Source of the DNA: a virus
Direction: 5' to 3' (one strand)
Virus record (IMG/VR): IMGVR_UViG_3300033148_007227
Span: 1 to 64,000 of that record
DNA length: 64,000 bases
A program made the position numbers and the translations under genes. Shown here piece after piece: positions 1-64,000 of the stretch. Under the pieces are notes generated by a model. It had not been told where the DNA came from and searched no databases. It worked only from the letters and a program-made list of their open reading frames with translations. The first letter of the stretch is position 1. Every line of letters begins with the position of its first letter.

Positions 1-210
1 GAGGCTGGAGCGAATATACATGCTAATGATGATTGCGCTCTCCGGTGGGCGGCTGAAAATGGGCATGTGGAAGTAGTAAAACTTTTACTCAATGCAGGTG
101 CAGATATACATGCTAAAGATGATTCTGCTCTCTGGTGGGCAATCAAAAACGATCACAAGGAAGTAGTGGAAATCTTACAGCAGGCTGGAAAGGAAAGGAG
201 AAAAAAATGA
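1..210 (+). CDS. ankyrin-repeat protein, 3' part only
   Basis: The reading frame is open from base 1 and ends at TGA 208-210, so only the last 69 residues of a longer protein are seen. It holds about two ankyrin units of the 30-residue type (DAGADIHA, then A-L-x-W-A, then ENGH-x-EVVKLLL) and ends in a helix with EILQQAGKERRKK. Ankyrin repeats are protein-binding scaffolds; the partner cannot be told from sequence. The stop overlaps the ATG of the next ankyrin gene (ATGA), so the two are translationally coupled. The 5' end lies outside the window. Confidence 0.9.
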   Translation, partial: EAGANIHANDDCALRWAAENGHVEVVKLLLNAGADIHAKDDSALWWAIKNDHKEVVEILQQAGKERRKK

Positions 211-698
211 CAAAAGAATCAATGCTGATAAATGCGGCACGTGAGGGGCGCATTGAAGAGGTAAGAAATTTGATTGATGCGGGTACGGATATCCATGTTG
301 ATGATGATTATGCTCTTCATTGTGCGGCTGTAAAAGGCCATACGAAAGTGGTGAAACTCCTGCTAGATGCTGGTGCGGATATAAATGCCGATGATGATTT
401 TGCTTTTTGCTGGGCGGCTAGAAATGGTCACGTGGATGTGGTTAAACTCCTGATCGAGGCCGAAGCAGATATACATGCTAATGGTGATTGTGCTCTTTAT
501 TGGGCGGCTGAAAATGGTCATACGGAAATAGTAAAAATCCTCCTCGATGCAGGTGCGGACATACATGCTGGTGATGATTGTGCTCTCCGCCGGGCGGCTA
601 GAAATGGTCATACCGACGTGGTTAAAATTTTACTAGATGCAGGCGCAGACATAAAGCTGATAATCAATAGCCAGGAAGGAAAGGAGAGAGAAAAATGA
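207..698 (+). CDS. ankyrin-repeat protein
   Basis: A 163-residue protein. I place the start at ATG 207, not the in-frame ATG 135, because AAGGAG lies just upstream and the resulting N-terminus MTKESMLINAAREG is shared by the neighbouring ankyrin genes. It contains four to five 30-residue ankyrin units (DAGADIHA..DYALxWAAxNGHxEVVKLLL). It ends in KLIINSQEGKEREK instead of the EILQQA helix of its neighbours, so the C-terminal cap is altered. It overlaps both neighbours by ATGA junctions. No signal peptide or membrane segment is seen. The role is unknown; known phage ankyrin proteins are thought to act on eukaryotic partners of the bacterial host. Confidence 0.9.
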   Translation: MTKESMLINAAREGRIEEVRNLIDAGTDIHVDDDYALHCAAVKGHTKVVKLLLDAGADINADDDFAFCWAARNGHVDVVKLLIEAEADIHANGDCALYWAAENGHTEIVKILLDAGADIHAGDDCALRRAARNGHTDVVKILLDAGADIKLIINSQEGKEREK

Positions 699-1156
699 CA
701 AAAGAATCAATGCTGATAAATGCGGCACGTGAGGGTTTTGTTGAAACGGTAAGGAGTTTGCTCGATGCTGGCGCGAATATCCATGCTGGAGATAATTTTG
801 CTCTCCGTCATGCGGCTGGAGAAAATCATGCGGAAGTGGTAAAGCTCCTGCTCGATGCGGGGGCGGATGTCCGGTGGGCGGCTGAAAATGGGCATGTGGA
901 AGTAGTAAAACTTTTACTCAATGCAGGTGCAGATATACATGCTGACAATGATTATGCTCTTCAGTGGGCATCTGCATATGGTCATGTGGAAGTGGTAAAA
1001 ATCCTACTCGATGCTGGTGCAGATTTACATGCTGACAATGACTATGCTCTCCGCTTGGCAACTGAAAATGGGCACAAGGAAGTGGTGAAAATCCTACAAC
1101 AAGCTGAATCGGAAAGGAGAAAAAAATGTCAAAAGAATCAAAAGAATCAATGCTGA
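695..1156 (+). CDS. ankyrin-repeat protein with a shortened repeat
   Basis: A 153-residue protein starting at ATG 695, which overlaps the previous stop. It has the shared N-terminus MTKESMLINAAREG followed by ankyrin units. Around base 870 one unit reads DAGADVRWAAENGH and lacks about eight residues (the HAxxDYAL stretch), so it is an internally deleted repeat. The C-terminal EILQQ-type helix is followed by a tail translated from the ribosome-binding region of the next gene. It overlaps the next ankyrin gene by 31 bases in another frame. Confidence 0.88.
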   Translation: MTKESMLINAAREGFVETVRSLLDAGANIHAGDNFALRHAAGENHAEVVKLLLDAGADVRWAAENGHVEVVKLLLNAGADIHADNDYALQWASAYGHVEVVKILLDAGADLHADNDYALRLATENGHKEVVKILQQAESERRKKCQKNQKNQC

Positions 1157-1401
1157 TAAGTGCGGCATATGATGGGTGCATTGAAGAGGTAAGGAGTCTG
1201 CTCGATGCCGGTGCGGACGTACATGCTGAAGATGATTGCGCTCTTCAGTGGGTGGCTGAAGAAGGTCATGCAGACGTGGTGAAAATTTTGCTCGAAGCCG
1301 GAGCAAATATACATGCTTGCAATGATTACGCTCTCCATTGGGCAACCGAAAATGGTCACACGGAGGTGGTGGAAATTTTACAGCAGGCTGGAAAACAATA
1401 A
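1126..1401 (+). CDS. short ankyrin-repeat protein
   Basis: A 91-residue protein starting MSKESKESMLISAAYDG; the KES triplet is duplicated compared with its neighbours. GGAAAGGAG lies upstream of ATG 1126. It holds only two full ankyrin units plus the ending EILQQAGKQ. It is the last of four tandem ankyrin genes. The very similar N-terminus and C-terminal cap, but different unit number, show that these genes vary by gain and loss of repeats. Confidence 0.88.
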   Translation: MSKESKESMLISAAYDGCIEEVRSLLDAGADVHAEDDCALQWVAEEGHADVVKILLEAGANIHACNDYALHWATENGHTEVVEILQQAGKQ

Positions 1402-1434
1402 TCAATAGCTGAAATTGGAAAGGAGGACAAGATA

Positions 1435-1545
1435 ATGGAGATGGAGATCAAAAATACAGATTGTAAGATGATCTGTGTGTCTATTAGTGGTAATGTTCTA
1501 AAGAGTATGACTGTTGAGGTAGTGAGAAATATAGACGATCTGTAA
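1435..1545 (+). CDS. small protein, first part of a pentapeptide-repeat relic
   Basis: A 36-residue frame starting MEMEIKNTDCKMICVSISG with a strong AAAGGAGG site eight bases before ATG 1435. It ends at TAA 1543-1545 just as the sequence turns into an N-I-D-D-L pattern typical of pentapeptide repeats. It may be translated as it stands, but the frame beyond the stop still looks coding, so it is probably the 5' part of a broken gene. Confidence 0.45.
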   Translation: MEMEIKNTDCKMICVSISGNVLKSMTVEVVRNIDDL

Positions 1546-1666
1546 GGGTTTGATTTAAATAAGGTCAACATGGAGGGTGAAATTGAAGGGATTTGATCTG
1601 TAAAGAGCAGACCTGCAAGGAGCTAAATTGAAGGAAACGGACCTGACAAACGTGGTATCAGACTAA
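1435..1666 (+). pseudogene. decayed pentapeptide-repeat gene
   Basis: After TAA 1543 the same frame continues with GFDLNKVNMEGEIEG. Then, after a +1 frame change near 1590-1595, it continues with DL, a stop at 1601-1603, and RADLQGAKLKETDLTNVV before TAA 1664-1666. The spacing of D-L and N-M/K-L pairs every five residues is that of A(D/N)LxX pentapeptide repeats. Two stops and a frame change argue for a relic. It overlaps no other gene and ends just before the ribosome-binding site of the AAA+ gene. Confidence 0.45.
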
Positions 1667-1677
1667 AAGGAGAAGAA

Positions 1678-2661
1678 ATGAAAGCGAGTCAAATTAAGAT
1701 TGCTCTAAAGGTAGCAGTAAAAGCGAAAAAGCCTGTATTTTTATGGGGTAGTCCAGGAATCGGAAAATCAGATGTGGTGAGGCAGGTAGCACATGATAAT
1801 GGTCTTGAATTGATAGATGTGCGGGCTGTACTCCTAGACCCTGTTGATCTCAGAGGAATCCCAGCAATTAACGGAGATCATAAAGCTCATTGGTGTTCTC
1901 CAGCTTTTCTACCAACGGAAGGAAACGGGATACTCTTTCTCGATGAACTTAATGCAGCTCCTCCTCTAGTACAAGCCGCTTGTTATCAGCTTGTACTAGA
2001 TCGCAAGCTCGGAGAGTATAGTCTTCCTCCTGGATGGGCTGTTGTGTCGGCTGGGAACTTGGAGAGTGATAAGGCTATAACCCACAGGATGCCGTCTGCT
2101 TTAGCAAATCGTTTTGTTCATCTTTTGTTTGATGTGGATAGAGATGATTGGATAGAATGGGCTTTGACTGCGGATGTTGTAACAGAAGTGATTTCCTTCC
2201 TTCGATTTCGTGATAATCTTCTTCATTCTTTTGATCCTAAGAAAAATGAAAAAAGTTTTCCGACTCCGAGAGCATGGGAATACGTTTCTGATCTTATAAA
2301 AGAGGGAATACCGAAGGAGATTGAGTATGATTTGATCTCTGGAGCAGTGGGGGAAGGTGCGGCGGCTGAGTTTGTTGGATTTCTTCAAGTTTATCGAAAA
2401 CTGCCTGATCCTGATTTGGTGCTTGCAGACCCAAATAATGCTCCTGTACCTGAAGACCCTGCTACATTATATGCAATCTGTGGAGCTTTGGCAAGGAGGG
2501 CTTCTAATCAAACTGTAATTAACTTACTCAAATATGCCAATCGGCTTCCTGATGAGTTCTCAGTAGTGTTGATTAAAGACTCAAAAAATTACAACCCTGA
2601 TATAACCTTTTCAAGAGGTTTTATAGAGTGGGTATCAAAACACAAGGATGTTTTGATTTAA
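1678..2661 (+). CDS. MoxR-type AAA+ ATPase
   Basis: A 327-residue AAA+ ATPase of the MoxR/CbbQ kind. Walker A is GSPGIGKS (residues 24-31), Walker B is ILFLDE (85-90) and a sensor-1-like SAGN follows. MoxR proteins are chaperone-like ATPases that usually act with a VWA-domain partner, and one is encoded two genes downstream (3895-5070). The start has AAAAGGAG immediately upstream. The length fits the family. The target remodelled by the phage pair is not known. Confidence 0.9.
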   Translation: MKASQIKIALKVAVKAKKPVFLWGSPGIGKSDVVRQVAHDNGLELIDVRAVLLDPVDLRGIPAINGDHKAHWCSPAFLPTEGNGILFLDELNAAPPLVQAACYQLVLDRKLGEYSLPPGWAVVSAGNLESDKAITHRMPSALANRFVHLLFDVDRDDWIEWALTADVVTEVISFLRFRDNLLHSFDPKKNEKSFPTPRAWEYVSDLIKEGIPKEIEYDLISGAVGEGAAAEFVGFLQVYRKLPDPDLVLADPNNAPVPEDPATLYAICGALARRASNQTVINLLKYANRLPDEFSVVLIKDSKNYNPDITFSRGFIEWVSKHKDVLI

Positions 2662-2828
2662 GTGAATCAGGGGAAAGGTGGTGATGTTTGGGATAGTAGA
2701 GCAAGGATTGTTTAAGTTCTTTTTTTAGGGGTTGCTAAAATAGACCCTTTGAGGTCCACCTGACTGAGGTTTTCTTCGGTTACTGATGATACAGAGAAAT
2801 GGATAAATTTCAAACAAAGGAGAAAAGA

Positions 2829-3857
2829 ATGAAATCGAAAGAACTGTCGGAAAAAGCAATGCTGGTAAACTTGCATATCAGTAATTGGTCAGGTCGTAAG
2901 TATGATAGAAGAGTCAGCGACATGGTGGCTGAAGAATATGGTGCTAAGCCAGAATCAGGTAGATATAACAAGTGTCTGGTAGCAAAAGATGCTATTGGGA
3001 AAGTGCAGAATATTGCTGTATTAGCTAGAAACTTTCATTATGAAAACACTCTGCCCTGGACTGATGAGGGGTCAAGAATATTACCAGTTAAAAACTTTGA
3101 CAATTATAGTAATAAACTCAGGAAGTATAGATCACAATACGAGGATGCAGTGCAAGAGTTTTGTGAGATTTATCCTACTCTTAAATCACAAGCAAAAGAT
3201 GACTTGGGAGAGTTATATAATCCTGACGACTATCCCTCTCCAGCAGATATTCCGGGAAAGTTTGATTTTCGGATCAACATCAGTCCTCTTCCTGTGTCTG
3301 ATGATTTTAGGGTAGCTTTGAATGAGGAAGATGTAAGTAAAATCAAAGATGAGATAGAGGAAAGATTGAAAGATGCACAAGACAAAGCTCTCAAAGACTT
3401 GTGGCACAGACTGTATGATGTTGTAGATAAGGTAGCTAATAGATTATCGGAGCCAGACAGAATAAATAAGAAAGGAGAAATCAAACCTCCGGTGTTCCGA
3501 AAATCTTTGATTGGGAACGTGGTGGAGTTGGTTGAGTTGCTTCCTAAACTCAACGTGACTGATGATCCTCGCCTGGAAGAGCTTCGTAAAGAAGTTGAGA
3601 AAAAATTGGCAGGTGTTGTTCCTGCTGATCTTAGGGAAGACTCTGAATATCGAAAACAGACTGCACAAGAGGCTAAGGAAATACTGAATAAAATGTCTGG
3701 ATATGTGGGTGACATCTCGGAAAAGAAAAAAGTTGAAGAGGAAAAAGAGGAAGAGGAGCAAAGTAACAGATTCCAGTGTGTTTGTGGTTTTAGATACTTA
3801 GAGGATTCTTGGCTTAAGTTCTGTCCAAAATGCAAAGAGCCAAGAGTAAAGAATTAA
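2829..3857 (+). CDS. DUF3150-like protein with C-terminal zinc ribbon
   Basis: A 342-residue cytoplasmic protein. I chose ATG 2829 over ATG 2799 because AAAGGAG sits directly before it. The N-terminal stretch LVNLHISNWSGRKYDRR resembles DUF3150 proteins, which in plasmids and phages are encoded beside MoxR and VWA genes. The middle is helical and charged. The C-terminus has a CxC..CxxC zinc ribbon (QCVCGF, then FCPKCKE). Its position between the AAA+ ATPase and the VWA protein suggests one complex. The molecular role is unknown, and the family assignment is from recall of pattern and context. Confidence 0.65.
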   Translation: MKSKELSEKAMLVNLHISNWSGRKYDRRVSDMVAEEYGAKPESGRYNKCLVAKDAIGKVQNIAVLARNFHYENTLPWTDEGSRILPVKNFDNYSNKLRKYRSQYEDAVQEFCEIYPTLKSQAKDDLGELYNPDDYPSPADIPGKFDFRINISPLPVSDDFRVALNEEDVSKIKDEIEERLKDAQDKALKDLWHRLYDVVDKVANRLSEPDRINKKGEIKPPVFRKSLIGNVVELVELLPKLNVTDDPRLEELRKEVEKKLAGVVPADLREDSEYRKQTAQEAKEILNKMSGYVGDISEKKKVEEEKEEEEQSNRFQCVCGFRYLEDSWLKFCPKCKEPRVKN

Positions 3858-3894
3858 ATGAGCTTATCAAAACAAAGTAAAAGAGAACAAAAAA

Positions 3895-5070
3895 ATGAAG
3901 AATGACAAAGCAGAAAAAAAGATCAGAAAGGCAAGGGTGGGTTTGATTCTTGAGCATCCTTTTTTTGGTTCTGTTGCTCTAAGACTCCTGCTTCTTGAAG
4001 ATACTCAGTGTGATACGATGTGGACTGATGGTGTGCATCTAGGCTATAATCCAATGTTCATCGAGAATCTGAGTTTAGGTGTCATCAAAGCAGGTGTAGC
4101 TCATGAGGTCATGCACATTGCTAGTTTTCATCACACAAGGAGACAAAACAGGGATCATCAACAGTGGAATGAGGCTGGTGATCTGGCAATTAATGGTATT
4201 CTTGATAATTGTAAATTTGAAATTCCTAAAGAGTGGCTTCTTGATCCTCAATATAAGGATAAAAGTACTGAGGAAATATATGCTCTAAGATATAGACCTC
4301 CTCAGCAGAAGAAGTCTGAAGGAAAGTTGGAAGTAGGAAATGGGTTAGGACAAGGATCAGAAAAAAGTCAAGAAGAGAAAATGATGACTTTTGGAGAGGT
4401 TAGGGATTATCCGGAAAAAGATGGAAGTGCTTCTTCTGAAGCTGAGTTGAGGAATCATGAAGCTAATGTTAAGGTGATTCTATCTCAAGCTATTCAGGCT
4501 GGTAAAAGTGCAGGATCATTATCTGCTGATTTGGAAAGATATGTTAAGGAATTACTTGATCCTAAACTTTCCTGGCAAGAGATATTGCGGAGATTTGTAG
4601 AGCAATCTGCAAAAAACGATTATTCCTGGTTCCCACCTAATAGGCGATATATTCACCAAGGACTATATCTTCCTTCCTGTCATTCAGACGAACTTGGAGA
4701 GATAGTGTTGGTTGTAGATACATCTGGTTCAATTGCTCAAAAGGAACTAGATGCTTTTGCGGCTGAGATAGGTGGGATTCTTGAAGAATTTCCTACTACG
4801 ACTCTCACAGTTATTTATTGTGATAGTCAAATAAGAAATATAGAAGAAATTACAGAACTTCCTTTAGAGCTTCATCCTAAAGGGGGAGGTGGAACCAGTT
4901 TTATACCTCCCTTCGAGTGGCTTGAGAAAGAAGGAAGAGAGCCTGTATGTTTTATATATCTTACAGACGGATGTTGTAATCTTTATCCAGAAGAACCAAA
5001 TTTTCCAGTTCTTTGGGTAGGTACTCAAGATTTTACTCCTAAATTTGGTGAATTTGTGAATTTGATTTAA
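3895..5070 (+). CDS. VWA-like protein with metallopeptidase-like domain (DUF2201 type)
   Basis: A 391-residue protein. The N-terminal domain carries HEVMH (residues 70-74) and WNEAGDLAIN (91-100), the zinc-ligand pattern of the DUF2201 putative metallopeptidase domain. A charged linker follows. The C-terminal VWA domain has the MIDAS motif DTSGS (275-279) and a later TDG. MoxR ATPases commonly pair with VWA proteins, so it probably works with the product of 1678-2661. No signal peptide is seen. Whether it is an active peptidase cannot be told from sequence. Its stop overlaps the start of a 37-residue frame (TAATG). Confidence 0.88.
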   Translation: MKNDKAEKKIRKARVGLILEHPFFGSVALRLLLLEDTQCDTMWTDGVHLGYNPMFIENLSLGVIKAGVAHEVMHIASFHHTRRQNRDHQQWNEAGDLAINGILDNCKFEIPKEWLLDPQYKDKSTEEIYALRYRPPQQKKSEGKLEVGNGLGQGSEKSQEEKMMTFGEVRDYPEKDGSASSEAELRNHEANVKVILSQAIQAGKSAGSLSADLERYVKELLDPKLSWQEILRRFVEQSAKNDYSWFPPNRRYIHQGLYLPSCHSDELGEIVLVVDTSGSIAQKELDAFAAEIGGILEEFPTTTLTVIYCDSQIRNIEEITELPLELHPKGGGGTSFIPPFEWLEKEGREPVCFIYLTDGCCNLYPEEPNFPVLWVGTQDFTPKFGEFVNLI

Positions 5071-5183
5071 TGAACAATGAAAATCTAAATAAGGAGATAA
5101 AATGTGGTAGAAGGAAGAGATTTAAAGATTGTGAAGAAAGGTTTGATGATTCAGAAAGTGCCTATAAAGTTAAAAAAGTTTAG
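5070..5183 (+). CDS. small overlapping ORF, possibly the 5' part of the next gene
   Basis: A 37-residue frame starting at ATG 5070 inside the TAATG junction with the VWA gene. Its composition is coding-like (CEERFDDSESAYKVKK near the end), and it stops at TAG 5181-5183. It overlaps the next frame, which has only a GTG start, by 80 bases. It could be a separate small protein, or it could join the next frame by a +1 shift at AAAAAAG before the stop. Confidence 0.4.
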   Translation: MNNENLNKEIKCGRRKRFKDCEERFDDSESAYKVKKV

Positions 5184-5658
5184 TTTAAGAATTAAAAAAT
5201 TTGCTCTGAGTACTTGTAAATCTCGTTTATCAAGTAAATGTGCTTTACTTATAAAAAAAGAAAGATTAGGAAAAATTGATGATTTGGGTTTTCTCTTCAA
5301 GAAGTTTAATGTGAAAAATGAAGAAATAGGAAAAATGTGGGAAGTATTTGATAAGGCTTGTAATAAAGGATATTGTAATGAAAGGTTAGCTGGTTATTTT
5401 TGTAAATCATTGAGAAATTATAGAATAAATAATTATAAAAAAAGAGTTAGGGAAGTGACTAACCCATTAAAAATTGAATTATTACCAGATCAAACAATAG
5501 ATTTGGAAAGATGTATTTATATTCAAGATAGAATCAATGCTTTTAAATTTTGGTATCCTGAATATGCTTTATTGCTTGATATGTTCTTGGGAGGAAAAGA
5601 AATAAATAGAATTTCAGTTTGGAATATGGTAGAAAAGTTTGAGGAACTTATGGTATGA
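5104..5658 (+). CDS. unknown protein, faintly sigma-factor-like
   Basis: A 184-residue basic protein. The only upstream start in this frame is GTG 5104, preceded by AAGGAG. The ATG two bases earlier reads only two codons before TAG. The stretch GYFCKSLRNYRINNYKKRV recalls sigma-70 region 2-like sequences of divergent phage sigma factors. The ending with YALLLDMFLGGKEINRIS could be a region 4-like helix pair. This is a weak resemblance, and I do not name a function. Confidence 0.6.
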   Translation: MVEGRDLKIVKKGLMIQKVPIKLKKFSLRIKKFALSTCKSRLSSKCALLIKKERLGKIDDLGFLFKKFNVKNEEIGKMWEVFDKACNKGYCNERLAGYFCKSLRNYRINNYKKRVREVTNPLKIELLPDQTIDLERCIYIQDRINAFKFWYPEYALLLDMFLGGKEINRISVWNMVEKFEELMV

Positions 5659-5787
5659 TAGGTTGTTTTGTTAGGTGTATTTGTCAATGATTAGATTTTT
5701 TGTAAATGTTTTTGAATAATCTCGTAGTGAGAAAAAAAAGGATAAATGGTAATTCAGGAGACTAGTTGAAAAAAGGAGGAAAGGATT

Positions 5788-6120
5788 ATGAGGACAATGA
5801 CAATAATGGGTTTGACATCAGAAGCAGAGAAATGGTTACAAATAAATGCGGAAGAAGAAGTTGATTTACTTTGTCCTAATTGTAGATGTGTAATTTCTAA
5901 AAAATTAAAGTATGAGATTTATAGTACTCCTGATTGTTGGTATGGGGAAGGTCCTTCTCTTAAGAAGTATAGTTTGAAGAATGGGGGAATAGCGAGGGAA
6001 ATAATCCAGAGTAATAGTTGGTCTTCTGGTCCTTGTATCTTTTTATGTCTTGAAGTGGAGGATTCAGGTGGGACTAGAAAAATGTTTCAATGGCCTGATG
6101 AAGAATTAAATGAAGTGTGA
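5788..6120 (+). CDS. hypothetical protein with CxxC pair
   Basis: A 110-residue protein with AAAGGAGGAAAGGATT before ATG 5788. It has one CPNC (residues 30-33) and further cysteines in TPDCWYG and GPCIFLCLE, so it may bind zinc. I do not recognise the family. It lies between the sigma-like gene and the reductase gene, with a 129-base AT-rich gap upstream. Confidence 0.7.
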   Translation: MRTMTIMGLTSEAEKWLQINAEEEVDLLCPNCRCVISKKLKYEIYSTPDCWYGEGPSLKKYSLKNGGIAREIIQSNSWSSGPCIFLCLEVEDSGGTRKMFQWPDEELNEV

Positions 6121-6182
6121 GAGTTTAAGAATGAAATGTGAATAAGAGTTTATTAATGAATTTAAGATTGAGGAGGATAAAA

Positions 6183-8804
6183 ATGGATAGTAATATAGAA
6201 AAGATTTTAAAAGTAAGATATTGTAGAGAAGGAGAGTCAACTTGGGAAGATGTAATTAAAAGAGTCTCTTGTGCTTTAGCTTGTAACGATTCAGAGAGAA
6301 TGATATTTGAAGAGTTGATGAGAGATAAATTATTCATTCCTAATTCTCCTACCTTATCAAATGCTGGAGTTGAAGGTGGTCAATTGTCTGCTTGTTTCGT
6401 TCTTCCAGTTGGGGATGATATAGATGAAATTTTTGATGCTTTGAAATACATGGCTAAGATTCATAAAAGTGGAGGAGGAACAGGATTTTCATTTTCAAAT
6501 TTAAGAGAAGAAGGAGCGTCTGTTAAAACTACTAGAGGGATAGCTTCTGGTCCTTTGAGTTTTATGAGAATATTCGATGCGGCAACTGAGGAGATAAAGC
6601 AAGGGGGAAGACGTAGAGGTGCTAATATGGGAGTTTTAGATGTAAGTCATCCTGATATAGAGAATTTCATACTTTCAAAATTAAGAGGTGGATTCAAAAA
6701 CTTTAACTTTTCGGTTATGGTAACTGATGATTTTATGAGGGCTGTAGAATCAGATATAGAGTGGGAACTTAGATCAATAGTGGATGAGACAATTATCAAG
6801 GTTTTAAAAGCTAGAAAAATTTGGAATTTGATGGTGGATTCAGCATGGAAATGTGGTGATCCTGGTATATTGTTTAAAGACGAAATTAACAGAAAGCATA
6901 CTTTATCTTCTGTAAGTTCTATTGAAGCTACTAATCCATGTGTAACTGGAGATACTTTAGTAGCGGTTGCAGATGGTAGAAATGCTGTTACAATCAAACA
7001 GCTTGCAAAAGAAGGAAAAGACGTTCCGGTTTTTTGTAAAGATGATAAAGGAAAAATTAAAGTAAGAATGATGAGAAATCCTAGATTGACCGGAAAGAAA
7101 AAGAGAATACTTAAAATTTATTTAGATAATGGAGACTTTATAAGATGTACTGAGAATCACAAATTTATATTAAGTGATGGTTCAATTAAGGAAGCTAAAA
7201 GTTTAGTTAAAAGTGATAGTTTAAGTATTATGACTAAAAGAATTGCTCCTTTTGAAAAAGTTATAGAAGGATCAAATAGTAAGTCTAATAATTATTGTTG
7301 GATTAATAATACTTTTGAGAAGGAATGGGTATTGGAACATAGACTTATTGCTAATCATTATTTTAAAGAAAGAACAAGGAAAAATGTGAGCTGGGAAAAT
7401 CATGTTGTTCATCATAAAGATTATAAAGGATTTAAGAAAAAAGCTTTAAAAAAACTTAAGGAATGTCAATCTAAGACCAATCTTGAATGTTATCTTGATA
7501 AAGATTCAGTTATGGTTAGAAAAATGTGTGAAGGATGTGGAAAGAAGTTTGATATTTCTTGGACAAAGAGAGAGGTTTGTTTTTGTAGTCATAAATGCTA
7601 TAAGAGTAATTATAAAGATAGTTTTGAAATTAGAAAAAAAGCAAATGGAAAGTTGAATAAAACTTGTTTTGAAAGAGGGAGAATAAAAAGGGATAAACAA
7701 GTTAAGGTTTTTCTTGATTTTAGAAAAGAATTAGGGAGAGTACCTTTTAAGAGTGAATGGGAAAAAAAGTGTGAATCTGAAGGAGTAAGTAACAGATTAA
7801 GAACAAAATATGGATTTTGGAATTATGGAGAACTGAAGGAATTTGCTTTAACTCACAATCATAGAGTAGATTCTATTGAATTTGATGGGTATGAAGATGT
7901 TTACAATGGAACAGTTGACGACTTTCATAATTTTTATATAGGTAATTTCGATGGTGATTTGGATGGTAGTTATTGTTATGTTAATGTTTTGCAATGTGGA
8001 GAGCAACCTCTTATGTTTTACGAAAGTTGTAATTTAGGATCAATGAATCTAGTCAAGTGTGTAGAAAATGGAAAGTTTGATTTTGAATTATTGAAAGAGA
8101 TAACGAAGAAATCTGTTTTGTTTTTGAATAGAGTAATAGATAATAATTGTTATCCACTCCCTCAAATAAAAGATATATCTTCTAAAACTAGAAAAATTGG
8201 GTTAGGTGTGATGGGTTTGGCTGATGCTCTGATTCTTTTGAAGATTAAGTATGGAAGTATGGAAAGTTTGGGTATAATAAATGATATTTTTAAAACTATT
8301 GCTGAAACTGGGTGGACAAGTTCAAGGAATCTGGTTGATGATGAAATCTATAGTGAACCTTTTTTATTGCATGATTCAATGGAGAAGAAGTTGTCTTTTC
8401 AGAGATTGGGGGCTATAAATTCAACTATTACGACTATAGCTCCTACAGGAACTATTTCAATTGTAGTAGGTGTTAGTTCAGGGATAGAGCCGTTATTCAA
8501 AGTTAAGTATAAGAGGAAGGATAGTTTCGGAGAGAGGGATGTAGTTCATCCTTTATTCGAGAAGATTAATTATAGTAAATATAAAAAATATGTTGTTACT
8601 GCTGAGGAATTAGATGCTGTGGATCACTTGAAAGTACAATCTACAATTCAGAAATGGATTGATAATGCTGTATCTAAAACTATTAATTTGCCTTTTGACG
8701 CTACTGTTGAAGATGTTAATGATATTTATATAAATGCTTGGAAAATGGGTTGTAAAGGGGTGACAGTTTTTCGTAGAGGTTCAAAGCAGGGTGTGTTGAG
8801 TTGA
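6183..8804 (+). CDS. nrdJ: class II (B12-dependent) ribonucleotide reductase, catalytic part, with intein
   Basis: This is the phage-encoded reductase that makes deoxynucleotides from ribonucleotides using adenosylcobalamin. I place the start at ATG 6183 (GAGGAGG seven bases upstream) rather than ATG 6138. Extein landmarks are SPTLSNAG and LSACFVLP (first redox Cys71), SGGGTGF, RRRGANMGVLDVSHPDI, the active-site motif EATNPCGEQP rebuilt by splicing, ESCNLGSMNL, and APTGTISIVVGVSSGIEPLF near the end. Residues 253-604 are an intein inserted directly before the cysteine of N-P-C-G-E, the thiyl-radical residue. The extein is 521 residues and lacks the usual C-terminal TSCPD/zinc-ribbon region, which is encoded separately at 9035-9493. 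Confidence 0.93.
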   Translation: MDSNIEKILKVRYCREGESTWEDVIKRVSCALACNDSERMIFEELMRDKLFIPNSPTLSNAGVEGGQLSACFVLPVGDDIDEIFDALKYMAKIHKSGGGTGFSFSNLREEGASVKTTRGIASGPLSFMRIFDAATEEIKQGGRRRGANMGVLDVSHPDIENFILSKLRGGFKNFNFSVMVTDDFMRAVESDIEWELRSIVDETIIKVLKARKIWNLMVDSAWKCGDPGILFKDEINRKHTLSSVSSIEATNPCVTGDTLVAVADGRNAVTIKQLAKEGKDVPVFCKDDKGKIKVRMMRNPRLTGKKKRILKIYLDNGDFIRCTENHKFILSDGSIKEAKSLVKSDSLSIMTKRIAPFEKVIEGSNSKSNNYCWINNTFEKEWVLEHRLIANHYFKERTRKNVSWENHVVHHKDYKGFKKKALKKLKECQSKTNLECYLDKDSVMVRKMCEGCGKKFDISWTKREVCFCSHKCYKSNYKDSFEIRKKANGKLNKTCFERGRIKRDKQVKVFLDFRKELGRVPFKSEWEKKCESEGVSNRLRTKYGFWNYGELKEFALTHNHRVDSIEFDGYEDVYNGTVDDFHNFYIGNFDGDLDGSYCYVNVLQCGEQPLMFYESCNLGSMNLVKCVENGKFDFELLKEITKKSVLFLNRVIDNNCYPLPQIKDISSKTRKIGLGVMGLADALILLKIKYGSMESLGIINDIFKTIAETGWTSSRNLVDDEIYSEPFLLHDSMEKKLSFQRLGAINSTITTIAPTGTISIVVGVSSGIEPLFKVKYKRKDSFGERDVVHPLFEKINYSKYKKYVVTAEELDAVDHLKVQSTIQKWIDNAVSKTINLPFDATVEDVNDIYINAWKMGCKGVTVFRRGSKQGVLS
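6939..7994 (+). mobile_element. intein in the reductase, with HNH homing endonuclease
   Basis: A 352-residue intein. Block A is CVTGDTLVAVADG, starting at Cys253 of the host protein. Block B has the CTENHKFIL (TxxH) signature. Block F reads EDVYNGTVDDFHNFYIGN. The end is YVNVLQ followed by the +1 Cys of the extein. The C-terminal residue is Gln, and the penultimate residue is Leu where His is usual. The middle has an HNH-type nuclease (HVVHHKDYKGFKKKALKKL) and a zinc-binding part (CEGCGKKF..CFCSHKC). Removing it restores NPCGEQP exactly, which fixes the boundaries. Confidence 0.9.
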
Positions 8805-8869
8805 TATATAAAATATATTGATAATTATTATAAAGTTAAGTGTGTGAGAATATAGCAAAGGAGAAAAGT

Positions 8870-9034
8870 ATGGAAAACCTTAATTTGAAAGAAAAATGTC
8901 CGATTTGTAAGAGAATCATATCAGTAGATAAGAGAGGAGTTTTTTGTAAGCATAAAGTGAAAAATGGAAAGAAAAATTCTTATTGTATTAATAGTGGAAA
9001 AAAGTTTGTGGAAAGAATATTTAAGGAGTGTTAA
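8870..9034 (+). CDS. small zinc-ribbon protein
   Basis: A 54-residue protein. AAAGGAG lies seven bases before ATG 8870, which decides against the upstream GTG. It has CPICKRIIS, then VFCKHK and SYCINSG, a likely zinc-binding fold, and ends in KEC. It sits between the catalytic reductase and the TSCPD gene and abuts the latter (TAA then ATG). It could be a regulatory or redox partner of the split reductase, but there is no direct evidence. Confidence 0.7.
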   Translation: MENLNLKEKCPICKRIISVDKRGVFCKHKVKNGKKNSYCINSGKKFVERIFKEC

Positions 9035-9493
9035 ATGAATAGAGGTGAAATAAGAGAGCTTTCTGGCAAAACAATATGGGTAATGACTGGATGTGGAAAG
9101 CTTTATATAACTATAAATCGTAGTGAAAGTGGAAAAATCATAGAGACATTTTTTAATTTAGGAAGGTCTGGTGGTTGTGCTTCGGGATTTTTAGAGACTC
9201 TTGGAAGATTTGTTAGTCTTATGTTTCAAGAATCTGAAAGAAATGAGGAGAAAATTATTAAACAAATGAGGGGAATAAAGTGTCCAAGGTTTGCTTTTGA
9301 TAATGAATATGGAAAAATAGAAAGTTGTATTGATGCTATTTATTCAGTTTTGAGTAAGGAACTGGAATTTGTTCCAACTAGTAAATTGGATGGGGAAGCT
9401 CTTGAATATCAATGTGAGCAATGTGGATCAGAAAATATTGTTTTTGAAGGAAAATGTTATACTTGTATGGATTGTGATTTTACTAAATGTTAG
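9035..9493 (+). CDS. TSCPD-domain protein: separate C-terminal part of class II ribonucleotide reductase
   Basis: A 152-residue protein. It matches the TSCPD domain found at the C-terminus of many class II reductases: GKLYITINRSESGK, then FFNLGRSGGCASGFLETLGR, then GIKCP and a SCIDAI segment. It ends with a redox-type zinc ribbon (YQCEQCGSENI..CYTCMDCDFTKC). In ordinary NrdJ this region passes electrons to the active site. Here it is a free-standing gene two genes after the catalytic part, similar in principle to the split NrdJa/NrdJb of Pseudomonas aeruginosa. It starts immediately after the previous stop. Confidence 0.85.
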   Translation: MNRGEIRELSGKTIWVMTGCGKLYITINRSESGKIIETFFNLGRSGGCASGFLETLGRFVSLMFQESERNEEKIIKQMRGIKCPRFAFDNEYGKIESCIDAIYSVLSKELEFVPTSKLDGEALEYQCEQCGSENIVFEGKCYTCMDCDFTKC

Positions 9494-9528
9494 TTTGATT
9501 TATCTTGTAAAAGATTAAAAAAAAGAGA

Positions 9529-9912
9529 ATGAAAAGAACCATAAATGAAATTGAATCTTTACTAATAGAAGCAGGTAAGAAATTTAAGAATTTGCAGTTT
9601 ATGGCTGATTATCTAGATATATCATATCAAGTACTTACTTATTGGATAGAGGTGTATCTGGGAATAAGAAAGGAAGATTTTTTCAGAAAGTGTATTTGTA
9701 AGAGAAATTGTAAACTTTTAAAAATGAAAGAAGGTTATAGATATATTGTTGATAAAAAAATTGAAAAAGAAGTAAATTGTAGATGTAGGATAGGACATGA
9801 TAATTTAATAGTTAGTATAGAGGATCAAGACTTGAAAGAATTTTGTTTAAAAAATGGATTTGAAATAAATGAAATAGTGTTAAATGATGAATATGAAATT
9901 AAAGTTAAGTAA
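9529..9912 (+). CDS. hypothetical protein, possible HTH
   Basis: A 127-residue protein. Residues about 20-42 (NLQFMADYLDISYQVLTYWI) have the look of a helix-turn-helix with the recognition helix after DIS. A cysteine cluster KCICKRNC follows, and another CRCR lies in the middle. It is probably a small DNA-binding protein, but the family is not recognised. No clear Shine-Dalgarno beyond AAAAAGAGA is seen. Confidence 0.65.
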   Translation: MKRTINEIESLLIEAGKKFKNLQFMADYLDISYQVLTYWIEVYLGIRKEDFFRKCICKRNCKLLKMKEGYRYIVDKKIEKEVNCRCRIGHDNLIVSIEDQDLKEFCLKNGFEINEIVLNDEYEIKVK

Positions 9913-9939
9913 TTGTTGATTTGGTTGTTTTTCAGGTGG

Positions 9940-9949
9940 AAAGCGCTTT
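9940..9949. promoter_or_regulatory. 10-bp perfect palindrome, possible operator
   Basis: AAAGCGCTTT is a perfect palindrome and is GC-rich for its surroundings. It lies between the 9529-9912 gene and the terminator/promoter pair that follows. It could be a repressor site or a chance sequence. Confidence 0.3.
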
Positions 9950-9978
9950 AAAAAAGGAACTTAGTATATAAGTTTTTT
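9950..9978 (+). terminator. candidate Rho-independent terminator
   Basis: The stem AACTTA/TAAGTT (9958-9963 and 9969-9974) has a five-base loop. It is extended by G-T and A-T pairs and followed by a T run. It is weak because it is AT-rich, but it is well placed between the 9529-9912 gene and the promoter-like motif. Confidence 0.45.
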
Positions 9979-10006
9979 AAATTTTTTTACTCTAATATGG
10001 TATGAT
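9976..10006 (+). promoter_or_regulatory. promoter-like motif, copy 1
   Basis: TTTAAA followed by a T tract and, 19 bases later, TATGAT (10001-10006) preceded by GG. The same TTTAAA, T-tract and TAT-N-AT arrangement occurs at 26295, 32359 and 46224. It lies 37 bases upstream of the ATG at 10043. Confidence 0.5.
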
Positions 10007-10042
10007 AATACTGTATGAAAGGTTTTATAGGGGGATGATTTT

Positions 10043-10273
10043 ATGAGAAATCCAATTGAAAGTAATATTTTGAATGGTGATATCATTTTAAAATTAGCAG
10101 ATCATTTTGGGATTGAAGTACGAAGTAAAAGTGAAAGAATTAAAGTCAAAAAGAGTGATTTGAATAGAATGGAAAAAGTTGGGAACAAAATATATAAGTT
10201 TGGTCATAAAGTTTGGGAATTGAAAAAAGAAGGAGATGAATTTTTTCTGTGTAGATTAAAAGATGAAGAGTAA
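10043..10273 (+). CDS. hypothetical protein
   Basis: A 76-residue charged protein with GGGGGATGATTTT before ATG 10043. It is the first gene after the promoter-like motif. The sequence (LADHFGIEVRSK, then GHKVWELKKEGDEFFLCRL) suggests a small mixed alpha/beta fold. Not recognised. Confidence 0.7.
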   Translation: MRNPIESNILNGDIILKLADHFGIEVRSKSERIKVKKSDLNRMEKVGNKIYKFGHKVWELKKEGDEFFLCRLKDEE

Positions 10274-10297
10274 TTTTTTCAAACAAAGGATAGTTAG

Positions 10298-10567
10298 ATG
10301 AATACTGTAAAAAAAGCATTGGATGATTATGGAAAATTGTACTGGTCGAAGTATCTTGAAAATACAGGAATGGACAAACAACTTTTGAAAGTAGCTATAA
10401 ATGAAGTTACAGAATTGGTTAGTATTGAAGATGAGCTAACTCCTCACGATCTTAGAAAATTTTATATAACTCTTGCTAAGAAATATGAAAGTAATGGTGG
10501 TTTGGAGTTTATAAGAAATCTTCGTTCGGATTTAATAGAGTTTGTCAAAAAGGAGATTGAAAAATGA
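10298..10567 (+). CDS. hypothetical helical protein
   Basis: An 89-residue, mostly helical protein. Its start MNTVKKALDDYGKLYW resembles that of the next gene (MNTVSDFYSRLYQESK), so the two may share a short N-terminal signal. The stop overlaps the next ATG (ATGA). AAAGGATAGTT precedes the start. Function unknown. Confidence 0.75.
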   Translation: MNTVKKALDDYGKLYWSKYLENTGMDKQLLKVAINEVTELVSIEDELTPHDLRKFYITLAKKYESNGGLEFIRNLRSDLIEFVKKEIEK

Positions 10568-11964
10568 ACACTGTGAGTGATTTTTATAGCAGATTGTATC
10601 AAGAATCAAAAGAAGTAAAAAGTCTTAATGAAGCTAAAGGATATGTTATTAATCCTATGATAGTGAAAGGAAAGAAATTTTATCAGGATATAAAGAATGT
10701 GGGTGGGGATGATATCTATTGGAGAGAACTGGAAAAGATAGCTTTGAATAGAAAATCATCTTCCTGGACTCTTGAAGATTTGTCTGATCTTCATGGATAT
10801 TTTTCTAGATTTGGATCAGCAGGGGATGTAGTTAGATTTATTCAGGATTACTTGAAACAGGAAGCAGATAAGGTGGATTGGAATGATCTATCTCGATTTG
10901 CCAAACAGATAGATGATGAAACTGATTTTAGAAATGTTGTAAATTATATGAATATCGAAGGTTCTGATCTTAAATCTAAAATTATAAGAAGTTATCTTGG
11001 TGAGTTTGTGCGGGAATATAGAGGTAAAGTTTTGGGAGAAGACTTAAATATTTCGATTAATCCTAATGAATTTGGTGTGGATACAGAAAAAGAAATTATG
11101 GATTCTATGGGAAATGCTGTTACTGAAATTGCAAAAGAAGAATCTGAAAAAATTCTTAGTACAGCGTCTAAAGAATCTAGGCATAAACTTTATGAAACTT
11201 TGATAACTCTTGCAAATGAATACTTAGATGGAGGATTAAATTCTAAACAGTTAATTAAAAAATTAGAAAAAATTGATAGAGATTTAGCTGATGGAGTTAG
11301 ACATCTGGCAGAAGAAAATGAAATTGTAAAGATGATTGAAGAACCTGAAGAAATTAAATATGTAAAGTTAAATAAAAATGTGAAGTATGGAGAAGATATA
11401 CTTGTTGAAAAAGGAAGTGTAGGAAAAGTGATAAAAGAAAATAAGAAAGAAATGACTGTAAGGTTTGATGATGGAATAATAGTAACTTCTGATAAAGATG
11501 ATTTTGAAGAAGTATCAAAAAAGAAAACAAAATCTCAAAAGTATCTGATAAAAGCTTACGCTCTTGATAATGAATCTAGGAGATCAATTGAGCGAGGATA
11601 TTGTATTGTTTGCTCAGGAAAACTGATACCTAGAAGCAGAAAGGTATTATCTTGTTCAAGTTGTAAAGCTATGTATGAAGGTTTGAGAATAAAAGCTCAG
11701 GAAGGGGTATATAACGATTATTCAGGAACAACAGCCAATCCTATTGGAATAGGTAAAGCTGTCAGAATAGAAGGGAATCCAGCTAGTGCTTATTATGGAA
11801 AAATTGGGTTAATAGAAAGAATCACAGAAGACGGCTTTATTGGGGTTAATCTTAGAGATGGTAATTACATAGAAAGACCTGCTGAAGATTTGACTCCGGC
11901 TCCTAAGCAGGATTTTTATAAGAATATTGAAAATATAAAATCTGATGTTGATATGGGGGAATAA
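10564..11964 (+). CDS. modular protein with SH3/KOW-like segments and (A/S)Q motifs
   Basis: A 466-residue protein. The N-terminal two thirds are helical. Around residues 270-320 is a small beta-rich segment (KYGEDILVEKGSVGKVIKEN..MTVRFDDG) of SH3/KOW-like character. Then comes KKKTKSQKYLIKA, a four-cysteine knuckle (CIVCSGK, then LSCSSCKAMYEG) and IKAQEGVYND. A second KOW-like segment (GIGKAVRIEGNPASAYYGKI) lies near the end. The KSQ and KAQ junctions match sites seen in capsid-region proteins (see findings). I infer a possible virion-internal protein; the function is unknown. Confidence 0.8.
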   Translation: MNTVSDFYSRLYQESKEVKSLNEAKGYVINPMIVKGKKFYQDIKNVGGDDIYWRELEKIALNRKSSSWTLEDLSDLHGYFSRFGSAGDVVRFIQDYLKQEADKVDWNDLSRFAKQIDDETDFRNVVNYMNIEGSDLKSKIIRSYLGEFVREYRGKVLGEDLNISINPNEFGVDTEKEIMDSMGNAVTEIAKEESEKILSTASKESRHKLYETLITLANEYLDGGLNSKQLIKKLEKIDRDLADGVRHLAEENEIVKMIEEPEEIKYVKLNKNVKYGEDILVEKGSVGKVIKENKKEMTVRFDDGIIVTSDKDDFEEVSKKKTKSQKYLIKAYALDNESRRSIERGYCIVCSGKLIPRSRKVLSCSSCKAMYEGLRIKAQEGVYNDYSGTTANPIGIGKAVRIEGNPASAYYGKIGLIERITEDGFIGVNLRDGNYIERPAEDLTPAPKQDFYKNIENIKSDVDMGE

Positions 11965-11967
11965 TAT

Positions 11968-12291
11968 ATGGATTTTTTGATGCTGATATTTCCATTTTTG
12001 GTACTATTATTAAGTATACCTTTAATTATAAAAGCTAAAAAGATAAGAAAGTATCAAAAATATTTGAAAGATGTAGCTGAATCTCTTGCTAGTATAAATA
12101 AGATTTTTATGGTTTGGGTTGTGTACGATCCATTTTTGTTTATATATTTCATGTATTTTTGTAAACAAAGGTTGAACTTGGATGATGACTCTTTGAATAA
12201 TTTGAATTTGATGATTAAAATGGCAAATAAAGTATATGAAGGAAATTTAGATAGAGATATAGAAAGGGAGTCGAGAGAAATGATACATTAA
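11968..12291 (+). CDS. small membrane protein
   Basis: A 107-residue protein with two hydrophobic segments: residues 1-22 (MDFLMLIFPFLVLLLSIPLI) and about 47-66 (FMVWVVYDPFLFIYFMYF). A charged C-terminal tail follows. It might be a holin or another envelope protein, but nothing specific supports that. It starts three bases after the previous stop. Confidence 0.7.
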   Translation: MDFLMLIFPFLVLLLSIPLIIKAKKIRKYQKYLKDVAESLASINKIFMVWVVYDPFLFIYFMYFCKQRLNLDDDSLNNLNLMIKMANKVYEGNLDRDIERESREMIH

Positions 12292-12300
12292 GGGCTAAAA

Positions 12301-14841
12301 ATGTCAATAAAAAATTATAATGTTATACATGATGGGGTAGTTGTAGAAGCTTCGGGGGGTTTCCCAACTTCTCATGCTTCAACTCATAAAACTTCTGGTT
12401 CTGATCCTGTAGACCATTCTGATCTTTTTACTGATTATCTGATTCAAGTCTCTTCTGATTTTGTAGCTAATGATAACTATAATATTTATCCAACAATAGT
12501 TGCAGGACTGGCTCGTGCTAATGCTTTGGTTTCTGGTGGAGTACCTTTGGTAGAGGTGCGTGTAAGACCTGGATATTACGAAGAAGAGGGTCTTGAAGTT
12601 CAAAGTGGTGTGGTTCTATCTATGGACCCTGGTTCGTCTCTAGTGGGGCCGTCTGGAGGTGCCTCCACGTATTTGCTTCGAGCAAGCGGAACAGGGAGAT
12701 TAAAAAATGTTCTTGTAATCCCGCAATCAAACGGTCCTACAGGTGTTGGAGTTATTCAGATAGCCCCAGATCAAAACAACACCATCCACGAAAACATAAT
12801 CGCAGTGGTGCTTTGGAAAACTGGATGGGACGCAGTATGTAAGGTGGAAGATGTTACGGGTCATGAAAGTGTGTTAATGTTCAATCTGGTTTTCACATCC
12901 TTGCCCGTCGGCACTGCCCTCCTGAATGTAGGGGGCGGGGGAATTACTTACTATAAGGGTATTTTCTCAGGTGAGCGATCCTTGAAAACAATCAATGGGC
13001 TGGTGGGTAGTACGCAGGAAATAGGATTATTTGAATTTTGTGAGTTCGCTGGCCCTGTGGAACTGGATACATATGCAATCATTAATTGTGGAGGGACGAC
13101 ACCCCTGGATTTAAGCACAGCGATTCTTCCCGATGGTTTGAACCAGGTTGTATATCTCCCTCGTGCGACTCAAATGGAACAAAGCGTTTATCCTGATCCG
13201 TTGGTAGTGGGACCTCCACGTGGATTAGTAAATAATGCACTGGTAAAGATCAATGATGTTACGAATGGGTTGATTCTGGATGTGGGTCAGTTGCGGGACA
13301 ATTTGGGTATACTGATAACTGAAGTCCAGATGGAGTCGGATGTGAGTAGCGGGAATTATGAAGGGCTACTGGTCGAAACGTTCGGGTCGGATTTATCCGG
13401 TATAGACCAATCGTCTGGAAAAACCGAAGGTGTGATTCTGAACGGTGATGGTATAGCAATATTTGGAGAAGATGTAACCATTGACAATTTTGAAGGGTAT
13501 GCCAACACCAGTGCCCTGCGAACAGTGTGGTCGGAGTATCCCAACTCCTTAAATCTAAGCATAAACTTGATGGACAGCGGTGGGGCTGTGGGATCAGGTA
13601 AACACATGCAAATTACACTCGACAACAATAATGCTTCTGGTGTCGCCGTGCGAAGGACGCCCTCATCCTCCGACTTTTCCGATCAGGCAGAAATATTTTT
13701 TTATGCTCGTGGTGATGGTAGTGCTATCGGTCCAAATCATTTCCTGCGTTTGCGGGACAACTTAGGAAATACAATCGTATCGCCAGGCTTTAAGGTCAGT
13801 GCTGTATGGGAACTCAAGCGCATAAAATTCACTGCTGACTTCAGGTATCATGATATCGCATACATTGAGATCGTGGTTGGTACGGTAACCGGGTCGGGAA
13901 ATATTTACATAGATGATATATGGGTCGAGAACATTGAAACGTTTTACCAAGAGGGTATAATTTCTGACTGGAATGATGTGACGGAGGTAAATACTTGGAC
14001 CGAGGATGGAGGTGTTGTTGCTTCCTTCAGCACTGCTGACCCCTATTCCGGTGCTGGTAATATTTTGTTGACAAGTATGCCTTCGGGGACATGGTCAATT
14101 TCCAAAACATTTGCTAGTCCTTTAGCTATCTCCAAGCACACGACTATAGCCGCACGTATGAGGTACAGATGGGATTCTACACCTGCTGGATCAAATTTGC
14201 GGTTGCGACTTGAATTTGAGGATGGGTCAGGCAATGTAATATGGTTCCCTGGCTATACCATTGACAGGGTCAATGATACAGTGCAACTGGAGATCAGGCC
14301 CAATGTTAAGAGATGGGAAACTGTGGAATTTTTCTTCACAGATTATTCATTTACTAATGGATCGGCCTTTGATTGGGATGATATAAGGGGAGTAAAAATT
14401 TTTAATTCTATATCTCCGTCTCCAACTGGTGATCTCCATCTCGATTTATTGGAATTTGGACGGCCATCAACAATCGAATCCACGGAACTCGATATTACAG
14501 GATCGGTATTCACACGGTCCAAACCTCACGCTTCATATAGTAGCAGGGGGGAGGTGGACATTTTCGGGATACTTTATGATGGGGTTGAAAACCGGATCGA
14601 GTTGAACTTCAGTGCTCCTGCAACACCATTTAACCGGAATCTCCCCCTGTCGGATGAGGAAGTTCATTTTGCCTGTTATGATGCTCAGATAAGACGTCTT
14701 GGGTCCCCACCCAACCCAGGGCCAGACGGGACTTATGGTGAGTTTCTAGATGTAACTCCTGATGCGTCATTGACTGTAAAATACCGATTTTATTCCAGGC
14801 TCAGAATGAAGAGTGGTGGGATAACCGTGATATGGGATTAG
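12301..14841 (+). CDS. tail spike or fibre-like protein, GC-rich insert
   Basis: An 846-residue protein. The N-terminus has the HASTHKTSGSDPV motif common in phage fibre proteins. A segment with GGVPLVEVRVRPGYYEEEG and repeated glycine turns follows, which suggests a pectate-lyase-like beta-helix. Two or three jelly-roll-like beta-sandwich domains come after it (around residues 400-560 and 560-730, each ending in a D-W/D-D-I pattern). From about 12600 to the end the sequence is clearly richer in G and C, with CTG, GTC and CGG codons rare elsewhere in the window, pointing to recent transfer. The likely role is receptor binding; no catalytic residues were assigned. Confidence 0.75.
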   Translation: MSIKNYNVIHDGVVVEASGGFPTSHASTHKTSGSDPVDHSDLFTDYLIQVSSDFVANDNYNIYPTIVAGLARANALVSGGVPLVEVRVRPGYYEEEGLEVQSGVVLSMDPGSSLVGPSGGASTYLLRASGTGRLKNVLVIPQSNGPTGVGVIQIAPDQNNTIHENIIAVVLWKTGWDAVCKVEDVTGHESVLMFNLVFTSLPVGTALLNVGGGGITYYKGIFSGERSLKTINGLVGSTQEIGLFEFCEFAGPVELDTYAIINCGGTTPLDLSTAILPDGLNQVVYLPRATQMEQSVYPDPLVVGPPRGLVNNALVKINDVTNGLILDVGQLRDNLGILITEVQMESDVSSGNYEGLLVETFGSDLSGIDQSSGKTEGVILNGDGIAIFGEDVTIDNFEGYANTSALRTVWSEYPNSLNLSINLMDSGGAVGSGKHMQITLDNNNASGVAVRRTPSSSDFSDQAEIFFYARGDGSAIGPNHFLRLRDNLGNTIVSPGFKVSAVWELKRIKFTADFRYHDIAYIEIVVGTVTGSGNIYIDDIWVENIETFYQEGIISDWNDVTEVNTWTEDGGVVASFSTADPYSGAGNILLTSMPSGTWSISKTFASPLAISKHTTIAARMRYRWDSTPAGSNLRLRLEFEDGSGNVIWFPGYTIDRVNDTVQLEIRPNVKRWETVEFFFTDYSFTNGSAFDWDDIRGVKIFNSISPSPTGDLHLDLLEFGRPSTIESTELDITGSVFTRSKPHASYSSRGEVDIFGILYDGVENRIELNFSAPATPFNRNLPLSDEEVHFACYDAQIRRLGSPPNPGPDGTYGEFLDVTPDASLTVKYRFYSRLRMKSGGITVIWD

Positions 14842-14850
14842 GAGGTTGGG

Positions 14851-15528
14851 ATGGTTGATATCAAACAAGGTGATAAAACTACGGGAACTCAATTTCCCAT
14901 CATAAAATCAGATGGGTTACATATCAGGATCAAAGGTGGTAATGTAAGTAGAGCGAATGTGTCTATTGCTGTTTTGAAGGTAGACATTACACTAATCGCA
15001 TCCGCTGTAAATTATGTTTTTATTGATTGGGTTGATAATGCAATCAAGGCCAATACTACAGGATTTCCTCAAGTATGCACAGAGCTATATGAGATTACAA
15101 CCAGCACAGATAAAATATTGAGTATTGTGGACAGACGTTCTTTACTGAGAATGTCGGCTCATAGTGATTTTCAAACTTCAGATTCCTGGTTGGTAGAGGT
15201 TACTTTTGATACTGATAAAGATTGGACTGATTTGGATTTATCGAACTTGGTTTCAATTCCATCAGGGGCTACGGGAGTGTGGTTAGAAGTACATGTTAAG
15301 GAATCTGGAGTAATTCCATCTACAACTGCTGTGCATTTGTTATTACGTAGACCTGGAGATACATCACAAAGTCAATGGAAAGCTATATTACCACAAGTAA
15401 GTGATAGATGGTTTACGAGAATGGTCCCTGTTAAACTAGGAGATGATGGAAAAACAATTCAATATAAGGTTAATGTTGAAACTCAAATACAAATTAAACT
15501 AGCTTTGAACGGTTGGATTTTTGGTTAG
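14851..15528 (+). CDS. fibre-associated or appendage protein
   Basis: A 225-residue beta-rich protein with AGGAGG-type upstream sequence, starting nine bases after the spike gene. It has IKQGDKTTGTQFPIIKSDGLHI at the N-terminus and a C-terminal beta domain (VWLEVHVKESGVIPSTTAVHL). The middle (NYVFIDWVDNAIKANTTGFP) resembles segments in fibre proteins that list coordinates and default values. It is likely a virion appendage protein; the family is not named. Confidence 0.65.
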   Translation: MVDIKQGDKTTGTQFPIIKSDGLHIRIKGGNVSRANVSIAVLKVDITLIASAVNYVFIDWVDNAIKANTTGFPQVCTELYEITTSTDKILSIVDRRSLLRMSAHSDFQTSDSWLVEVTFDTDKDWTDLDLSNLVSIPSGATGVWLEVHVKESGVIPSTTAVHLLLRRPGDTSQSQWKAILPQVSDRWFTRMVPVKLGDDGKTIQYKVNVETQIQIKLALNGWIFG

Positions 15529-15542
15529 TCGGAGGTTATTTA

Positions 15543-15806
15543 ATGGTTGAATCAATTTTCATATCAGTAGTGGGAATTACATTAGCAAGTTTGATAGTTG
15601 CATTTTTTACTAAAACTAATTCTAAATTTAAAGATTTGAAGACTGAAGTGGTCAATAAGGATGTTTGTAGTGAAAGACATCAAGGTCTTGATAATACAAT
15701 CAAGCATTTAGAAAAATTACATGAAAAACAGTTTGAGAAACTTGAAAAAATTGAAACCACATTGAATGATGTGAAAGTGCAAGTAGCTAAAATCAATAGT
15801 ACTTAA
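15543..15806 (+). CDS. holin-like membrane protein with coiled coil
   Basis: An 87-residue protein. I choose ATG 15543 (CGGAGG nine bases upstream) over ATG 15513, which lies inside the previous gene. One transmembrane segment (residues 3-22, ESIFISVVGITLASLIVAFF) is followed by a coiled coil (HLEKLHEKQFEKLEKIETTL). This layout fits XhlA-like or holin-accessory proteins placed after tail-fibre genes. No lysin gene is seen nearby, so the assignment is tentative. Confidence 0.6.
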   Translation: MVESIFISVVGITLASLIVAFFTKTNSKFKDLKTEVVNKDVCSERHQGLDNTIKHLEKLHEKQFEKLEKIETTLNDVKVQVAKINST

Positions 15807-15814
15807 TATATATT

Positions 15815-16219
15815 ATGAAAAAAATATATCAATCTGATAATAATATTTTAATGAATCCTCCAACATGGTTGCCAGAGGAGTATCATGAATGGTGGAAAGA
15901 TTTTTCTTTATATTTTCCATTTCTTATATCACAAGGTTGGAAATTTTCAATTCCTGTATTCAAAGGGTTATTAAAAAGATATCATTATGAAGTTTACAAG
16001 AATATATTTGGAGAATGGAGAAGTAAGTTTGACAGGATAGAAGAAGCAAAGAAATATTTGAAAGTAATATTATCACCTTATATTAGTGTTGATAATATAA
16101 GAACAAGAGATGTGGAAATAGTGGTAATTTTGGAAGAAGATGATGAATATATCAGAAACATCACTCCACAAAGAATATTTGGTGTAAACGTAAACTTTCA
16201 AATTGGAGAAGACTTTTGA
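15815..16219 (+). CDS. hypothetical protein
   Basis: A 134-residue protein rich in aromatic residues (PTWLPEEYHEWWKDFSLYFP). No clear Shine-Dalgarno precedes ATG 15815, so the start is uncertain. Its stop overlaps the TTG start of the next gene (TTGA). Not recognised. Confidence 0.65.
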   Translation: MKKIYQSDNNILMNPPTWLPEEYHEWWKDFSLYFPFLISQGWKFSIPVFKGLLKRYHYEVYKNIFGEWRSKFDRIEEAKKYLKVILSPYISVDNIRTRDVEIVVILEEDDEYIRNITPQRIFGVNVNFQIGEDF

Positions 16220-17592
16220 ATTTAATGGTGAAAAGTAAAGCATCACCTTTCAGGTTGGATGTTGCTGGAAGAAAAAAACTTTTAGAATTTTTTCAAGATT
16301 TTGATATGGATGGTTATATATCAGATATAAAGGTGAGAAGAATGATTCAAGAACCTGATAGTAAAAAAGGAACTGTGACTTATGGTGTAACTATTAGAGG
16401 TTATACTTCAGGAAATATTGATTTAGAAATTCCTTTAACTTTTGATGCAGATTTGAAAGAATTAAGCATTCCTGTTATAGCTTTCATAAATGGAAGAGCA
16501 ACTTTGATAAATCAAGGATTGATGGACAGTTTATTGTCGAGTTATAATTTTGAAAAGAAGTTTTATCCTGGATGGATGGATGTGTATAATTTAACTTCTC
16601 CAGCATCATATTTTATATATAATAGATTTAATGAAAGATATAGTAATAAAATAGGCAAAAAAATAACGAGAAAAAAAGAGTGGGAAGATTGTGTAAATGA
16701 TTTTTTAATAAATATGCTCTCAGGAAATAAAAGTGTTGGAAGAGTCTTTAAAAAGAAGATTAAAAATATAAGAGGAAGCAACGAAGACGAACTTACAAGT
16801 TTGATACTATCTTTTGGTTCAAGAATAAGATTAAGTTCTATTATAAATATATATGAATATACATTATCAAAAAAGTCAAATATAAATAAAATTTATAACG
16901 AGAATAGAGTAGTAAAGGCTGAAGACTTACCAGAATTTCCTGAATACAACCCATTAGATTTTATAGAAGATGAAGAAGAAAAAGATGAAGACTTACCAGA
17001 ATTTCCTGATTATAGTCCTCTTGATTTTATAGAAGAAGAACCGGAAGAGTTGGAGGTGATTCCCGTTCCTTCGGAATATGAAGAACAGGAATTTAAGGAT
17101 GTAGATATAGTAATTCCAGAGACTTACACTAAGATTGTTTATCCTGAACCTAGAGAATTAATAGAGTTGATTAGACTCTATAGGATTATAAGATTTACAT
17201 ATAAAAAGTTGAATGATGAGTGGGTGATGAGAACAGGAGAACCACATTATCTTTGGTTAACTAAAAAAGGTAATATTATCTGTATCTTATGGGATTATTA
17301 CAGGGGAAATTGGAGAGCTTTTGATATATCAAGAATGAAGGATGTAGAGGTTTATTATAGTGATAGATGGTTGCAGTTAGGACAATTTTTAGAAGTATTG
17401 GAAAATTTCAGACAGGAAGGTGCAGAAATAGGTTATGATTATACGGAGATTTTCTCTCCTAGAGGTCCTTATCACGATAGTTTAGTTTACGTGAGAGGTA
17501 ATTTAAAAAAGATGAATAGTAAGTTTGGTGAACCACTCAGAGGATTAGTGGATAACATGATAGAAAAAATTGAATTGTGTTTAGGAGGGTAA
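16216..17592 (+). CDS. hypothetical protein with a duplicated acidic motif
   Basis: A 458-residue protein. Two starts are possible: TTG 16216, overlapping the upstream stop, or ATG 16225; GGAGAAG at 16205-16211 serves either. In the middle, EDLPEFPEYNPLDFIED is repeated almost exactly as EDLPEFPDYSPLDFIEE, making an acidic linker of two tandem copies. The C-terminal domain is mixed (HYLWLTKKGNIICILWDYYRG). Function unknown. Confidence 0.75.
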   Translation: MNLMVKSKASPFRLDVAGRKKLLEFFQDFDMDGYISDIKVRRMIQEPDSKKGTVTYGVTIRGYTSGNIDLEIPLTFDADLKELSIPVIAFINGRATLINQGLMDSLLSSYNFEKKFYPGWMDVYNLTSPASYFIYNRFNERYSNKIGKKITRKKEWEDCVNDFLINMLSGNKSVGRVFKKKIKNIRGSNEDELTSLILSFGSRIRLSSIINIYEYTLSKKSNINKIYNENRVVKAEDLPEFPEYNPLDFIEDEEEKDEDLPEFPDYSPLDFIEEEPEELEVIPVPSEYEEQEFKDVDIVIPETYTKIVYPEPRELIELIRLYRIIRFTYKKLNDEWVMRTGEPHYLWLTKKGNIICILWDYYRGNWRAFDISRMKDVEVYYSDRWLQLGQFLEVLENFRQEGAEIGYDYTEIFSPRGPYHDSLVYVRGNLKKMNSKFGEPLRGLVDNMIEKIELCLGG

Positions 17593-17595
17593 AAA

Positions 17596-17871
17596 ATGAA
17601 AAGAGTAAAAGTAAGTAAAAGAATTGCAAACTCTGAAGATTCTCTAGATTCTCTTATAAAGATTTTGGGAGACCTTATTAGTCTTCTTGAGGAAGTATCT
17701 AATGAATATTATAATGATGCTAAAGATTATGAAAATGATGATGATATGAGGAACTGGGCTGAAGGTATGGCTGAAGGTATTGAATATAGTGCTGATTTTA
17801 TTAGAAAAAGGTTAAGATGGAGAGGTATTGAATTGAGTGCTAAGTTTGTTAGAGAAAGGTTAATGAGATAA
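17596..17871 (+). CDS. MKR-leader protein, tandem paralogue 1
   Basis: A 91-residue protein starting MKRVKVSKRIANSEDS with TTAGGAGGGTAAAA upstream. It is a paralogue of the next gene: both have the basic leader, then SEDSL, DLIS-LEE, SNEYYNDA and ending RERLMR. This copy holds an extra internal repeat near its end. It is helical and acidic after the leader. The leader fits the candidate capsid-targeting pattern (see findings). Confidence 0.8.
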   Translation: MKRVKVSKRIANSEDSLDSLIKILGDLISLLEEVSNEYYNDAKDYENDDDMRNWAEGMAEGIEYSADFIRKRLRWRGIELSAKFVRERLMR

Positions 17872-17883
17872 GAAGATAAAAAA

Positions 17884-18111
17884 ATGAAAAGAGTAAAAGT
17901 AAGTAAAAAAATTGTAAGCTCCGAAGATTCTCTTGTAGAGAGTTTGGAAGACCTTATTAGTTTTCTTGAGGAAACATCTAACGAATATTATAATGACGCT
18001 GAAGATTTTGAAGAAGATGCTGTTATGAGGAGCTGGTATGAAGGAATGGCTAAAGGTACTGAATTGAGTGCTAAGTTTATCAGAGAAAGGTTAATGAGAT
18101 GGGAGAGATAA
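17884..18111 (+). CDS. MKR-leader protein, tandem paralogue 2
   Basis: A 75-residue paralogue of the preceding gene, starting MKRVKVSKKIVSSEDS. It is shorter because it lacks the second RxRLRWRGIE segment. The two arose by tandem duplication. Function unknown. Confidence 0.8.
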   Translation: MKRVKVSKKIVSSEDSLVESLEDLISFLEETSNEYYNDAEDFEEDAVMRSWYEGMAKGTELSAKFIRERLMRWER

Positions 18112-18114
18112 AGA

Positions 18115-18435
18115 ATGAAAAGACTCAAAAAGTTTTCTGGTGCTTGGGTAGTTCCATTTACTGAAGAACGAGCACGGCAGTTGCAGGATATTGTGAATTG
18201 GATTGAGATAGGAGGACTTAGGGATATTGTGGATGAGAAACTATATGATGTATATGGATCAGATGAATTGTTTGACAGTATCGAGGACTTGATTGATGAT
18301 ATATCTGATAAACTTTCTAATTTGATTAGAACTGAAGTTTTGGGTTTGCTTTCAGATTATGATGATGAACCTGAAGGATTTCAGGAGAAACTTGAGCCAG
18401 AAGCTAAAGAAATATTGGAGAAACTTGTGAGATAA
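18115..18435 (+). CDS. MKR-leader hypothetical protein
   Basis: A 106-residue protein starting MKRLKKFSGAWVVPFTEERA three bases after the previous stop. After the short basic leader it is acidic and helical (LIDDISDKLSNLIRTEVL). Not recognised; it is grouped with its neighbours by leader and position. Confidence 0.75.
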   Translation: MKRLKKFSGAWVVPFTEERARQLQDIVNWIEIGGLRDIVDEKLYDVYGSDELFDSIEDLIDDISDKLSNLIRTEVLGLLSDYDDEPEGFQEKLEPEAKEILEKLVR

Positions 18436-18461
18436 ATGAAAATAAGGAAAGAAATTAAAAA

Positions 18462-18515
18462 ATGAAAAGAGTAATCAAAATTGGTGAAAACTTAAAAATT
18501 TATTGGGATGGTTAA
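18462..18515 (+). CDS. very short MKR-leader peptide ORF
   Basis: A 17-residue frame, MKRVIKIGENLKIYWDG, between two genes. It again begins with MKRV and has AAGGAAAG upstream. It may be a real micropeptide or the remnant of a larger gene of the MKR group. Confidence 0.35.
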   Translation: MKRVIKIGENLKIYWDG

Positions 18516-18529
18516 GGGAGGAAAGAAAG

Positions 18530-19624
18530 ATGACAAGGAAGATGCAAATTGTGAAAGTTAAATACTCTGATTCTGAAATCAGAAATAATCAAACAGGAAC
18601 CGGAAAGATTGTGTCTTCATCTATGAATGGAACAAATGTGAAAATCAGACAGGGTAAGAACAACAAACTTATAAATATTCCTCCTGGTAATATTAGAGTT
18701 ATAGGAAATAAGAAAGCTCAGGATGATGAAGATGGTGATTTTGTACCTGGTGAGTGGGATGAGCAAACAGTAACAATAGAGATGGCTAAGGAACTTGAGA
18801 TTGATCCTAATCTTGATATAGATGATTTACTCGATATTTTTGAATCTTTGGCTGAGAGAGTAGGAGAGGATTTTTACCCAGAGGATGTGGTAGACGCTCT
18901 TAATTTGGATCAATTTGATATCTCTACAATAGATGGATTGGAAAAAGCTGTGGACTTGATTCTTGAAAGTTATGATTTTTTTCCTGTGGAAAAAGGTGGT
19001 GTGTTTGAGGAATTAGAAGAATTTATAGATATATATGTTGAAGATGCTTCAGATTTTGGTGTGTTTTACTTTAAAGTTACAGCAGAAGGAAAAGAATATC
19101 TAGTTTTTATGGATGATAATGATGCTAGACATTATGCTGAAAGTTATGTAAAAGAAATGATGGAGACAGAACCAGAACTTTTTGCTAAGGATTTTTTGAA
19201 AGATTATGTTTATATCTCTCTAACTGATAGAAGGATGATTGCTCTTGATATGGCAAATAGTTATGTCTCGGATATTGATGATTATAGAGTAGTAGCGGAA
19301 GCTGGTATAGAAGATGAGTATATAGAAGCTGAAGAAAATGAAAATTATGAAATGATGAATGAGATAGTTGAAGAAGCCAGAGTAATTTTATCTGATAAGA
19401 TAGTGGCTGAGTGGGAAGAAGGGTTGAAAAATGATCCTATTGGTTTTTTGATTGATGAACAAGGTCTCTATTCAAGTGTTGATGAAATTGATTTCTTACA
19501 GTTTGATTATGATGAAGCAGTTAAGGATGCAATACGGATAGATGGGGTCGCTCATTTCATTGCTCATTATGATGGAAAAGAAAGGGAAACATCTAATGGG
19601 TTGTTATATTATAGAACTAATTAA
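18530..19624 (+). CDS. acidic modular protein with a KKAQ motif
   Basis: A 364-residue protein. ATG 18530 is chosen because GGGAGGAAAG precedes it; ATG 18503 lies inside the 17-residue peptide frame. Residues 1-60 form a small basic beta-rich domain (GTGKIVSSSMNGTNVKIRQG, an SH3/KOW-like pattern) ending in VIGNKKAQ. The rest is very acidic (DDEDGDFVPGEW onward) with helical repeats. KKAQ separates the two parts as a possible cleavage site. Function unknown. Confidence 0.8.
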   Translation: MTRKMQIVKVKYSDSEIRNNQTGTGKIVSSSMNGTNVKIRQGKNNKLINIPPGNIRVIGNKKAQDDEDGDFVPGEWDEQTVTIEMAKELEIDPNLDIDDLLDIFESLAERVGEDFYPEDVVDALNLDQFDISTIDGLEKAVDLILESYDFFPVEKGGVFEELEEFIDIYVEDASDFGVFYFKVTAEGKEYLVFMDDNDARHYAESYVKEMMETEPELFAKDFLKDYVYISLTDRRMIALDMANSYVSDIDDYRVVAEAGIEDEYIEAEENENYEMMNEIVEEARVILSDKIVAEWEEGLKNDPIGFLIDEQGLYSSVDEIDFLQFDYDEAVKDAIRIDGVAHFIAHYDGKERETSNGLLYYRTN

Positions 19625-19642
19625 TATTTAAGGTAAGATAAT

Positions 19643-19768
19643 ATGATGGGTGATTCAGTGAGAGTTAGTTTTGATTTCTATAATTATTTTCGTCATCATG
19701 GAAACCTGTCGAGAAAACTGTTGGGGTTTAGAAGTTTGAATGAGAGAAATGAAAAAACTGAGAAATAA
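19643..19768 (+). CDS. small hypothetical protein
   Basis: A 41-residue frame, MMGDSVRVSFDFYNYFRHHG at its start, with weak AAGG upstream. It overlaps the next gene by 29 bases in another frame. The coding nature is only moderately supported. Confidence 0.4.
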   Translation: MMGDSVRVSFDFYNYFRHHGNLSRKLLGFRSLNERNEKTEK

Positions 19769-19958
19769 GAAGAAAGGAAAAGTTATAGGAGAATATTTGG
19801 TTATTGGTGTTCTCAGAAATAATGAATCTGAATCTTTTTATGTTCCTGAAGGTTATATTCCTGTGTCGGCTACTGCTTGGCCTTTTGGACATAGAATTAT
19901 ATGTGAAAAGAAAAGTTTACTCTATAAATATAGAAGATGGATAAGAGGAATTATTTAG
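19740..19958 (+). CDS. small basic protein
   Basis: A 72-residue protein, MREMKKLRNKKKGKVIGEYL onward, with a central GYIPVSATAWPFG and a basic end. It starts at ATG 19740 within the previous small frame. Not recognised. Confidence 0.6.
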   Translation: MREMKKLRNKKKGKVIGEYLVIGVLRNNESESFYVPEGYIPVSATAWPFGHRIICEKKSLLYKYRRWIRGII

Positions 19959-20006
19959 TTAGAGAAAGTTAAAATTTGTATTATTTATTTAGGAGGAATT
20001 GAAAAT

Positions 20007-20234
20007 ATGAAAAGGATTAAACAATCTCAAACTTTATCTTCTGAGTACGCTTCAGTATTGAGAGATATGCTTGCTAATGAAAGTTTTTCAAATGTTTTGG
20101 ATTATATGGCTATGGAGGCCAGATATTATCGTGTTGAAGAAGATAATCCTGGGTTTATGGATATTGCAAATATTATAGAAGAAGCTAAAAGAAAAGTATG
20201 GGACATTGAAGGTGAGATGGTAGAAGGAGTTTGA
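20007..20234 (+). CDS. MKR-leader protein with an SQ site
   Basis: A 75-residue protein with TTAGGAGGAATTG upstream. Its N-terminus MKRIKQSQ is the clearest example of a basic leader ending in (S/A)Q. The remainder (TLSSEYASVLRDML onward) is helical and acidic. If the leader is a capsid-targeting signal, the mature protein would begin at Thr9. Function unknown. Confidence 0.75.
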   Translation: MKRIKQSQTLSSEYASVLRDMLANESFSNVLDYMAMEARYYRVEEDNPGFMDIANIIEEAKRKVWDIEGEMVEGV

Positions 20235-20236
20235 TT

Positions 20237-20385
20237 ATGAAAAGAATTAAATGAGCACAGGAAGGTCTTGAAACTGTTCTGATCTGGTATTATCAACAGT
20301 TCATAAAATTGATGGGTATCTGATAGAACTAAGGGATTTAAGGACGGCTTTGGAAGAGGCCAGCAAAGGAATAGCGGAAGAATAA
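20237..20385 (+). pseudogene. broken MKR-leader gene
   Basis: A good GAAGGAG site precedes ATG 20237. The frame reads MKRIK, a stop at TGA 20252-20254, then AQEGLETVL. The coding potential then moves to another frame with DLVLSTVHKIDGYLIELRD and ends at TAA 20383. That frame also holds a TGA close to its own ATG. The leader and the AQ match the intact genes around it, so this is best read as a recently inactivated member of the group. Confidence 0.5.
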
Positions 20386-20387
20386 TT

Positions 20388-21047
20388 ATGTGGAAATTGG
20401 ATTCATTAAATAAAGCACAATTTATTTCTTTTATGATGGAAAAATGTAAACTTGTCAAACCTTATTGTGAAGAATGTAATTTTAATAGTAAAGATGGAAA
20501 AAGAGGACTATGTGATAAATTAAGAGATAAAGTAAAAAATACACTAAAAAATGTTGAGAATGAAGATTACAAAAAAATTAAAGAGCTGGTGAAAGTAATG
20601 CCTGAAAAAGATAAAAGAGATTTTACTATGAAAGAATTTGAAAGTGAGAAGCATACTTGCTTGAGGAGAACAAGTCAGATTGGTCCTTGGGATAGAAGTG
20701 AAAATCTTGACACCTGGGAAAAGAGAGGTAAGGATAGAGTTTGTTCATTCTGTGGATCAATGCACCCTGATGAGTTTTTAAAGTTTTGTAAAGATGTTGA
20801 TGGAATTAATAGATATGTGTTACAATCAGATAGGAAGAATAAGTTTTATATAAGAAGACCAGAAGTCAATAATGCAGGAGAGGGAGCTATAAAGTTTTAT
20901 TTACATCATTCTAAAGGATTTAGTGATGAAGAAATTGCTATAATCAAAGGAGCTATTGAATTATCAAACTTGAAAGGAAATGAGAGAATGAAAGAATACA
21001 AACAGAAACTAAAAAAATTGATTGAAGAGGATAAAAAGGAAGAATAG
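20388..21047 (+). CDS. hypothetical zinc-finger protein
   Basis: A 219-residue protein. It has cysteine pairs in the N-terminal part (KPYCEECNF..GLCDK) and the motif RVCSFCGSMHPDEFLKFC in the middle. That motif is found in a widespread family of phage proteins of unknown role. The C-terminal helix is charged. It overlaps the next gene by 26 bases. Confidence 0.75.
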   Translation: MWKLDSLNKAQFISFMMEKCKLVKPYCEECNFNSKDGKRGLCDKLRDKVKNTLKNVENEDYKKIKELVKVMPEKDKRDFTMKEFESEKHTCLRRTSQIGPWDRSENLDTWEKRGKDRVCSFCGSMHPDEFLKFCKDVDGINRYVLQSDRKNKFYIRRPEVNNAGEGAIKFYLHHSKGFSDEEIAIIKGAIELSNLKGNERMKEYKQKLKKLIEEDKKEE

Positions 21048-21255
21048 GTTGGCTTATTTTAATTCATGTTCTATTTGTAAAAAAGATGACATTGGACTTG
21101 AAACTTGTTTCAAATGTTCAGATTTTACATTTGACAGACCTATATCTTTTATACTTCCTAGTTCTAAATTGACAAGAGATGAATTTATAACAAAATTGTA
21201 TCAGATGATTATGGAAGATAAGAAATTTGGAATGGAATTTTTTGAATTAGGATGA
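21022..21255 (+). CDS. small protein with cysteine knuckle, TTG start
   Basis: A 77-residue protein. TTG 21022 gives the leader MKRIKRKN, matching the MKR group, which supports this start even without a strong Shine-Dalgarno. It has CSICKKDDIGLETCFKC, a CxxC..CxxC zinc knuckle, and a helical C-terminal half. Its stop overlaps the next small ORF (ATGA). Confidence 0.6.
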   Translation: MKRIKRKNRLAYFNSCSICKKDDIGLETCFKCSDFTFDRPISFILPSSKLTRDEFITKLYQMIMEDKKFGMEFFELG

Positions 21256-21365
21256 AAAGAATTAACACAGTAGCAGAGATGAATCTGGATATAATAAGGA
21301 ATTTGTTGAGCTGGAAGAACGTAATTAACAAAGGAGGGAAAAAATGTCAAAAGAATCAATGCTAA
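21252..21365 (+). CDS. small MKR-leader ORF
   Basis: A 37-residue frame starting at ATG 21252 in an ATGA overlap. It begins MKRINTVAEMNLDIIRNLL and runs 22 bases into the ankyrin gene. The ankyrin Shine-Dalgarno lies within it, so translation of this ORF could feed the ankyrin start. Confidence 0.5.
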   Translation: MKRINTVAEMNLDIIRNLLSWKNVINKGGKKCQKNQC

Positions 21366-22246
21366 CAAACGTGGCACGGAAAGGTCGTGCTAAGAAGGTA
21401 ATGAGCCTGCTCGAAGTCAGTGCAGATGTATACGCTGATAATGATGTTGGTTATGATCTCCGGTGGGCGGCTGAAGAAGGTGAGACGGAAGCAGTAAAAC
21501 TTTTGCTCGATGCTGGTGCGGATGTACACACTGATAATGATTATGCTCTTCGTTTAGCGGCTGAAAATGGTCATACGGAAATAGTAAAAATCCTACTCGA
21601 TGCAGGTGCAGATGTACACGCTGAAGATGATTATGCTCTTCGTTGGGCGGCTAATGAAGGTCATGCGGACGTGGTAAAAATCCTGCTGGATGCTGGTGCG
21701 GATGTACATACTAGAAATGATTGTGCTCTCCAGTGGGCGGCTAAAAACGGTCATACGGAAGTAGTAAAAATCCTCCTCGAAGCTGGAGCAGGTATACATG
21801 CTAATGGTGGTTGCGCTCTCTGTTGGGCGGCTGAATATGGTCATACAGAGGTGGTGAAAGTCCTGCTCGATGTCGGGGCGGATATACATGCTAACAATGA
21901 CGAGGCTCTTCGTTGGACGGCTAAAAATGGTTATGCAGAAGTAGTAAAAATTTTGCTTGATGCTGGAGCGAATATACACGCTATAGATGATTATGCTCTC
22001 CGTTGGGCGGCTAAAAATGGACATATAGACGTAGTAAAACTCCTGCTCGATGCTGGAGCGAATATACATGCTGATGATGATTACGCTCTCCGGTGGGCGG
22101 CTAGAAATGGCCACGTGGACGTGGTGAAACTCCTACTTGATGCAGGAGCGGATGTACATGCTGAGAATGATTACGCTCTCCGCTGGGCAATCGAAAATGG
22201 TTATATGGAGATAGTGGAAATTTTACAGCAAGCTGATAATCAATAG
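21344..22246 (+). CDS. ankyrin-repeat protein, nine to ten units
   Basis: A 300-residue protein with AAAGGAGGGAAAAA before ATG 21344 and the shared N-terminus MSKESMLTNVARKG. A degenerate first unit is followed by nine regular 30-residue ankyrin units (DAGADVHAEDDYALRWAANE, then GHADVVKILL) and the capping helix EILQQADNQ. It is the longest ankyrin protein in the window and closely related to locus 1. The short loop lacking the usual G-TPLH is distinctive. No secretion signal is seen. Confidence 0.93.
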   Translation: MSKESMLTNVARKGRAKKVMSLLEVSADVYADNDVGYDLRWAAEEGETEAVKLLLDAGADVHTDNDYALRLAAENGHTEIVKILLDAGADVHAEDDYALRWAANEGHADVVKILLDAGADVHTRNDCALQWAAKNGHTEVVKILLEAGAGIHANGGCALCWAAEYGHTEVVKVLLDVGADIHANNDEALRWTAKNGYAEVVKILLDAGANIHAIDDYALRWAAKNGHIDVVKLLLDAGANIHADDDYALRWAARNGHVDVVKLLLDAGADVHAENDYALRWAIENGYMEIVEILQQADNQ

Positions 22247-22267
22247 CCAGGAAGGAAAGAAGGAAAA

Positions 22268-22975
22268 ATGTCAAAAGAATCAATGCTAATAAACGTGGCA
22301 CAGAAAGGTCGTGTTGATGATGATATTAATCACGATCTCTGGTGGGCGGCTGAAGAAGGTCACGCGGACGTGGTAAAACTCCTGCTCGATGCAGGAGCAG
22401 ATATACATGCTGATGATGATTGGGCTCTTCGTTTAGCGGCTAGAAAAGGTCATATAGAAGTAGTGAAACTTCTCCTCGATGCTGGCGCGGATATCCATGC
22501 TGATAACGATTATGCTCTCCGGTGGGCGGCTAAAGAAGGCCATACGGACGTGGTAAAACTCCTCCTCGATGCTGGTGCAAATATACATGCTAATGATGAT
22601 TGTGCTTTCCGATGGGCTGTTATAACAAATCATGCAGATATAGTAAAAATCTTGATAGATGCTGGTGCGGATGTACACACTGATAATGATTATGCTCTTC
22701 GTTTAGCGGCTGAAAATGGTTATGTGGAAGTAGTAAAACTCCTGCTCGATGCAGGTGCAGATATACATGCTGACAATGATTCTGCTCTCCGCTGGGCGGT
22801 TAGAAATGACCATGTGGAAGTGGTGAAAATACTGATAGATGCAGGTGCAGATGTACATGCTAACAATGATGAGGCTCTCCGTTGTGCAGTTGCATATGAT
22901 TATGTAGAAATAGTGAAAATTCTGCTCAATGCAGGTGCGAATATACACGCTAGAAATGGTTCTGCTCTTTGCTAA
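22268..22975 (+). CDS. ankyrin-repeat protein, truncated by a nonsense codon
   Basis: A 235-residue ankyrin protein starting MSKESMLINVAQKG. After seven regular units it ends in ARNGSALC at TAA 22973-22975. The same frame continues past the stop with TIENDHTEIVKILQQADNQ to TAG 23033-23035, the normal C-terminal cap. Comparison with the sister gene shows the stop replaced the Trp codon of the conserved A-L-R-W-A. The loss of about 20 residues removes the last helix. Confidence 0.88.
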   Translation: MSKESMLINVAQKGRVDDDINHDLWWAAEEGHADVVKLLLDAGADIHADDDWALRLAARKGHIEVVKLLLDAGADIHADNDYALRWAAKEGHTDVVKLLLDAGANIHANDDCAFRWAVITNHADIVKILIDAGADVHTDNDYALRLAAENGYVEVVKLLLDAGADIHADNDSALRWAVRNDHVEVVKILIDAGADVHANNDEALRCAVAYDYVEIVKILLNAGANIHARNGSALC

Positions 22976-23061
22976 ACAATCGAAAATGACCATACGGAGA
23001 TAGTAAAAATTCTACAACAAGCTGATAATCAATAGCCAGAAAGGAAAGGAGAGAAAGAGAA

Positions 23062-23268
23062 GTGGATGATTTGAAAGAAATAGTTGAAGGTTTGAAGGCA
23101 ATGAAGAATATTTTTAAAAAGAAGGAAGAGCAGTACAGACAAGCGGTTAAAGAAGGAAAATTAACTTTTTATGATTATTCTGAGTTCTTGGAAAAAGTTT
23201 CTATGTGTGTAGTACACGATAAACATCTTTTAGATTTAATTACAAAGTTAGATGATACAGTATCTTAG
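23062..23268 (+). CDS. small hypothetical protein, GTG start
   Basis: A 68-residue charged helical protein starting at GTG 23062, with GGAAAGGAG about ten bases upstream. It lies between the ankyrin locus and the terminase genes. Not recognised. Confidence 0.65.
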   Translation: MDDLKEIVEGLKAMKNIFKKKEEQYRQAVKEGKLTFYDYSEFLEKVSMCVVHDKHLLDLITKLDDTVS

Positions 23269-23290
23269 TAATGTGATATAAATTAATAAT

Positions 23291-24013
23291 ATGAGACAAG
23301 CACTCACAACAGTCTCAGATAGTGAGAATATCAGGCATACAGCAGTTACGGGAAATTGTGCTGTTTGTAAACTCACAAGAATTAATCCTGAAGTGGATAG
23401 GATTGTTCATAAACAGAAATTTGATGAACAACTTATGGTTAAAGATGTTATTGATATTCTTGAAGAGAAAGGTATAAGTGATATTAAGTATCAGGTTCTT
23501 GGAAAACATTATAGGAATCATCTTCCTCCTAATCTTTCTATGGAGTATAGAAAACAATCTTATGCAAACAGGATCAGGAATAAAGGTCCAGTAGATTGTG
23601 CTGATACCAGAAAGTTAAGTATGGAGTTTGATGCTCTTGTTCAACTGAAGGAATTGTTTGCTGATTTATCAGCTAAAATGTCAAAATTCGAGAGAGAGCA
23701 TGGATCAGAACTCAAGGTTTCTCATCTTCCTGTTATGAGTAGTATAACAGGAGAACTAAGAAGGATAGCTAATGATATATCTAAAATTACAACCGATAGA
23801 GAATATGTAAAAGAGATAGTTGTAAAAGTTTATTATGATAATTTTAAAAGTATCTCAGTAGATGTCGGTAATCTTTTTAAGGAAGTGATATTGAGCTCAA
23901 TTGACAACCCTGGAAAAAGAGAAGAAATGCTGTTTCTCATAAAAGAAAGATTGGGTAGATCATTTGAGAAGAACTTCAAAAAGTTTGATGAAGAGTTAGG
24001 AAAGAAATTATAA
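23291..24013 (+). CDS. candidate small terminase or DNA-binding protein
   Basis: A 240-residue protein. Its N-terminal part has the pattern CAVCKLTRINPEVDRIV, then a helical segment and GKHYRNHLP. This is a cysteine-pair and HTH arrangement common in phage DNA-binding proteins that recognise sites through an H-x-x-x-H-L end. A long helical region follows. Its position just upstream of the large terminase suggests the small terminase subunit. This rests on context and fold pattern only. Confidence 0.55.
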   Translation: MRQALTTVSDSENIRHTAVTGNCAVCKLTRINPEVDRIVHKQKFDEQLMVKDVIDILEEKGISDIKYQVLGKHYRNHLPPNLSMEYRKQSYANRIRNKGPVDCADTRKLSMEFDALVQLKELFADLSAKMSKFEREHGSELKVSHLPVMSSITGELRRIANDISKITTDREYVKEIVVKVYYDNFKSISVDVGNLFKEVILSSIDNPGKREEMLFLIKERLGRSFEKNFKKFDEELGKKL

Positions 24014-24113
24014 GTTAGGATAATAGGGTAAAACATACCTGTAAATTTTGTGGAGAATAGTGTGAAGATATAAAATGAGTTTGATAATTGTGTATTAATC
24101 TAAAAGGTGATTT

Positions 24114-24422
24114 ATGATGGAGATGACTACAGATGGAAAGATATATGAATCACGAATAGATTATATAGGTAGATGTTATAGATGTGGGAAGTTTGTTGAT
24201 GGTACAGGTGATTATCATTATTGTATTTCAAGGATAGAATTAATGTCTCCAATGAAATGTCCTAAATGTGGATCAGATACGAATACGGCTGTTTGTGATT
24301 GGATAAACAGAGAAGGTTGTTATGCTAAGTTTGAAAATGGAAAATGGGAGAAAGGATGTATTTTTGATACAGGAAATGATCTTTTCTTAAAAAATTATGC
24401 TACGAAACTGGTAGGAGGGTAA
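24114..24422 (+). CDS. small double zinc-ribbon protein
   Basis: A 102-residue protein with CYRCGKF..YHYC and CPKCGSDTN, two zinc-binding elements. It directly precedes the large terminase, and its end carries the Shine-Dalgarno (GTAGGAGGG) for that gene. The gap before it contains a short cysteine-rich relic. Function unknown. Confidence 0.7.
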   Translation: MMEMTTDGKIYESRIDYIGRCYRCGKFVDGTGDYHYCISRIELMSPMKCPKCGSDTNTAVCDWINREGCYAKFENGKWEKGCIFDTGNDLFLKNYATKLVGG

Positions 24423-26294
24423 TTGTCTTTTCTTGATTCAAGTGCAAGAGTCAGAGAGTTGAGAAGGAATTTAGATTATGTTTTAGATAATGTTATTACT
24501 GATAATAATGTTTTAGAATTGAGACACCCTAGTTCAATTATCGAATGGGCGGCTTCAGGTAAATTTCTTGGACTCAAGGGAATCTTCGATAATAGAGGAC
24601 AGTATTATGCACTGAGGGAGTTCTTTCAGTGTTACTGTCCTCTTTGTGCTTCATTTTCCGGTACTGATGTTTTTACAGTAGATAAGAAAGAACTGTATAA
24701 TGATAAAATCTTAGTATGGGAAAATGGAAAAGAGTATTGTCCTGAATGCGGGTTAGAAAAGAAAACTCTTGTAGAGGAGGGGTTACTTAATAATTATAAT
24801 ATTCTTTTAGGTATAGTGGGAATGAGAGCAGGTAAAACTATGCTTGCCTCAATCATAATGACATATTTTGAACAGTTTATTTTGAGTCTTGGTAATATAA
24901 AAGATTGTCTTGGTCTTCACAAATCTCCTCATATTGAATTATGTTGTCTTGCTGTTTCTGGTAAACAAACAAAAGATACAATATGGGCGCAGTTTATAAA
25001 TTTAAGAAGAGATACAGAGTGGTTTAGGAATCTTGATAATCAAATGGTAGATTTGGGTTTTGTAAAAAGTGGTGATTATATAATCTTATCAGAAGAAATA
25101 ATTAATAATGTTTATGGATATAAGATTGTAGGAATGAACTCATCATCAGCTACTTTAGCAGGTAGAACCAGAATTATTTATGTGATTGATGAGCTTGGAA
25201 GATTTGATACTACTGAATCTAAAAGATCAGCTTCGGAAGTTTGGAGAGTTGGAAATCATAGTTTGAAAACTGTAAGAAAATTAGTAAATGAAAAGAAACT
25301 TCCATACTGGATGGGATCATTAATAGCTATTGAGAGTCCTATATCTGTTGATGATTATGGAATGAAAAGACTTGATGTGAAAGATGAGAATATGTTTTCT
25401 ATGAAATTTTCTACTTGGGAATTTAATAGAGAATATAAAGAAGAAGATTTTGAGCAGGAATTTAAAGAAGACTATCACGGAGCAAAAAGAGACTTTGGAG
25501 CTGATCCTCCTGGTTCTGCTATTCCATTTATTGAAGATTGGGAATTATTTAAAAATTTTGTTGAAGATCATGAGTTAGTTTCTCAATTTGAATTTTCTTC
25601 TGTTGATAGATATGTGGGTGAAGTTTGTTATATCGGAAAAACCATGACTTTTGGAACTGTAGATTTGGGAGACTGGTTTATAGCTTGTGATGCAGGAAAA
25701 AGCAGGGATACATTTGCTATTGTAGGAGCAAAAAGAGAGTTTACTGATAATGGAGAAGTTAAACTTGTCCAAGGTTTTGGAGTTCATATTCTTCCAGACG
25801 CGAAAAATAAAAGATATGTTGATTTTTTAAGTATTGAATCTTTATTGGAATCTATTTGTAAGAAGATAAAAGTTAATAAAATATGCTTTGATTACTGGAA
25901 CTCTGAAACTATAGTTCAAAGTTTACAAAGAAAAGGTTATAATGTTGAACAGTATCCTATGAGTTCTGTAAGACTCGCCGATTTTTTTTCTTTCAAAGCC
26001 GCAGCTCTACAAGGAAAAATAAAGTTGCTTCCAAGGAAAGGTTCTGAGGATGGGGAACCTAAACTTATGGATTCTCAGACGAGGCTTTATTGGGAAATGA
26101 AGAGGATGCAGAGAGATAAAAATTTATCTAAGGTGGATCATTCTCATGATTCTACTTCGGATTTGTTTGAATGTGTTGTCAATTGTCATAGGATGATGAC
26201 TTCTGGTTTTAATAAAAATAATCCAGGATGTTATGGAGGGTCTAATTATTCAACCAGCACAATGGGAAGCATAGCAAGATTTAGTAGATGGTAG
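24423..26294 (+). CDS. terL: large terminase subunit
   Basis: A 623-residue DNA-packaging motor. It starts at TTG 24423 immediately after the previous stop (TAATTG), with AGGAGGG upstream. A zinc-binding insert (CYCPLC..EYCPECG) lies at residues 70-109. The Walker A-like GMRAGKT follows near residue 133, and the Walker B IIYVIDE near 250. The nuclease domain has DAGKSRDT near 423, an FDYWNS segment near 490 and HDSTSD near 574. The terminase translocates DNA into the prohead through the portal (30185-32323) and cuts it. Confidence 0.93.
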   Translation: MSFLDSSARVRELRRNLDYVLDNVITDNNVLELRHPSSIIEWAASGKFLGLKGIFDNRGQYYALREFFQCYCPLCASFSGTDVFTVDKKELYNDKILVWENGKEYCPECGLEKKTLVEEGLLNNYNILLGIVGMRAGKTMLASIIMTYFEQFILSLGNIKDCLGLHKSPHIELCCLAVSGKQTKDTIWAQFINLRRDTEWFRNLDNQMVDLGFVKSGDYIILSEEIINNVYGYKIVGMNSSSATLAGRTRIIYVIDELGRFDTTESKRSASEVWRVGNHSLKTVRKLVNEKKLPYWMGSLIAIESPISVDDYGMKRLDVKDENMFSMKFSTWEFNREYKEEDFEQEFKEDYHGAKRDFGADPPGSAIPFIEDWELFKNFVEDHELVSQFEFSSVDRYVGEVCYIGKTMTFGTVDLGDWFIACDAGKSRDTFAIVGAKREFTDNGEVKLVQGFGVHILPDAKNKRYVDFLSIESLLESICKKIKVNKICFDYWNSETIVQSLQRKGYNVEQYPMSSVRLADFFSFKAAALQGKIKLLPRKGSEDGEPKLMDSQTRLYWEMKRMQRDKNLSKVDHSHDSTSDLFECVVNCHRMMTSGFNKNNPGCYGGSNYSTSTMGSIARFSRW

Positions 26295-26326
26295 TTTAAA
26301 ATTTTTGATGATTAAGTGTTTATAAT
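26295..26326 (+). promoter_or_regulatory. promoter-like motif, copy 2
   Basis: TTTAAA, a T tract and, 20 bases after the hexamer, a perfect TATAAT (26321-26326). It is placed between the terminase gene and the large modular gene. Spacing and layout match the copies at 32359 and 46224. Confidence 0.5.
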
Positions 26327-26330
26327 AGAA

Positions 26331-26385
26331 GTGATAGAACTTGAATATTGTGATAAGTTATAATATAGGTTAACTAAGGAGTTTG
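26331..26385 (+). pseudogene. degenerate duplicate of the 5' end of the next gene
   Basis: From GTG 26331 the frame reads VIELEYCDKL, a stop, then YRLTKEF. This aligns with VEIEYYDKSKHKLTEEF at the start of the 26389 gene. The DNA is roughly three quarters identical over about 54 bases. It is a tandem partial duplication; the upstream copy is broken and now lies in the leader. Confidence 0.5.
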
Positions 26386-26388
26386 AGA

Positions 26389-29300
26389 TTGGTAGAGATT
26401 GAATATTATGATAAATCAAAGCATAAGTTAACTGAAGAATTTAAGGATGAAGTTTATCTTTTTATACCTTCTTTGGGAATGAACTTAGTTATTATATATG
26501 ATGGAAAAATAGTTGGAGGTATAGAAGCTTATAAAAGTGGAGGAGAGATTTTTTTAAGTGCTATTTATGTTCTGTCTTCTTATTCAGGAAAAGGAATTGG
26601 AAAAGATGCAATAAGTAAGCTCTTTGATTTTTTTGGTTCTGATATAATTATTGGAGAAGCAACTGAAGATTCAATAGGTTTTTGGAAAAGTATTGGAGCT
26701 AAGTTTACTGACTCTGAAAAATTTGAATTTGAATTAACGAGGGATGATTTTATGAAAAATGCAAGTATTAAAAAGGATGTATTGGGAACCGGGAATATTC
26801 TGAGATATGTTTGTCCCTCTTGTATGGATTTAATTACATTGACTCAGGAAGATCAAGATTATTGTCCTTCATGTCAATCAAAATTGCTTCCGGTTCTTCA
26901 TGTAAACATGAGCAAGAGTAAGAATAGAAGAAGGTCTTATTTGACGGATGAAGTGGAAAATAAAATTATGGATTTAACGAATTATTTTGGTTATAGTTTG
27001 GATGATCCAGAAGTTTTGGTTGATGAACTTTCTGTTCTTTTTCCTGAATATGAATGGAGTGAATTGTTTGATATGGTTATGGATTATGAAAGAGATTATT
27101 ATGATGAAGATTATGAGGATTTGATGGAGGAGAGACTGTATAAGAAAAATAGGGAAGCTCAAAATAAAGGTAAGAAAAAGTCTCAGGAAAAAGGAACTCC
27201 TGTTTATGAGATAGAAAATTATAGTGTAGAAAATCCAGAAAACTCAAACAATAATGATAAAGGTCTTCCCGGAGGTTTGGCTGATGGGGTTCCTGATGAT
27301 GAGTTCGATCGGAAACAGTTAGAAAAAGGGATCAATGTGGAATTGGAACATACAGACGACCCTGAAATAGCTAAGGACATAGCAAAGGATCATCTCATGG
27401 AAATGAACGATTATTATGATAGGTTAGAAGAAATGGAAGAAGAAGCTAAGAAGGAAAAAACTAAAGGGGCTAAGAAAAGAATAAAAAGTCGAATAGTTAA
27501 AAACAGCACAAACGGAAATGATATATTAAGAGAAAAATGGGAGCATGAACAGCAGGAAATCCAGAATTTGATTGATGAATTTATAAACGATTGGGCTTTA
27601 GAGGCTGGAATTACTGATCCTTTTGATGATAGAATATATGATATTTTAGATGAGTTTCATGAGTTTAAAAAGAAATTTGGGTTGTTTCTAAATTTAGAAG
27701 AATTTTTTGAGAGTATTCTTGATAACTGGCCTTATGAAGAATCGAAAAAAAGTAAACGAGAAATTGGAAAAAATAAAGTTATAGGTTGGATATGGAAGAA
27801 GGCTGAGAGAGAGTGTGGGAAAAATGCTTCTGAAAAGGATGTTAGAGCATTGTATAATAAATTAAAAAATAAATATAGTGAGAAAGGTGAAATTGCTGTA
27901 TCTAGTTCTAAAAGGATAAAACTATATAGTGATGTATCTGATCCTTATAATAAAAATTATCCGTCTCAATTTATTGATGGTCTGGAAGAAGATGAAGGAG
28001 TTTATGATGATGTGGAAGTAGGTGAAGAAGTTTTGATTGATTACTTTGATCCTCTTATCAGAAGACATCGTGTTGATACAGGTTTTGTTGAGAAAATTAG
28101 AGAAGATGGTTTAATTTTAGTTAGATTAAATCATAATAATATGTTAATTAATGTTCCTCTGTTTGATGTACATAAAATTAGCAAGAAATCTTATAATAAA
28201 AATTATTCACAATCAAAGTATTCAAAAGTTAAAAAGATTATTATGGAAAGTAAAAAAAATTCTATGACCGATGAGGCTCAGAAATTTATTAGTGATAAGA
28301 TTCGTAAACTTATGGATGAAGGAAAACCACAGAACCAGGCTATTGCTATAGCTTATGAGATGGCACGAGAAAGAGGTTATGATGTTCCAAATAAACCTAA
28401 GAAATCAAAAGTTATAGACTGGGTTTGGAAAAAGGCTGAATCTAATAAGAAAAGAAGAAATAAAAAAAGAAAAAGTAAACTTCATCTAGAAGAAATATAT
28501 ATAGTCCGAGAGGATGAACCGAAGAAAACTTTGGTGGGAGTTTTTAGAGATAAGGAAAAAGCTTTTAATTATGCCTCTCTTTGGAAAGATGAGAATGGGG
28601 CTAAAGTTTATAAAATTACTGATCCAGAAAAAATAAAATTATATATTGAGTACAGATTCAACTTTGATCTTTCTAGTGATATATCTTATCCTTACTTTAG
28701 GAGTAGTGATAAAAAGAAAAAATCTGTAAATATGGATGATCTGAAAAATGTTCCTGTATCTGGTGTGTATAAACTTGGGAAGAAATCTTTGAATGAGGAT
28801 TATTCTTATTCAAAATCCAAACAGTCAAAAATGAAAAGGTTATATTATCAAACTAAGGAAGATTTAGAAAGAAGGATAACTGAACTTTCAGATAGGTTTA
28901 TGGAACTTGGTGATATGTTGAAGGAAGCTAATGCTCTTCATCAAGAAATAAAAGATATAATTAATACTATTGCTTCTGCAAGGACAGGGTTGCTCTACGA
29001 GCTTAGAAAAGTTACTGATGATTATAAGAGAATGAAAAGACGGTTTTTTAAAATTAAAAAAGCTCAATGGTTTGATACTAATGAAGATAGAGAAATTGAA
29101 GAAATGGGCAAAGATATAGAGCAACTATCAAGAGAATGGGAATCTCTTGATAGAGAAATAAGTGAGACTGAAAGGGAACTTTATGATCTTGAAAGAGATA
29201 GAGAAGATGTAAAAAGAGAAATGGAAGATGTAGCTAGAGAACTTAGTGAAGCTGGAAAAGAATTTGATATTGATACTATGAGTTATTATACATATCCTAT

Positions 29301-30063
29301 GGGATGGATGGCAAGAGCTTTAAGAGACGGTTCTAGAGGAGAAACTGAAGAATTTAATAAACTTATAGCAGATTACGAGGATGCTGAATTAGCTAAACTT
29401 TCAGATGAAGAACTTACAAGTATAGTTAATCAACAAGCCGATCAAATAACAGAATTAATAAACCGGATAAAGATCAAGCAACAGGAGTTAGATGCTTTAA
29501 AATCTCAACATAAAGAAAAGTTAAAGTTTTTCAGCAGACTTCATGATGAATTGAATACTGAAATTTATAAAACTGAGCAATATATGATTAAGATTAAAAA
29601 ATGGTCTCAGAAGAAATCTAAACCTTGGAAACAAATAATTAACTATATGCTTGAAAATGTTAATGAGGATTTGAGAAAGCAATTCCAGGAGTATATAGAT
29701 AGTTTGGAAGAACTTGACGAAAGGATACGTGTTGATGTTACTCCTAAGAATGTTGAAAGTTCAATTCCTGTTTCCGGTCTAAATCCTGAGTTCTATGCTT
29801 ATCAGTTTATAGAAGATTCTTACAAACGAGGAATGAAAAGAAGTAAAATATGGAGTGAAATAGTTAAAAGGTTTGCTCATGAAGTGGATAAGGAGAGGTT
29901 AAGTTATCTTCTGGAATCTTATCATAACAAAAGAAAAGCTGAAGGTGTGTGGGAAAAGATAAAAGGTTATGTTAAGAGACTTTGGGACAGTGGAGTTTCT
30001 TTGCTTAAGAGTTTGAGAGCCTGGAATAAAGAACTTGAACATGCAATTTATGAAGAAGATTGA
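26389..30063 (+). CDS. large multidomain head-region protein: GNAT, zinc ribbon, DUF5661-like and coiled-coil modules
   Basis: About 1225 residues, starting at TTG 26389 (AAGGAG seven bases upstream; TTG 26383 is too close). Residues 1-120 look like a GNAT acetyltransferase (SSYSGKGIGKDAISKL is the acyl-CoA-binding pattern). A zinc ribbon follows (VCPSCMDL..DYCPSCQSK), then an acidic helical part. Next come a DUF5661-like segment (ELEHTDDPEIAKDIAKDHL), an SH3/KOW-like segment (VGEEVLIDYFDPLIRRHRV), a KPQNQAIAIAYEMARERGY module, and long coiled coils around residues 830-1080. Modules are separated by Lys/Ser-rich linkers, several with KKSQ or KKAQ. It lies between terminase and portal, so a virion-internal role is plausible. 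Confidence 0.8.
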   Translation: MVEIEYYDKSKHKLTEEFKDEVYLFIPSLGMNLVIIYDGKIVGGIEAYKSGGEIFLSAIYVLSSYSGKGIGKDAISKLFDFFGSDIIIGEATEDSIGFWKSIGAKFTDSEKFEFELTRDDFMKNASIKKDVLGTGNILRYVCPSCMDLITLTQEDQDYCPSCQSKLLPVLHVNMSKSKNRRRSYLTDEVENKIMDLTNYFGYSLDDPEVLVDELSVLFPEYEWSELFDMVMDYERDYYDEDYEDLMEERLYKKNREAQNKGKKKSQEKGTPVYEIENYSVENPENSNNNDKGLPGGLADGVPDDEFDRKQLEKGINVELEHTDDPEIAKDIAKDHLMEMNDYYDRLEEMEEEAKKEKTKGAKKRIKSRIVKNSTNGNDILREKWEHEQQEIQNLIDEFINDWALEAGITDPFDDRIYDILDEFHEFKKKFGLFLNLEEFFESILDNWPYEESKKSKREIGKNKVIGWIWKKAERECGKNASEKDVRALYNKLKNKYSEKGEIAVSSSKRIKLYSDVSDPYNKNYPSQFIDGLEEDEGVYDDVEVGEEVLIDYFDPLIRRHRVDTGFVEKIREDGLILVRLNHNNMLINVPLFDVHKISKKSYNKNYSQSKYSKVKKIIMESKKNSMTDEAQKFISDKIRKLMDEGKPQNQAIAIAYEMARERGYDVPNKPKKSKVIDWVWKKAESNKKRRNKKRKSKLHLEEIYIVREDEPKKTLVGVFRDKEKAFNYASLWKDENGAKVYKITDPEKIKLYIEYRFNFDLSSDISYPYFRSSDKKKKSVNMDDLKNVPVSGVYKLGKKSLNEDYSYSKSKQSKMKRLYYQTKEDLERRITELSDRFMELGDMLKEANALHQEIKDIINTIASARTGLLYELRKVTDDYKRMKRRFFKIKKAQWFDTNEDREIEEMGKDIEQLSREWESLDREISETERELYDLERDREDVKREMEDVARELSEAGKEFDIDTMSYYTYPMGWMARALRDGSRGETEEFNKLIADYEDAELAKLSDEELTSIVNQQADQITELINRIKIKQQELDALKSQHKEKLKFFSRLHDELNTEIYKTEQYMIKIKKWSQKKSKPWKQIINYMLENVNEDLRKQFQEYIDSLEELDERIRVDVTPKNVESSIPVSGLNPEFYAYQFIEDSYKRGMKRSKIWSEIVKRFAHEVDKERLSYLLESYHNKRKAEGVWEKIKGYVKRLWDSGVSLLKSLRAWNKELEHAIYEED

Positions 30064-30073
30064 CGCTTGAAAA

Positions 30074-30181
30074 ATGTTTTTAGGTTCAACTTATCATGAT
30101 GAGATAATTTATAATTTTGTGATTGATTCTGATAAGTCAATAAAACAAATACGGGAAATTTTAAGAAAGGAGAAAATTTAA
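30074..30181 (+). CDS. small hypothetical ORF
   Basis: A 35-residue frame starting MFLGSTYHDEIIYNF between the modular gene and the portal gene. Its end contains the portal Shine-Dalgarno (AAAGGAG). No clear ribosome site is seen for its own start, so coding is uncertain. Confidence 0.4.
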   Translation: MFLGSTYHDEIIYNFVIDSDKSIKQIREILRKEKI

Positions 30182-30184
30182 GAT

Positions 30185-32323
30185 ATGGCTAAAAAAGTTA
30201 AAAAATCAGGATTGAAGTTTGATAATAAAGAAAACTATTTCCCGATGATAATTCGCACTTCTGGAAACAAAGACTGGATTACAGAGGAAGTCACAAGATT
30301 TTATGAAGGAACTCAAGAAGGTATAAGTAAGTCAGGTCAAATCATAGGAGGGGGAACTTCGGCTGTCAGTCCTAATATTTCTGTAACTGTTCCTCAACCT
30401 TATATTCCTGAGTTTGCATCTCCTGACAGATTGTTTTTTCCAAGCAATGTCAAGGAAGCAATGAAGTATTGGAGATTCTTTTATGCTCTTGATCCAGTTT
30501 GCGGAAATATAATTGATATGTACTCGGAGATGCTTTTGTCTGATGCTGAGCTTTCAGGAGAAGGGTTTGATAGTGAAATAAGGGATATATGTTATCAGGC
30601 TTTGGAGGATACAGAGGCTTTAGGACAATTTAGATGGTTGATAGTTGGTTATATGGTTGATGGAGAGGTTATTCCTCATCTGATTTGGGATGAGAATCAG
30701 GGTCATTGGATTTATCTAGGATTTCAAGACCCTATGAATGTGATAGTTGAGGATGTTCCATTTATAGGAGTTGATCCTTATGTGGAACTTGAAATTTCGG
30801 ATAAAGTTAGAAATATGCTGACTAATCCCGATCCTAAATTTGAAAGATTTAGAAAGAATGTTCCTGAAGAATTTCTTGAATTAATTATGATGGGAAGAAA
30901 TATACCATTAAACACGGAAGAAAATGTAACTTTTATTCCTAGAAGATTAAGTCCTTATGATGTGAGGGGTGTAAGTATATTTAGTAGAATATGGAGAGTT
31001 TTGATGTATGAGGATGCAATATTTAATGCTAGTTTGGCTACTGCTCGAAGACATGCCGGACCTTTGAAAATTGCAAAATTAGGAAACCCTGCAACCGGGT
31101 GGATACCTGGGCCGGAGCATGAAGACAAATTAAGATCATTATTAGCAATAGCTGAAACTGATCCTCATGCTTGGTTAATTTATCATTATGGTTTAAATAT
31201 GGAAGCATTTGGAACAACAGAAAGAGTAATGACTATAGATAAGAATTGGGATGTGATTGAAAGAATTAAACTCATAGCTTTTGGAACTTCCAAGGCTTTT
31301 CTCACAGGAGAGGTGACATATGCCAGCTCTTATGTAGATTCTAATATAACAATGTTTGATAAGTCAACTAAAAGTATTGGTGATGTTAAAATTGGGGATA
31401 AAGTTATAGATAGATTTGGAAATGTTAAAGAAGTGACTGATGTTTTGGTTTATCCGTCTCCTGATGAGATGATGGAAATAACTTTAGTTGATGATAAAAA
31501 ATTAACTATTACAGATAATCATAAATTACCTGTTGGTGAAAATGGTTTAAAGATAAGAGCAGATGAGATTACGGATACTGATTATTTGTATTCTCCCTTA
31601 GAAGATAAATATATAAAAGTTAAGTCTGTAAGTAAAGTAAAGGTTGATAAGAGTGTAAATCCTGAAGTTTATAGTTTGACTGTAAAAGATACGGAGAGTT
31701 ATATTTTAGATGGGATTGCTTCTTATAATTCAGCAGAAAAAGGTTTACAAATATTTCTTTCAAGATTGAATGGTATGAGATCATTCTTTGAAAGGAGATG
31801 GTGGTATCCTAGATTTTTTAAAGTTATGGCTGAGAAAAATGATTGGATCATGCCAACTGAGGCAGAAGTTAAGCATCGAGTAAAAACTAAAAGAAGCAGG
31901 AGAGAACTTGAAGAAGGAAATAGGTATATTATTCCTAAGATAGTATGGAGTAAAAGTCTTGATCCTCAGAGTAAGGGGGACCTTGTAAGATTATATGGGG
32001 AGATAAAAGAAAAATTTGGGGTTAATGTTTCAAGAACTGAAGCATCTGCTACTGTAGGGTTGAATTGGAAGGAGGAGGAAGAAAAATGGAGAGAGGAAAA
32101 TAAAGTTCTTAGAGAATTAGAAGAAAAATATGGAGAAGAAGGTGAGTCTCCTGCTGAAAAAACTCCAGAAAGTTCAGGTGGTTTTTTACCTCCTGGTGGT
32201 CCTCCTCCTCCAGGAATTGGGAGTCCTGGGGAAATGGAGGAATTAGAAACTCCTGTGGAAGGGGAGGAAATTGAAGAAGGAGAAGAAATTCCTCCTGAAG
32301 AAGCTGGAGCAGAAGTTGAATAG
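30185..32323 (+). CDS. portal protein with mini-intein
   Basis: A 712-residue frame; removing a 135-residue intein (residues 381-515) leaves a 577-residue portal protein. The core has KYWRFFYALDPVCGNIIDMY, VGYMVDGEVIPHLIW, and a stem-region stretch FIPRRLSPYDVRGVSIFSRI followed by the RRHAGPLKIAKLG segment, all typical of myovirus portals. The C-terminus is Pro/Gly/Glu-rich. The portal is the dodecameric channel for DNA. AAAGGAG lies upstream. Its stop forms part of the stem of a terminator hairpin. Confidence 0.9.
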   Translation: MAKKVKKSGLKFDNKENYFPMIIRTSGNKDWITEEVTRFYEGTQEGISKSGQIIGGGTSAVSPNISVTVPQPYIPEFASPDRLFFPSNVKEAMKYWRFFYALDPVCGNIIDMYSEMLLSDAELSGEGFDSEIRDICYQALEDTEALGQFRWLIVGYMVDGEVIPHLIWDENQGHWIYLGFQDPMNVIVEDVPFIGVDPYVELEISDKVRNMLTNPDPKFERFRKNVPEEFLELIMMGRNIPLNTEENVTFIPRRLSPYDVRGVSIFSRIWRVLMYEDAIFNASLATARRHAGPLKIAKLGNPATGWIPGPEHEDKLRSLLAIAETDPHAWLIYHYGLNMEAFGTTERVMTIDKNWDVIERIKLIAFGTSKAFLTGEVTYASSYVDSNITMFDKSTKSIGDVKIGDKVIDRFGNVKEVTDVLVYPSPDEMMEITLVDDKKLTITDNHKLPVGENGLKIRADEITDTDYLYSPLEDKYIKVKSVSKVKVDKSVNPEVYSLTVKDTESYILDGIASYNSAEKGLQIFLSRLNGMRSFFERRWWYPRFFKVMAEKNDWIMPTEAEVKHRVKTKRSRRELEEGNRYIIPKIVWSKSLDPQSKGDLVRLYGEIKEKFGVNVSRTEASATVGLNWKEEEEKWREENKVLRELEEKYGEEGESPAEKTPESSGGFLPPGGPPPPGIGSPGEMEELETPVEGEEIEEGEEIPPEEAGAEVE
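31325..31729 (+). mobile_element. mini-intein in the portal protein
   Basis: A 135-residue intein without an endonuclease. Block A is SSYVDSNITMFDKSTKSIGD with Ser at position 1, then IGDKVIDRFG. Block B is KKLTITDNHKLPV (TxxH). Block F is EVYSLTVKDTESYILDG. It ends SYN followed by Ser as the +1 residue. Removal joins EVTYA to SAEKGLQIFLSRL, which reads as a continuous portal helix. The penultimate residue is Tyr instead of His. Boundaries could shift by one residue because two serines are adjacent. Confidence 0.85.
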
Positions 32324-32361
32324 AGAAAAGAATAATAACATGTTTTTTTCTCTTGTTTTTT
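32322..32361 (+). terminator. Rho-independent terminator after the portal gene
   Basis: An 11-bp AT-rich stem (32322-32332 pairing with 32343-32353, core AGAGAAAA/TTTTCTCT) is followed by GTTTTTT. The left arm starts within the portal stop codon. It directly precedes a promoter-like motif. Confidence 0.5.
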
Positions 32362-32390
32362 AAATTTTTTGATTCATAATAGGATATTAT
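32359..32390 (+). promoter_or_regulatory. promoter-like motif, copy 3
   Basis: TTTAAA with T tracts, 20 bases, then TATTAT (32385-32390) preceded by AGGA. It lies between the terminator and the protease-scaffold gene, so the head genes downstream may form their own transcript. Confidence 0.5.
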
Positions 32391-32414
32391 GATATATGGA
32401 GGGAAATTGTAATT

Positions 32415-35400
32415 ATGAGAAAAATAAATTCTATTTCAGAAGAAGTTAGGTTACTTCCTTCTATAGCTGCTCGTAATGAAAAAGGAAGATTAAATATTCA
32501 GGAAGCTATTAATATTGTTGCTGATAAATACAAACTTTCAAAAAATCCTGATGATTATGAATATATGGTTTTAATTGCTCTTCATGCTGATGAGCCTAAT
32601 TGTAATGGAGATGCTTTTACACTTGAAGAACTGGAAAGATTCGATCCTAAGTATGGATGTAAAGTTTATCAAAGTTTTACTCTTAAACCTCATTTTATTG
32701 AACATCGGCAGGATGGGGAAGTTTACGGTTTTGTTCTGGATTCTCATCTTGAGAAACCAAAAGAAGGAAATGCTTATGTAGAACTCTGTATTGCAGTTGA
32801 TAAAACCAAAGACCCAGTTTATGGAGAAATGGTTAAGAATGGGGAAGTTGATAAATTCTCTATGGGGTGTTCTGTTGATTATACAGTTTGTAATGTTTGT
32901 GGAAATGAAAGTTATGATGAAGCTAGCTTTTGCAATCATATTTTGAATCATAAAATGTCAACTTTTAAGGTTGCAGATGAGAATGGAAATGAAGAAGAAA
33001 AGTTGGCTTATGAAAAATGCTTCGGAGTTGTGTTTGATGAAATTTCTGCTGTGGGTGATCCTGCTGATGAAGGAGCTTTGAAGCAGGAAACTTTGAAAGC
33101 GGCGATGAAGAAAAGGTTTAAAAAGTTAGAAAAATTAAGTAAGAAAAAAGCTCAGAATGATTTTGATATAGATGAATTGTTATGGGAAGAATTAAAAGAA
33201 TATGTAGGAGCTATAATTTCAAAGTATGGAGATGAGATTAGATATGATCTTGATAAAATAGATGAATTGTTATGGAAAGAATATAGGATTAATGTTGAAG
33301 ATACAGGATTTGACTTGGGTAAGTTAGTTTCTGAGTATTTAATGGAGCGTGAAGGGAAGAAAGATAGAAAAAGTAAAAAATCTCGTTATGAGGGTTCTCT
33401 TTCATCTTTTGGTGGTGATGTGTTTGAGATTATTAAGGATAAATCTGATTTATTAGATTCTCCATTAAAACCTTTAAAATTTGATAATGAGTCTGTAGTT
33501 ATTCATTTTGGTTATGAAGGAATAAATTATTATATGTCATTTGAGAGATATCGTGTACGTGGTCCTGTAACATTGTTTCAAGTTAGTATTTCTGCAACAG
33601 GTGATGGTATTACAGGTGTTATAGGTTTGTCTGGTAATATTTATTCTGATCCACATGATGTGGCTTCTGATCTTATGAATGCATTAGTGGCTTATGAACA
33701 GTTTGGTGATGTAAGAGATGCTGGAACTGTAAAATCTATAAGGAAATTGAGAAATAGAAAAAAGAAATCTCAGAAATGGGTTGATTGGGGTATAAAAGAA
33801 GATAAACCTAAAGAAATATTTGGTAAAAGTAAGGTTTCATTTTCAGAAAGTGAATTAAGGAGTATAGCTAAGAATCTTATAAGAGAAGGATTGAGTAAAA
33901 CTAAAGTTATAGAAACTCTTATGAGATTGAGTAATATCACTCCTTTTGCAACTGCCGAACAAATTGTGGAGGATATAATGTACATGGTAGCTGATAAGAA
34001 AAAGGTTGGGGCACAATCTTCATTCTCAAGAAATCAAGGACATATCAAGAAGGTTTCAAGACTTATAAAAAAGTATAGAGAAGAAACCGAGAGAAAAGAA
34101 TGGGCTTTGGTTTCTAAGGATGATGCAAGCAAAATTTTGAAGTGGTTTGGTCCTGAGAAACCTTCTAAAGAGGAAGTTCAAAAAGAGGAACAACGTGTTC
34201 AGTATTTCAAAAGTAAAGGTAGAAAAATAAAGAAAGTTCAAAATTCAGAAGCTACAAATTATAAATATTGGATGCACACTGTATCAGGTGATGTATATGC
34301 TGTTGGTGTGAATGAAAGAGGAGAAGTTGTAGAATCTGTTGGTCCATTATATTATAAAGAATATCAGGAATTTCAACCAGAAGATTTTAGACATAATATG
34401 ATAACTGAAGATAATGAATGGTTTAATGAAAACTCTGAAGATTTTGTATTAAAATCCAGTAGAAAGAAAGCTCAAGTTCCTGATGAAAATGTTGTTCCTT
34501 CTGAAAAGGAGAGGGGATGGTTATTGAACTTGTCTCAAGATATAACAACTGGTGAGGTTACAGATGAATTTTCTGCTCAACAGTGGTTCAGAGATAAGTA
34601 TAATCGTGAACCTAATTATGGTGAGCAGGAAAATATGAGAAGTTTATTTTCTAAGAAAGGATTGAAAAATAGATTTCTCAAGAAAAAGAAGTTGGATGAG
34701 TCTGGTGTATATGGAAAAACTTTAAATAAAAACAGGAGGAATAAAATGAGAGAAAGAACTAGGAGTGTTAGGAAAACTCCTGTTTCTAGGACTGTTGAAA
34801 GTAAAATTCTTAGAAACAGAAAGGGTAGAAGTTTAGAAAATAACAAAAGAAGAAATCTTAGAAACAGGAAATCGGCAAAGGATTTAGTAAAGAAAGAGTA
34901 TTATATTGAAGGTATTGATAAGAGAGCTACAGATGTGAGGTATCCTAATTATAGAGATTGGAAAATTACTGTATTAGGAAATGGAAAGGTTAAGTTTGTC
35001 AGACTTGGTAATGATAGGAGAACTTCTTTCAGAAAGGTTCTGAAAGCTGGTGATGAGAGAAGGTTTGCAGAAAATGTTCTTGATGATTTGGTGAGAAAGG
35101 GGTTGGCTTTTGTAGTTAAGAAATATGGATTTGGAAGATTTAAATCAATTCTTGAAGATGGAACAATTGACAGGGGTACTGGCAGTCTTTCTCCTAGAGA
35201 AGATAGGTTGACTTCTGATGGTATAACTGATAAAAAGGATTATTCTTTAAAGAATATGAAGGATCAGGTTTCAGATGATGGGTATTGGGATAAGATGAGT
35301 GGTAGAAGGTATAGAAGAAAAGGTTTGAAACTTAACAAATGGAGATTCATAAAAGCTAAGAAGTTGGCTAGAGCTTTGGAGAGACTTTATGAAAAATATG

Positions 35401-36311
35401 AGAAGAAAAGTGATAAAGAAGCTAGGAAGATCATACTTGATTTATTTACAAAAGGAGCTTTGAAGAGGAGAGCTCAAGATGATGAAGAACTTCCTGATAA
35501 TTTGGGACAGGTAATAGAGGAGAATGTAGAGGTAGTGGATGTTCCCGGTTTAGTGGAGGAAGTTACTAATTATTATGTGGATGATATGGAAATGAGTCCT
35601 GAAGATGCCGCTACTGAGATAGTTGATGAATTTGTAGAAAGTGATGCTCCTGATGAAATAAAAGATGAAATAAAGAAAGAAGTGGAGGATATTGCAGAAA
35701 CAGTTGAAGCTGAAACACAGGAGGTTGTGGAAGAAGAGATGGAAGATGTGAGGGAAAAGGTTGATGAGATAGCTGATAAGGTTCCTTCGATGGAAGAGAT
35801 GGGAATAGATGAAGAGGAGATTGAAGTTGCATCTTCCAGAAGAGCGAAGGAATTAAATAAAGCTTTTAGAGATAAATTCTATAGAGCTTTAAAACTTGCG
35901 GCTACAAGACAACTTTTAAACATAGATACTTCCGGTCTCTTTGCTATAAAGGACGAGCTTTGTGAGGAATTGATTCATCCTCATGGAAAGTTCGGAGGTT
36001 TGAAGACAGACACGGCTCTTGATATCATTGAAAGGTCTTTTAGAAAGGTTCTTTCATCAGAGGCTATAGATGAATTTATAAAGTCGGCTGAAAGATTAAT
36101 GGAAATGAATGATGATGCTTTCAATCAGATCGAAGATGATATTAGGAATCTTTCCCCTGTAAGTGTATCGGGGATGTCTGACAAAGAAAAGGAAGCTAGT
36201 AAAAATGACTTGACTGTTGTGGGAAGAACTGGTTCTGGAATTTATAGTGATGAGAATTTTAAAGATTTAGTCAAGAAATCTTTACCTGGTTTTGGACTAG
36301 ACAAAAGTTAA
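32415..36311 (+). CDS. prohead protease fused to scaffold-like modules
   Basis: A 1298-residue protein. Residues 1-230 are a T4 gp21-like prohead protease: KPHFIEH holds the likely catalytic His (93 or 97), DKFSMGCS the likely Ser149, a CxxC..C cluster follows, and DEISAVGDPAD closes the domain. The rest is a chain of modules separated by basic linkers with KKAQ, KKSQ, KVGAQ, KKAQ and RRAQ, then a very basic stretch (residues 770-840) and an acidic coiled coil (about 1025-1130) like scaffolding proteins. An internal ribosome site at 34735-34748 would give the last 521 residues alone. AT-rich GGAGGG precedes the ATG. Confidence 0.85.
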   Translation: MRKINSISEEVRLLPSIAARNEKGRLNIQEAINIVADKYKLSKNPDDYEYMVLIALHADEPNCNGDAFTLEELERFDPKYGCKVYQSFTLKPHFIEHRQDGEVYGFVLDSHLEKPKEGNAYVELCIAVDKTKDPVYGEMVKNGEVDKFSMGCSVDYTVCNVCGNESYDEASFCNHILNHKMSTFKVADENGNEEEKLAYEKCFGVVFDEISAVGDPADEGALKQETLKAAMKKRFKKLEKLSKKKAQNDFDIDELLWEELKEYVGAIISKYGDEIRYDLDKIDELLWKEYRINVEDTGFDLGKLVSEYLMEREGKKDRKSKKSRYEGSLSSFGGDVFEIIKDKSDLLDSPLKPLKFDNESVVIHFGYEGINYYMSFERYRVRGPVTLFQVSISATGDGITGVIGLSGNIYSDPHDVASDLMNALVAYEQFGDVRDAGTVKSIRKLRNRKKKSQKWVDWGIKEDKPKEIFGKSKVSFSESELRSIAKNLIREGLSKTKVIETLMRLSNITPFATAEQIVEDIMYMVADKKKVGAQSSFSRNQGHIKKVSRLIKKYREETERKEWALVSKDDASKILKWFGPEKPSKEEVQKEEQRVQYFKSKGRKIKKVQNSEATNYKYWMHTVSGDVYAVGVNERGEVVESVGPLYYKEYQEFQPEDFRHNMITEDNEWFNENSEDFVLKSSRKKAQVPDENVVPSEKERGWLLNLSQDITTGEVTDEFSAQQWFRDKYNREPNYGEQENMRSLFSKKGLKNRFLKKKKLDESGVYGKTLNKNRRNKMRERTRSVRKTPVSRTVESKILRNRKGRSLENNKRRNLRNRKSAKDLVKKEYYIEGIDKRATDVRYPNYRDWKITVLGNGKVKFVRLGNDRRTSFRKVLKAGDERRFAENVLDDLVRKGLAFVVKKYGFGRFKSILEDGTIDRGTGSLSPREDRLTSDGITDKKDYSLKNMKDQVSDDGYWDKMSGRRYRRKGLKLNKWRFIKAKKLARALERLYEKYEKKSDKEARKIILDLFTKGALKRRAQDDEELPDNLGQVIEENVEVVDVPGLVEEVTNYYVDDMEMSPEDAATEIVDEFVESDAPDEIKDEIKKEVEDIAETVEAETQEVVEEEMEDVREKVDEIADKVPSMEEMGIDEEEIEVASSRRAKELNKAFRDKFYRALKLAATRQLLNIDTSGLFAIKDELCEELIHPHGKFGGLKTDTALDIIERSFRKVLSSEAIDEFIKSAERLMEMNDDAFNQIEDDIRNLSPVSVSGMSDKEKEASKNDLTVVGRTGSGIYSDENFKDLVKKSLPGFGLDKS
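34735..34748 (+). promoter_or_regulatory. internal ribosome-binding site and start, nested scaffold ORF
   Basis: AGGAGG at 34735-34740, a five-base spacer and ATG 34746, in frame with the protease-scaffold gene (residue 778). It would start a 521-residue product, MRERTRSVRKTP onward, ending at 36311. This arrangement recalls lambda C/Nu3, where the scaffold is made from an internal start in the protease gene. The same bases encode an Arg/Asn-rich segment, so chance must be considered. Confidence 0.5.
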
Positions 36312-36327
36312 TAGGAGGTAATAAAAA

Positions 36328-37014
36328 ATGTTAGATCGTACAAGAAATGTTGTACTGAAAAGGTTAGGGACTGATCCTGTTGATCCTAATGCTACTTTTG
36401 AAGAAGGAGATTTGCTTCATTGGTCTGCTGATGGGTGGACTAAGAGTTCGGATGGAACTGCTGATGTTTTGAGAGGAATTGCAGGTCTTACTAAAAGTAG
36501 TATTCTCTATGCTCCTCAGATTGATGAAGAGGCTGTTTTGACCGAAGAGGATGTTATCGAATTGGCTCATGCAAATATTGTGGATGGTTCTCAGAAGGTT
36601 ACTGATGAGGCGGGAACTACAACTTATGAAGAGGATACTGATTATACTTTTAATGATACTAATGGAACTATTGCTCGTATTGCTACTGGCTCCATTGATG
36701 ACGGTGATACTGTTCTGGTAAGTTATACTTATCAGAGGACTGAGGAGGAGATTCAGGAGGAAATTGGTAAGAACCTTAGAAATGATCTTGATGAAACTTT
36801 TGGATCGGGAAATGTAGTTGTATATCAGGGTCGGATGACTATTGTCACTAATCGTTATGACACTTCTCAGGCTTATGCAGTTAATGATCCTCTCTATGAT
36901 AATGGAGATGGTTTATTGACTTCTGATAGTACTGGTAGTGTTGTGGCAGTAGGTTATGTTAAACAGGTCCCCACCGCTTCTGATCCTTGGTTGATTGCGG
37001 AGTTGGACCTGTAA
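36328..37014 (+). CDS. head decoration-like protein
   Basis: A 228-residue protein with TAGGAGGTAATAAAAA before ATG 36328. It begins with a region like phage decoration/stabilising proteins (ATFEEGDLLHWSADGWTKSS). The inner segment EEDTDYTFNDTNGTI is the common 'YxxGTDYTVDYTNGTI'-like beta domain. It lies directly before the major capsid gene and shares the same ribosome site style, so it is probably abundant in the capsid. Confidence 0.7.
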   Translation: MLDRTRNVVLKRLGTDPVDPNATFEEGDLLHWSADGWTKSSDGTADVLRGIAGLTKSSILYAPQIDEEAVLTEEDVIELAHANIVDGSQKVTDEAGTTTYEEDTDYTFNDTNGTIARIATGSIDDGDTVLVSYTYQRTEEEIQEEIGKNLRNDLDETFGSGNVVVYQGRMTIVTNRYDTSQAYAVNDPLYDNGDGLLTSDSTGSVVAVGYVKQVPTASDPWLIAELDL

Positions 37015-37046
37015 GGTTCTAAAAAGTTAATAGGAGGTAATTAAAA

Positions 37047-38099
37047 ATGCGAAAGAATCCTTATAGAGAATATAAGTCTGGTAGAACAGGAAAGTTATGG
37101 GAGGAAGACCCTTTTGAGAAGGATTTTGATAGAAATGGTGAGCTTAATGCTTGGGATAATAAAGATGCTGGAAATAGAATTAGTGATATTTTAAGAAGAG
37201 CTTCTTCTCAAAAAACTGAAGTTATACGTAAATCTTTAGTAGGAGAAGACGTTAGGCGACGTGTGCTTACTGCGGCGGCTAAAGACCCTCAAGAGGGGAT
37301 GAAGGTTATAGCTCAGACTCTTGGAGAAGTTGTTTACAAGATCGTGGACTATGCTGGATGGACTCGAAAGGTTCTGGATGTTGTTACTCTGAATCAGGGT
37401 GAAATATTTAGAATCCCGAAAGATGTTGATGTTCTTGGTTGGGTTGTTGCTGGTGATGGTCAAACCATAGTTTCACAGCTTCGTTCAAAGTATGTTTTCC
37501 CTGGTGAGTTCAAGAATACAGCCTTTGTGGAGATTGATATACTTGATATCGTACAGGCTAATTGGGATATTTTTGATCGTGGTGTGGATCGTGCGGCTCA
37601 GCAGATAATGAGAGGTGAGGATGTTCGGGCACAACAGCTTTTGGATAGGGTTGGTAGAACTGTCAATGATGTTGTTACCTACGCGACTTTGAATCTTAAT
37701 GTCTTTGAAGACGTGAGATTTCAGGTTGAAAGACACAGGCTGACTTGTGATAAGTTCATCATCTCAAGAAGTGAACTTTCTGACATAGTTAAAACTATGT
37801 CCACGGAAGTTGATTTTGTTACTCAGAGAGAGTTGATCCTAGCAGGTTATATTGGGAATGTTCTGAATTGTCAGATCATTACATCTGCTGGTATTGGAGT
37901 AGAGGAGGTTGTTCCTCCTGGTAGGATTTATGCTGTTACTGAGGGTAAGTATCTCGGAAGGCTTGGTGAAAGATTATCACTTCAGAGTGAAGAGTATAAT
38001 ACTCTTGTGAGAAACGAGATTAAGAAGGGTGTTGCTCAGTACGAGATTATTGGTCTTGGTAACGGTAACAGTAAGGCTGTGGCTATCGGTTCTAAGTAA
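37047..38099 (+). CDS. major capsid protein
   Basis: A 350-residue protein with TAGGAGGTAATTAAAA upstream. It is placed after protease-scaffold and decoration genes, with HK97-like features: a charged N-terminal arm, then LAQTLGE-type helix, AAQQIMRGEDVRAQQLLDRV spine-like helix and a C-terminal beta domain. Codon choice is more GC-rich than the neighbours (CGT, GTT, CTT), fitting high expression. The N-terminus contains LRRASSQ (residues 49-55), which matches the candidate protease site; cleavage would remove 55 residues. Confidence 0.8.
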   Translation: MRKNPYREYKSGRTGKLWEEDPFEKDFDRNGELNAWDNKDAGNRISDILRRASSQKTEVIRKSLVGEDVRRRVLTAAAKDPQEGMKVIAQTLGEVVYKIVDYAGWTRKVLDVVTLNQGEIFRIPKDVDVLGWVVAGDGQTIVSQLRSKYVFPGEFKNTAFVEIDILDIVQANWDIFDRGVDRAAQQIMRGEDVRAQQLLDRVGRTVNDVVTYATLNLNVFEDVRFQVERHRLTCDKFIISRSELSDIVKTMSTEVDFVTQRELILAGYIGNVLNCQIITSAGIGVEEVVPPGRIYAVTEGKYLGRLGERLSLQSEEYNTLVRNEIKKGVAQYEIIGLGNGNSKAVAIGSK

Positions 38100-38127
38100 A
38101 GTTTTTAAGTTTTAATTGGAACAATAC

Positions 38128-38152
38128 CTTTGTCTTCATGAGGAAGATAAAG
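38128..38152 (+). ncRNA. hairpin before the PLMP-domain ORF
   Basis: A 10-bp stem (38128-38137 with 38143-38152, one G-T pair) and loop ATGAG. A short GGG/CCC pairing at 38157-38169 follows. It has no T run, so it is not a terminator. It lies between the capsid gene and the PLMP-containing ORF and may be a structured leader RNA. Confidence 0.45.
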
Positions 38153-38189
38153 AGGTGGGTGAAAATCCCTGATCGAATAATGAAAGAAG

Positions 38190-39068
38190 ATGGAAAATTC
38201 AAAAAAGAGTGTTCAAGTTGTAGATTTAATATATCGAAGGTTAGAGCCTACGAGACCAGGCAAAGCCAGAAAATTATTAGGTTCAGGAAAAGCAAAGTTA
38301 TTAGATGAGGGATTGCCTTTAATTCAACTACAGAAAAAAGTATTCAAAAAGGAGGATACGAAAATGGATCGAAGGAGTATTGAAAGTTATTTTAAGGAAA
38401 ATGATGAAGTATACGTTCAAAATATTTCGGGAGGAGTAGTATCAATGAGTTTTTATTCTGGTCAAAGACCTGAACCTTTTACTCTTCCTAATGATAGAAG
38501 ACCTATAAATCTTTCTGATTATATGACTAAGGAGATAATTAAAAGTTCTCCTGATTTTAGAAAGTTGGTTATGCGGAGACCTCCTGCACTCAGGTTGCTT
38601 ACTGTTGAACAATATGAAAATACTATAAGGAAGATTGCAAAAGAAACTTCTAAAGAACCTGATGATATAGTAGAAGAAATTGCTGAAAAGATCAGTAAGC
38701 ATAGGAGTAAAGAACTTGAACCTTTAAAAGAAGAAAAAGATAGTTTGAAAATGGATGTTATGGAAACTCCTATGGATGAGGGTGTAGAAGATAATGATTT
38801 AGAAATTCCTGGAACTGCTGATACAGGGTTAAATCCTAGAGTGTTACAGATAATTTCTCAAACTTCTTCTTTGTCTGAAAATAGGATGAAAGCTTCTGAA
38901 GTGATTGATGAGCTTGGAAAGTTGAATCTGACTGTTGATGAATACAATTATGTAATTGGTGGTTGTGGTTATAAGACAGTTGTGGCTTGGGCGCAGAAAA
39001 GACTTTCAGTATTACAGAAAGAACAAAGTGAGGAAACTACAGAGAAGAATGATAATATTGAGTCGTAA
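38190..39068 (+). CDS. PLMP (RRXRR) domain fused in frame to a phage head-region protein
   Basis: A 292-residue frame. Residues 1-48 match the PLMP/RRXRR domain at the N-terminus of IscB-type proteins: VQVVD, then LEPTRPGKARKLLGSGKAKL and LPLIQL. No RuvC or HNH domain follows. An AAAAAGGAGGATACGAAA site precedes ATG 38364, so the remainder (MDRRSIESYFKENDEVYV onward, 234 residues) probably is an ordinary phage gene made from its own start. Its C-terminus is helical and acidic. Two products, fused and short, are possible. The role of the domain here is unknown. Confidence 0.7.
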   Translation: MENSKKSVQVVDLIYRRLEPTRPGKARKLLGSGKAKLLDEGLPLIQLQKKVFKKEDTKMDRRSIESYFKENDEVYVQNISGGVVSMSFYSGQRPEPFTLPNDRRPINLSDYMTKEIIKSSPDFRKLVMRRPPALRLLTVEQYENTIRKIAKETSKEPDDIVEEIAEKISKHRSKELEPLKEEKDSLKMDVMETPMDEGVEDNDLEIPGTADTGLNPRVLQIISQTSSLSENRMKASEVIDELGKLNLTVDEYNYVIGGCGYKTVVAWAQKRLSVLQKEQSEETTEKNDNIES

Positions 39069-39105
39069 TTATTTTGTAAATCCTTGATATAATAAGGAGT
39101 AGAAT

Positions 39106-39804
39106 ATGAAAAGGAGATCAATTTTAAATAGGAAAGCTGTAAATAAATCTAATGCAGGTAAATCTCAATATAGAAAAAGTAAAAAGATTAAGTTTCAAAG
39201 AGATGGATATGAAATATATAAAGATAAAGTTCAAGTTTACTATAATTCCTCTACAGAAGCTTTTGATCCTTATACAGTGGTTATAGGAGATTCTGTATTT
39301 ACTATGAGTTCTAATGCTGATAGTCCTCAAGGAGTTAATATGTATATAGGAGAGATTGAAGATTATAATATAGAAGACTTTGGAATACCGATTCCTTTAA
39401 GTGAAGCTCCTGAAGGAGTGCAACGAGGTATTAAACAGAGATTAGTTAATATTTCTTTCAAAGATAAGCTTATTGAGGAAGGATTTAAAATTGATGAACA
39501 TGGAATTATAAGAACTCCAGGAAAATTTGAAGGTGAACGTTATCCTGTAGTTTATTTTTATGATCTGATGATGAATGATGAAGCGGAAGAAGAATATGTT
39601 TGGGGAGACAATACAGGTTTTGCTGTTTTTACTGTTACAGAGGATGATATAAGAGAACTTGGACCTGAGTCTGATCTGCAAGTAGGAGAAAAGGTAGGTA
39701 TTGAATGGACAGAAGAAGGTTTTGTATATTATTTAACTGGTGTGACCGATGAAGATATTGCTCAAGCTAAAGGATATATGGGTGAATATTATGAGGAGGA
39801 GTAA
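39106..39804 (+). CDS. hypothetical head-region protein with basic N-terminus
   Basis: A 232-residue protein with AAGGAG before ATG 39106. Its first 30 residues are very basic (MKRRSILNRKAVNKSNAGKS and Q next), again a Lys-rich leader ending in KSQ. The rest is acidic and beta-rich. It is a candidate substrate of the maturation protease. Function unknown. Confidence 0.75.
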   Translation: MKRRSILNRKAVNKSNAGKSQYRKSKKIKFQRDGYEIYKDKVQVYYNSSTEAFDPYTVVIGDSVFTMSSNADSPQGVNMYIGEIEDYNIEDFGIPIPLSEAPEGVQRGIKQRLVNISFKDKLIEEGFKIDEHGIIRTPGKFEGERYPVVYFYDLMMNDEAEEEYVWGDNTGFAVFTVTEDDIRELGPESDLQVGEKVGIEWTEEGFVYYLTGVTDEDIAQAKGYMGEYYEEE

Positions 39805-39813
39805 GAGCTAAAT

Positions 39814-40185
39814 ATGAAAAAGATAAAAAAAGATTCTTTTAGTGATTTTCCTTCTCTTTCTCAAATTGAGCAGATTATTCAAACTGAGTCTAAACCTACT
39901 GATGTGGGAGGGGAAGCTTTTATTCGTAAATATATTGATAGAGGAGTTGATTGGTTTAAAGAACTTCTTTGGAGAATATATAATGTAGGTGATAAAGATT
40001 TACTTAAAGATATAACTGTAGCTTTAAGGATTCCTGAATATAGTCATTTGTCTCCAGCTCTTTCTGTAGTGAGAGCTAAAAAAAGAAGAAAGGCTGTTAA
40101 GGTAGGTGTGAGAGTAACTGTAACAAAAAGGAATATAAGACATGGGAAAGGTTTTACCAAAGAAACTAGGAAACGTTTACGATAG
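39814..40185 (+). CDS. hypothetical protein
   Basis: A 123-residue protein, MKKIKKDSFSDFPSLSQIEQ onward, with a basic C-terminal tail (RAKKRRKAVKVGVRVTVTKR). It overlaps the next gene by 44 bases in another frame. Possibly a small head protein; not recognised. Confidence 0.7.
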   Translation: MKKIKKDSFSDFPSLSQIEQIIQTESKPTDVGGEAFIRKYIDRGVDWFKELLWRIYNVGDKDLLKDITVALRIPEYSHLSPALSVVRAKKRRKAVKVGVRVTVTKRNIRHGKGFTKETRKRLR

Positions 40186-40519
40186 TTTTGAATTTAGTAG
40201 AGATGATAATTTTGTAGGAACTGAATTTAAGCAAAATTTTGTAGCTAGTTTATCTTCAACTGTAAGAGATATAAGAGTAGTTTTTAATGATGATAGTTTA
40301 TCTAATGTTCTTGTTAGAGGTGTCATTAGAAACTTTGCAGATGATAATAAGCAGATAATTTTTGAAAGTTATGGTAATGGTTTTTTTAACAGAAATGATG
40401 ATAAGATAAATTTAGGAGCAGGACAATACTTTGGAATTGAAACTATAGCATTGGATACAGGCACCCCTCCTGGTGGTAAAGTTGTGTTAGTAATGAAATC
40501 CAACAACTGGAGAGATTAA
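40142..40519 (+). CDS. hypothetical structural protein
   Basis: A 125-residue beta-rich protein (TVRDIRVVFNDDSLSNVLVR, then LGAGQYFGIETIAL). AAGGA lies about ten bases upstream. It overlaps the preceding gene, and its stop shares the A of the next ATG (TAATG). Likely a small head-completion or decoration protein. Confidence 0.65.
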   Translation: MGKVLPKKLGNVYDSFEFSRDDNFVGTEFKQNFVASLSSTVRDIRVVFNDDSLSNVLVRGVIRNFADDNKQIIFESYGNGFFNRNDDKINLGAGQYFGIETIALDTGTPPGGKVVLVMKSNNWRD

Positions 40520-41388
40520 TGGGAGCACAGTTCTCAGGTTTTGATTCTGAAAATCTTTATACAAATCCTGAAGGAGTTATTGTTACTCTTAAAGGGATAA
40601 GTAAAAGATTGAAGATATTTTTTGAAGATTCTAATAATGATCCTTATGATCCTAATGATATAAAATTAACTGTTCAGGATGAGAAAGATAATATTATTGT
40701 TCAGGATGATCTTGCTAGCGGTTTAATTGAGAAAGAAAGTGTTGGGGTTTTTTATATTGATGCTGTGAATAGTACTTATGTTCCTAACTATGATCTTGTG
40801 GTTAATGCTCCTAAACATTATACTTTGCAATGGCAATGGCAGGATGTGTCTGCTGGAGAATGGTTTTTGATTCTTTCTTACCTTAGTGTTCTTAGGAACT
40901 CTACATTTGGTTGGTTTCCTAGATTGAAAAATGAGTTGGATAAAGCATTTAAATTAGTAGGAGATGCAAGGATAGGATATACAGATGCAAACCTTATGTA
41001 TTATTTACAGGGAGGGTTAGATGAGATTAACACTTTTCCTCCTGTAACTGGATTTACATTAGATAATTATCCTAAAACTTATGGTCAACTTTTAATTGAT
41101 TCTGCAACTGTGGTGGGGATTACATCACAAGCTATGTTTGCTATTGATACGGATGTGGGCGCTTTTTCAGATCAAGGATTCTCATTTACTTTAGATCACT
41201 TTAGTAAGTTAAATAGTATGATGACATCATTACTTGCTAAAATAAAAGATCAATTAAGAATGTTTAAAATGGAGTTTACAAGTATTGGAGGAGTGCAGGT
41301 ACAGATGGTTCCTTCATTTCCATTTTATACTTTTTTACGAACAGCTCCAGCGGGATCATTGTTTAGAAATTTCTTTGTTTCGGGTTAA
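40519..41388 (+). CDS. neck or head-completion-like protein
   Basis: A 289-residue protein. The N-terminal half is an Ig-like beta domain (KRLKIFFEDSNNDPYDPNDI). The C-terminal half is helical (GWFPRLKNELDKAFKLVGDA, then SKLNSMMTSLLAKIKDQLRM). This type of two-domain protein is common between capsid and tail genes of myoviruses, so a connector role is inferred from position. Confidence 0.65.
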   Translation: MGAQFSGFDSENLYTNPEGVIVTLKGISKRLKIFFEDSNNDPYDPNDIKLTVQDEKDNIIVQDDLASGLIEKESVGVFYIDAVNSTYVPNYDLVVNAPKHYTLQWQWQDVSAGEWFLILSYLSVLRNSTFGWFPRLKNELDKAFKLVGDARIGYTDANLMYYLQGGLDEINTFPPVTGFTLDNYPKTYGQLLIDSATVVGITSQAMFAIDTDVGAFSDQGFSFTLDHFSKLNSMMTSLLAKIKDQLRMFKMEFTSIGGVQVQMVPSFPFYTFLRTAPAGSLFRNFFVSG

Positions 41389-41402
41389 TAAGGAGATATT
41401 AA

Positions 41403-42488
41403 ATGAAAAAGAAATCATTGGAACTTTGGGAACCGGCTTCTAATTATTTAGGGGAAGATTTTAGAGATTATTATATAGGTCCTTCTATTAGTAGAGATAG
41501 TGGTGCTCTTGAAAAATCTAATTTTGAAGTGGCTTTGGAGATGTTAGGGGGAGAAGGTGATGGGGTTAGTGTTGAAAGATTTAGTCATTGGGCGGTAGGA
41601 TGGATTGAGGTTATTTTAGTTCACAAAGATGCCTCAGATAAAATTGCTATATTGGAAGATATTGAAAGACGATTGGAAGATTATCCTATTCTTGATGAAT
41701 ATGATTATTCAGAAAAAGAAAGTGAGGAGATTACTGAGAATTATAATTCATGGGGAAAAGATTATATTATAAACATCATAAATTTGGATGAACTCATGGA
41801 TTTTAATTTTGATTCTTTATCTGATGAAACTAGAGCAACAATTGAAGATTCCTTGTGGAATCTTTATAGAAATAATGCTGAATACACAGGATCAGAAGTA
41901 GATGTTGATGAAAGAGGAGTAGAGGAGGATTGGAAAAGAGAAATTAAAAGATTGTCGGAAAAAGGAATTAACTTTATATATACTTATGATGGGATGATAG
42001 TTGGTGTTTGGGGGGAATCTGATATAGAAGAACTGAAACAATATTATGGGGAAGATGAAATCAAAGCTCTTCCTGAACATGAGCCAGTTCCTAAAGAGCA
42101 GATGAGTTTGCCTTTTGAAAGTAAAAAAGCTCAGGAATTTGAAGTAGTGAATCCTGAAGATGAGGATTTTTGGAAAAATACATATCTGATTTATCTCGGA
42201 CCTTTTGGAAGCAAGTTTGTTGTTTATGCTGATAATGAGGATGATGCTCTTGATTATTTGATTGATTATGCTGACGAGAAAAATTATAAAGGCTTCTTTT
42301 TGGATGATGAGAAAATTAATGAACTTGAAGAAGAGGGATGTTTAGATGAATATATAAGTGGTGGGAATTATGGAAAGTATTTAAGTTTTCCAGAGAATGA
42401 AGTTAGGATTAAAAGAATAAAAAGTTTAAGTTTTATAAATTCTTCTAAATATAAAAAGCTCAAGAGTTTAAGCCTGGAGATAAAGTAG
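41403..42488 (+). CDS. modular acidic protein with a KKAQ motif, probable frameshift at the 3' end
   Basis: A 361-residue protein with AAGGAGATATTAA upstream. It has a helical first domain, then FESKKAQEFEVVNPE at about residue 240, and a second domain (TYLIYLGPFGSKFVVYADNE). The frame ends soon after SSKYKKLKS. In the -1 frame the sequence from 42458 continues as AQEFKPGDKVEVLVDDKQ, which recreates a second KKAQEF motif. The true protein may therefore be about 45 residues longer and end at 42589. Function unknown. Confidence 0.7.
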   Translation: MKKKSLELWEPASNYLGEDFRDYYIGPSISRDSGALEKSNFEVALEMLGGEGDGVSVERFSHWAVGWIEVILVHKDASDKIAILEDIERRLEDYPILDEYDYSEKESEEITENYNSWGKDYIINIINLDELMDFNFDSLSDETRATIEDSLWNLYRNNAEYTGSEVDVDERGVEEDWKREIKRLSEKGINFIYTYDGMIVGVWGESDIEELKQYYGEDEIKALPEHEPVPKEQMSLPFESKKAQEFEVVNPEDEDFWKNTYLIYLGPFGSKFVVYADNEDDALDYLIDYADEKNYKGFFLDDEKINELEEEGCLDEYISGGNYGKYLSFPENEVRIKRIKSLSFINSSKYKKLKSLSLEIK

Positions 42489-42589
42489 AAGTTTTGGTTG
42501 ATGATAAACAACCTTATTTATCGTATGAGGGTGAAATAGATAAAGTTTTGAGTGAAATGGGGAGTGAAGTTTTATCACAGATAAAATAG
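42458..42589 (+). pseudogene. out-of-frame 3' continuation of the 41403 gene
   Basis: The -1 frame is open from 42458 to TAG 42587-42589. It reads AQEFKPGDKVEVLVDDKQ, then PYLSYEGEIDKVLSEM. It has no start codon of its own at the right place. It would join to KYKK of the upstream gene after a single-base change in the AAAAAG run at 42453-42458. Confidence 0.5.
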
Positions 42590-42607
42590 TAATTAAAGGA
42601 GGAAAAA

Positions 42608-42865
42608 ATGTTAAATTTAGTTATTGTGGGGTCAATTTGTTTGGTGATTGGTATTATATCCGGTTATATTATTTCTAATTTGAAGCAGGTTAAGAATTTT
42701 GAATCTCAAATGCAAAAAGAAATAGAAAAGATAAAGTTTCAAGGGAAGAAGGAGATTGATAACTTTGAAGCAGAGATTGAAAATAAAGTAAATTTAGGAA
42801 AAGAAGCTAAGAATATTTTGGTTGAGAATATAAAAAAGATGAAAGAGCAACTAGAGAATCTTTGA
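42608..42865 (+). CDS. small membrane-anchored coiled-coil protein
   Basis: An 85-residue protein with AAAGGAGGAAAAA upstream. It has one N-terminal transmembrane segment (LVIVGSICLVIGIISGYII) and a charged coiled coil. The layout fits Rz-like or other lysis-accessory proteins, but no specific match is claimed. Confidence 0.65.
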   Translation: MLNLVIVGSICLVIGIISGYIISNLKQVKNFESQMQKEIEKIKFQGKKEIDNFEAEIENKVNLGKEAKNILVENIKKMKEQLENL

Positions 42866-42868
42866 AAA

Positions 42869-43045
42869 ATGAAAATTATTGATAATGAAAAAAGTAATTA
42901 AATTGATTTTGATACTTATGATGAAGCTATGGACTATGCTAAGTCTTTAACTGAGAATTGATGAGAAACAGTTAAAATTTATGAAGATGGAATAAAAGAA
43001 TCTGTTGGTTGTGTTGATAAAGAAGGTGATGGTAAATTTCATTAA
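42869..43045 (+). pseudogene. small gene interrupted by TAA and TGA TGA
   Basis: A 58-codon frame: MKIIDNEKSN, TAA (42899-42901), IDFDTYDEAMDYAKSLTEN, two TGA codons (42959-42964), ETVKIYEDGIKESV onward to TAA 43043. Between the stops the codon use is like real genes here. If the two TGA codons were Trp the text would read ENWWETVKIYEDG, a natural sequence. It is a decayed gene, unless stops are read through. Confidence 0.5.
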
Positions 43046-43071
43046 TTTAGATTTTTGAGAAATTATTTATT

Positions 43072-43815
43072 ATGGGGATAATTGAAATATCAAAAGAATT
43101 AAGAAATTGGATAATCCTGATTGTAGTTTTAGGAGTATTGGGGTTGGTAGGTTGTCTATATGGAAAGAACTATATAGACAATAAAAATAAACAAATAAAT
43201 GATCTTGAGAAAAAACTGAGAGAGAAACCTAAAGTTGAAATCAAGTACCAGGATAGGGTAGTTGAAAAGGAAGTTATCAAATATAAAGATAGATGGCGTG
43301 TAAAGACGGAAGAGAGGATAGTCTATAAAGAACCCTCACTGGAGGTGCAAAAGGCATTTTTGATCTATTGCGAAGCATGTGAGAAGGAAAATATATCTCC
43401 TTTGATAAGTATAGATGCTCTGAGATTCAAATGCACTGCTAATATCTGCAATCAGGAAGAATCAGAATGTGATGTGCAGGAGGGATATACGATTGTTAAA
43501 GAAAAAGAAATTAAAGATAAAATAGCTAAAATTTCTGTGATTGGTGGTTATGAATTTGTAAATAAAGGTATGATGATAGGAGCTAGTTTTATAGATTATA
43601 AAGGAATAACAGTGGGAGCAGATATGGTTTCTGATTTTGAAAATGCTGAAAATTCAGGAATTGGAGGGTTTGTAGGGTATAGACCACAAACTAAGAAATG
43701 GAAATTGAATACAGTTGTTGGAGTAGGAGCTTTAAGTCATTTTGATGATTTTTCTGAGATAGGACTTCAAGGTTTCATAGGTTTTAATATAATTGATCGG
43801 AAGAGTAGAAAATGA
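43072..43815 (+). CDS. membrane-anchored protein with a beta C-terminal domain
   Basis: A 247-residue protein. One transmembrane segment lies near the N-terminus (NWIILIVVLGVLGLVGCLYG), followed by a coiled coil and four cysteines (CEACEKE..CTANICNQ). The C-terminal part has short amphipathic strands (GGYEFVNKGMMIGASFID) resembling outer-membrane-like beta hairpins. It may be an envelope or lysis protein; unproven. It overlaps the next gene by four bases. Confidence 0.65.
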   Translation: MGIIEISKELRNWIILIVVLGVLGLVGCLYGKNYIDNKNKQINDLEKKLREKPKVEIKYQDRVVEKEVIKYKDRWRVKTEERIVYKEPSLEVQKAFLIYCEACEKENISPLISIDALRFKCTANICNQEESECDVQEGYTIVKEKEIKDKIAKISVIGGYEFVNKGMMIGASFIDYKGITVGADMVSDFENAENSGIGGFVGYRPQTKKWKLNTVVGVGALSHFDDFSEIGLQGFIGFNIIDRKSRK

Positions 43816-44135
43816 AAAAAATAAGAATATATGAGAAACTTAAAGGTTGGAAATTAAAATGGTATGTTGCTGGATGGGATGATTTGGATTTGGCAAGAAA
43901 ATGGTATGAGGCAGGATGGGACAATCCTACCTCAGCTATGGGTTTTTATGAAGCTGGTTGGTTAGACCCTATATTAGCTCTTGAATGGAAAAAATCTGGA
44001 TGGAGTGGGATTGATGCTGATTATGCTCTGAAATATTATAATAAAGGTTTTGATCCTTCAGAGGCTCTTCATTTTTTTGAAGATGAAGGTTTAAGACCTG
44101 ATGAAGCTTTGGAGATGATGAAAAATGACGTTTAA
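43812..44135 (+). CDS. W-rich short-repeat protein
   Basis: A 107-residue protein made of about five units of 16-18 residues: KWYVAGWDDLDLARKW, then YEAGWDNPTSAMGF, YEAGWLDPILALEW and KKSGWSGIDADYALKY, then YNKGFDPSEALHF. Each has aromatic, x-x-G-W/F, acidic turn, A-L/M pattern. It probably forms a small helical solenoid. Function unknown. It overlaps both neighbours. Confidence 0.75.
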   Translation: MKKIRIYEKLKGWKLKWYVAGWDDLDLARKWYEAGWDNPTSAMGFYEAGWLDPILALEWKKSGWSGIDADYALKYYNKGFDPSEALHFFEDEGLRPDEALEMMKNDV

Positions 44136-44340
44136 TGAGATTATGGATGTTCTTCAGAGTATGGCTTTTGATGTTCCTGAGTATCGTGATAAAATAAGAG
44201 AAGTTGCTATGTCTATTGAAAGTAAAAGAAATCGTTTGAGAGATTATGTTAATGAATTAGAAGAATTATCTTATTATTATAATGATAAAGAATTAGAAGA
44301 TATTTTTAAGAAACTTGATAATGTTGTGTATGGAGATTAA
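44125..44340 (+). CDS. small hypothetical protein
   Basis: A 71-residue helical acidic protein starting at ATG 44125 inside the end of the repeat protein gene. Not recognised. It ends just before the next structural gene. Confidence 0.6.
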   Translation: MTFNEIMDVLQSMAFDVPEYRDKIREVAMSIESKRNRLRDYVNELEELSYYYNDKELEDIFKKLDNVVYGD

Positions 44341-44343
44341 TTG

Positions 44344-45282
44344 ATGGTATATTGGGGAAGGAATCCTAATAAAGTTATAGATCAATGGTGTGAACTTGAT
44401 CGAGTAAGAAAACAAGTAGAAACAGGCAGAGATATTATTCAAATTAGAGCTAATTTGTGGATGGTGATAAATGATGGTGTAACTTGTTCTTGTAAGAAGA
44501 ACGAAGGATTTGATAAACTTTGTTTTACTTGTTATGGAACTGGATTTATAGGTGGATTTAGGAAGATAATAAACTTTTATAATACATTAAGTGCTACTGG
44601 ATCAGTAAGTTATAATCAGAATGGGGTTGTTTCTTCTATTTCCAATCCTCTTTTGGTTAATATAGAGCAAGTTACAGATATTCTTCCTTTTAGATATAGA
44701 CTTGTAGATGGAGAAGGATCAGGAACTATTGAGTGGACTGGGTTAGATTTATCTGATATTTATGATTTTCAGTTTGATAATAGAGCTTTTTTGAGAGATA
44801 CAGATTTAGGAACTGCTGAAGTATCTGTTGACATTAATGTTGATGCTTCGGGTTATGTACCAATTACAACTTTGGTTGGGAATGATTTTGTAGGAGCTCA
44901 TAGTGCTGATGTGAGAATATCTTTGAGTAGAAGTGATTTGAGTATGAGAAGCCCTCTATTTGAAATTTTGAGGATACGGGGAAGGAAAATCAAGAAAGAT
45001 GTAGATTATATAATAATTTCAAAAAGTAGAGGACCAGAAGATGAAGCTTTTGAAAGAACTGGAAAGATTGATATTGAAAGTGGTATATCTGGATTGTGGA
45101 CCATACTTGAATTTGAGATTACCCCAAAAGCTCTAATTGAGATGATTGATTCTCCATTTACTGGTAATAGGTATCAATTATTTAATTTTAGAAGATCATT
45201 TTGGAAAGACAAAACTTTCAGGCAGATTTTTGACGGGCGTATGATATCTCGTGATCGTGAGATTTTCAATGAGGTTTTTTAA
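44344..45282 (+). CDS. virion structural protein with cysteine cluster
   Basis: A 312-residue protein. I take ATG 44344 (GGAG eight bases upstream); TTG 44341 is adjacent. The N-terminal region has CSCKKNEGFDKLCFTCYGTG, a DnaJ-like zinc cluster present in a family of myovirus neck/tail structural proteins. The rest is beta-rich. It lies between head and sheath genes, so it is likely a neck or tail-completion protein. Confidence 0.65.
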   Translation: MVYWGRNPNKVIDQWCELDRVRKQVETGRDIIQIRANLWMVINDGVTCSCKKNEGFDKLCFTCYGTGFIGGFRKIINFYNTLSATGSVSYNQNGVVSSISNPLLVNIEQVTDILPFRYRLVDGEGSGTIEWTGLDLSDIYDFQFDNRAFLRDTDLGTAEVSVDINVDASGYVPITTLVGNDFVGAHSADVRISLSRSDLSMRSPLFEILRIRGRKIKKDVDYIIISKSRGPEDEAFERTGKIDIESGISGLWTILEFEITPKALIEMIDSPFTGNRYQLFNFRRSFWKDKTFRQIFDGRMISRDREIFNEVF

Positions 45283-46221
45283 TTGTCTGATATAATAACA
45301 GGATTCGAGAGACTGAGTGATTTTGTAAGAAGCACTTTTGTTTCTAGGATATCAGAATTTTTTAGTGCTCAAGATGGATTTTTAAGAGCTGTAGTTTCTG
45401 AAGTTCCAAATATAGAAAAGTATGAGATAACGGAAAATCAGGAAAGATTTTCAAGTTCAGTTCATATTCAGAGATATTTTGCTGATCTTTTTGAAAAATT
45501 ACCTTTGATAGCTATAACAACTACAGGAGCCAGACAAGCTTTCAATCAGGTGGGAATACAGGAATTTATGAATGAATATAATCCAGTTGTAATATCATCT
45601 TTGGATGCTCCTTACACTTTAGCCGATCAGGATGATCTTGTAGTAAAAATTAATGGTGTAGAATATACTATAATTTTTGAAAGTATAATGTTTGATGATA
45701 TTACAGATGTTTCTATTAAAGAGTTTAAGGATGTTGTGGATCAACTATTAATTTTTTTGAGGTCTTATGACGTAGAAGGAAAGTTGGCTCTTAGAGATGT
45801 TTATTCAAGACCACTTGAGATAGTGGGTGGTTCAGCAGTGACAAAGTTAGGTTTTACAAGTGGTCAAACTCCTGCTAATACTTTTATAAAATATTCTTTA
45901 ATTTCTGAATCTATGGAAGCAGTTGTGGATATTGTAACTTCTGATAGAAATCAAAGAGTGGAAATTATGGATTTACTTTCTTCACTTTTTGGATTCTATG
46001 TTTTTGATAGATATCTTGGGCAATGGTTGGAGGAGGAAGGTTTTATATTCTTTACAACTAATTATAGTAGGAGAGGAGAATCTGAAACTTTTTTGGATAA
46101 TGCTCCTGTGGAAAAATTGTATTTTGATACTTTATCTATTCCGGTTAGAGCGTTTGTTCAAATTGATAGAGAGGAAAATTTTGAAGAATTGAATATATCG
46201 AAAGAAGGAATTATTCTGTGA
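45283..46221 (+). CDS. hypothetical structural protein
   Basis: A 312-residue protein starting at TTG 45283 directly after the previous stop (TAATTG). It has mixed alpha/beta sequence (DDLVVKINGVEYTIIFESIM) with two similar halves. Its position before the sheath gene suggests a tail terminator or neck role. It is followed by the fourth promoter-like motif. Confidence 0.6.
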   Translation: MSDIITGFERLSDFVRSTFVSRISEFFSAQDGFLRAVVSEVPNIEKYEITENQERFSSSVHIQRYFADLFEKLPLIAITTTGARQAFNQVGIQEFMNEYNPVVISSLDAPYTLADQDDLVVKINGVEYTIIFESIMFDDITDVSIKEFKDVVDQLLIFLRSYDVEGKLALRDVYSRPLEIVGGSAVTKLGFTSGQTPANTFIKYSLISESMEAVVDIVTSDRNQRVEIMDLLSSLFGFYVFDRYLGQWLEEEGFIFFTTNYSRRGESETFLDNAPVEKLYFDTLSIPVRAFVQIDREENFEELNISKEGIIL

Positions 46222-46223
46222 TT

Positions 46224-46255
46224 TTTAAAATTTTTTCAGTAAATTAGGTTATCAT
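46224..46255 (+). promoter_or_regulatory. promoter-like motif, copy 4
   Basis: TTTAAAA and a T tract, then, 20 bases after the hexamer, TATCAT (46250-46255) preceded by AGGT. It directly follows the stop of the previous gene and could drive the sheath and tail genes. Confidence 0.5.
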
Positions 46256-46277
46256 AGAGAGTGTAAAAAGGAACTTT

Positions 46278-46341
46278 CTGAAACTTGATATTTATATTCA
46301 AATAGCTTCAAAGATGATTGGGATATTAAGCTAAGTTTCAG
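46278..46341 (+). ncRNA. structured RNA candidate before the tail sheath gene
   Basis: A perfect 9-bp outer stem, CTGAAACTT (46278-46286) with AAGTTTCAG (46333-46341), encloses an inner stem AGCTT (46304-46308) with AAGCT (46328-46332). The two right arms abut, so the helices could stack. It sits between the promoter-like motif and the short PLMP frame. There is no T run, which argues against a terminator. Confidence 0.5.
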
Positions 46342-46361
46342 TAGTTAAGGAGATTGCTTAA

Positions 46362-46493
46362 ATGTAAAAAATTTTTGTGGTTGATAGGAAAGGAAAGTCA
46401 TTTCTTTCGACTTGTTCTACAAGAGCAAGATTATTATTGAAGAAAAATAAAGCTAAAATTATATATGGTTTTCCATTCGTAATTCAGTTGTAA
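46362..46493 (+). pseudogene. orphan PLMP (RRXRR) domain ORF with a stop at codon 2
   Basis: ATG 46362 follows AAGGAG, but the next codon is TAA. After it the frame reads KIFVVDRKGK, then SFLSTCSTRARLLLKKNKAK and IIYGFPFVIQL, then TAA 46491-46493. This is a full PLMP/RRXRR domain, as at the N-terminus of IscB, and nothing follows it. GTG 46377 could start a 38-residue version. It is a relic, or a micro-protein using an unusual start. Confidence 0.65.
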
Positions 46494-46520
46494 ATTGAAT
46501 AAAAAGGGAGGTCATGTAAG

Positions 46521-48521
46521 ATGACACAATATATTGAGCCTGGAACTTATATAACTGAGTTGTTTAAACCTCAAGCTGTTATTCCTCCTGGTTTGGGTTT
46601 GAATCTAGTTATTGTAGGAGTAGGGAGTAAACAAAAGTCTATAGTCAATGAGGAAGTTTTGAGAGGAGGAATATATAATGAACTTTTGACTGTGTCCGGT
46701 ACGTCTCCTCATTCAGCTACGTTGGTTAATACTTCAGATCAGAAAAAGGAAAACACAACTATTTATGCTGATGGAATTGCTCTGACTTTGGATCAGTGGC
46801 AGTTTAATTCTGCTACTGAGGTTCAGATTCTTGATGCTTATTTTAATTCAGGAGCTACTTATACAATAGATTATGTAGCGATTGATTCATATATTGATGA
46901 TCTTGATAATGAAATTCAAAGTGTGGATAAGGTGGGTTTGTTTTCTGGAAGTTCAAATTACAAAGAAAATGAGGATTTTCAAATAACAGGTGGTGATATT
47001 GATTGGACAATATTAACTGATGCGGAGTTTACTGGATTAAATACTGAAACTTTTGATGTATCTACCAATAAAAATTTGAAGCTGAGTTTAGATGGAAAAC
47101 CTTCTATAACGATTGATGTTTCTGCGACCGCATCTGATCCTGCAAATGCGACTGCGACTGAGATTGTTACTGACATTAATGCGGCTTTGGTGGCAAGTGG
47201 AGATTATGGAGCTGATTATGGATCGGTTGCTTCTGATGTTGGTGGAAAAGTTAAACTTACTGCTCCAGGTCTTGATCCTTATGTCGGGATCAATTCTATA
47301 ATAACTTTGTTTACCACAACTGATTCTGCTCTTGATACAATTTTTGGTTTGTCTGAAGATGATGCTCCTTATGAGTATAGAGGAACAGGAAAGAGACCTT
47401 TAGCTGGTCAAACATATTTTGTGGATTATAAAATAACTAGACCTAGCTCAGATTATAATAAAGTAAGACAATTTAATAATGATATTGATTTTTACAATGA
47501 CATAGGTTACCCGGCTGAGGGTAATACATTGGCTAATGCGGGAGAGTTGGCTTGGTCAAGAGGTGTTTTAACTCTGTTTGTTGTTCAGGTGGAAGATGCT
47601 GATGATGATGGGGTTTATACAAATTCTGATTTTATTACTGCAATTGATGCTCTTGTGGATGAGAGAGAGGCTACTGATATTGTGGTCTTGAGAAGTAATG
47701 CTACGATAAGAGCAAAGGTGAGAGATGTACTTACAAATGAGAGTGCGCAACTGAAATCAAACTATAAGAGATATTGGTGTGGGATGCCAAGAGGATCATC
47801 TTTGGGAGATGTAGATACTCCTGATACGGCTATTTGGGTGGCCCAGAGAGAGTTTTCTGTCACCCCTGATTCAGTAGCAAGAGGAAGATTTATAGTTATC
47901 TTTCCTTCTGATTTACAACAGACGATTGTTGAGAATACAACAGAAAAAATTCTTGATGTTGATTCTAATTATATGGCTACGATTCTTGCGGCCGAGACTG
48001 TAAGTTTTGAAAATGCAAGTAATAGTCTCTTTGGAAAAACTTTCTCAGGGTTGACAGTTGAAAATAATCTCAGTAAGGCTGATATGAGATTTGCGGCGGC
48101 TAACGGTATAACTTGTGTTTTCCAGGAAGGGGGAGTATTGAAGTTGTTTGATGTTCTTACTACCGATGCTTCCGGGGATGCAAGATATGAAGAACCTTCA
48201 AGCTCTACACAGAAAGATAATTTAGCTTTCAAAATGATTGATGCTATTGATAATAATTTAAAAGGGATAGTACCTGATAATCCTTCAGAATTTGTTGGTA
48301 CTATTAAAGCGGTTGCTGGAGGAGTTATACTTGGAGAAATTGAATCTGGTAATATTGGATACTATACAGATGATGATGGGAATGTGAGAGATATAGATTA
48401 TAATGTTGATCTAGTAGCTTTCAGAGAAGCTGGTGATCCTAGAAATTATCGGTTGAGATACTACTTTAATTTGAGATATGTTGCTAAGAGATTCTTTGGT
48501 GAGTTCACCGTTACGATTTAA
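46521..48521 (+). CDS. contractile tail sheath protein
   Basis: A 666-residue protein with AAAGGGAGGTC before the ATG. It begins MTQYIEPGTYITEL like myovirus sheath proteins and has the large variable insert domain. The conserved C-terminal domain (PSEFVGTIKAVAGGVILGEI, then NYRLRYYFNLRYVAKRFFGE) carries the fold shared by sheath proteins. It polymerises around the tube and contracts at infection. This gene establishes the phage as a myovirus type. Confidence 0.93.
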   Translation: MTQYIEPGTYITELFKPQAVIPPGLGLNLVIVGVGSKQKSIVNEEVLRGGIYNELLTVSGTSPHSATLVNTSDQKKENTTIYADGIALTLDQWQFNSATEVQILDAYFNSGATYTIDYVAIDSYIDDLDNEIQSVDKVGLFSGSSNYKENEDFQITGGDIDWTILTDAEFTGLNTETFDVSTNKNLKLSLDGKPSITIDVSATASDPANATATEIVTDINAALVASGDYGADYGSVASDVGGKVKLTAPGLDPYVGINSIITLFTTTDSALDTIFGLSEDDAPYEYRGTGKRPLAGQTYFVDYKITRPSSDYNKVRQFNNDIDFYNDIGYPAEGNTLANAGELAWSRGVLTLFVVQVEDADDDGVYTNSDFITAIDALVDEREATDIVVLRSNATIRAKVRDVLTNESAQLKSNYKRYWCGMPRGSSLGDVDTPDTAIWVAQREFSVTPDSVARGRFIVIFPSDLQQTIVENTTEKILDVDSNYMATILAAETVSFENASNSLFGKTFSGLTVENNLSKADMRFAAANGITCVFQEGGVLKLFDVLTTDASGDARYEEPSSSTQKDNLAFKMIDAIDNNLKGIVPDNPSEFVGTIKAVAGGVILGEIESGNIGYYTDDDGNVRDIDYNVDLVAFREAGDPRNYRLRYYFNLRYVAKRFFGEFTVTI

Positions 48522-48749
48522 GTGTTTGATGCTGTGTTGGGAGCTTTACAAGATGAATGTTATATTATATGAGAAGATGGAGAATATTCTTTGGCTCCTG
48601 GTTATGAAAACATATCTTTAGAGAAATTAAAAATGAAGATGCTGGAAGTTCCTTTAGTTACTATTTCAGGAAGAAATTTTAAGTTGAGTAACTTAGAAGA
48701 TGTTGTTATTGAGCTTATTATAGAACAAACTATAGACTGGATTATATAA
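48522..48749 (+). pseudogene. small gene interrupted by TGA
   Basis: In frame with the sheath gene after its stop: VFDAVLGALQDECYII, TGA (48570-48572), EDGEYSLAPGYENISLEKL, then a long open helical stretch to TAA 48747. The segment after the TGA is clearly protein-like, and a Trp at the stop would fit. There is no good ribosome site at the start. It is a decayed small gene between sheath and tube, or needs readthrough. Confidence 0.45.
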
Positions 48750-48772
48750 AAATAAAATAGGAGGATAGTAAA

Positions 48773-49249
48773 ATGCCTGAAACTTTTCCAGTAAATAATC
48801 CCCCTGATACTTTGATAAAATCCTCACATGGGATACAAATTAAAGTAAGGGGAGAAACAATCGGAGCTATTGCGTCTTGGAGACCAGCAGATTATTCAAG
48901 GGAGATGAGACACATTTTTGAGTTGAATCCTTTGTCATCTGGTCATCCTATTGATGTGGTTCCTGGGAACCTTGGTGGTTTTACACTTGATGTGGAAAGA
49001 TATGATATCTGGCGTAGAGAGTTTGAAACTATCTTTGGTGGTGATGTAAGCTTGTATGAAGCTCTTGGGAGACAGGATAATCCTTTTGAGATTTATCAGT
49101 ATTTATGGCATCCTGATGGGTTCAAAGAATTGGTAGTATATAGAGGAACTTGGTTTAATCGTGTGGGTAGAGAGTATAGGGCTGATGGAGAAAGGACAGT
49201 TATGGTTAGAGCAGGGTTGACTTTTGTGAGGAGAGATAAAGTGATATAA
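48773..49249 (+). CDS. tail tube protein
   Basis: A 158-residue protein with AGGAGG before the ATG, directly after the sheath region. It has the gp19-like features IQIKVRGETIGAIASWRPAD and, further on, PIDVVPGNLGGFTLDVERYD, and ends in the beta-strand AGLTFVRRDKVI. The position between sheath and tail chaperones is the usual one for the tube. An AAAGT/ACTTT hairpin with a long T run (about 49237-49264) follows and may be a weak terminator. Confidence 0.8.
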   Translation: MPETFPVNNPPDTLIKSSHGIQIKVRGETIGAIASWRPADYSREMRHIFELNPLSSGHPIDVVPGNLGGFTLDVERYDIWRREFETIFGGDVSLYEALGRQDNPFEIYQYLWHPDGFKELVVYRGTWFNRVGREYRADGERTVMVRAGLTFVRRDKVI

Positions 49250-49305
49250 AACTTTCTTTTTTTTAAGACAAAGCAAACTTTAAAATTAATCAAAGGAGGA
49301 TTGTA

Positions 49306-49833
49306 ATGGGAGACATTTTAAAAGATTTAGGTGAACTGTTTTTGAAGGGTTTTGTGGAAGATGAAGTTGAGATTTCCGGGTTCAAATTCAAATTGAGAAC
49401 TCTTGATGAACAAGAATCTATATGGAGAGATAAATACACTGATCTCTCCATGAATACTTCTTTTTTATCATCCAGGAGAGTTCCTACATTGGCTATATCT
49501 ATTCGGGAAATTAATGGAAAAAAAGTTAAAGATATAGTTGATATTAGTGAAGAAGAAAAGAAGAAGTATGAAGATAAAGAAGATAATTATAAGTATTTGG
49601 TAGCAGAGAAAGTTAAAGATTTTCTTCTTGAAGCTCCTCCTTCATTCATTGATAAACTCTGGTCTAAGTATCAGGAATTGGAAAGTAGATCATCTACGTT
49701 TTTGGGGGATATAAAAGACCCTGAGTTTTTTCGTAAAGAGGGGAAAGGAAAATCCCCTTCTAATGATGAAACTGGAAGTGATGAAGCAAATGAATCTGCT
49801 CCCAACGGAGGAGAGAGTAGGCAAGCTCTCTGA
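49306..49833 (+). CDS. tail assembly chaperone, first frame
   Basis: A 175-residue protein with AAAGGAGG upstream, located between tube and tape measure. It has the small acidic helical composition typical of tail chaperones (gpG-like). It overlaps the next frame by 71 bases, and a hairpin (AGGGGA/TCCCCT, 49739-49758) lies upstream of the overlap's second ATG. A programmed frameshift producing a gpGT-like fusion is possible; the second frame is +1 (or -2) relative to this one. Confidence 0.75.
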   Translation: MGDILKDLGELFLKGFVEDEVEISGFKFKLRTLDEQESIWRDKYTDLSMNTSFLSSRRVPTLAISIREINGKKVKDIVDISEEEKKKYEDKEDNYKYLVAEKVKDFLLEAPPSFIDKLWSKYQELESRSSTFLGDIKDPEFFRKEGKGKSPSNDETGSDEANESAPNGGESRQAL

Positions 49834-50230
49834 TTTTCAATGGATAATTTTATATAAATATATTCAGGAAAGAAAAAATAATGAATTGGAAAATTATCTT
49901 ACTATCATTCATAGAGTTCTCGGTACTGATGTTTTGGGAGATGATAAACTGATTCCTCTAACAGCGTTTATGAATGTGGATATGTTCAAAGAATTAATTA
50001 AGCAAAGAGAGATAGATGGAGAAGTGGATTCTGATCTTCTATCAGAAGATATAGACCTGAAAGCTCAACAGATGTTTGAGAGTGATATAGAAGGAGCTTT
50101 TACAGAGGAAGATTGGAAGAAGATGGAAGAATATGAAATGAAGAAAAGAGAAGAATGGGAACGTCTTGAAAAAATAGCAGGAATAAAAGTGATTGAAAAA
50201 GGTGAGGACATAGAAGATGCCTCCGACTAA
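49763..50230 (+). CDS. tail assembly chaperone, second frame
   Basis: A 155-residue frame, with ATG ATG at 49763 and no strong ribosome site. The upstream part of the frame is open back to about 49717. It is acidic and helical (FTEEDWKKMEEYEMKKREEW). Its stop lies inside the tape measure start. It may be made alone or as an extension of the first chaperone by frameshifting. Confidence 0.7.
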   Translation: MMKLEVMKQMNLLPTEERVGKLSDFQWIILYKYIQERKNNELENYLTIIHRVLGTDVLGDDKLIPLTAFMNVDMFKELIKQREIDGEVDSDLLSEDIDLKAQQMFESDIEGAFTEEDWKKMEEYEMKKREEWERLEKIAGIKVIEKGEDIEDASD

Positions 50231-52343
50231 TAAAGAATTACAAGAGCAAATTGAAATTCTTGACCATCTTGGTAGAGTAATGAAAAGTACTACTGGTTCT
50301 GTGGATTCAACTGTTGATGCTACTAATGAATTAGGTGAAAGAATTGAAGATGCTGGAGAGAGAGTTGAAAGGTTAAAAAATAAATTATCTGATCTCAGAA
50401 TAGCTTTTCAACAAGGAGTTGAAGTTAATCAAGAGATGCAGGATGCTATGGAAAATCTTGGTATAAAGTTTAAGACTTTTACAGAAGAAGATATGAAAAA
50501 AATGAAGGATAATATAGATGTATTAAAACAAAGATGGAGTGAATTACCAGAGCATGTAAAAAAGAAAGTTAATGAAATGGAAGCTGAATTGAAGAGGTTG
50601 AGTAGTGGAACTGAAAGTTTAATAAAGAGAGTTGGAAAAATTACAGCAGAAGGAGCAAGAAGTACGGTACAGCAAGTTGGTGCTATAACTCAAAGTGAGA
50701 TATCTAATTTAATTCCTGGTGGTAGGGCAATGATGAAATTTGGAATATGGGGAATATTGCTTGGAGCAGCTTTTGCGGGAGTTGAAAGATTTAGAGCAGA
50801 AAGATCACAAATTGTAAATGAATGGAGAAGAATGACATTTGCAGTAGGTGAAGGTGTTGGTAAAGTTACAGCAGATGTTTCTTCTTTAGGAAGTCAGTTT
50901 GATGCTTTTAGAGAAAAATGGCAATTTGTGATGACTGAAGAACAGATGGTTAAAGTTATGGGTGGAGTAGGTGGAGTTTTGGATCAATTTCAAGGAAATA
51001 TTGGTGGTGTGACAAGTGAAATGGATAATCTTATTATGACTACTACTAATTTAGATTTAGTGATGGGTACTCAATATGGATCAACAGTCAATCAGCTTAC
51101 TAATATGATGACTCAATATAATGTGAATGTGCAGAGAACAGTAGGAAATATGGATAATCTTGCAAGTAAGTTTGAAGATAATATAGGGCCGACAAATTTA
51201 TGGTTGCAGAATGTTATGGATTTACAGTCCAGGTTAGGGTCTCTTGGAAAAGATTTAGGAAGAGTAGGAGAAACTTTAGATATTACAGGTGAAGCTTCTC
51301 AGAGATTGGGTGGTGGTATGACTCAGGCCAGAAAGGCTACTGAAGAAATAATGGGGATTTTTGGAAAAGTTGATATTCCTTTTCAGTATTTATTGGGAGG
51401 AAGGATTGCTGGTGAGGGTGCTGGAGCTATGGAGAGAATTTTTGCTTTTAGAAGACAGGCTAGGTTTGCTGGAATTGAGGGAAAGTTACAACCTGAAATG
51501 TTTATGCAACTCTTGGAAACTGTGGCTCCAGGATTAAGAACAGCTAGAACAGGAGAAGATGTAAGAAAGCAGTTGTTTGCGGCTGAGAAAATGTTGGGAT
51601 TATCTGAAGAAACTACTACCATTCTTGAGGAATTATTTACTACAGCTGAGGACGAACCTAGAAGCAGGAAAGAAATGTTGAAAGCTTTATCTAAGAGTGG
51701 TGATTTGAGTGAATCAATGAAAAGTGATGCTGAAAAATTGAGGAACTCTTTAAAAGAAAATGTGGGGGCAGTTGAAAGAGCTATAGGAGAATTAAAAGAT
51801 ATAATATTTAATCTTTTAGGTTTGATATTAAGTGCTATTCTTGGAGGTATTGCAGTTTTGGCCGCTCCTGACAGAAAGGCTGCCGCTGAAGCTTATATGA
51901 ATATATTGGGAGGGAAAACTAATGTAATTATATCTTCTCTTAAAGGATTAGGAAAGACAGCAGGAGCTTTTCAGATTGTTAAAGATTTGGAAAGGATATA
52001 TGGGGCAGGATCACCTTTAACAGAAGAGGAAGTAAGTGCAATTTGGAAAGAACATGAATCTACTACTCTTGAAGGAAGAGCTAGACCATTGCTTTTTGAC
52101 ATTCCAGAGGGAACAGAAAAGTCCAAATCTCTTTCATCTGCTTTTGAAGCTTTTAGAATGAGAGAAATTGGAGAAGGTCTTAAAAAAAGTAGATTTGATT
52201 TTTATGATGTAACTAAGGAAGGTGGGCAATTAGTAATAAAAGCAAATATTGTAATGGATGAGAATACTTCAAGTAAATTGAGTTCTAAGTTAAATACAAG
52301 TGGAAAAGATTCTGAACCGATTCCATCAGCTCCTACAGAGTAA
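50217..52343 (+). CDS. tape measure protein
   Basis: A 708-residue helical protein. It has coiled coils at the N-terminus (ERVERLKNKLSDLRIAFQQG), a hydrophobic glycine-rich segment (FGIWGILLGAAFAGVERFRA) and another near residue 535-550 (LLGLILSAILGGIAVLA), as in tape measure proteins that set tail length and pass into the host membrane. The length suggests a fairly short tail, on the order of 100 nm by the usual rule of about 0.15 nm per residue. The start overlaps the previous gene by 14 bases. Confidence 0.88.
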   Translation: MPPTNKELQEQIEILDHLGRVMKSTTGSVDSTVDATNELGERIEDAGERVERLKNKLSDLRIAFQQGVEVNQEMQDAMENLGIKFKTFTEEDMKKMKDNIDVLKQRWSELPEHVKKKVNEMEAELKRLSSGTESLIKRVGKITAEGARSTVQQVGAITQSEISNLIPGGRAMMKFGIWGILLGAAFAGVERFRAERSQIVNEWRRMTFAVGEGVGKVTADVSSLGSQFDAFREKWQFVMTEEQMVKVMGGVGGVLDQFQGNIGGVTSEMDNLIMTTTNLDLVMGTQYGSTVNQLTNMMTQYNVNVQRTVGNMDNLASKFEDNIGPTNLWLQNVMDLQSRLGSLGKDLGRVGETLDITGEASQRLGGGMTQARKATEEIMGIFGKVDIPFQYLLGGRIAGEGAGAMERIFAFRRQARFAGIEGKLQPEMFMQLLETVAPGLRTARTGEDVRKQLFAAEKMLGLSEETTTILEELFTTAEDEPRSRKEMLKALSKSGDLSESMKSDAEKLRNSLKENVGAVERAIGELKDIIFNLLGLILSAILGGIAVLAAPDRKAAAEAYMNILGGKTNVIISSLKGLGKTAGAFQIVKDLERIYGAGSPLTEEEVSAIWKEHESTTLEGRARPLLFDIPEGTEKSKSLSSAFEAFRMREIGEGLKKSRFDFYDVTKEGGQLVIKANIVMDENTSSKLSSKLNTSGKDSEPIPSAPTE

Positions 52344-52348
52344 ATACA

Positions 52349-53095
52349 ATGACTGATTTTTTATCTACATATGACACAGATAGTTTATTACGGAATATAC
52401 TGTCAAGAGAAGTTTCACAATACGGGGTTTCCAGAATACCTTTCTGGTTTGGTAGTACAAAGAGTACAGGGATCAGAGTTTCTGATTTGGTTGAGGATGA
52501 AACTTTTAGGATAAATTTTGAAGCTTTGAGAAAGATGCTAAGATTGAAAGTTAATCCTAATTCAATAGAAATAACTCCTTATATAAGATTTGCAGAATCA
52601 AGGACCAATGCAGGAAGGATTTATTATCATTGGGTGAATGAAGAAGGAAAGGCAGTAGATATATATGAAATTTCAATGAGAGGTCAAACAGGAAATCTTT
52701 TGCCAGGAAATGCTGAAGCTAAAAGGAAACTTTATTTGTGGATGAAATTAAGGGAACTTTCTTATGAACCTAGAGTGTTTAAAAGTACAGAAATTACTGA
52801 AGATAGAGTTAGAGTTGGACCTGAATTTCAAACAATTACAAGTGAAAAAACTAAAGAAATAAAAAATGAGTTTTTCATATTTGTTAGAACTGTTAGTTTA
52901 CCGACTCTTATTATGTTTACAGGATTCTTCAAGACTCCAATAGTTATAACAGAAAGAGCAGAGGATCAGTATAACATTGAATGGAGCTTTACTTTTGGAG
53001 TTACTAATGTATATCCAAGATTAGAAACTTTATCTAAGGTAGCTATGATACCTTTTTTCCCACAATTATTGCATAGAGTGTTTGGAGAAACTTGA
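52349..53095 (+). CDS. tail or baseplate protein
   Basis: A 248-residue protein right after the tape measure. It has VNPNSIEITPYIRFAESRT and EFFIFVRTVSLPTLIMFTGF, suggesting a beta-rich tail component like the LysM/peptidoglycan-binding or gp53-type proteins found at this place. No LysM motif could be confirmed. Its stop overlaps the next ATG (TGATG). Confidence 0.65.
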   Translation: MTDFLSTYDTDSLLRNILSREVSQYGVSRIPFWFGSTKSTGIRVSDLVEDETFRINFEALRKMLRLKVNPNSIEITPYIRFAESRTNAGRIYYHWVNEEGKAVDIYEISMRGQTGNLLPGNAEAKRKLYLWMKLRELSYEPRVFKSTEITEDRVRVGPEFQTITSEKTKEIKNEFFIFVRTVSLPTLIMFTGFFKTPIVITERAEDQYNIEWSFTFGVTNVYPRLETLSKVAMIPFFPQLLHRVFGET

Positions 53096-55035
53096 TGGCT
53101 CTTCAAAGTAAAAATATAGAGCTTAGAGTTTATATTGATGGTGTTAATGTTACAGAAAGATGTACCGGAGTAAGTGGTGTATCTTATCAGTTGAATAATC
53201 CTTCTTATTGTACTATTACTTTAGAATGTCCTGATTTTGATTTTCTTATTACTGAAGAAGATTTACAGAAAATAGATAATGCTAGAAAGACTAAAACTTT
53301 TAATAGTTTAACCTTCAATAATAAGTTTAAAAACTCTTTCTTGCCTGAACTAGCAGAAAAGACTTATGGATCAATAGCTAAAGGTGAAGCTGGTGGAACG
53401 GGTGAAGTAAAACCTAAATTTTTATATAAATTTGGTTTATTTAATCATGTAGTTCCGGTTCGAGCTAACGTAAGAGTTTTTGTTAAAGTAAATGGGATAT
53501 GGTATTATGTTTTTACAGGAGTGGTAAATGGAAGATCATTCACTGTTGATGAAAATGGTAGATATTTTGTTACCTATCAGGTTATAGATGTCTTTTGGTT
53601 CTTGAAGAGATCAACTCAAAGTACTTCTCTAGGAATATATGAACCAGCTAATCTTGTAGAATTTTTCAAAAATTATATAAAAATTGTGTCAAGAAAGACT
53701 AATAATGAAGATAAAGATTTGATAAGGGTTGTAAATGATACAGATGGGATATTTGCTATTCCTAATATTAACTATAGCATTACAAGATTTGGAATTAAGG
53801 AAAGAGAATTTATCCCGGCACTTATTTATACAGTTTATGGGGATGTTCCTTTGGATATATCTAGTTATGGAGATGAAACAGAATCTATTAAAATAGGTGA
53901 AAATATAATTGAAAGGAATACAAATTCTTCTGGTCTTTGGAGTTTGCATCAGATTGAAGTTGGTGTGTTTGGACAAGGTGCTGAAAATTTCAGATCAACT
54001 TTGGATACTCTTTATAGTGGAAGAGGATGGAGAGGAAAAATCAGGACTATTCAGGATTTATCAGTTTGGGATGATATAGTAGGAAATGTAGTGAGAAGGG
54101 AAGATGTAAGGGATTTAGCTGTTGTTGAAAATGAACCTGTTCCTGGTGAAAGTACTTCGATGGATGAGGTTGTTGATATTATTGGAAAAGGAACAAGAAA
54201 CACAGGTCTTTATCCAGCAGGAGGACAAGGACTGAAAATTCTTATGCCTGGCTCATTGACTTCAGAAATTTATAATAAGTTGATCCCTTCTGATATTAAG
54301 AGTGAATCATTGGAATTTCATAATTTTCAAACAAGATTGCAAGCCTTTTCTTGGATTGTTCAGAGAAGGACTGATATGTTTTTCTATAGCAGTCCTAAAG
54401 GACATTTAGTGGTGGAACTTCCTATGTATGATGTAGATCATTATGGAAGAGATGGTTGGAGAATTTTTACAAGAAATGATTGGTCAGGATCATTCTCTGA
54501 TAACGAAAATCTTGATGGTCTTTTTTCAGTAGCAAGGGCTACTCCTCAAGTTGGTGCTGATGATCTTAGTATTGCTGGAAATCCTGCTGTAGTAGATATA
54601 ATTCCTGAAGCTCAAGGAGCAATAAGTGAAGAATTAGTTCATAAGATAGGAGTTAGATATTTGGATAATGATGTTGGGTTTGGTTATATTCCTAATGATT
54701 CGAGGGCTGCTGAAATTAAAGCTAGAATTATTTTAAGTTTAGCTAACAGAAAGTCTTATACTGGAAATGTATCTTTAATTTTTGATCCTAGAATAATGTT
54801 GAATAGACAAGTTCAATTTAAAGAATTAGGAAGAGCAGGATTGGTTACAAGTCAAAGTACGAATTTGATTCCTGAGAATGCTCCTAGTGTAGATGTAAAC
54901 TTGGGATATATGAGACAAAAAGGAGCAAATGGAAAATTTAGTATAGCTTTTGGAACTGAGCTTAAAGATTTGTCTATAGAATATGATAGATTTTTCAACC
55001 CGGAAGTTTTTGATAAACCTAAAGAGGAAAGCTGA
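53095..55035 (+). CDS. baseplate hub-like protein
   Basis: A 646-residue protein. I use ATG 53095, which overlaps the previous stop (TGATG), over TTG 53092. N-terminal beta domain: IELRVYIDGVNVTERCTGVS, typical of gp27-like hubs. Middle: WIVQRRTDMFFYSSPKGHLV. C-terminal: YTGNVSLIFDPRIMLNRQVQ. It is in the expected place between tape measure and spike genes. Confidence 0.75.
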   Translation: MALQSKNIELRVYIDGVNVTERCTGVSGVSYQLNNPSYCTITLECPDFDFLITEEDLQKIDNARKTKTFNSLTFNNKFKNSFLPELAEKTYGSIAKGEAGGTGEVKPKFLYKFGLFNHVVPVRANVRVFVKVNGIWYYVFTGVVNGRSFTVDENGRYFVTYQVIDVFWFLKRSTQSTSLGIYEPANLVEFFKNYIKIVSRKTNNEDKDLIRVVNDTDGIFAIPNINYSITRFGIKEREFIPALIYTVYGDVPLDISSYGDETESIKIGENIIERNTNSSGLWSLHQIEVGVFGQGAENFRSTLDTLYSGRGWRGKIRTIQDLSVWDDIVGNVVRREDVRDLAVVENEPVPGESTSMDEVVDIIGKGTRNTGLYPAGGQGLKILMPGSLTSEIYNKLIPSDIKSESLEFHNFQTRLQAFSWIVQRRTDMFFYSSPKGHLVVELPMYDVDHYGRDGWRIFTRNDWSGSFSDNENLDGLFSVARATPQVGADDLSIAGNPAVVDIIPEAQGAISEELVHKIGVRYLDNDVGFGYIPNDSRAAEIKARIILSLANRKSYTGNVSLIFDPRIMLNRQVQFKELGRAGLVTSQSTNLIPENAPSVDVNLGYMRQKGANGKFSIAFGTELKDLSIEYDRFFNPEVFDKPKEES

Positions 55036-56006
55036 TGGTTGTAGATATTTATAACAGGTTGATAAGAGGTCATATTACATCTGTAGATATAAATAAAAAT
55101 ACTTGTACTGTTTTGTCGGCAGATAAATCAGGAGAATATGAATGTTATTTAAGTCACCCTTTTATAAGTTCTACTTCAGGAATAAGATTTGCTCCAAGAG
55201 GAGGTGAAACTGTATTAGTAAGTTTTTCAGCTATAGGAGTTCCTACGATAGTGGGCTTTATATTGGAACAACAAAAAATAGAAGCTCAAAGAGCAAATAA
55301 AGATAAAGTTTTTTTTAGAGAATTAAAATCTAATGAATTAGTTATATATGGGGGAGCAACTGGAGATAGTGAGATTTATATAGATCAAAATGGTAATATA
55401 CAAATAGGAGCAGGTGTAAGTGTTCTTAATCTTGATCCATTTAGAAGAACTATTGACTTCATTACTGGTTCTTTGAGAGGGTCCACATTGAATGGTGTTA
55501 ATGTAGATATGGGAAATGTGATAAGAGAGATAGCGGGACAGACTCAGGTAATTCCTGAAACCGTAGAATTTAGAGCACACGTTGAAACTAAGGATTTATC
55601 AGTTGTAGATGTAAAGTTTGGAAACGTGATAACTGATTCGGGAATACCTGATGTGAGTAGTAGAGCGCTTCCTAAAGTTTTTAGTTTGGTTACTTATGCA
55701 GGAATAGTTAAGTTAGGAGAAATATATGTGGATCAGGGAGGTTTAATAGAAGTGACTTCCACGAATCAACTGAGTATTGATGCTCCTTTGATTCAGCTAG
55801 GAGGAAATCTTGCTCTTAGTTCTCTGGTAAAAGGAGAAGTATTGAATAGTCAATTAACAGAAATTATAAATATTTTGATTGAAGCTTTAGGAGCATTGAA
55901 ACCAAAAGAGGGTTTTGAGAGTGTTCCTGCAACATTGATTACTCAATTAACTACTCTTTTAGGACAGATACCTTTGAATCTGTCTAGTTCAGTGAAGGTT
56001 AAATAA
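55035..56006 (+). CDS. baseplate spike-type OB-fold protein
   Basis: A 323-residue protein. The N-terminal OB-fold (GHITSVDINKNTCTVLSADK, then RFAPRGGETVLVSFSAIGVP) is that of gpV/gp5-type spike or baseplate proteins. A beta-helix-like region follows with GNIQIGAGVSVLNLDP. It starts at ATG 55035 in a TGATG overlap. The C-terminus is helical with SLVKGEVLNSQLTEIINILI. Confidence 0.75.
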   Translation: MVVDIYNRLIRGHITSVDINKNTCTVLSADKSGEYECYLSHPFISSTSGIRFAPRGGETVLVSFSAIGVPTIVGFILEQQKIEAQRANKDKVFFRELKSNELVIYGGATGDSEIYIDQNGNIQIGAGVSVLNLDPFRRTIDFITGSLRGSTLNGVNVDMGNVIREIAGQTQVIPETVEFRAHVETKDLSVVDVKFGNVITDSGIPDVSSRALPKVFSLVTYAGIVKLGEIYVDQGGLIEVTSTNQLSIDAPLIQLGGNLALSSLVKGEVLNSQLTEIINILIEALGALKPKEGFESVPATLITQLTTLLGQIPLNLSSSVKVK

Positions 56007-56510
56007 ATGGCAGTTGAATTTGATGAAAGTGAATTTTTGTGTCTGGTAGATTACTTTGTGAGGGAAGTCAAGAGGGAAGCTTTGCTGGCTCTGAGAAATA
56101 CAGCTATTCTTCTGAAAAGTTTGTTACAGACTTATTTAGTTACAAATATTAATGGTCTTATAGATAGACAACTGGAACAGACTCTAATAAATTTGAAGTT
56201 TGCTAATCCTGTAACTCAGGCTACTGATGATGCTACGAGATATATAAACGAAATTAGAACTTTGATGCCTCCTGATAATATATCTGAATGTGTAGGAGCT
56301 AATCTTATTTTGGAAACTGTCAATATTGCAATGGGATTTGTTTTGAGTTTTAAGTCTTTCTCTGATTCATATTTTAATAGATATAGAATTATATCTTTTG
56401 CTGAGAGTTTAAGAGAAGACCTTTTTAATGATGCTCTTAGCTATTTGGATATTTTAGTGACTATTATAGATGATGCTTTGACTAAGAAAACGGAGGAAGG
56501 ACTTGGCTAA
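56007..56510 (+). CDS. hypothetical baseplate-region protein
   Basis: A 167-residue helical protein starting directly after the previous stop. Not recognised. Located between spike and baseplate wedge genes, so a baseplate role is likely by position. Confidence 0.65.
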   Translation: MAVEFDESEFLCLVDYFVREVKREALLALRNTAILLKSLLQTYLVTNINGLIDRQLEQTLINLKFANPVTQATDDATRYINEIRTLMPPDNISECVGANLILETVNIAMGFVLSFKSFSDSYFNRYRIISFAESLREDLFNDALSYLDILVTIIDDALTKKTEEGLG

Positions 56511-56886
56511 GATTTTTAAAATAACTGATGGTGATCTTGAAAAGGATAGTTTAAAAAGATTGAAAGTTATTACAGGAACAGATATTATTAGACAAGATGT
56601 AAGAGAGATAGTTCTTAATTCTTTATCTCCTGATCTTGTTAGTGAGGATGGGGATGCTTTTTCTGATTTGGTGGAAGGGTTAATAACTTTAAGAATAACA
56701 GCCATGATGGAAAAGTTACAAGACCTCTTTAATCAAACAGATATTGAAAGAGATGAAACTGAAAGAATAAGAGAGATAGATGCTGTGGTTGTAAGAAGAT
56801 CAAAGATTGATCCAAGAACTATGAAATTTTGGATCAGGCTTTTAACATTAAGTGGAACCGAGCAGGAGATTACGGGAGAAGTATAA
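56503..56886 (+). CDS. baseplate wedge-like small protein, TTG start
   Basis: A 127-residue protein starting at TTG 56503 with GGAGGAAGGA just upstream, overlapping the previous gene by eight bases. It has KVITGTDIIRQDVREIVLNS and VRRSKIDPRTMKFWIRLLTL. The position is that of gp25-like wedge proteins, but the EPR motif of that family is not seen, so identity is open. Confidence 0.55.
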   Translation: MAKIFKITDGDLEKDSLKRLKVITGTDIIRQDVREIVLNSLSPDLVSEDGDAFSDLVEGLITLRITAMMEKLQDLFNQTDIERDETERIREIDAVVVRRSKIDPRTMKFWIRLLTLSGTEQEITGEV

Positions 56887-58304
56887 TGGCTGTAAGATCA
56901 AAAGAAGAATGGGTTACTTATCTGAATAACTTAATACTAGGAGTTGATCGAAGCTTAGATGTTAGTTTTGGTCCTCTAAAGAATATATTTGTTGATCCTT
57001 CTGCTAATGGGCTTTCAATTCTTGATTTTGAGTTGGATAGAGTTAAGAAGATATTGAATATAGATAATAATGATTTGATGACTGATGATGAGTTTGAAGC
57101 AATATTAGGAAACTATTTAGTAGAGCAACTTTCTGGTATTAAAGCTACAGGAGTTGTTTATTTCCAAACGAGTAATTTGAATTTTGATGTTACAATTCCA
57201 AGAGGTTTTCCTATAAGCACAAATCCTAGATTTGGAAATAGGGTTATTTTTACAACTACTGAGAGCAAGACTATGTTTGTTGCTAGTGCTCCTAGTTTTT
57301 TCAATCCGAGTGAAAATGTCTATGAAGTAGCTGTAAATGTAGAAGCTACTATAGCAGGGGATATAGGAAATGTGCCAGAAGAGTCTATAACTGTGATGCT
57401 TAGAGGTATTACTGGGATAGATAGAGTTATAAACAAGAATGAATTTAATACAGGATCGGGAGAAGAAACAAGAAATGAATCTGTAAGGAGACTGAAGGGA
57501 TTTTTGAAGTCTAATGGAATATTGATGTTAAGAAAAGGTTTGCTTTTTGATGCTCTTAGACTTGTGGAGGATGCTTCGGTGATTGGAGCAGGAGATGAGG
57601 GATTTACAAGAGACTCTGAAAATAGTGGAGCAGTTGATTTATTTGTCATTGCTGAAGAATTAACAGAAGTAACAGATTATTTTAGAGTGGGGTATCATTA
57701 TTTGGAAGACCCCTCAAATGGTGTAACTTGGATTTTTGAGAATCAACCTGTGAATGAGATAGTTGAAGTTATTATAGATGGTAATGATGAAACTTCTTTA
57801 TTTACTTTACAAAAAGATGATGGGGTTTATTCAGATTCTATAAGAGCTAAAGATGCTTTGTTTACTTCAACTCCAGCATCTCTTGATCCATACTTTGGGA
57901 AAAATGCTTCTGTAAAGTATAAGTATAATTCAAAAGTTGGGAGTGTGAACTCAATTTATAATAATTTTGACAGGAGAGTTTGGGGTAGAGATTTGTTGGT
58001 GAGGGAAGCAACTAGTGTCAAGGCTGTAATAACAGCTACGATTACAATTCTTTCTGGTTTTGATAAGCCTACGATTGCTTCTACTGCCAAGACTAAAATT
58101 ATTGATTATGTTAATGCTCTTAATATAGGTGATCCTCTTGAGATTGCTGATATAACTTTTATTGTCAGAGGTATTCCAGGTGTAGATAATGTAGTTTATA
58201 GTGATTTTAGAAAAGAAAGTGATCCAGGAGGAATAGTTGAAGATGTAATTGTAAATAGAAATCAATATTTGAGAACTAATTCTTCATTGGTTACTGTATT
58301 ATGA
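56886..58304 (+). CDS. baseplate J-like protein (wedge)
   Basis: A 472-residue protein. ATG 56886 overlaps the previous stop (TAATG); the upstream ATG 56829 is inside the earlier gene. It contains the baseplate J pattern IPRGFPISTNPRFGNRVIFT and then VAVNVEATIAGDIGNVPEES, followed by the RRLKGFLKSNGILMLRKGLL region and FIVRGIPGVDNVVYSDF. Such proteins form baseplate wedges in Mu, P2 and T4-like tails. Confidence 0.85.
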   Translation: MAVRSKEEWVTYLNNLILGVDRSLDVSFGPLKNIFVDPSANGLSILDFELDRVKKILNIDNNDLMTDDEFEAILGNYLVEQLSGIKATGVVYFQTSNLNFDVTIPRGFPISTNPRFGNRVIFTTTESKTMFVASAPSFFNPSENVYEVAVNVEATIAGDIGNVPEESITVMLRGITGIDRVINKNEFNTGSGEETRNESVRRLKGFLKSNGILMLRKGLLFDALRLVEDASVIGAGDEGFTRDSENSGAVDLFVIAEELTEVTDYFRVGYHYLEDPSNGVTWIFENQPVNEIVEVIIDGNDETSLFTLQKDDGVYSDSIRAKDALFTSTPASLDPYFGKNASVKYKYNSKVGSVNSIYNNFDRRVWGRDLLVREATSVKAVITATITILSGFDKPTIASTAKTKIIDYVNALNIGDPLEIADITFIVRGIPGVDNVVYSDFRKESDPGGIVEDVIVNRNQYLRTNSSLVTVL

Positions 58305-58987
58305 ATTTGATTGAGACAAATAGTATCATTTTGAAAATAGAGGATGATGTTCTTGATAGTTTCGATTATCAGGAGCAAGTGGAATTTTTCAAACGAAGAG
58401 ATTTCTATAAAAGTGCTGATTTTGTAATTCCTTATTTTAGAGATGGTGTAACAATAGTTGCTGAAGGAGAAGCTGGAGTAAACTATCGAGTGGAAGCTGG
58501 AGATTTATCTTTTGATTTTGTAGAGTCAAGAAATATGTTTTTTCCAGCTACGGCAATAGAAAGTAGAATTTTGGATATAAATGTTTACAAGGAAGGAAGT
58601 TATCTTGCAGGAACCTCTGTGGCTTTTGTTTTTTATATGATATTTTCTTATGTGGTTTATAAGGTATTGCTTGAACTTTTAGAGAGAGCTAGAGAAGTCA
58701 AGAAAAGTCGTTATCTTTTGGATAATACGGATTTTGCTGAAGGATTTGAAACAGTATGGGGAAGACTTTATGAAATAGGAAGATTTGATACTTGGTCTTT
58801 TGATGAATATAAAGATTTGGTTATTCAGATAATATCAATTTTCAAGAATACTGTTGAGAAAAGTTTGAAAGAAGCTGTTACTGGAACTGGGTTTAAGATA
58901 TTTGTTGAAGATGGAAGTAGAGTGGAAAGATATAGTAGTGGTTGGAATAAGATAACGAATGATAATTGGGAAATTGAAAAAATTTAG
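58301..58987 (+). CDS. hypothetical baseplate/tail protein
   Basis: A 228-residue protein starting at ATG 58301 in an ATGA overlap with the baseplate J gene. N-terminal beta-rich part and a hydrophobic middle (GTSVAFVFYMIFSYVVYKVL). Its place matches tail protein I-like genes, but no clear motif is seen. Confidence 0.6.
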   Translation: MNLIETNSIILKIEDDVLDSFDYQEQVEFFKRRDFYKSADFVIPYFRDGVTIVAEGEAGVNYRVEAGDLSFDFVESRNMFFPATAIESRILDINVYKEGSYLAGTSVAFVFYMIFSYVVYKVLLELLERAREVKKSRYLLDNTDFAEGFETVWGRLYEIGRFDTWSFDEYKDLVIQIISIFKNTVEKSLKEAVTGTGFKIFVEDGSRVERYSSGWNKITNDNWEIEKI

Positions 58988-58997
58988 AAGGTGAAAT

Positions 58998-59219
58998 ATG
59001 GAACTTAAAATTATAAGTGATGGAACTGCTGTTGGAACTCAGGTTGTGGACAGTGAGACTGGTAAACCTGTTAGTTTTGTTCAGTATGTGGAATGGAGTG
59101 TGGATGCTGAAAAAGGGATAGCTGAAGCTGTCTTGAAAGTTTCTAAAATAGAAGTTGATTTGACTGTAAAAAAAGAAGATACAGAGATAGTGGAGAGAAA
59201 AATAGATGCCGATCTATAG
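58998..59219 (+). CDS. small tail-region protein
   Basis: A 73-residue acidic beta protein (MELKIISDGTAVGTQVVDSE onward) with GAAGGTG upstream. It overlaps the next gene by 14 bases. Possibly an accessory of the fibres; not recognised. Confidence 0.65.
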   Translation: MELKIISDGTAVGTQVVDSETGKPVSFVQYVEWSVDAEKGIAEAVLKVSKIEVDLTVKKEDTEIVERKIDADL

Positions 59220-60960
59220 TGATATCTCAAAAAATATCACTCTTTCATCTGCTACAGATGAAGGGATAACTGTACTCGTAAGAGATTTAGGAATTATAAA
59301 ATGGGTCAGTAGATGGAAGCTGGTAGCTGATATAGAAGTTGATACAGACAATGGATTCAGTTTTGATTGTGCTATAAAGTTCTGGAACAATGATTTTTCA
59401 GTTCAATCCAGCCCTATAACTTTTACAGATTTACAAAGAAAAATTATAAGTTTTGAGGATTTTGTTTTTTGTGGTAATGAAGACTGGTTTTATGTGACTA
59501 TTGAAGTGATTGATTATAATGGTAATACGTCTATTGATTTTACAATTCACAATTCATTTTTAGTAAAAGGTGTTGATACTTTATTAATAAATAGCAATGG
59601 TAATTTGTTAAAAGATGAGCATCATTATAATTCCAGCTTGATTCTTGATGTTATAGATAATGAAGGAATCAATAGTGCTGGTTATCAAAGTTTAGTGGAT
59701 TCATTGACAAGAGATTTAGTTCAAAGCCATTTGAGTATAAATAAGATTAGTGGTTTGTATCCTAGAGCTTTTGCAGATGGAGATTTTAGAGTGTTTAATG
59801 ATGAAGGTGACAGTATGATTATTGTAAGTTTCGATCACAATAATGGTACTGATATAGAAACCATAAATGTTACGTATTTAACAGGAACAGATGAGGTAAA
59901 AGTGACTACAGCTTTGGGATCGAATACTTTAAGTTATACTGGTCCTAATTTTTATGAATTTCAAATAGTAAGTGGGCTCGATCAAGAAGATATAAGAGTG
60001 TGGGTAGATGTGGAAAAATCGAAAAGTCCTGGTCCTGTCAGTATAGGAGATATAGACACAACAGTAGTTAGAAAGTATTTGAAAGGTTCTTTAGTAGAGC
60101 AAAAGAACTTTGATTTTATTGATCGGGGAAATGACTGGTTCAATTATTATAGACCTAAGAATAAGAGTGTGTTTGAGGAGAATCTTAATTTTTCTTTTGT
60201 GGGACCAGATTGGGAAGCTGATCTGACTTATGAAGCTATTCAAGATAAGAATTTATGTTTACTTTTGAGAGATGGAGTTCCTATTCCTGATATTTATTGG
60301 GATTTTGTTGATAGTAATACAATCTCACTCGACAATGCTGAATTTGATAGCACGGCTGTTTATACTTTCAGTTACAAACTTGATCTTTTTATAACTTTTG
60401 AAATTGATATATCAGGATTTACGAGTATTAATGAAATGTATTTGTTACCTCTGATTGATAATTTTAATCCTAATAGAAGTTTGATAGGAGAAGTTGATTT
60501 AGAAGAATCTGTAAACATAAATTCTGCTGGTGACGGAACTTTAAGGTTTTTTTCTAATGGAAATTTGGAGGATGTGGAAGTAAGAAGAATTGATAGAGAT
60601 AGAGAGTTTATTCTTCCGGCTGATGGGATAATAGAAGTTGTAGATGATAGGATAAGAATAAATCCTTTTTATTTTAATGAGAATAGTTTGTATGTTGTGA
60701 GTTATAAGGGATTTCTTGCAAATGTGGATAGTTTTGCTGATGTATCTGTTACATGGAGATATCAGAAAGAAGATTTAAGTTGGTCATCTTTTACGGGTTG
60801 GGATGGAAGGACTTTAATTCCTCATAAATATTTTGACACAACAGTCAAGAATGTTCAAAAAATCGAATTAAAAGCTGAGATTGATACAATAGATAATCTT
60901 TTCTTTTTAAGAGGAATGGGATTAGTTTTTGTAAGTTTGAGAGCAGGAGAATTATTTTAG
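59206..60960 (+). CDS. tail/fibre structural protein
   Basis: A 584-residue beta-rich protein starting at ATG 59206 inside the previous gene's end. Contains several beta-sandwich-like segments (VRVFNDEGDSMIIVSF type, then WRYQKEDLSWSSFTGWDG). It lies after baseplate wedge genes and before the long fibre, so it is probably a fibre or fibre-attachment protein. Confidence 0.65.
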   Translation: MPIYSDISKNITLSSATDEGITVLVRDLGIIKWVSRWKLVADIEVDTDNGFSFDCAIKFWNNDFSVQSSPITFTDLQRKIISFEDFVFCGNEDWFYVTIEVIDYNGNTSIDFTIHNSFLVKGVDTLLINSNGNLLKDEHHYNSSLILDVIDNEGINSAGYQSLVDSLTRDLVQSHLSINKISGLYPRAFADGDFRVFNDEGDSMIIVSFDHNNGTDIETINVTYLTGTDEVKVTTALGSNTLSYTGPNFYEFQIVSGLDQEDIRVWVDVEKSKSPGPVSIGDIDTTVVRKYLKGSLVEQKNFDFIDRGNDWFNYYRPKNKSVFEENLNFSFVGPDWEADLTYEAIQDKNLCLLLRDGVPIPDIYWDFVDSNTISLDNAEFDSTAVYTFSYKLDLFITFEIDISGFTSINEMYLLPLIDNFNPNRSLIGEVDLEESVNINSAGDGTLRFFSNGNLEDVEVRRIDRDREFILPADGIIEVVDDRIRINPFYFNENSLYVVSYKGFLANVDSFADVSVTWRYQKEDLSWSSFTGWDGRTLIPHKYFDTTVKNVQKIELKAEIDTIDNLFFLRGMGLVFVSLRAGELF

Positions 60961-60972
60961 TCGGAGGGTGTG

Positions 60973-63900
60973 ATGGATAAGTCTAATTTTCCAAATTCAG
61001 TTCCTTTTACTGGATCAGACTTAGTTTTTGAGTCTAATGCTAGGCAAAAGGTTGATAGAAGAACTATAAAAGAAGGACTGCAAACAGGAGTAATTGAGGG
61101 TCTTATAGTATCTGTAAACGGATCAGATGCGACTAAGGTTGATATTTCTCCTGGAAATGGATATGTGGGAGATGTTGATTTTGGGGATAAGTTAGATTCA
61201 GAGTTTGGTTCTTATATAAAACATGGATCAGGGGCCACTTTAAATGCTCCTATTGGTGGATGGATTGCTGGAACTAATTATTATGTTAATGCTGTTTATA
61301 ATGAGACTGTTACAATTCAAAGACCTGATGAAGATGGAACATCTTTATTTGATGTAAGAACTGAAAGCACGTCAGTTGATTGTACCTTTGAGATTATAAC
61401 TGTTACAGATTATCTGGCTCTTAGTGATATTGATAAGCATAAGAGATTGAAGCTTGCTATAGTAACTCCCTCTGGAACTTCATTGGTGAGCAGTGATATA
61501 GAAAATTCTTATGTTATTGAAAGAGTTAAAACTGCTGGAACTTTATCTTTGACAGGTGTAGAAGTTCTTGAAGTTTCTTCAACTGCTGTTGATGGAACTT
61601 CTGAAATTGACTGGAATCAAGCAACAACAGAATTGAAATGGAAGGACGCAGGAGATGGCTCGTTTGGAGCGTCTGTAGATATTTCGACAGATGGAATACA
61701 TATTTTAGAATCTAACGTTACAAGTAAATTTATAAAAGTAAGAACCACATTAGCATTGTTTCCAGCTTCAAGTGGAACCTTTGATCTTGAGATAAATGAT
61801 CTGTATGAAGGAGTTATTAGACCTGCAAGTGGTGCAGATAGACTTTTAAGGAGTTATGGTGGGTCTGCTCTTAAAACCAGAACAAATCCTTTGGGGTTGA
61901 GTATAGATGATTTGGGTGTTGGTGTGGGAGAAGATATAAAATCTCATAGAGTATATATGCACAAGAATGGAATTGTATCTGATAATAGTAATACTCTAAA
62001 AGCTTCTATAATTCAAACATTGGAAGATTATTTAAGTTTAGGGGTTCTTGCCGGTGCTGACAGATTCTTCGTGAAAGGGAATGTGTTTACTGGTATAGTT
62101 GAATCTGAAGACTCTGCTCCTGCCGGGAATGAATATACGATTCAATTTAATGATTTTGATGATGGAGACTGGCATTTATTGGAGGTTTATGTTGATGAAT
62201 TTGGAACTTTGAGCAGAAATGAATTGGCTAGTGTAAGTTCTCCTAATGTGATAGGAGTCGTTTTGCTTGATCTTCTTTTAGAAACACAAGCTAATTTTGA
62301 TATTGATTATACTTATGTAAGTGTTGAGGAAAGGACTCTTCAATTTAATAACGGAGAAACTGTAACTTTAATTCCTGGAGCAGATGCTACTTATGAATTA
62401 ACTGGAGAAAATGGATATGATAAACTTATAGTTTATGTGGATTGGGATGAACTTGATACTTCAAATGCTTCTGATACCTGGGATATTGCTAATGCTCCTG
62501 TTGATGGAGTTGATGATAGTTTGAAGATTTGTAATATAGTTTATTTTAATTCAGTTCTTTATGGAGAGAATGCGGACTATATAACTGGTGGTGGAACTCC
62601 TTATGATTTAAGACAGTTTGGTACTCTAGGAGAAGAGAACTTTAGAAAGGATACAAAGGAATATATAGAGTTCCCAGGAAGAGAGATTTTAAGTAATGGG
62701 GTGATTCAAGGATTTGTATTGAATGAAAATCCTGCTAATAGTCTTGAGATTGGTCCAGGTAGGGGATACATAAAGGGAAAAGAAGTAGTATTGACTGATA
62801 GTACAACTATTGATTTTAGTACAGGTGCTTATGATAACAAAACTTGGTATGTATGGCTTTCTGATGATGGAACAATAGAAGCTCTTGAAGAACCTTTAGA
62901 TAATAGCTCTAATGTGCTTGAGAGTGTTCTAGTTAGATTAGCTTCTGAAAGAATAATACTAGCAAAAGTGGTAGTTGGTTCTAGTATAATATCTTCTTAT
63001 TTGGATATGAGAAGCTATGTTGGAGTTGAAGATAGAAAAACAGATGATGATGAAAGTTTAGGTGTTTTAGTTCCTGAGTTGGAGATAAATAAATCTTTGA
63101 TTTATCCTTCAGGAAGAATTATAAGGCTTGATGATGAGTTGCATATAACTAAAAATTTGAGAAGGAATTATAGTACTGGAAAGTGGGAGTTAGAGGATTC
63201 TAGTAAACACGGAGTTACGGTTATTATTAAGTCCAATAGTGAAGATAAGGATTTATTTTCAGTTAGACAACTTGAACCTTCATCTTCTCCTGTATCTGAA
63301 ATTGATGATAGGGTATTATTTCAACAGAGTCCTTTCATACCTTATTTTAAAACACTATATGGAAATGGTGAATTAGGTAATGTTGAACTATCGTCTAATA
63401 CAGATTTGGGGACTGATAGAATAAGACAGTATAAGAATTTAACAATTAAAAGTGGAGTAGAATTAACAGGGAATGGTCCTTTTTTGATTATAGGAGTTCA
63501 GGAAAAACTTACTATTGAAAGTGGTGCAGTAATAAGACTTGATGGAATTGCAGGAGCTAGTTCTGTTGGAGGTCCTGGAAAGGGTGGAGTTGGGGGAAAT
63601 GGTGGTTCAAATCCTGGAAATCCAGGACTTGCAAGTGGACCAGCTTCATATCCTAATTACTATGCAAAAAATGGGTCAGCTAGAATAGGTGGTGGGGTTT
63701 TTTCTCCTTATTCTTTTGCCTCTGGTGGTGGTGGTGGTGGTGGTGGTTTAAGTTCTATCGGAGGAGGTGGTGCTGGTGGTGGTTACGGAGGTAATGGTGG
63801 TGATGTTTTTGTTGTTGGAAGTTCTGGAGTTGTAACTATGAATGGGATAGGAGAATCTGCTTTAACTACAATTAAGATTAATAAACCTGAAGGTTTAATT

Positions 63901-64000
63901 TTAGTATCTAAAGGTGGAATTTTAGGATGGGGAGGGGGAGGAGGTGGTGGTGGTGTTGGTGGTGCTGGTGGTGGTGGTGGTGGTGCTATTTATATTGAAG
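60973..64000 (+). CDS. long tail fibre with glycine-rich adhesin-like end, partial
   Basis: The frame opens at ATG 60973 (GGAGGG before it) and is still open at the window end after 1009 codons. The N-terminal region matches fibre proteins (NSVPFTGSDLVFESNARQKV, then VNGSDATKVDISPGNGYVGD; a similar ISPGxGY-type region recurs near residue 595 as LEIGPGRGYIKGKEV). Near the end the sequence turns into long glycine runs (ASGGGGGGGGLSSIGGGGAG and WGGGGGGGGVGGAGGGGGG). Poly-glycine of this kind forms the glycine-rich motifs of phage tail-tip adhesins. Receptor binding is inferred. Confidence 0.85.
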   Translation, partial: MDKSNFPNSVPFTGSDLVFESNARQKVDRRTIKEGLQTGVIEGLIVSVNGSDATKVDISPGNGYVGDVDFGDKLDSEFGSYIKHGSGATLNAPIGGWIAGTNYYVNAVYNETVTIQRPDEDGTSLFDVRTESTSVDCTFEIITVTDYLALSDIDKHKRLKLAIVTPSGTSLVSSDIENSYVIERVKTAGTLSLTGVEVLEVSSTAVDGTSEIDWNQATTELKWKDAGDGSFGASVDISTDGIHILESNVTSKFIKVRTTLALFPASSGTFDLEINDLYEGVIRPASGADRLLRSYGGSALKTRTNPLGLSIDDLGVGVGEDIKSHRVYMHKNGIVSDNSNTLKASIIQTLEDYLSLGVLAGADRFFVKGNVFTGIVESEDSAPAGNEYTIQFNDFDDGDWHLLEVYVDEFGTLSRNELASVSSPNVIGVVLLDLLLETQANFDIDYTYVSVEERTLQFNNGETVTLIPGADATYELTGENGYDKLIVYVDWDELDTSNASDTWDIANAPVDGVDDSLKICNIVYFNSVLYGENADYITGGGTPYDLRQFGTLGEENFRKDTKEYIEFPGREILSNGVIQGFVLNENPANSLEIGPGRGYIKGKEVVLTDSTTIDFSTGAYDNKTWYVWLSDDGTIEALEEPLDNSSNVLESVLVRLASERIILAKVVVGSSIISSYLDMRSYVGVEDRKTDDDESLGVLVPELEINKSLIYPSGRIIRLDDELHITKNLRRNYSTGKWELEDSSKHGVTVIIKSNSEDKDLFSVRQLEPSSSPVSEIDDRVLFQQSPFIPYFKTLYGNGELGNVELSSNTDLGTDRIRQYKNLTIKSGVELTGNGPFLIIGVQEKLTIESGAVIRLDGIAGASSVGGPGKGGVGGNGGSNPGNPGLASGPASYPNYYAKNGSARIGGGVFSPYSFASGGGGGGGGLSSIGGGGAGGGYGGNGGDVFVVGSSGVVTMNGIGESALTTIKINKPEGLILVSKGGILGWGGGGGGGGVGGAGGGGGGAIYIE

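Follow-up and report, generated by a model that had tools for sequence, protein, structure and literature searches.

The PLMP domain is otherwise known from ancestors of Cas9. In IsrB it contacts the tandem omegaRNA hairpins SL7 and SL8 just before the protein's own start codon, and SL7 contains the Shine-Dalgarno (SD) sequence of the IsrB gene; a contribution to expression was suggested in the same study (PMC9581776). The terminal hairpins of the IscB RNA are likewise recognised by PLMP (PMC9640706). Contact of the domain with hairpins beside its own ribosome site is thus described, the expression role being a suggestion, and in both proteins PLMP also touches protein domains, namely RuvC or TI (PMC9581776, PMC9640706). 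Here we describe a phage locus that is best read as a reuse of PLMP alongside a leader RNA in a gene with two starts. Such phages seem to retain just PLMP and the start-proximal hairpins, without the nuclease; if this is true, the suggested expression role of PLMP becomes testable in a minimal system, and a route for the reuse of RNA-guided nuclease parts would be apparent.

The window analysed is a stretch of 64,000 nucleotides contained in a viral record of 103,855 bases; all features named lie on its plus strand. A major capsid (head) protein gene at 37047-38099 (phrog_2522, major head protein, E 2.8e-44) is followed by a 90-base leader and the open reading frame 38190-39068. By the strict descriptor defined below, the leader holds a core at 38126-38169, consisting of an ACC (38126-38128), hairpin P2 (38128-38152), a GAG (38152-38154) and hairpin P3, GGGTGAAAATCCC (38157-38169). 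Read from 38190, the frame encodes a long form of 292 aa in which the PLMP (RRXRR) domain (38211-38357) is fused to a downstream protein, here called the body. The frame also contains an internal SD, AAGGAGG (38349-38355), followed by an in-frame ATG at the junction, from which, as the related loci also indicate, a short form lacking PLMP would be read (38364-39068). An earlier note on this sequence had proposed a PLMP domain within 38100-38363 that runs without a stop into a gene with a strong ribosome site and its ATG at 38364, preceded by a 10-bp hairpin with a 5-base loop. The hairpin is present and corresponds to P2, the stop-free run and its start signals are read directly in the sequence, and the domain was confirmed by a Pfam match over the cut-off together with a fold match to the PLMP of IscB and IsrB.

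The N-terminal domain belongs to the PLMP/RRXRR family. Profile PF14239 matched aa 8-56 of the 292-aa frame with 25.5 bits (cut-off 25), and 38211-38357 with 25.8 bits when the whole record was searched; the match covers profile positions 1-49 of 174 only. Across related records the profile exceeded its cut-off in 11/13 and 20/27. A phage PLMP profile built from 30 loci, one of them identical to the window copy and with the tandem loci L080 and L081 left out, scored the window domain at 58.7 bits and recovered six of six control IscB/IsrB genes. When an 11-row alignment profile was compared with PDB sequences, eight distinct sequences matched at E<=1 (best 3.4e-7), all of them IscB and all over the PLMP part. 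An AlphaFold2 model of the protein had a mean pLDDT of 76.8, with blocks over aa 11-50 at 81-89. Its residues 6-57 superposed on 9k2z with Z 9.2 (1.8 Å over 52 residues), on 9k30 with Z 8.9 (1.5 Å over 50 residues) and on IsrB 8dmb with Z 8.0 (3.0 Å over 52 residues). Nine IscB/IsrB chains were matched at Z 9.2-7.5, six of them at 8.0 or above, the value below which the tool warns that a match can mean a common arrangement, and the next unrelated row stood at Z 5.5. Foldseek E values for the IscB matches were weak, 5e-3 at best. A likeness of PLMP to the N-domain of IF3 has been reported (PMC9581776); the phage domain shares this weak fold likeness (Z 3.1-3.7; 1tif Z 3.1, 9a5a Z 3.7), but the match is far weaker than that to IscB and IsrB.

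With the IscB/IsrB OMEGA systems the phage gene has in common the PLMP fold and a structured RNA directly 5' of the PLMP start codon, but its protein is without RuvC, bridge helix, HNH or TI part, and no other Pfam family matched ORF 38190-39068 at E<=0.01. The HEARO model gave no match at E<=10 in the window leader or that of L019, and none at its gathering score in eight relatives; the positive control L042 was detected at E 1.7e-5 with 35.2 bits, below the gathering score of 83. The phage protein is not an IscB or IsrB, as the match ends at position 49 of the profile and no nuclease domain comes after PLMP; a HEARO-type leader was likewise not found by these searches. At gathering scores no Rfam family matched the window, and at E<=10 the window leader, the L019 leader and the 46 kb element returned only families far below theirs. 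When the PLMP of DtIsrB served as seed, 10 phage records were matched, and the two loci examined among them carry longer genes, IsrB-like by size (a 365-aa CDS and a 395-codon frame). Apparent IsrB-like phage genes were seen in L042 (Microcystis phage MaMV-DC, 2290-3601) and L043 (LR745208), the MaMV-DC gene with a HEARO match below the gathering score.

Scanning viral contigs with a 12-row alignment yielded 43 loci, and again 43 once L093 and L094, whose records equal that of L092 in size and give the same match, had been dropped and L016 and L011 included; removal of near-copies left 34 distinct loci. Related phages carry the domain at the place of 38190: 32 of the 34 loci have an in-frame fusion of PLMP to the same body protein, and the capsid gene was found upstream in 33/34. 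Ten aligned relatives were 23-51% identical to the window protein. In L080 and L081 two tandem PLMP domains precede the body (two profile matches each). PLMP is absent at L074 and L095, and PF14239 found none anywhere in these two records (47 and 37 kb). The PLMP-less loci sit apart in a body tree of 33 rows, drawn without the partial L103 and with L095 as a long branch, in which well-supported branches force two changes. L095 keeps a large hairpin 3' of the capsid gene, the SD and the body start, the leader core being absent; L074 has other open frames 3' of its capsid gene. The apparent joint loss of PLMP and leader core, seen in two loci only, is suggestive but not strong. By these comparisons the arrangement is real and conserved, and a family of large phages keeps PLMP as an optional front end of the gene beside the capsid gene.

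Among named phages the nearest relative is Rctr197k (KX853510, L011), the sole match when the L010 protein was searched against them. It has the same post-capsid gene, again beginning with an in-frame PLMP, but the domain has diverged and scores 15.2 bits, under the Pfam cut-off; the annotation is only a misc_feature. Searches by tblastn gave no match for the window protein in named phages, nor for the PLMP domain of one relative in named phages and plasmids. In eight named phages with capsid proteins 24-27% identical, none of the genes 3' of the capsid gene clearly matched the fusion profile; BcepSauron scored highest, with 11 bits (E 2.8e-4) in a variable region. No relative of the PLMP-body fusion was found in genome contigs, and in the open-licence literature searched no title or abstract opening described this phage PLMP arrangement.

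The start signals of the gene are distributed unevenly over its two starts. At the junction ATG, an SD match of at least five bases was found in 29 of the 32 PLMP loci, compared with 20/218 at other in-frame ATGs of the same ORFs; at the upstream PLMP start, which was picked by script and may be wrong in single cases, such a match occurred in 3/32. The internal SD overlies different amino acids in different clades (IRRK, PREDK, KEDTK), and AGG and AGA are used there even in relatives where both are minority arginine codons, which suggests that the ribosome site is itself under selection. The conserved internal ribosome site and start codon would make this a nested in-frame gene, likely to yield a long form from a weak start and a short form from a strong one. 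Nested in-frame phage genes are known from lambda C/Nu3, where two products come from one frame via an internal ribosome site, as is expected here; the present gene differs in that its extra N-terminal part is a PLMP domain beside a leader RNA.

The earlier description of a head-region gene holds for its position beside the capsid gene but found no counterpart in function. In PHROGs the body matched, weakly, a family without function, and a fold search against viral models returned uncharacterised proteins of 203-246 aa, those of PaBG and Motura among them. Weak PLMP-less relatives of the body occur in PaBG, NCTB and Y3 (E 7.4e-6 to 2.9e-4; three of six records searched), at PaBG 112347-113018, Y3 188632-189291 and NCTB 4835-5473, where they lie near primase genes and not in the capsid cluster. 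The PaBG paper reports 14 virion proteins, and a term search of it did not find the body relative PaBG_00154 among them. Gene position is the sole basis for calling the body a head protein.

Taken by itself the window leader is inconspicuous: 38100-38210 folded no better than shuffled sequence (z -0.12), as was the case for the L015 leader (z -0.15). With no unusual stability in the window leader on its own, the case for a structured leader comes from comparison. A longer leader is common to eight relatives, and in the seven that were aligned (L017-L022, L041) it shows strong covariation. Over about 190 bases they form six helices, with the start codon in or beside the loop of the last small helix. 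In a structure derived from one of the aligned sequences, 92.1% of cells were paired, helix 2 being 64.5% paired and helix 4 invariant. Both sides had changed in 27 of 42 pairs, compared with 13.8 in shuffles, none of 500 of which was as high; the count of further pair types was less extreme (14/500 as high). A possible CCACC-GGTGG loop pairing in the seven leaders recalls the nexus pseudoknot. Model R1, built from these seven relatives, matched L066, outside its building set, at 101.4 bits, and among 23 further loci L066 was a strong match and L085, L091 and L103 weak ones. The window gave a single R1 match at E<=10 (38083-38203, 12.3 bits, E 0.048), and L010, L009, L011 and L023 gave none at that threshold. 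The motif AGGTGGGTGAAANNCCC of the seven leaders occurs exactly at 38153-38169, its sole exact place in the window. The pattern AGGTGGGTGAAANNCCCG was found in 11 stretches of viral contigs, three of them known leaders; by eye, no PLMP was seen at the other eight.

A shorter core, recognised when all leaders were read, was written as a descriptor: ACC, hairpin P2, GAG, a few bases and hairpin P3. Its strict version fitted 20 of the 34 loci and a relaxed version 24. One or the other fitted 27/32 PLMP loci and 0/2 PLMP-less loci, against 3/383 control regions taken from 5' of other ORFs in these loci and 26/3400 shuffles; these counts overstate independence, because the same phage leaders had been read before the descriptor was drawn up, the loci share ancestry and an SD-like GAG is common before genes. 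Two MAFFT alignments of the core contained alignment errors and did not enter the counts. On the plus strand of the window the strict descriptor fitted three places, one of them 38126. No core was found by the descriptor, nor by R1 at E<=1, in the PLMP loci L069, L079, L080 and L081; in L069, L079 and L080, 1.6-5.1 kb of other sequence lies between the capsid gene and PLMP. L066, the fifth PLMP locus that the descriptor does not fit, is the one matched strongly by R1. Taken together, the leaders hold a conserved RNA structure near the start codon, less clearly so for the window leader itself. In L010 a second core-like stretch was noticed by eye at 11045-11140, immediately 3' of the capsid stop codon and before an inserted ORF; it reads ACC, a short hairpin, GAGGT and a GGGC hairpin, and the PLMP gene's own core lies further on.

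We then applied the phage descriptor, fixed beforehand, to the 200 bases before the PLMP part of genomic IscB/IsrB genes. It fitted 9 of 24 distinct leaders in a first set, several of them from the same genomes, with controls at 1/80 and shuffles at 41/4800. In a second, fresh set of 36 leaders (46 parsed, 10 near-copies dropped) it fitted five, with controls at 0/116 and shuffles at 27/3600; in one of the five, L193, the match lies away from the start. Pooled, a core motif with a similar ACC-hairpin-GAG signature is present in 14/60 parsed IscB/IsrB leaders, and most leaders do not fit. The order UNACC, hairpin, GAG, start is found in many IscB leaders as it is in phage leaders. By eye, many other leaders of the IscB/IsrB loci (L104-L141, L156-L208) have an ACC, then a hairpin of only a few bases, and a GAG immediately 5' of the ATG. 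The start-proximal terminal hairpin of IscB leaders falls beyond the end of the HEARO model, whose consensus ends, again by eye, in UUAC-like letters at that place. Because the core motif recurs in 14/60 leaders, descent from an OMEGA locus is possible: a phage ancestor might have kept the RNA-contacting head and the start-proximal guide-RNA hairpin. We put forward tentatively that leader and PLMP are such a domesticated OMEGA locus, in which guide and nuclease were lost and the pair was reused as a translational switch for the gene 3' of the capsid gene.

For the element at 38190, the model with the best support is control of translation through an RNA-binding domain, with binding putative. 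Two products would come from the gene after the capsid gene: the strong internal ribosome site (38349/38364) would start a short form, and the weak site at 38190 a long form that carries the N-terminal PLMP. The PLMP of the long form would bind its own leader at the tandem hairpins (38126-38169), near the upstream start, and as product accumulates the bound long form would lower or tune translation of the long form, perhaps that of the whole gene. We propose that the long form binds its own leader because the phage keeps the pair found in IsrB and IscB, PLMP and start-proximal hairpins; relatives conserve PLMP jointly with the leader motif and the internal ribosome site. Putative binding of the long form to its leader, tuning its own translation, seems to us somewhat probable. 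We infer all three of its elements, namely production of both forms, binding of the leader by PLMP and the direction in which regulation runs. The distance from core to PLMP start ranges from -5 to 104 nt, and the seven loci at 83-104 nt fit a simple occlusion model badly. Phage translational repressors of the MS2 coat protein type bind an operator hairpin at a start codon. The present locus shares with them a phage product with a putative RNA-binding part and hairpins near the start codon, but PLMP has a different fold, its binding is putative and a second, internal start lies downstream.

PLMP might instead have no RNA role and serve a dual-start phage protein in assembly or in contacts with other proteins, the hairpins acting separately, for example in mRNA stability or in setting the ratio of capsid to downstream protein. 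Conservation of the internal start signal and of the in-frame fusion would be expected of such a domain, the PLMP of IsrB and IscB also contacts RuvC or TI domains (PMC9581776, PMC9640706), and four PLMP loci are without a leader core. The joint presence of core and PLMP in 27/32 loci and the lack of both in 2/2 argue against it, however, as does the contact known between PLMP and RNA, which involves hairpins at the 5' end of its own gene (PMC9581776), and we consider this explanation unlikely. Still less probable is transcriptional control, in which the first large hairpin and a T run form a leaky terminator and PLMP on the nascent leader alters read-through. In many relatives the first large hairpin is followed by a short T run, and the seven aligned leaders have TTTACC or TTTTACC directly 3' of a GC-rich hairpin; the window leader, however, is without such a first hairpin, and the weak SD at the PLMP start and the nearby hairpins point to translation.

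Over the PLMP part, pN was below pS in 8/8 pairs (for example 0.028 versus 0.423 and 0.288 versus 0.671), the weakest being the tandem pair L080/L081 (0.172 versus 0.396); one pair was too close to judge and several dS values were saturated. In the four pairs with a finite dS above 0.1, dN/dS was about 0.05 to 0.35. The PLMP at 38190 is conserved and under purifying selection. Decay of a former mobile gene of the IscB/IshB type, with a remnant left in frame by chance, is a very improbable origin for it, for although PLMP is otherwise known from such mobile elements and the second PLMP stretch of the window looks like a remnant, the domain keeps the same place and frame in 32/34 loci at 23-51% identity (10 aligned), with pN below pS in every pair.

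This second PLMP-coding stretch, at 46371-46490, scored 31.8 bits in the whole-record PF14239 search and 33.2 bits with a phage PLMP profile lacking this copy. It is preceded by an SD and an ATG (46362) that runs immediately into a TAA (46365), and it ends in a TAA before the gene at 46521, to which it is not fused. No leader motif was found at the element by the strict descriptor, and 46222-46380 folded no better than chance (z 0.28). The gene at 46521 gave no family match and is putatively a sheath gene by reading of its sequence. The window insert that holds the stretch (46222-46520) is absent in L010, where the gap between the neighbouring genes is about 20 bases as against 299 in the window. 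Two separate PLMP places were found by PF14239 only in three records nearly identical to the window, out of 40 scanned (13 + 27, many of them fragments). The unfused ATG-TAA layout, the absence in L010 and the restriction to three near-identical records suggest that the 46371 PLMP is probably a separate, younger and lineage-specific insertion, not a copy of the first cassette. The earlier view of the two elements as copies of one layout therefore stands in so far as a PLMP stretch does precede the gene at 46521, but not for its fusion, leader motif or fold, and a repeated regulatory cassette is not borne out by the distribution of the two places. The alternative offered there, two insertions of a mobile remnant, is plausible for 46371 but not for the conserved domain at 38190.

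In Rctr197k an ORF annotated as a putative homing endonuclease precedes the counterpart of the gene at 46521. Intergenic ORFs resembling homing endonucleases, next to the places of PLMP elements, were noted at 26555-27442 of this phage (L011), the only one so annotated, and, by eye, 5' of the PLMP ORF in L080.
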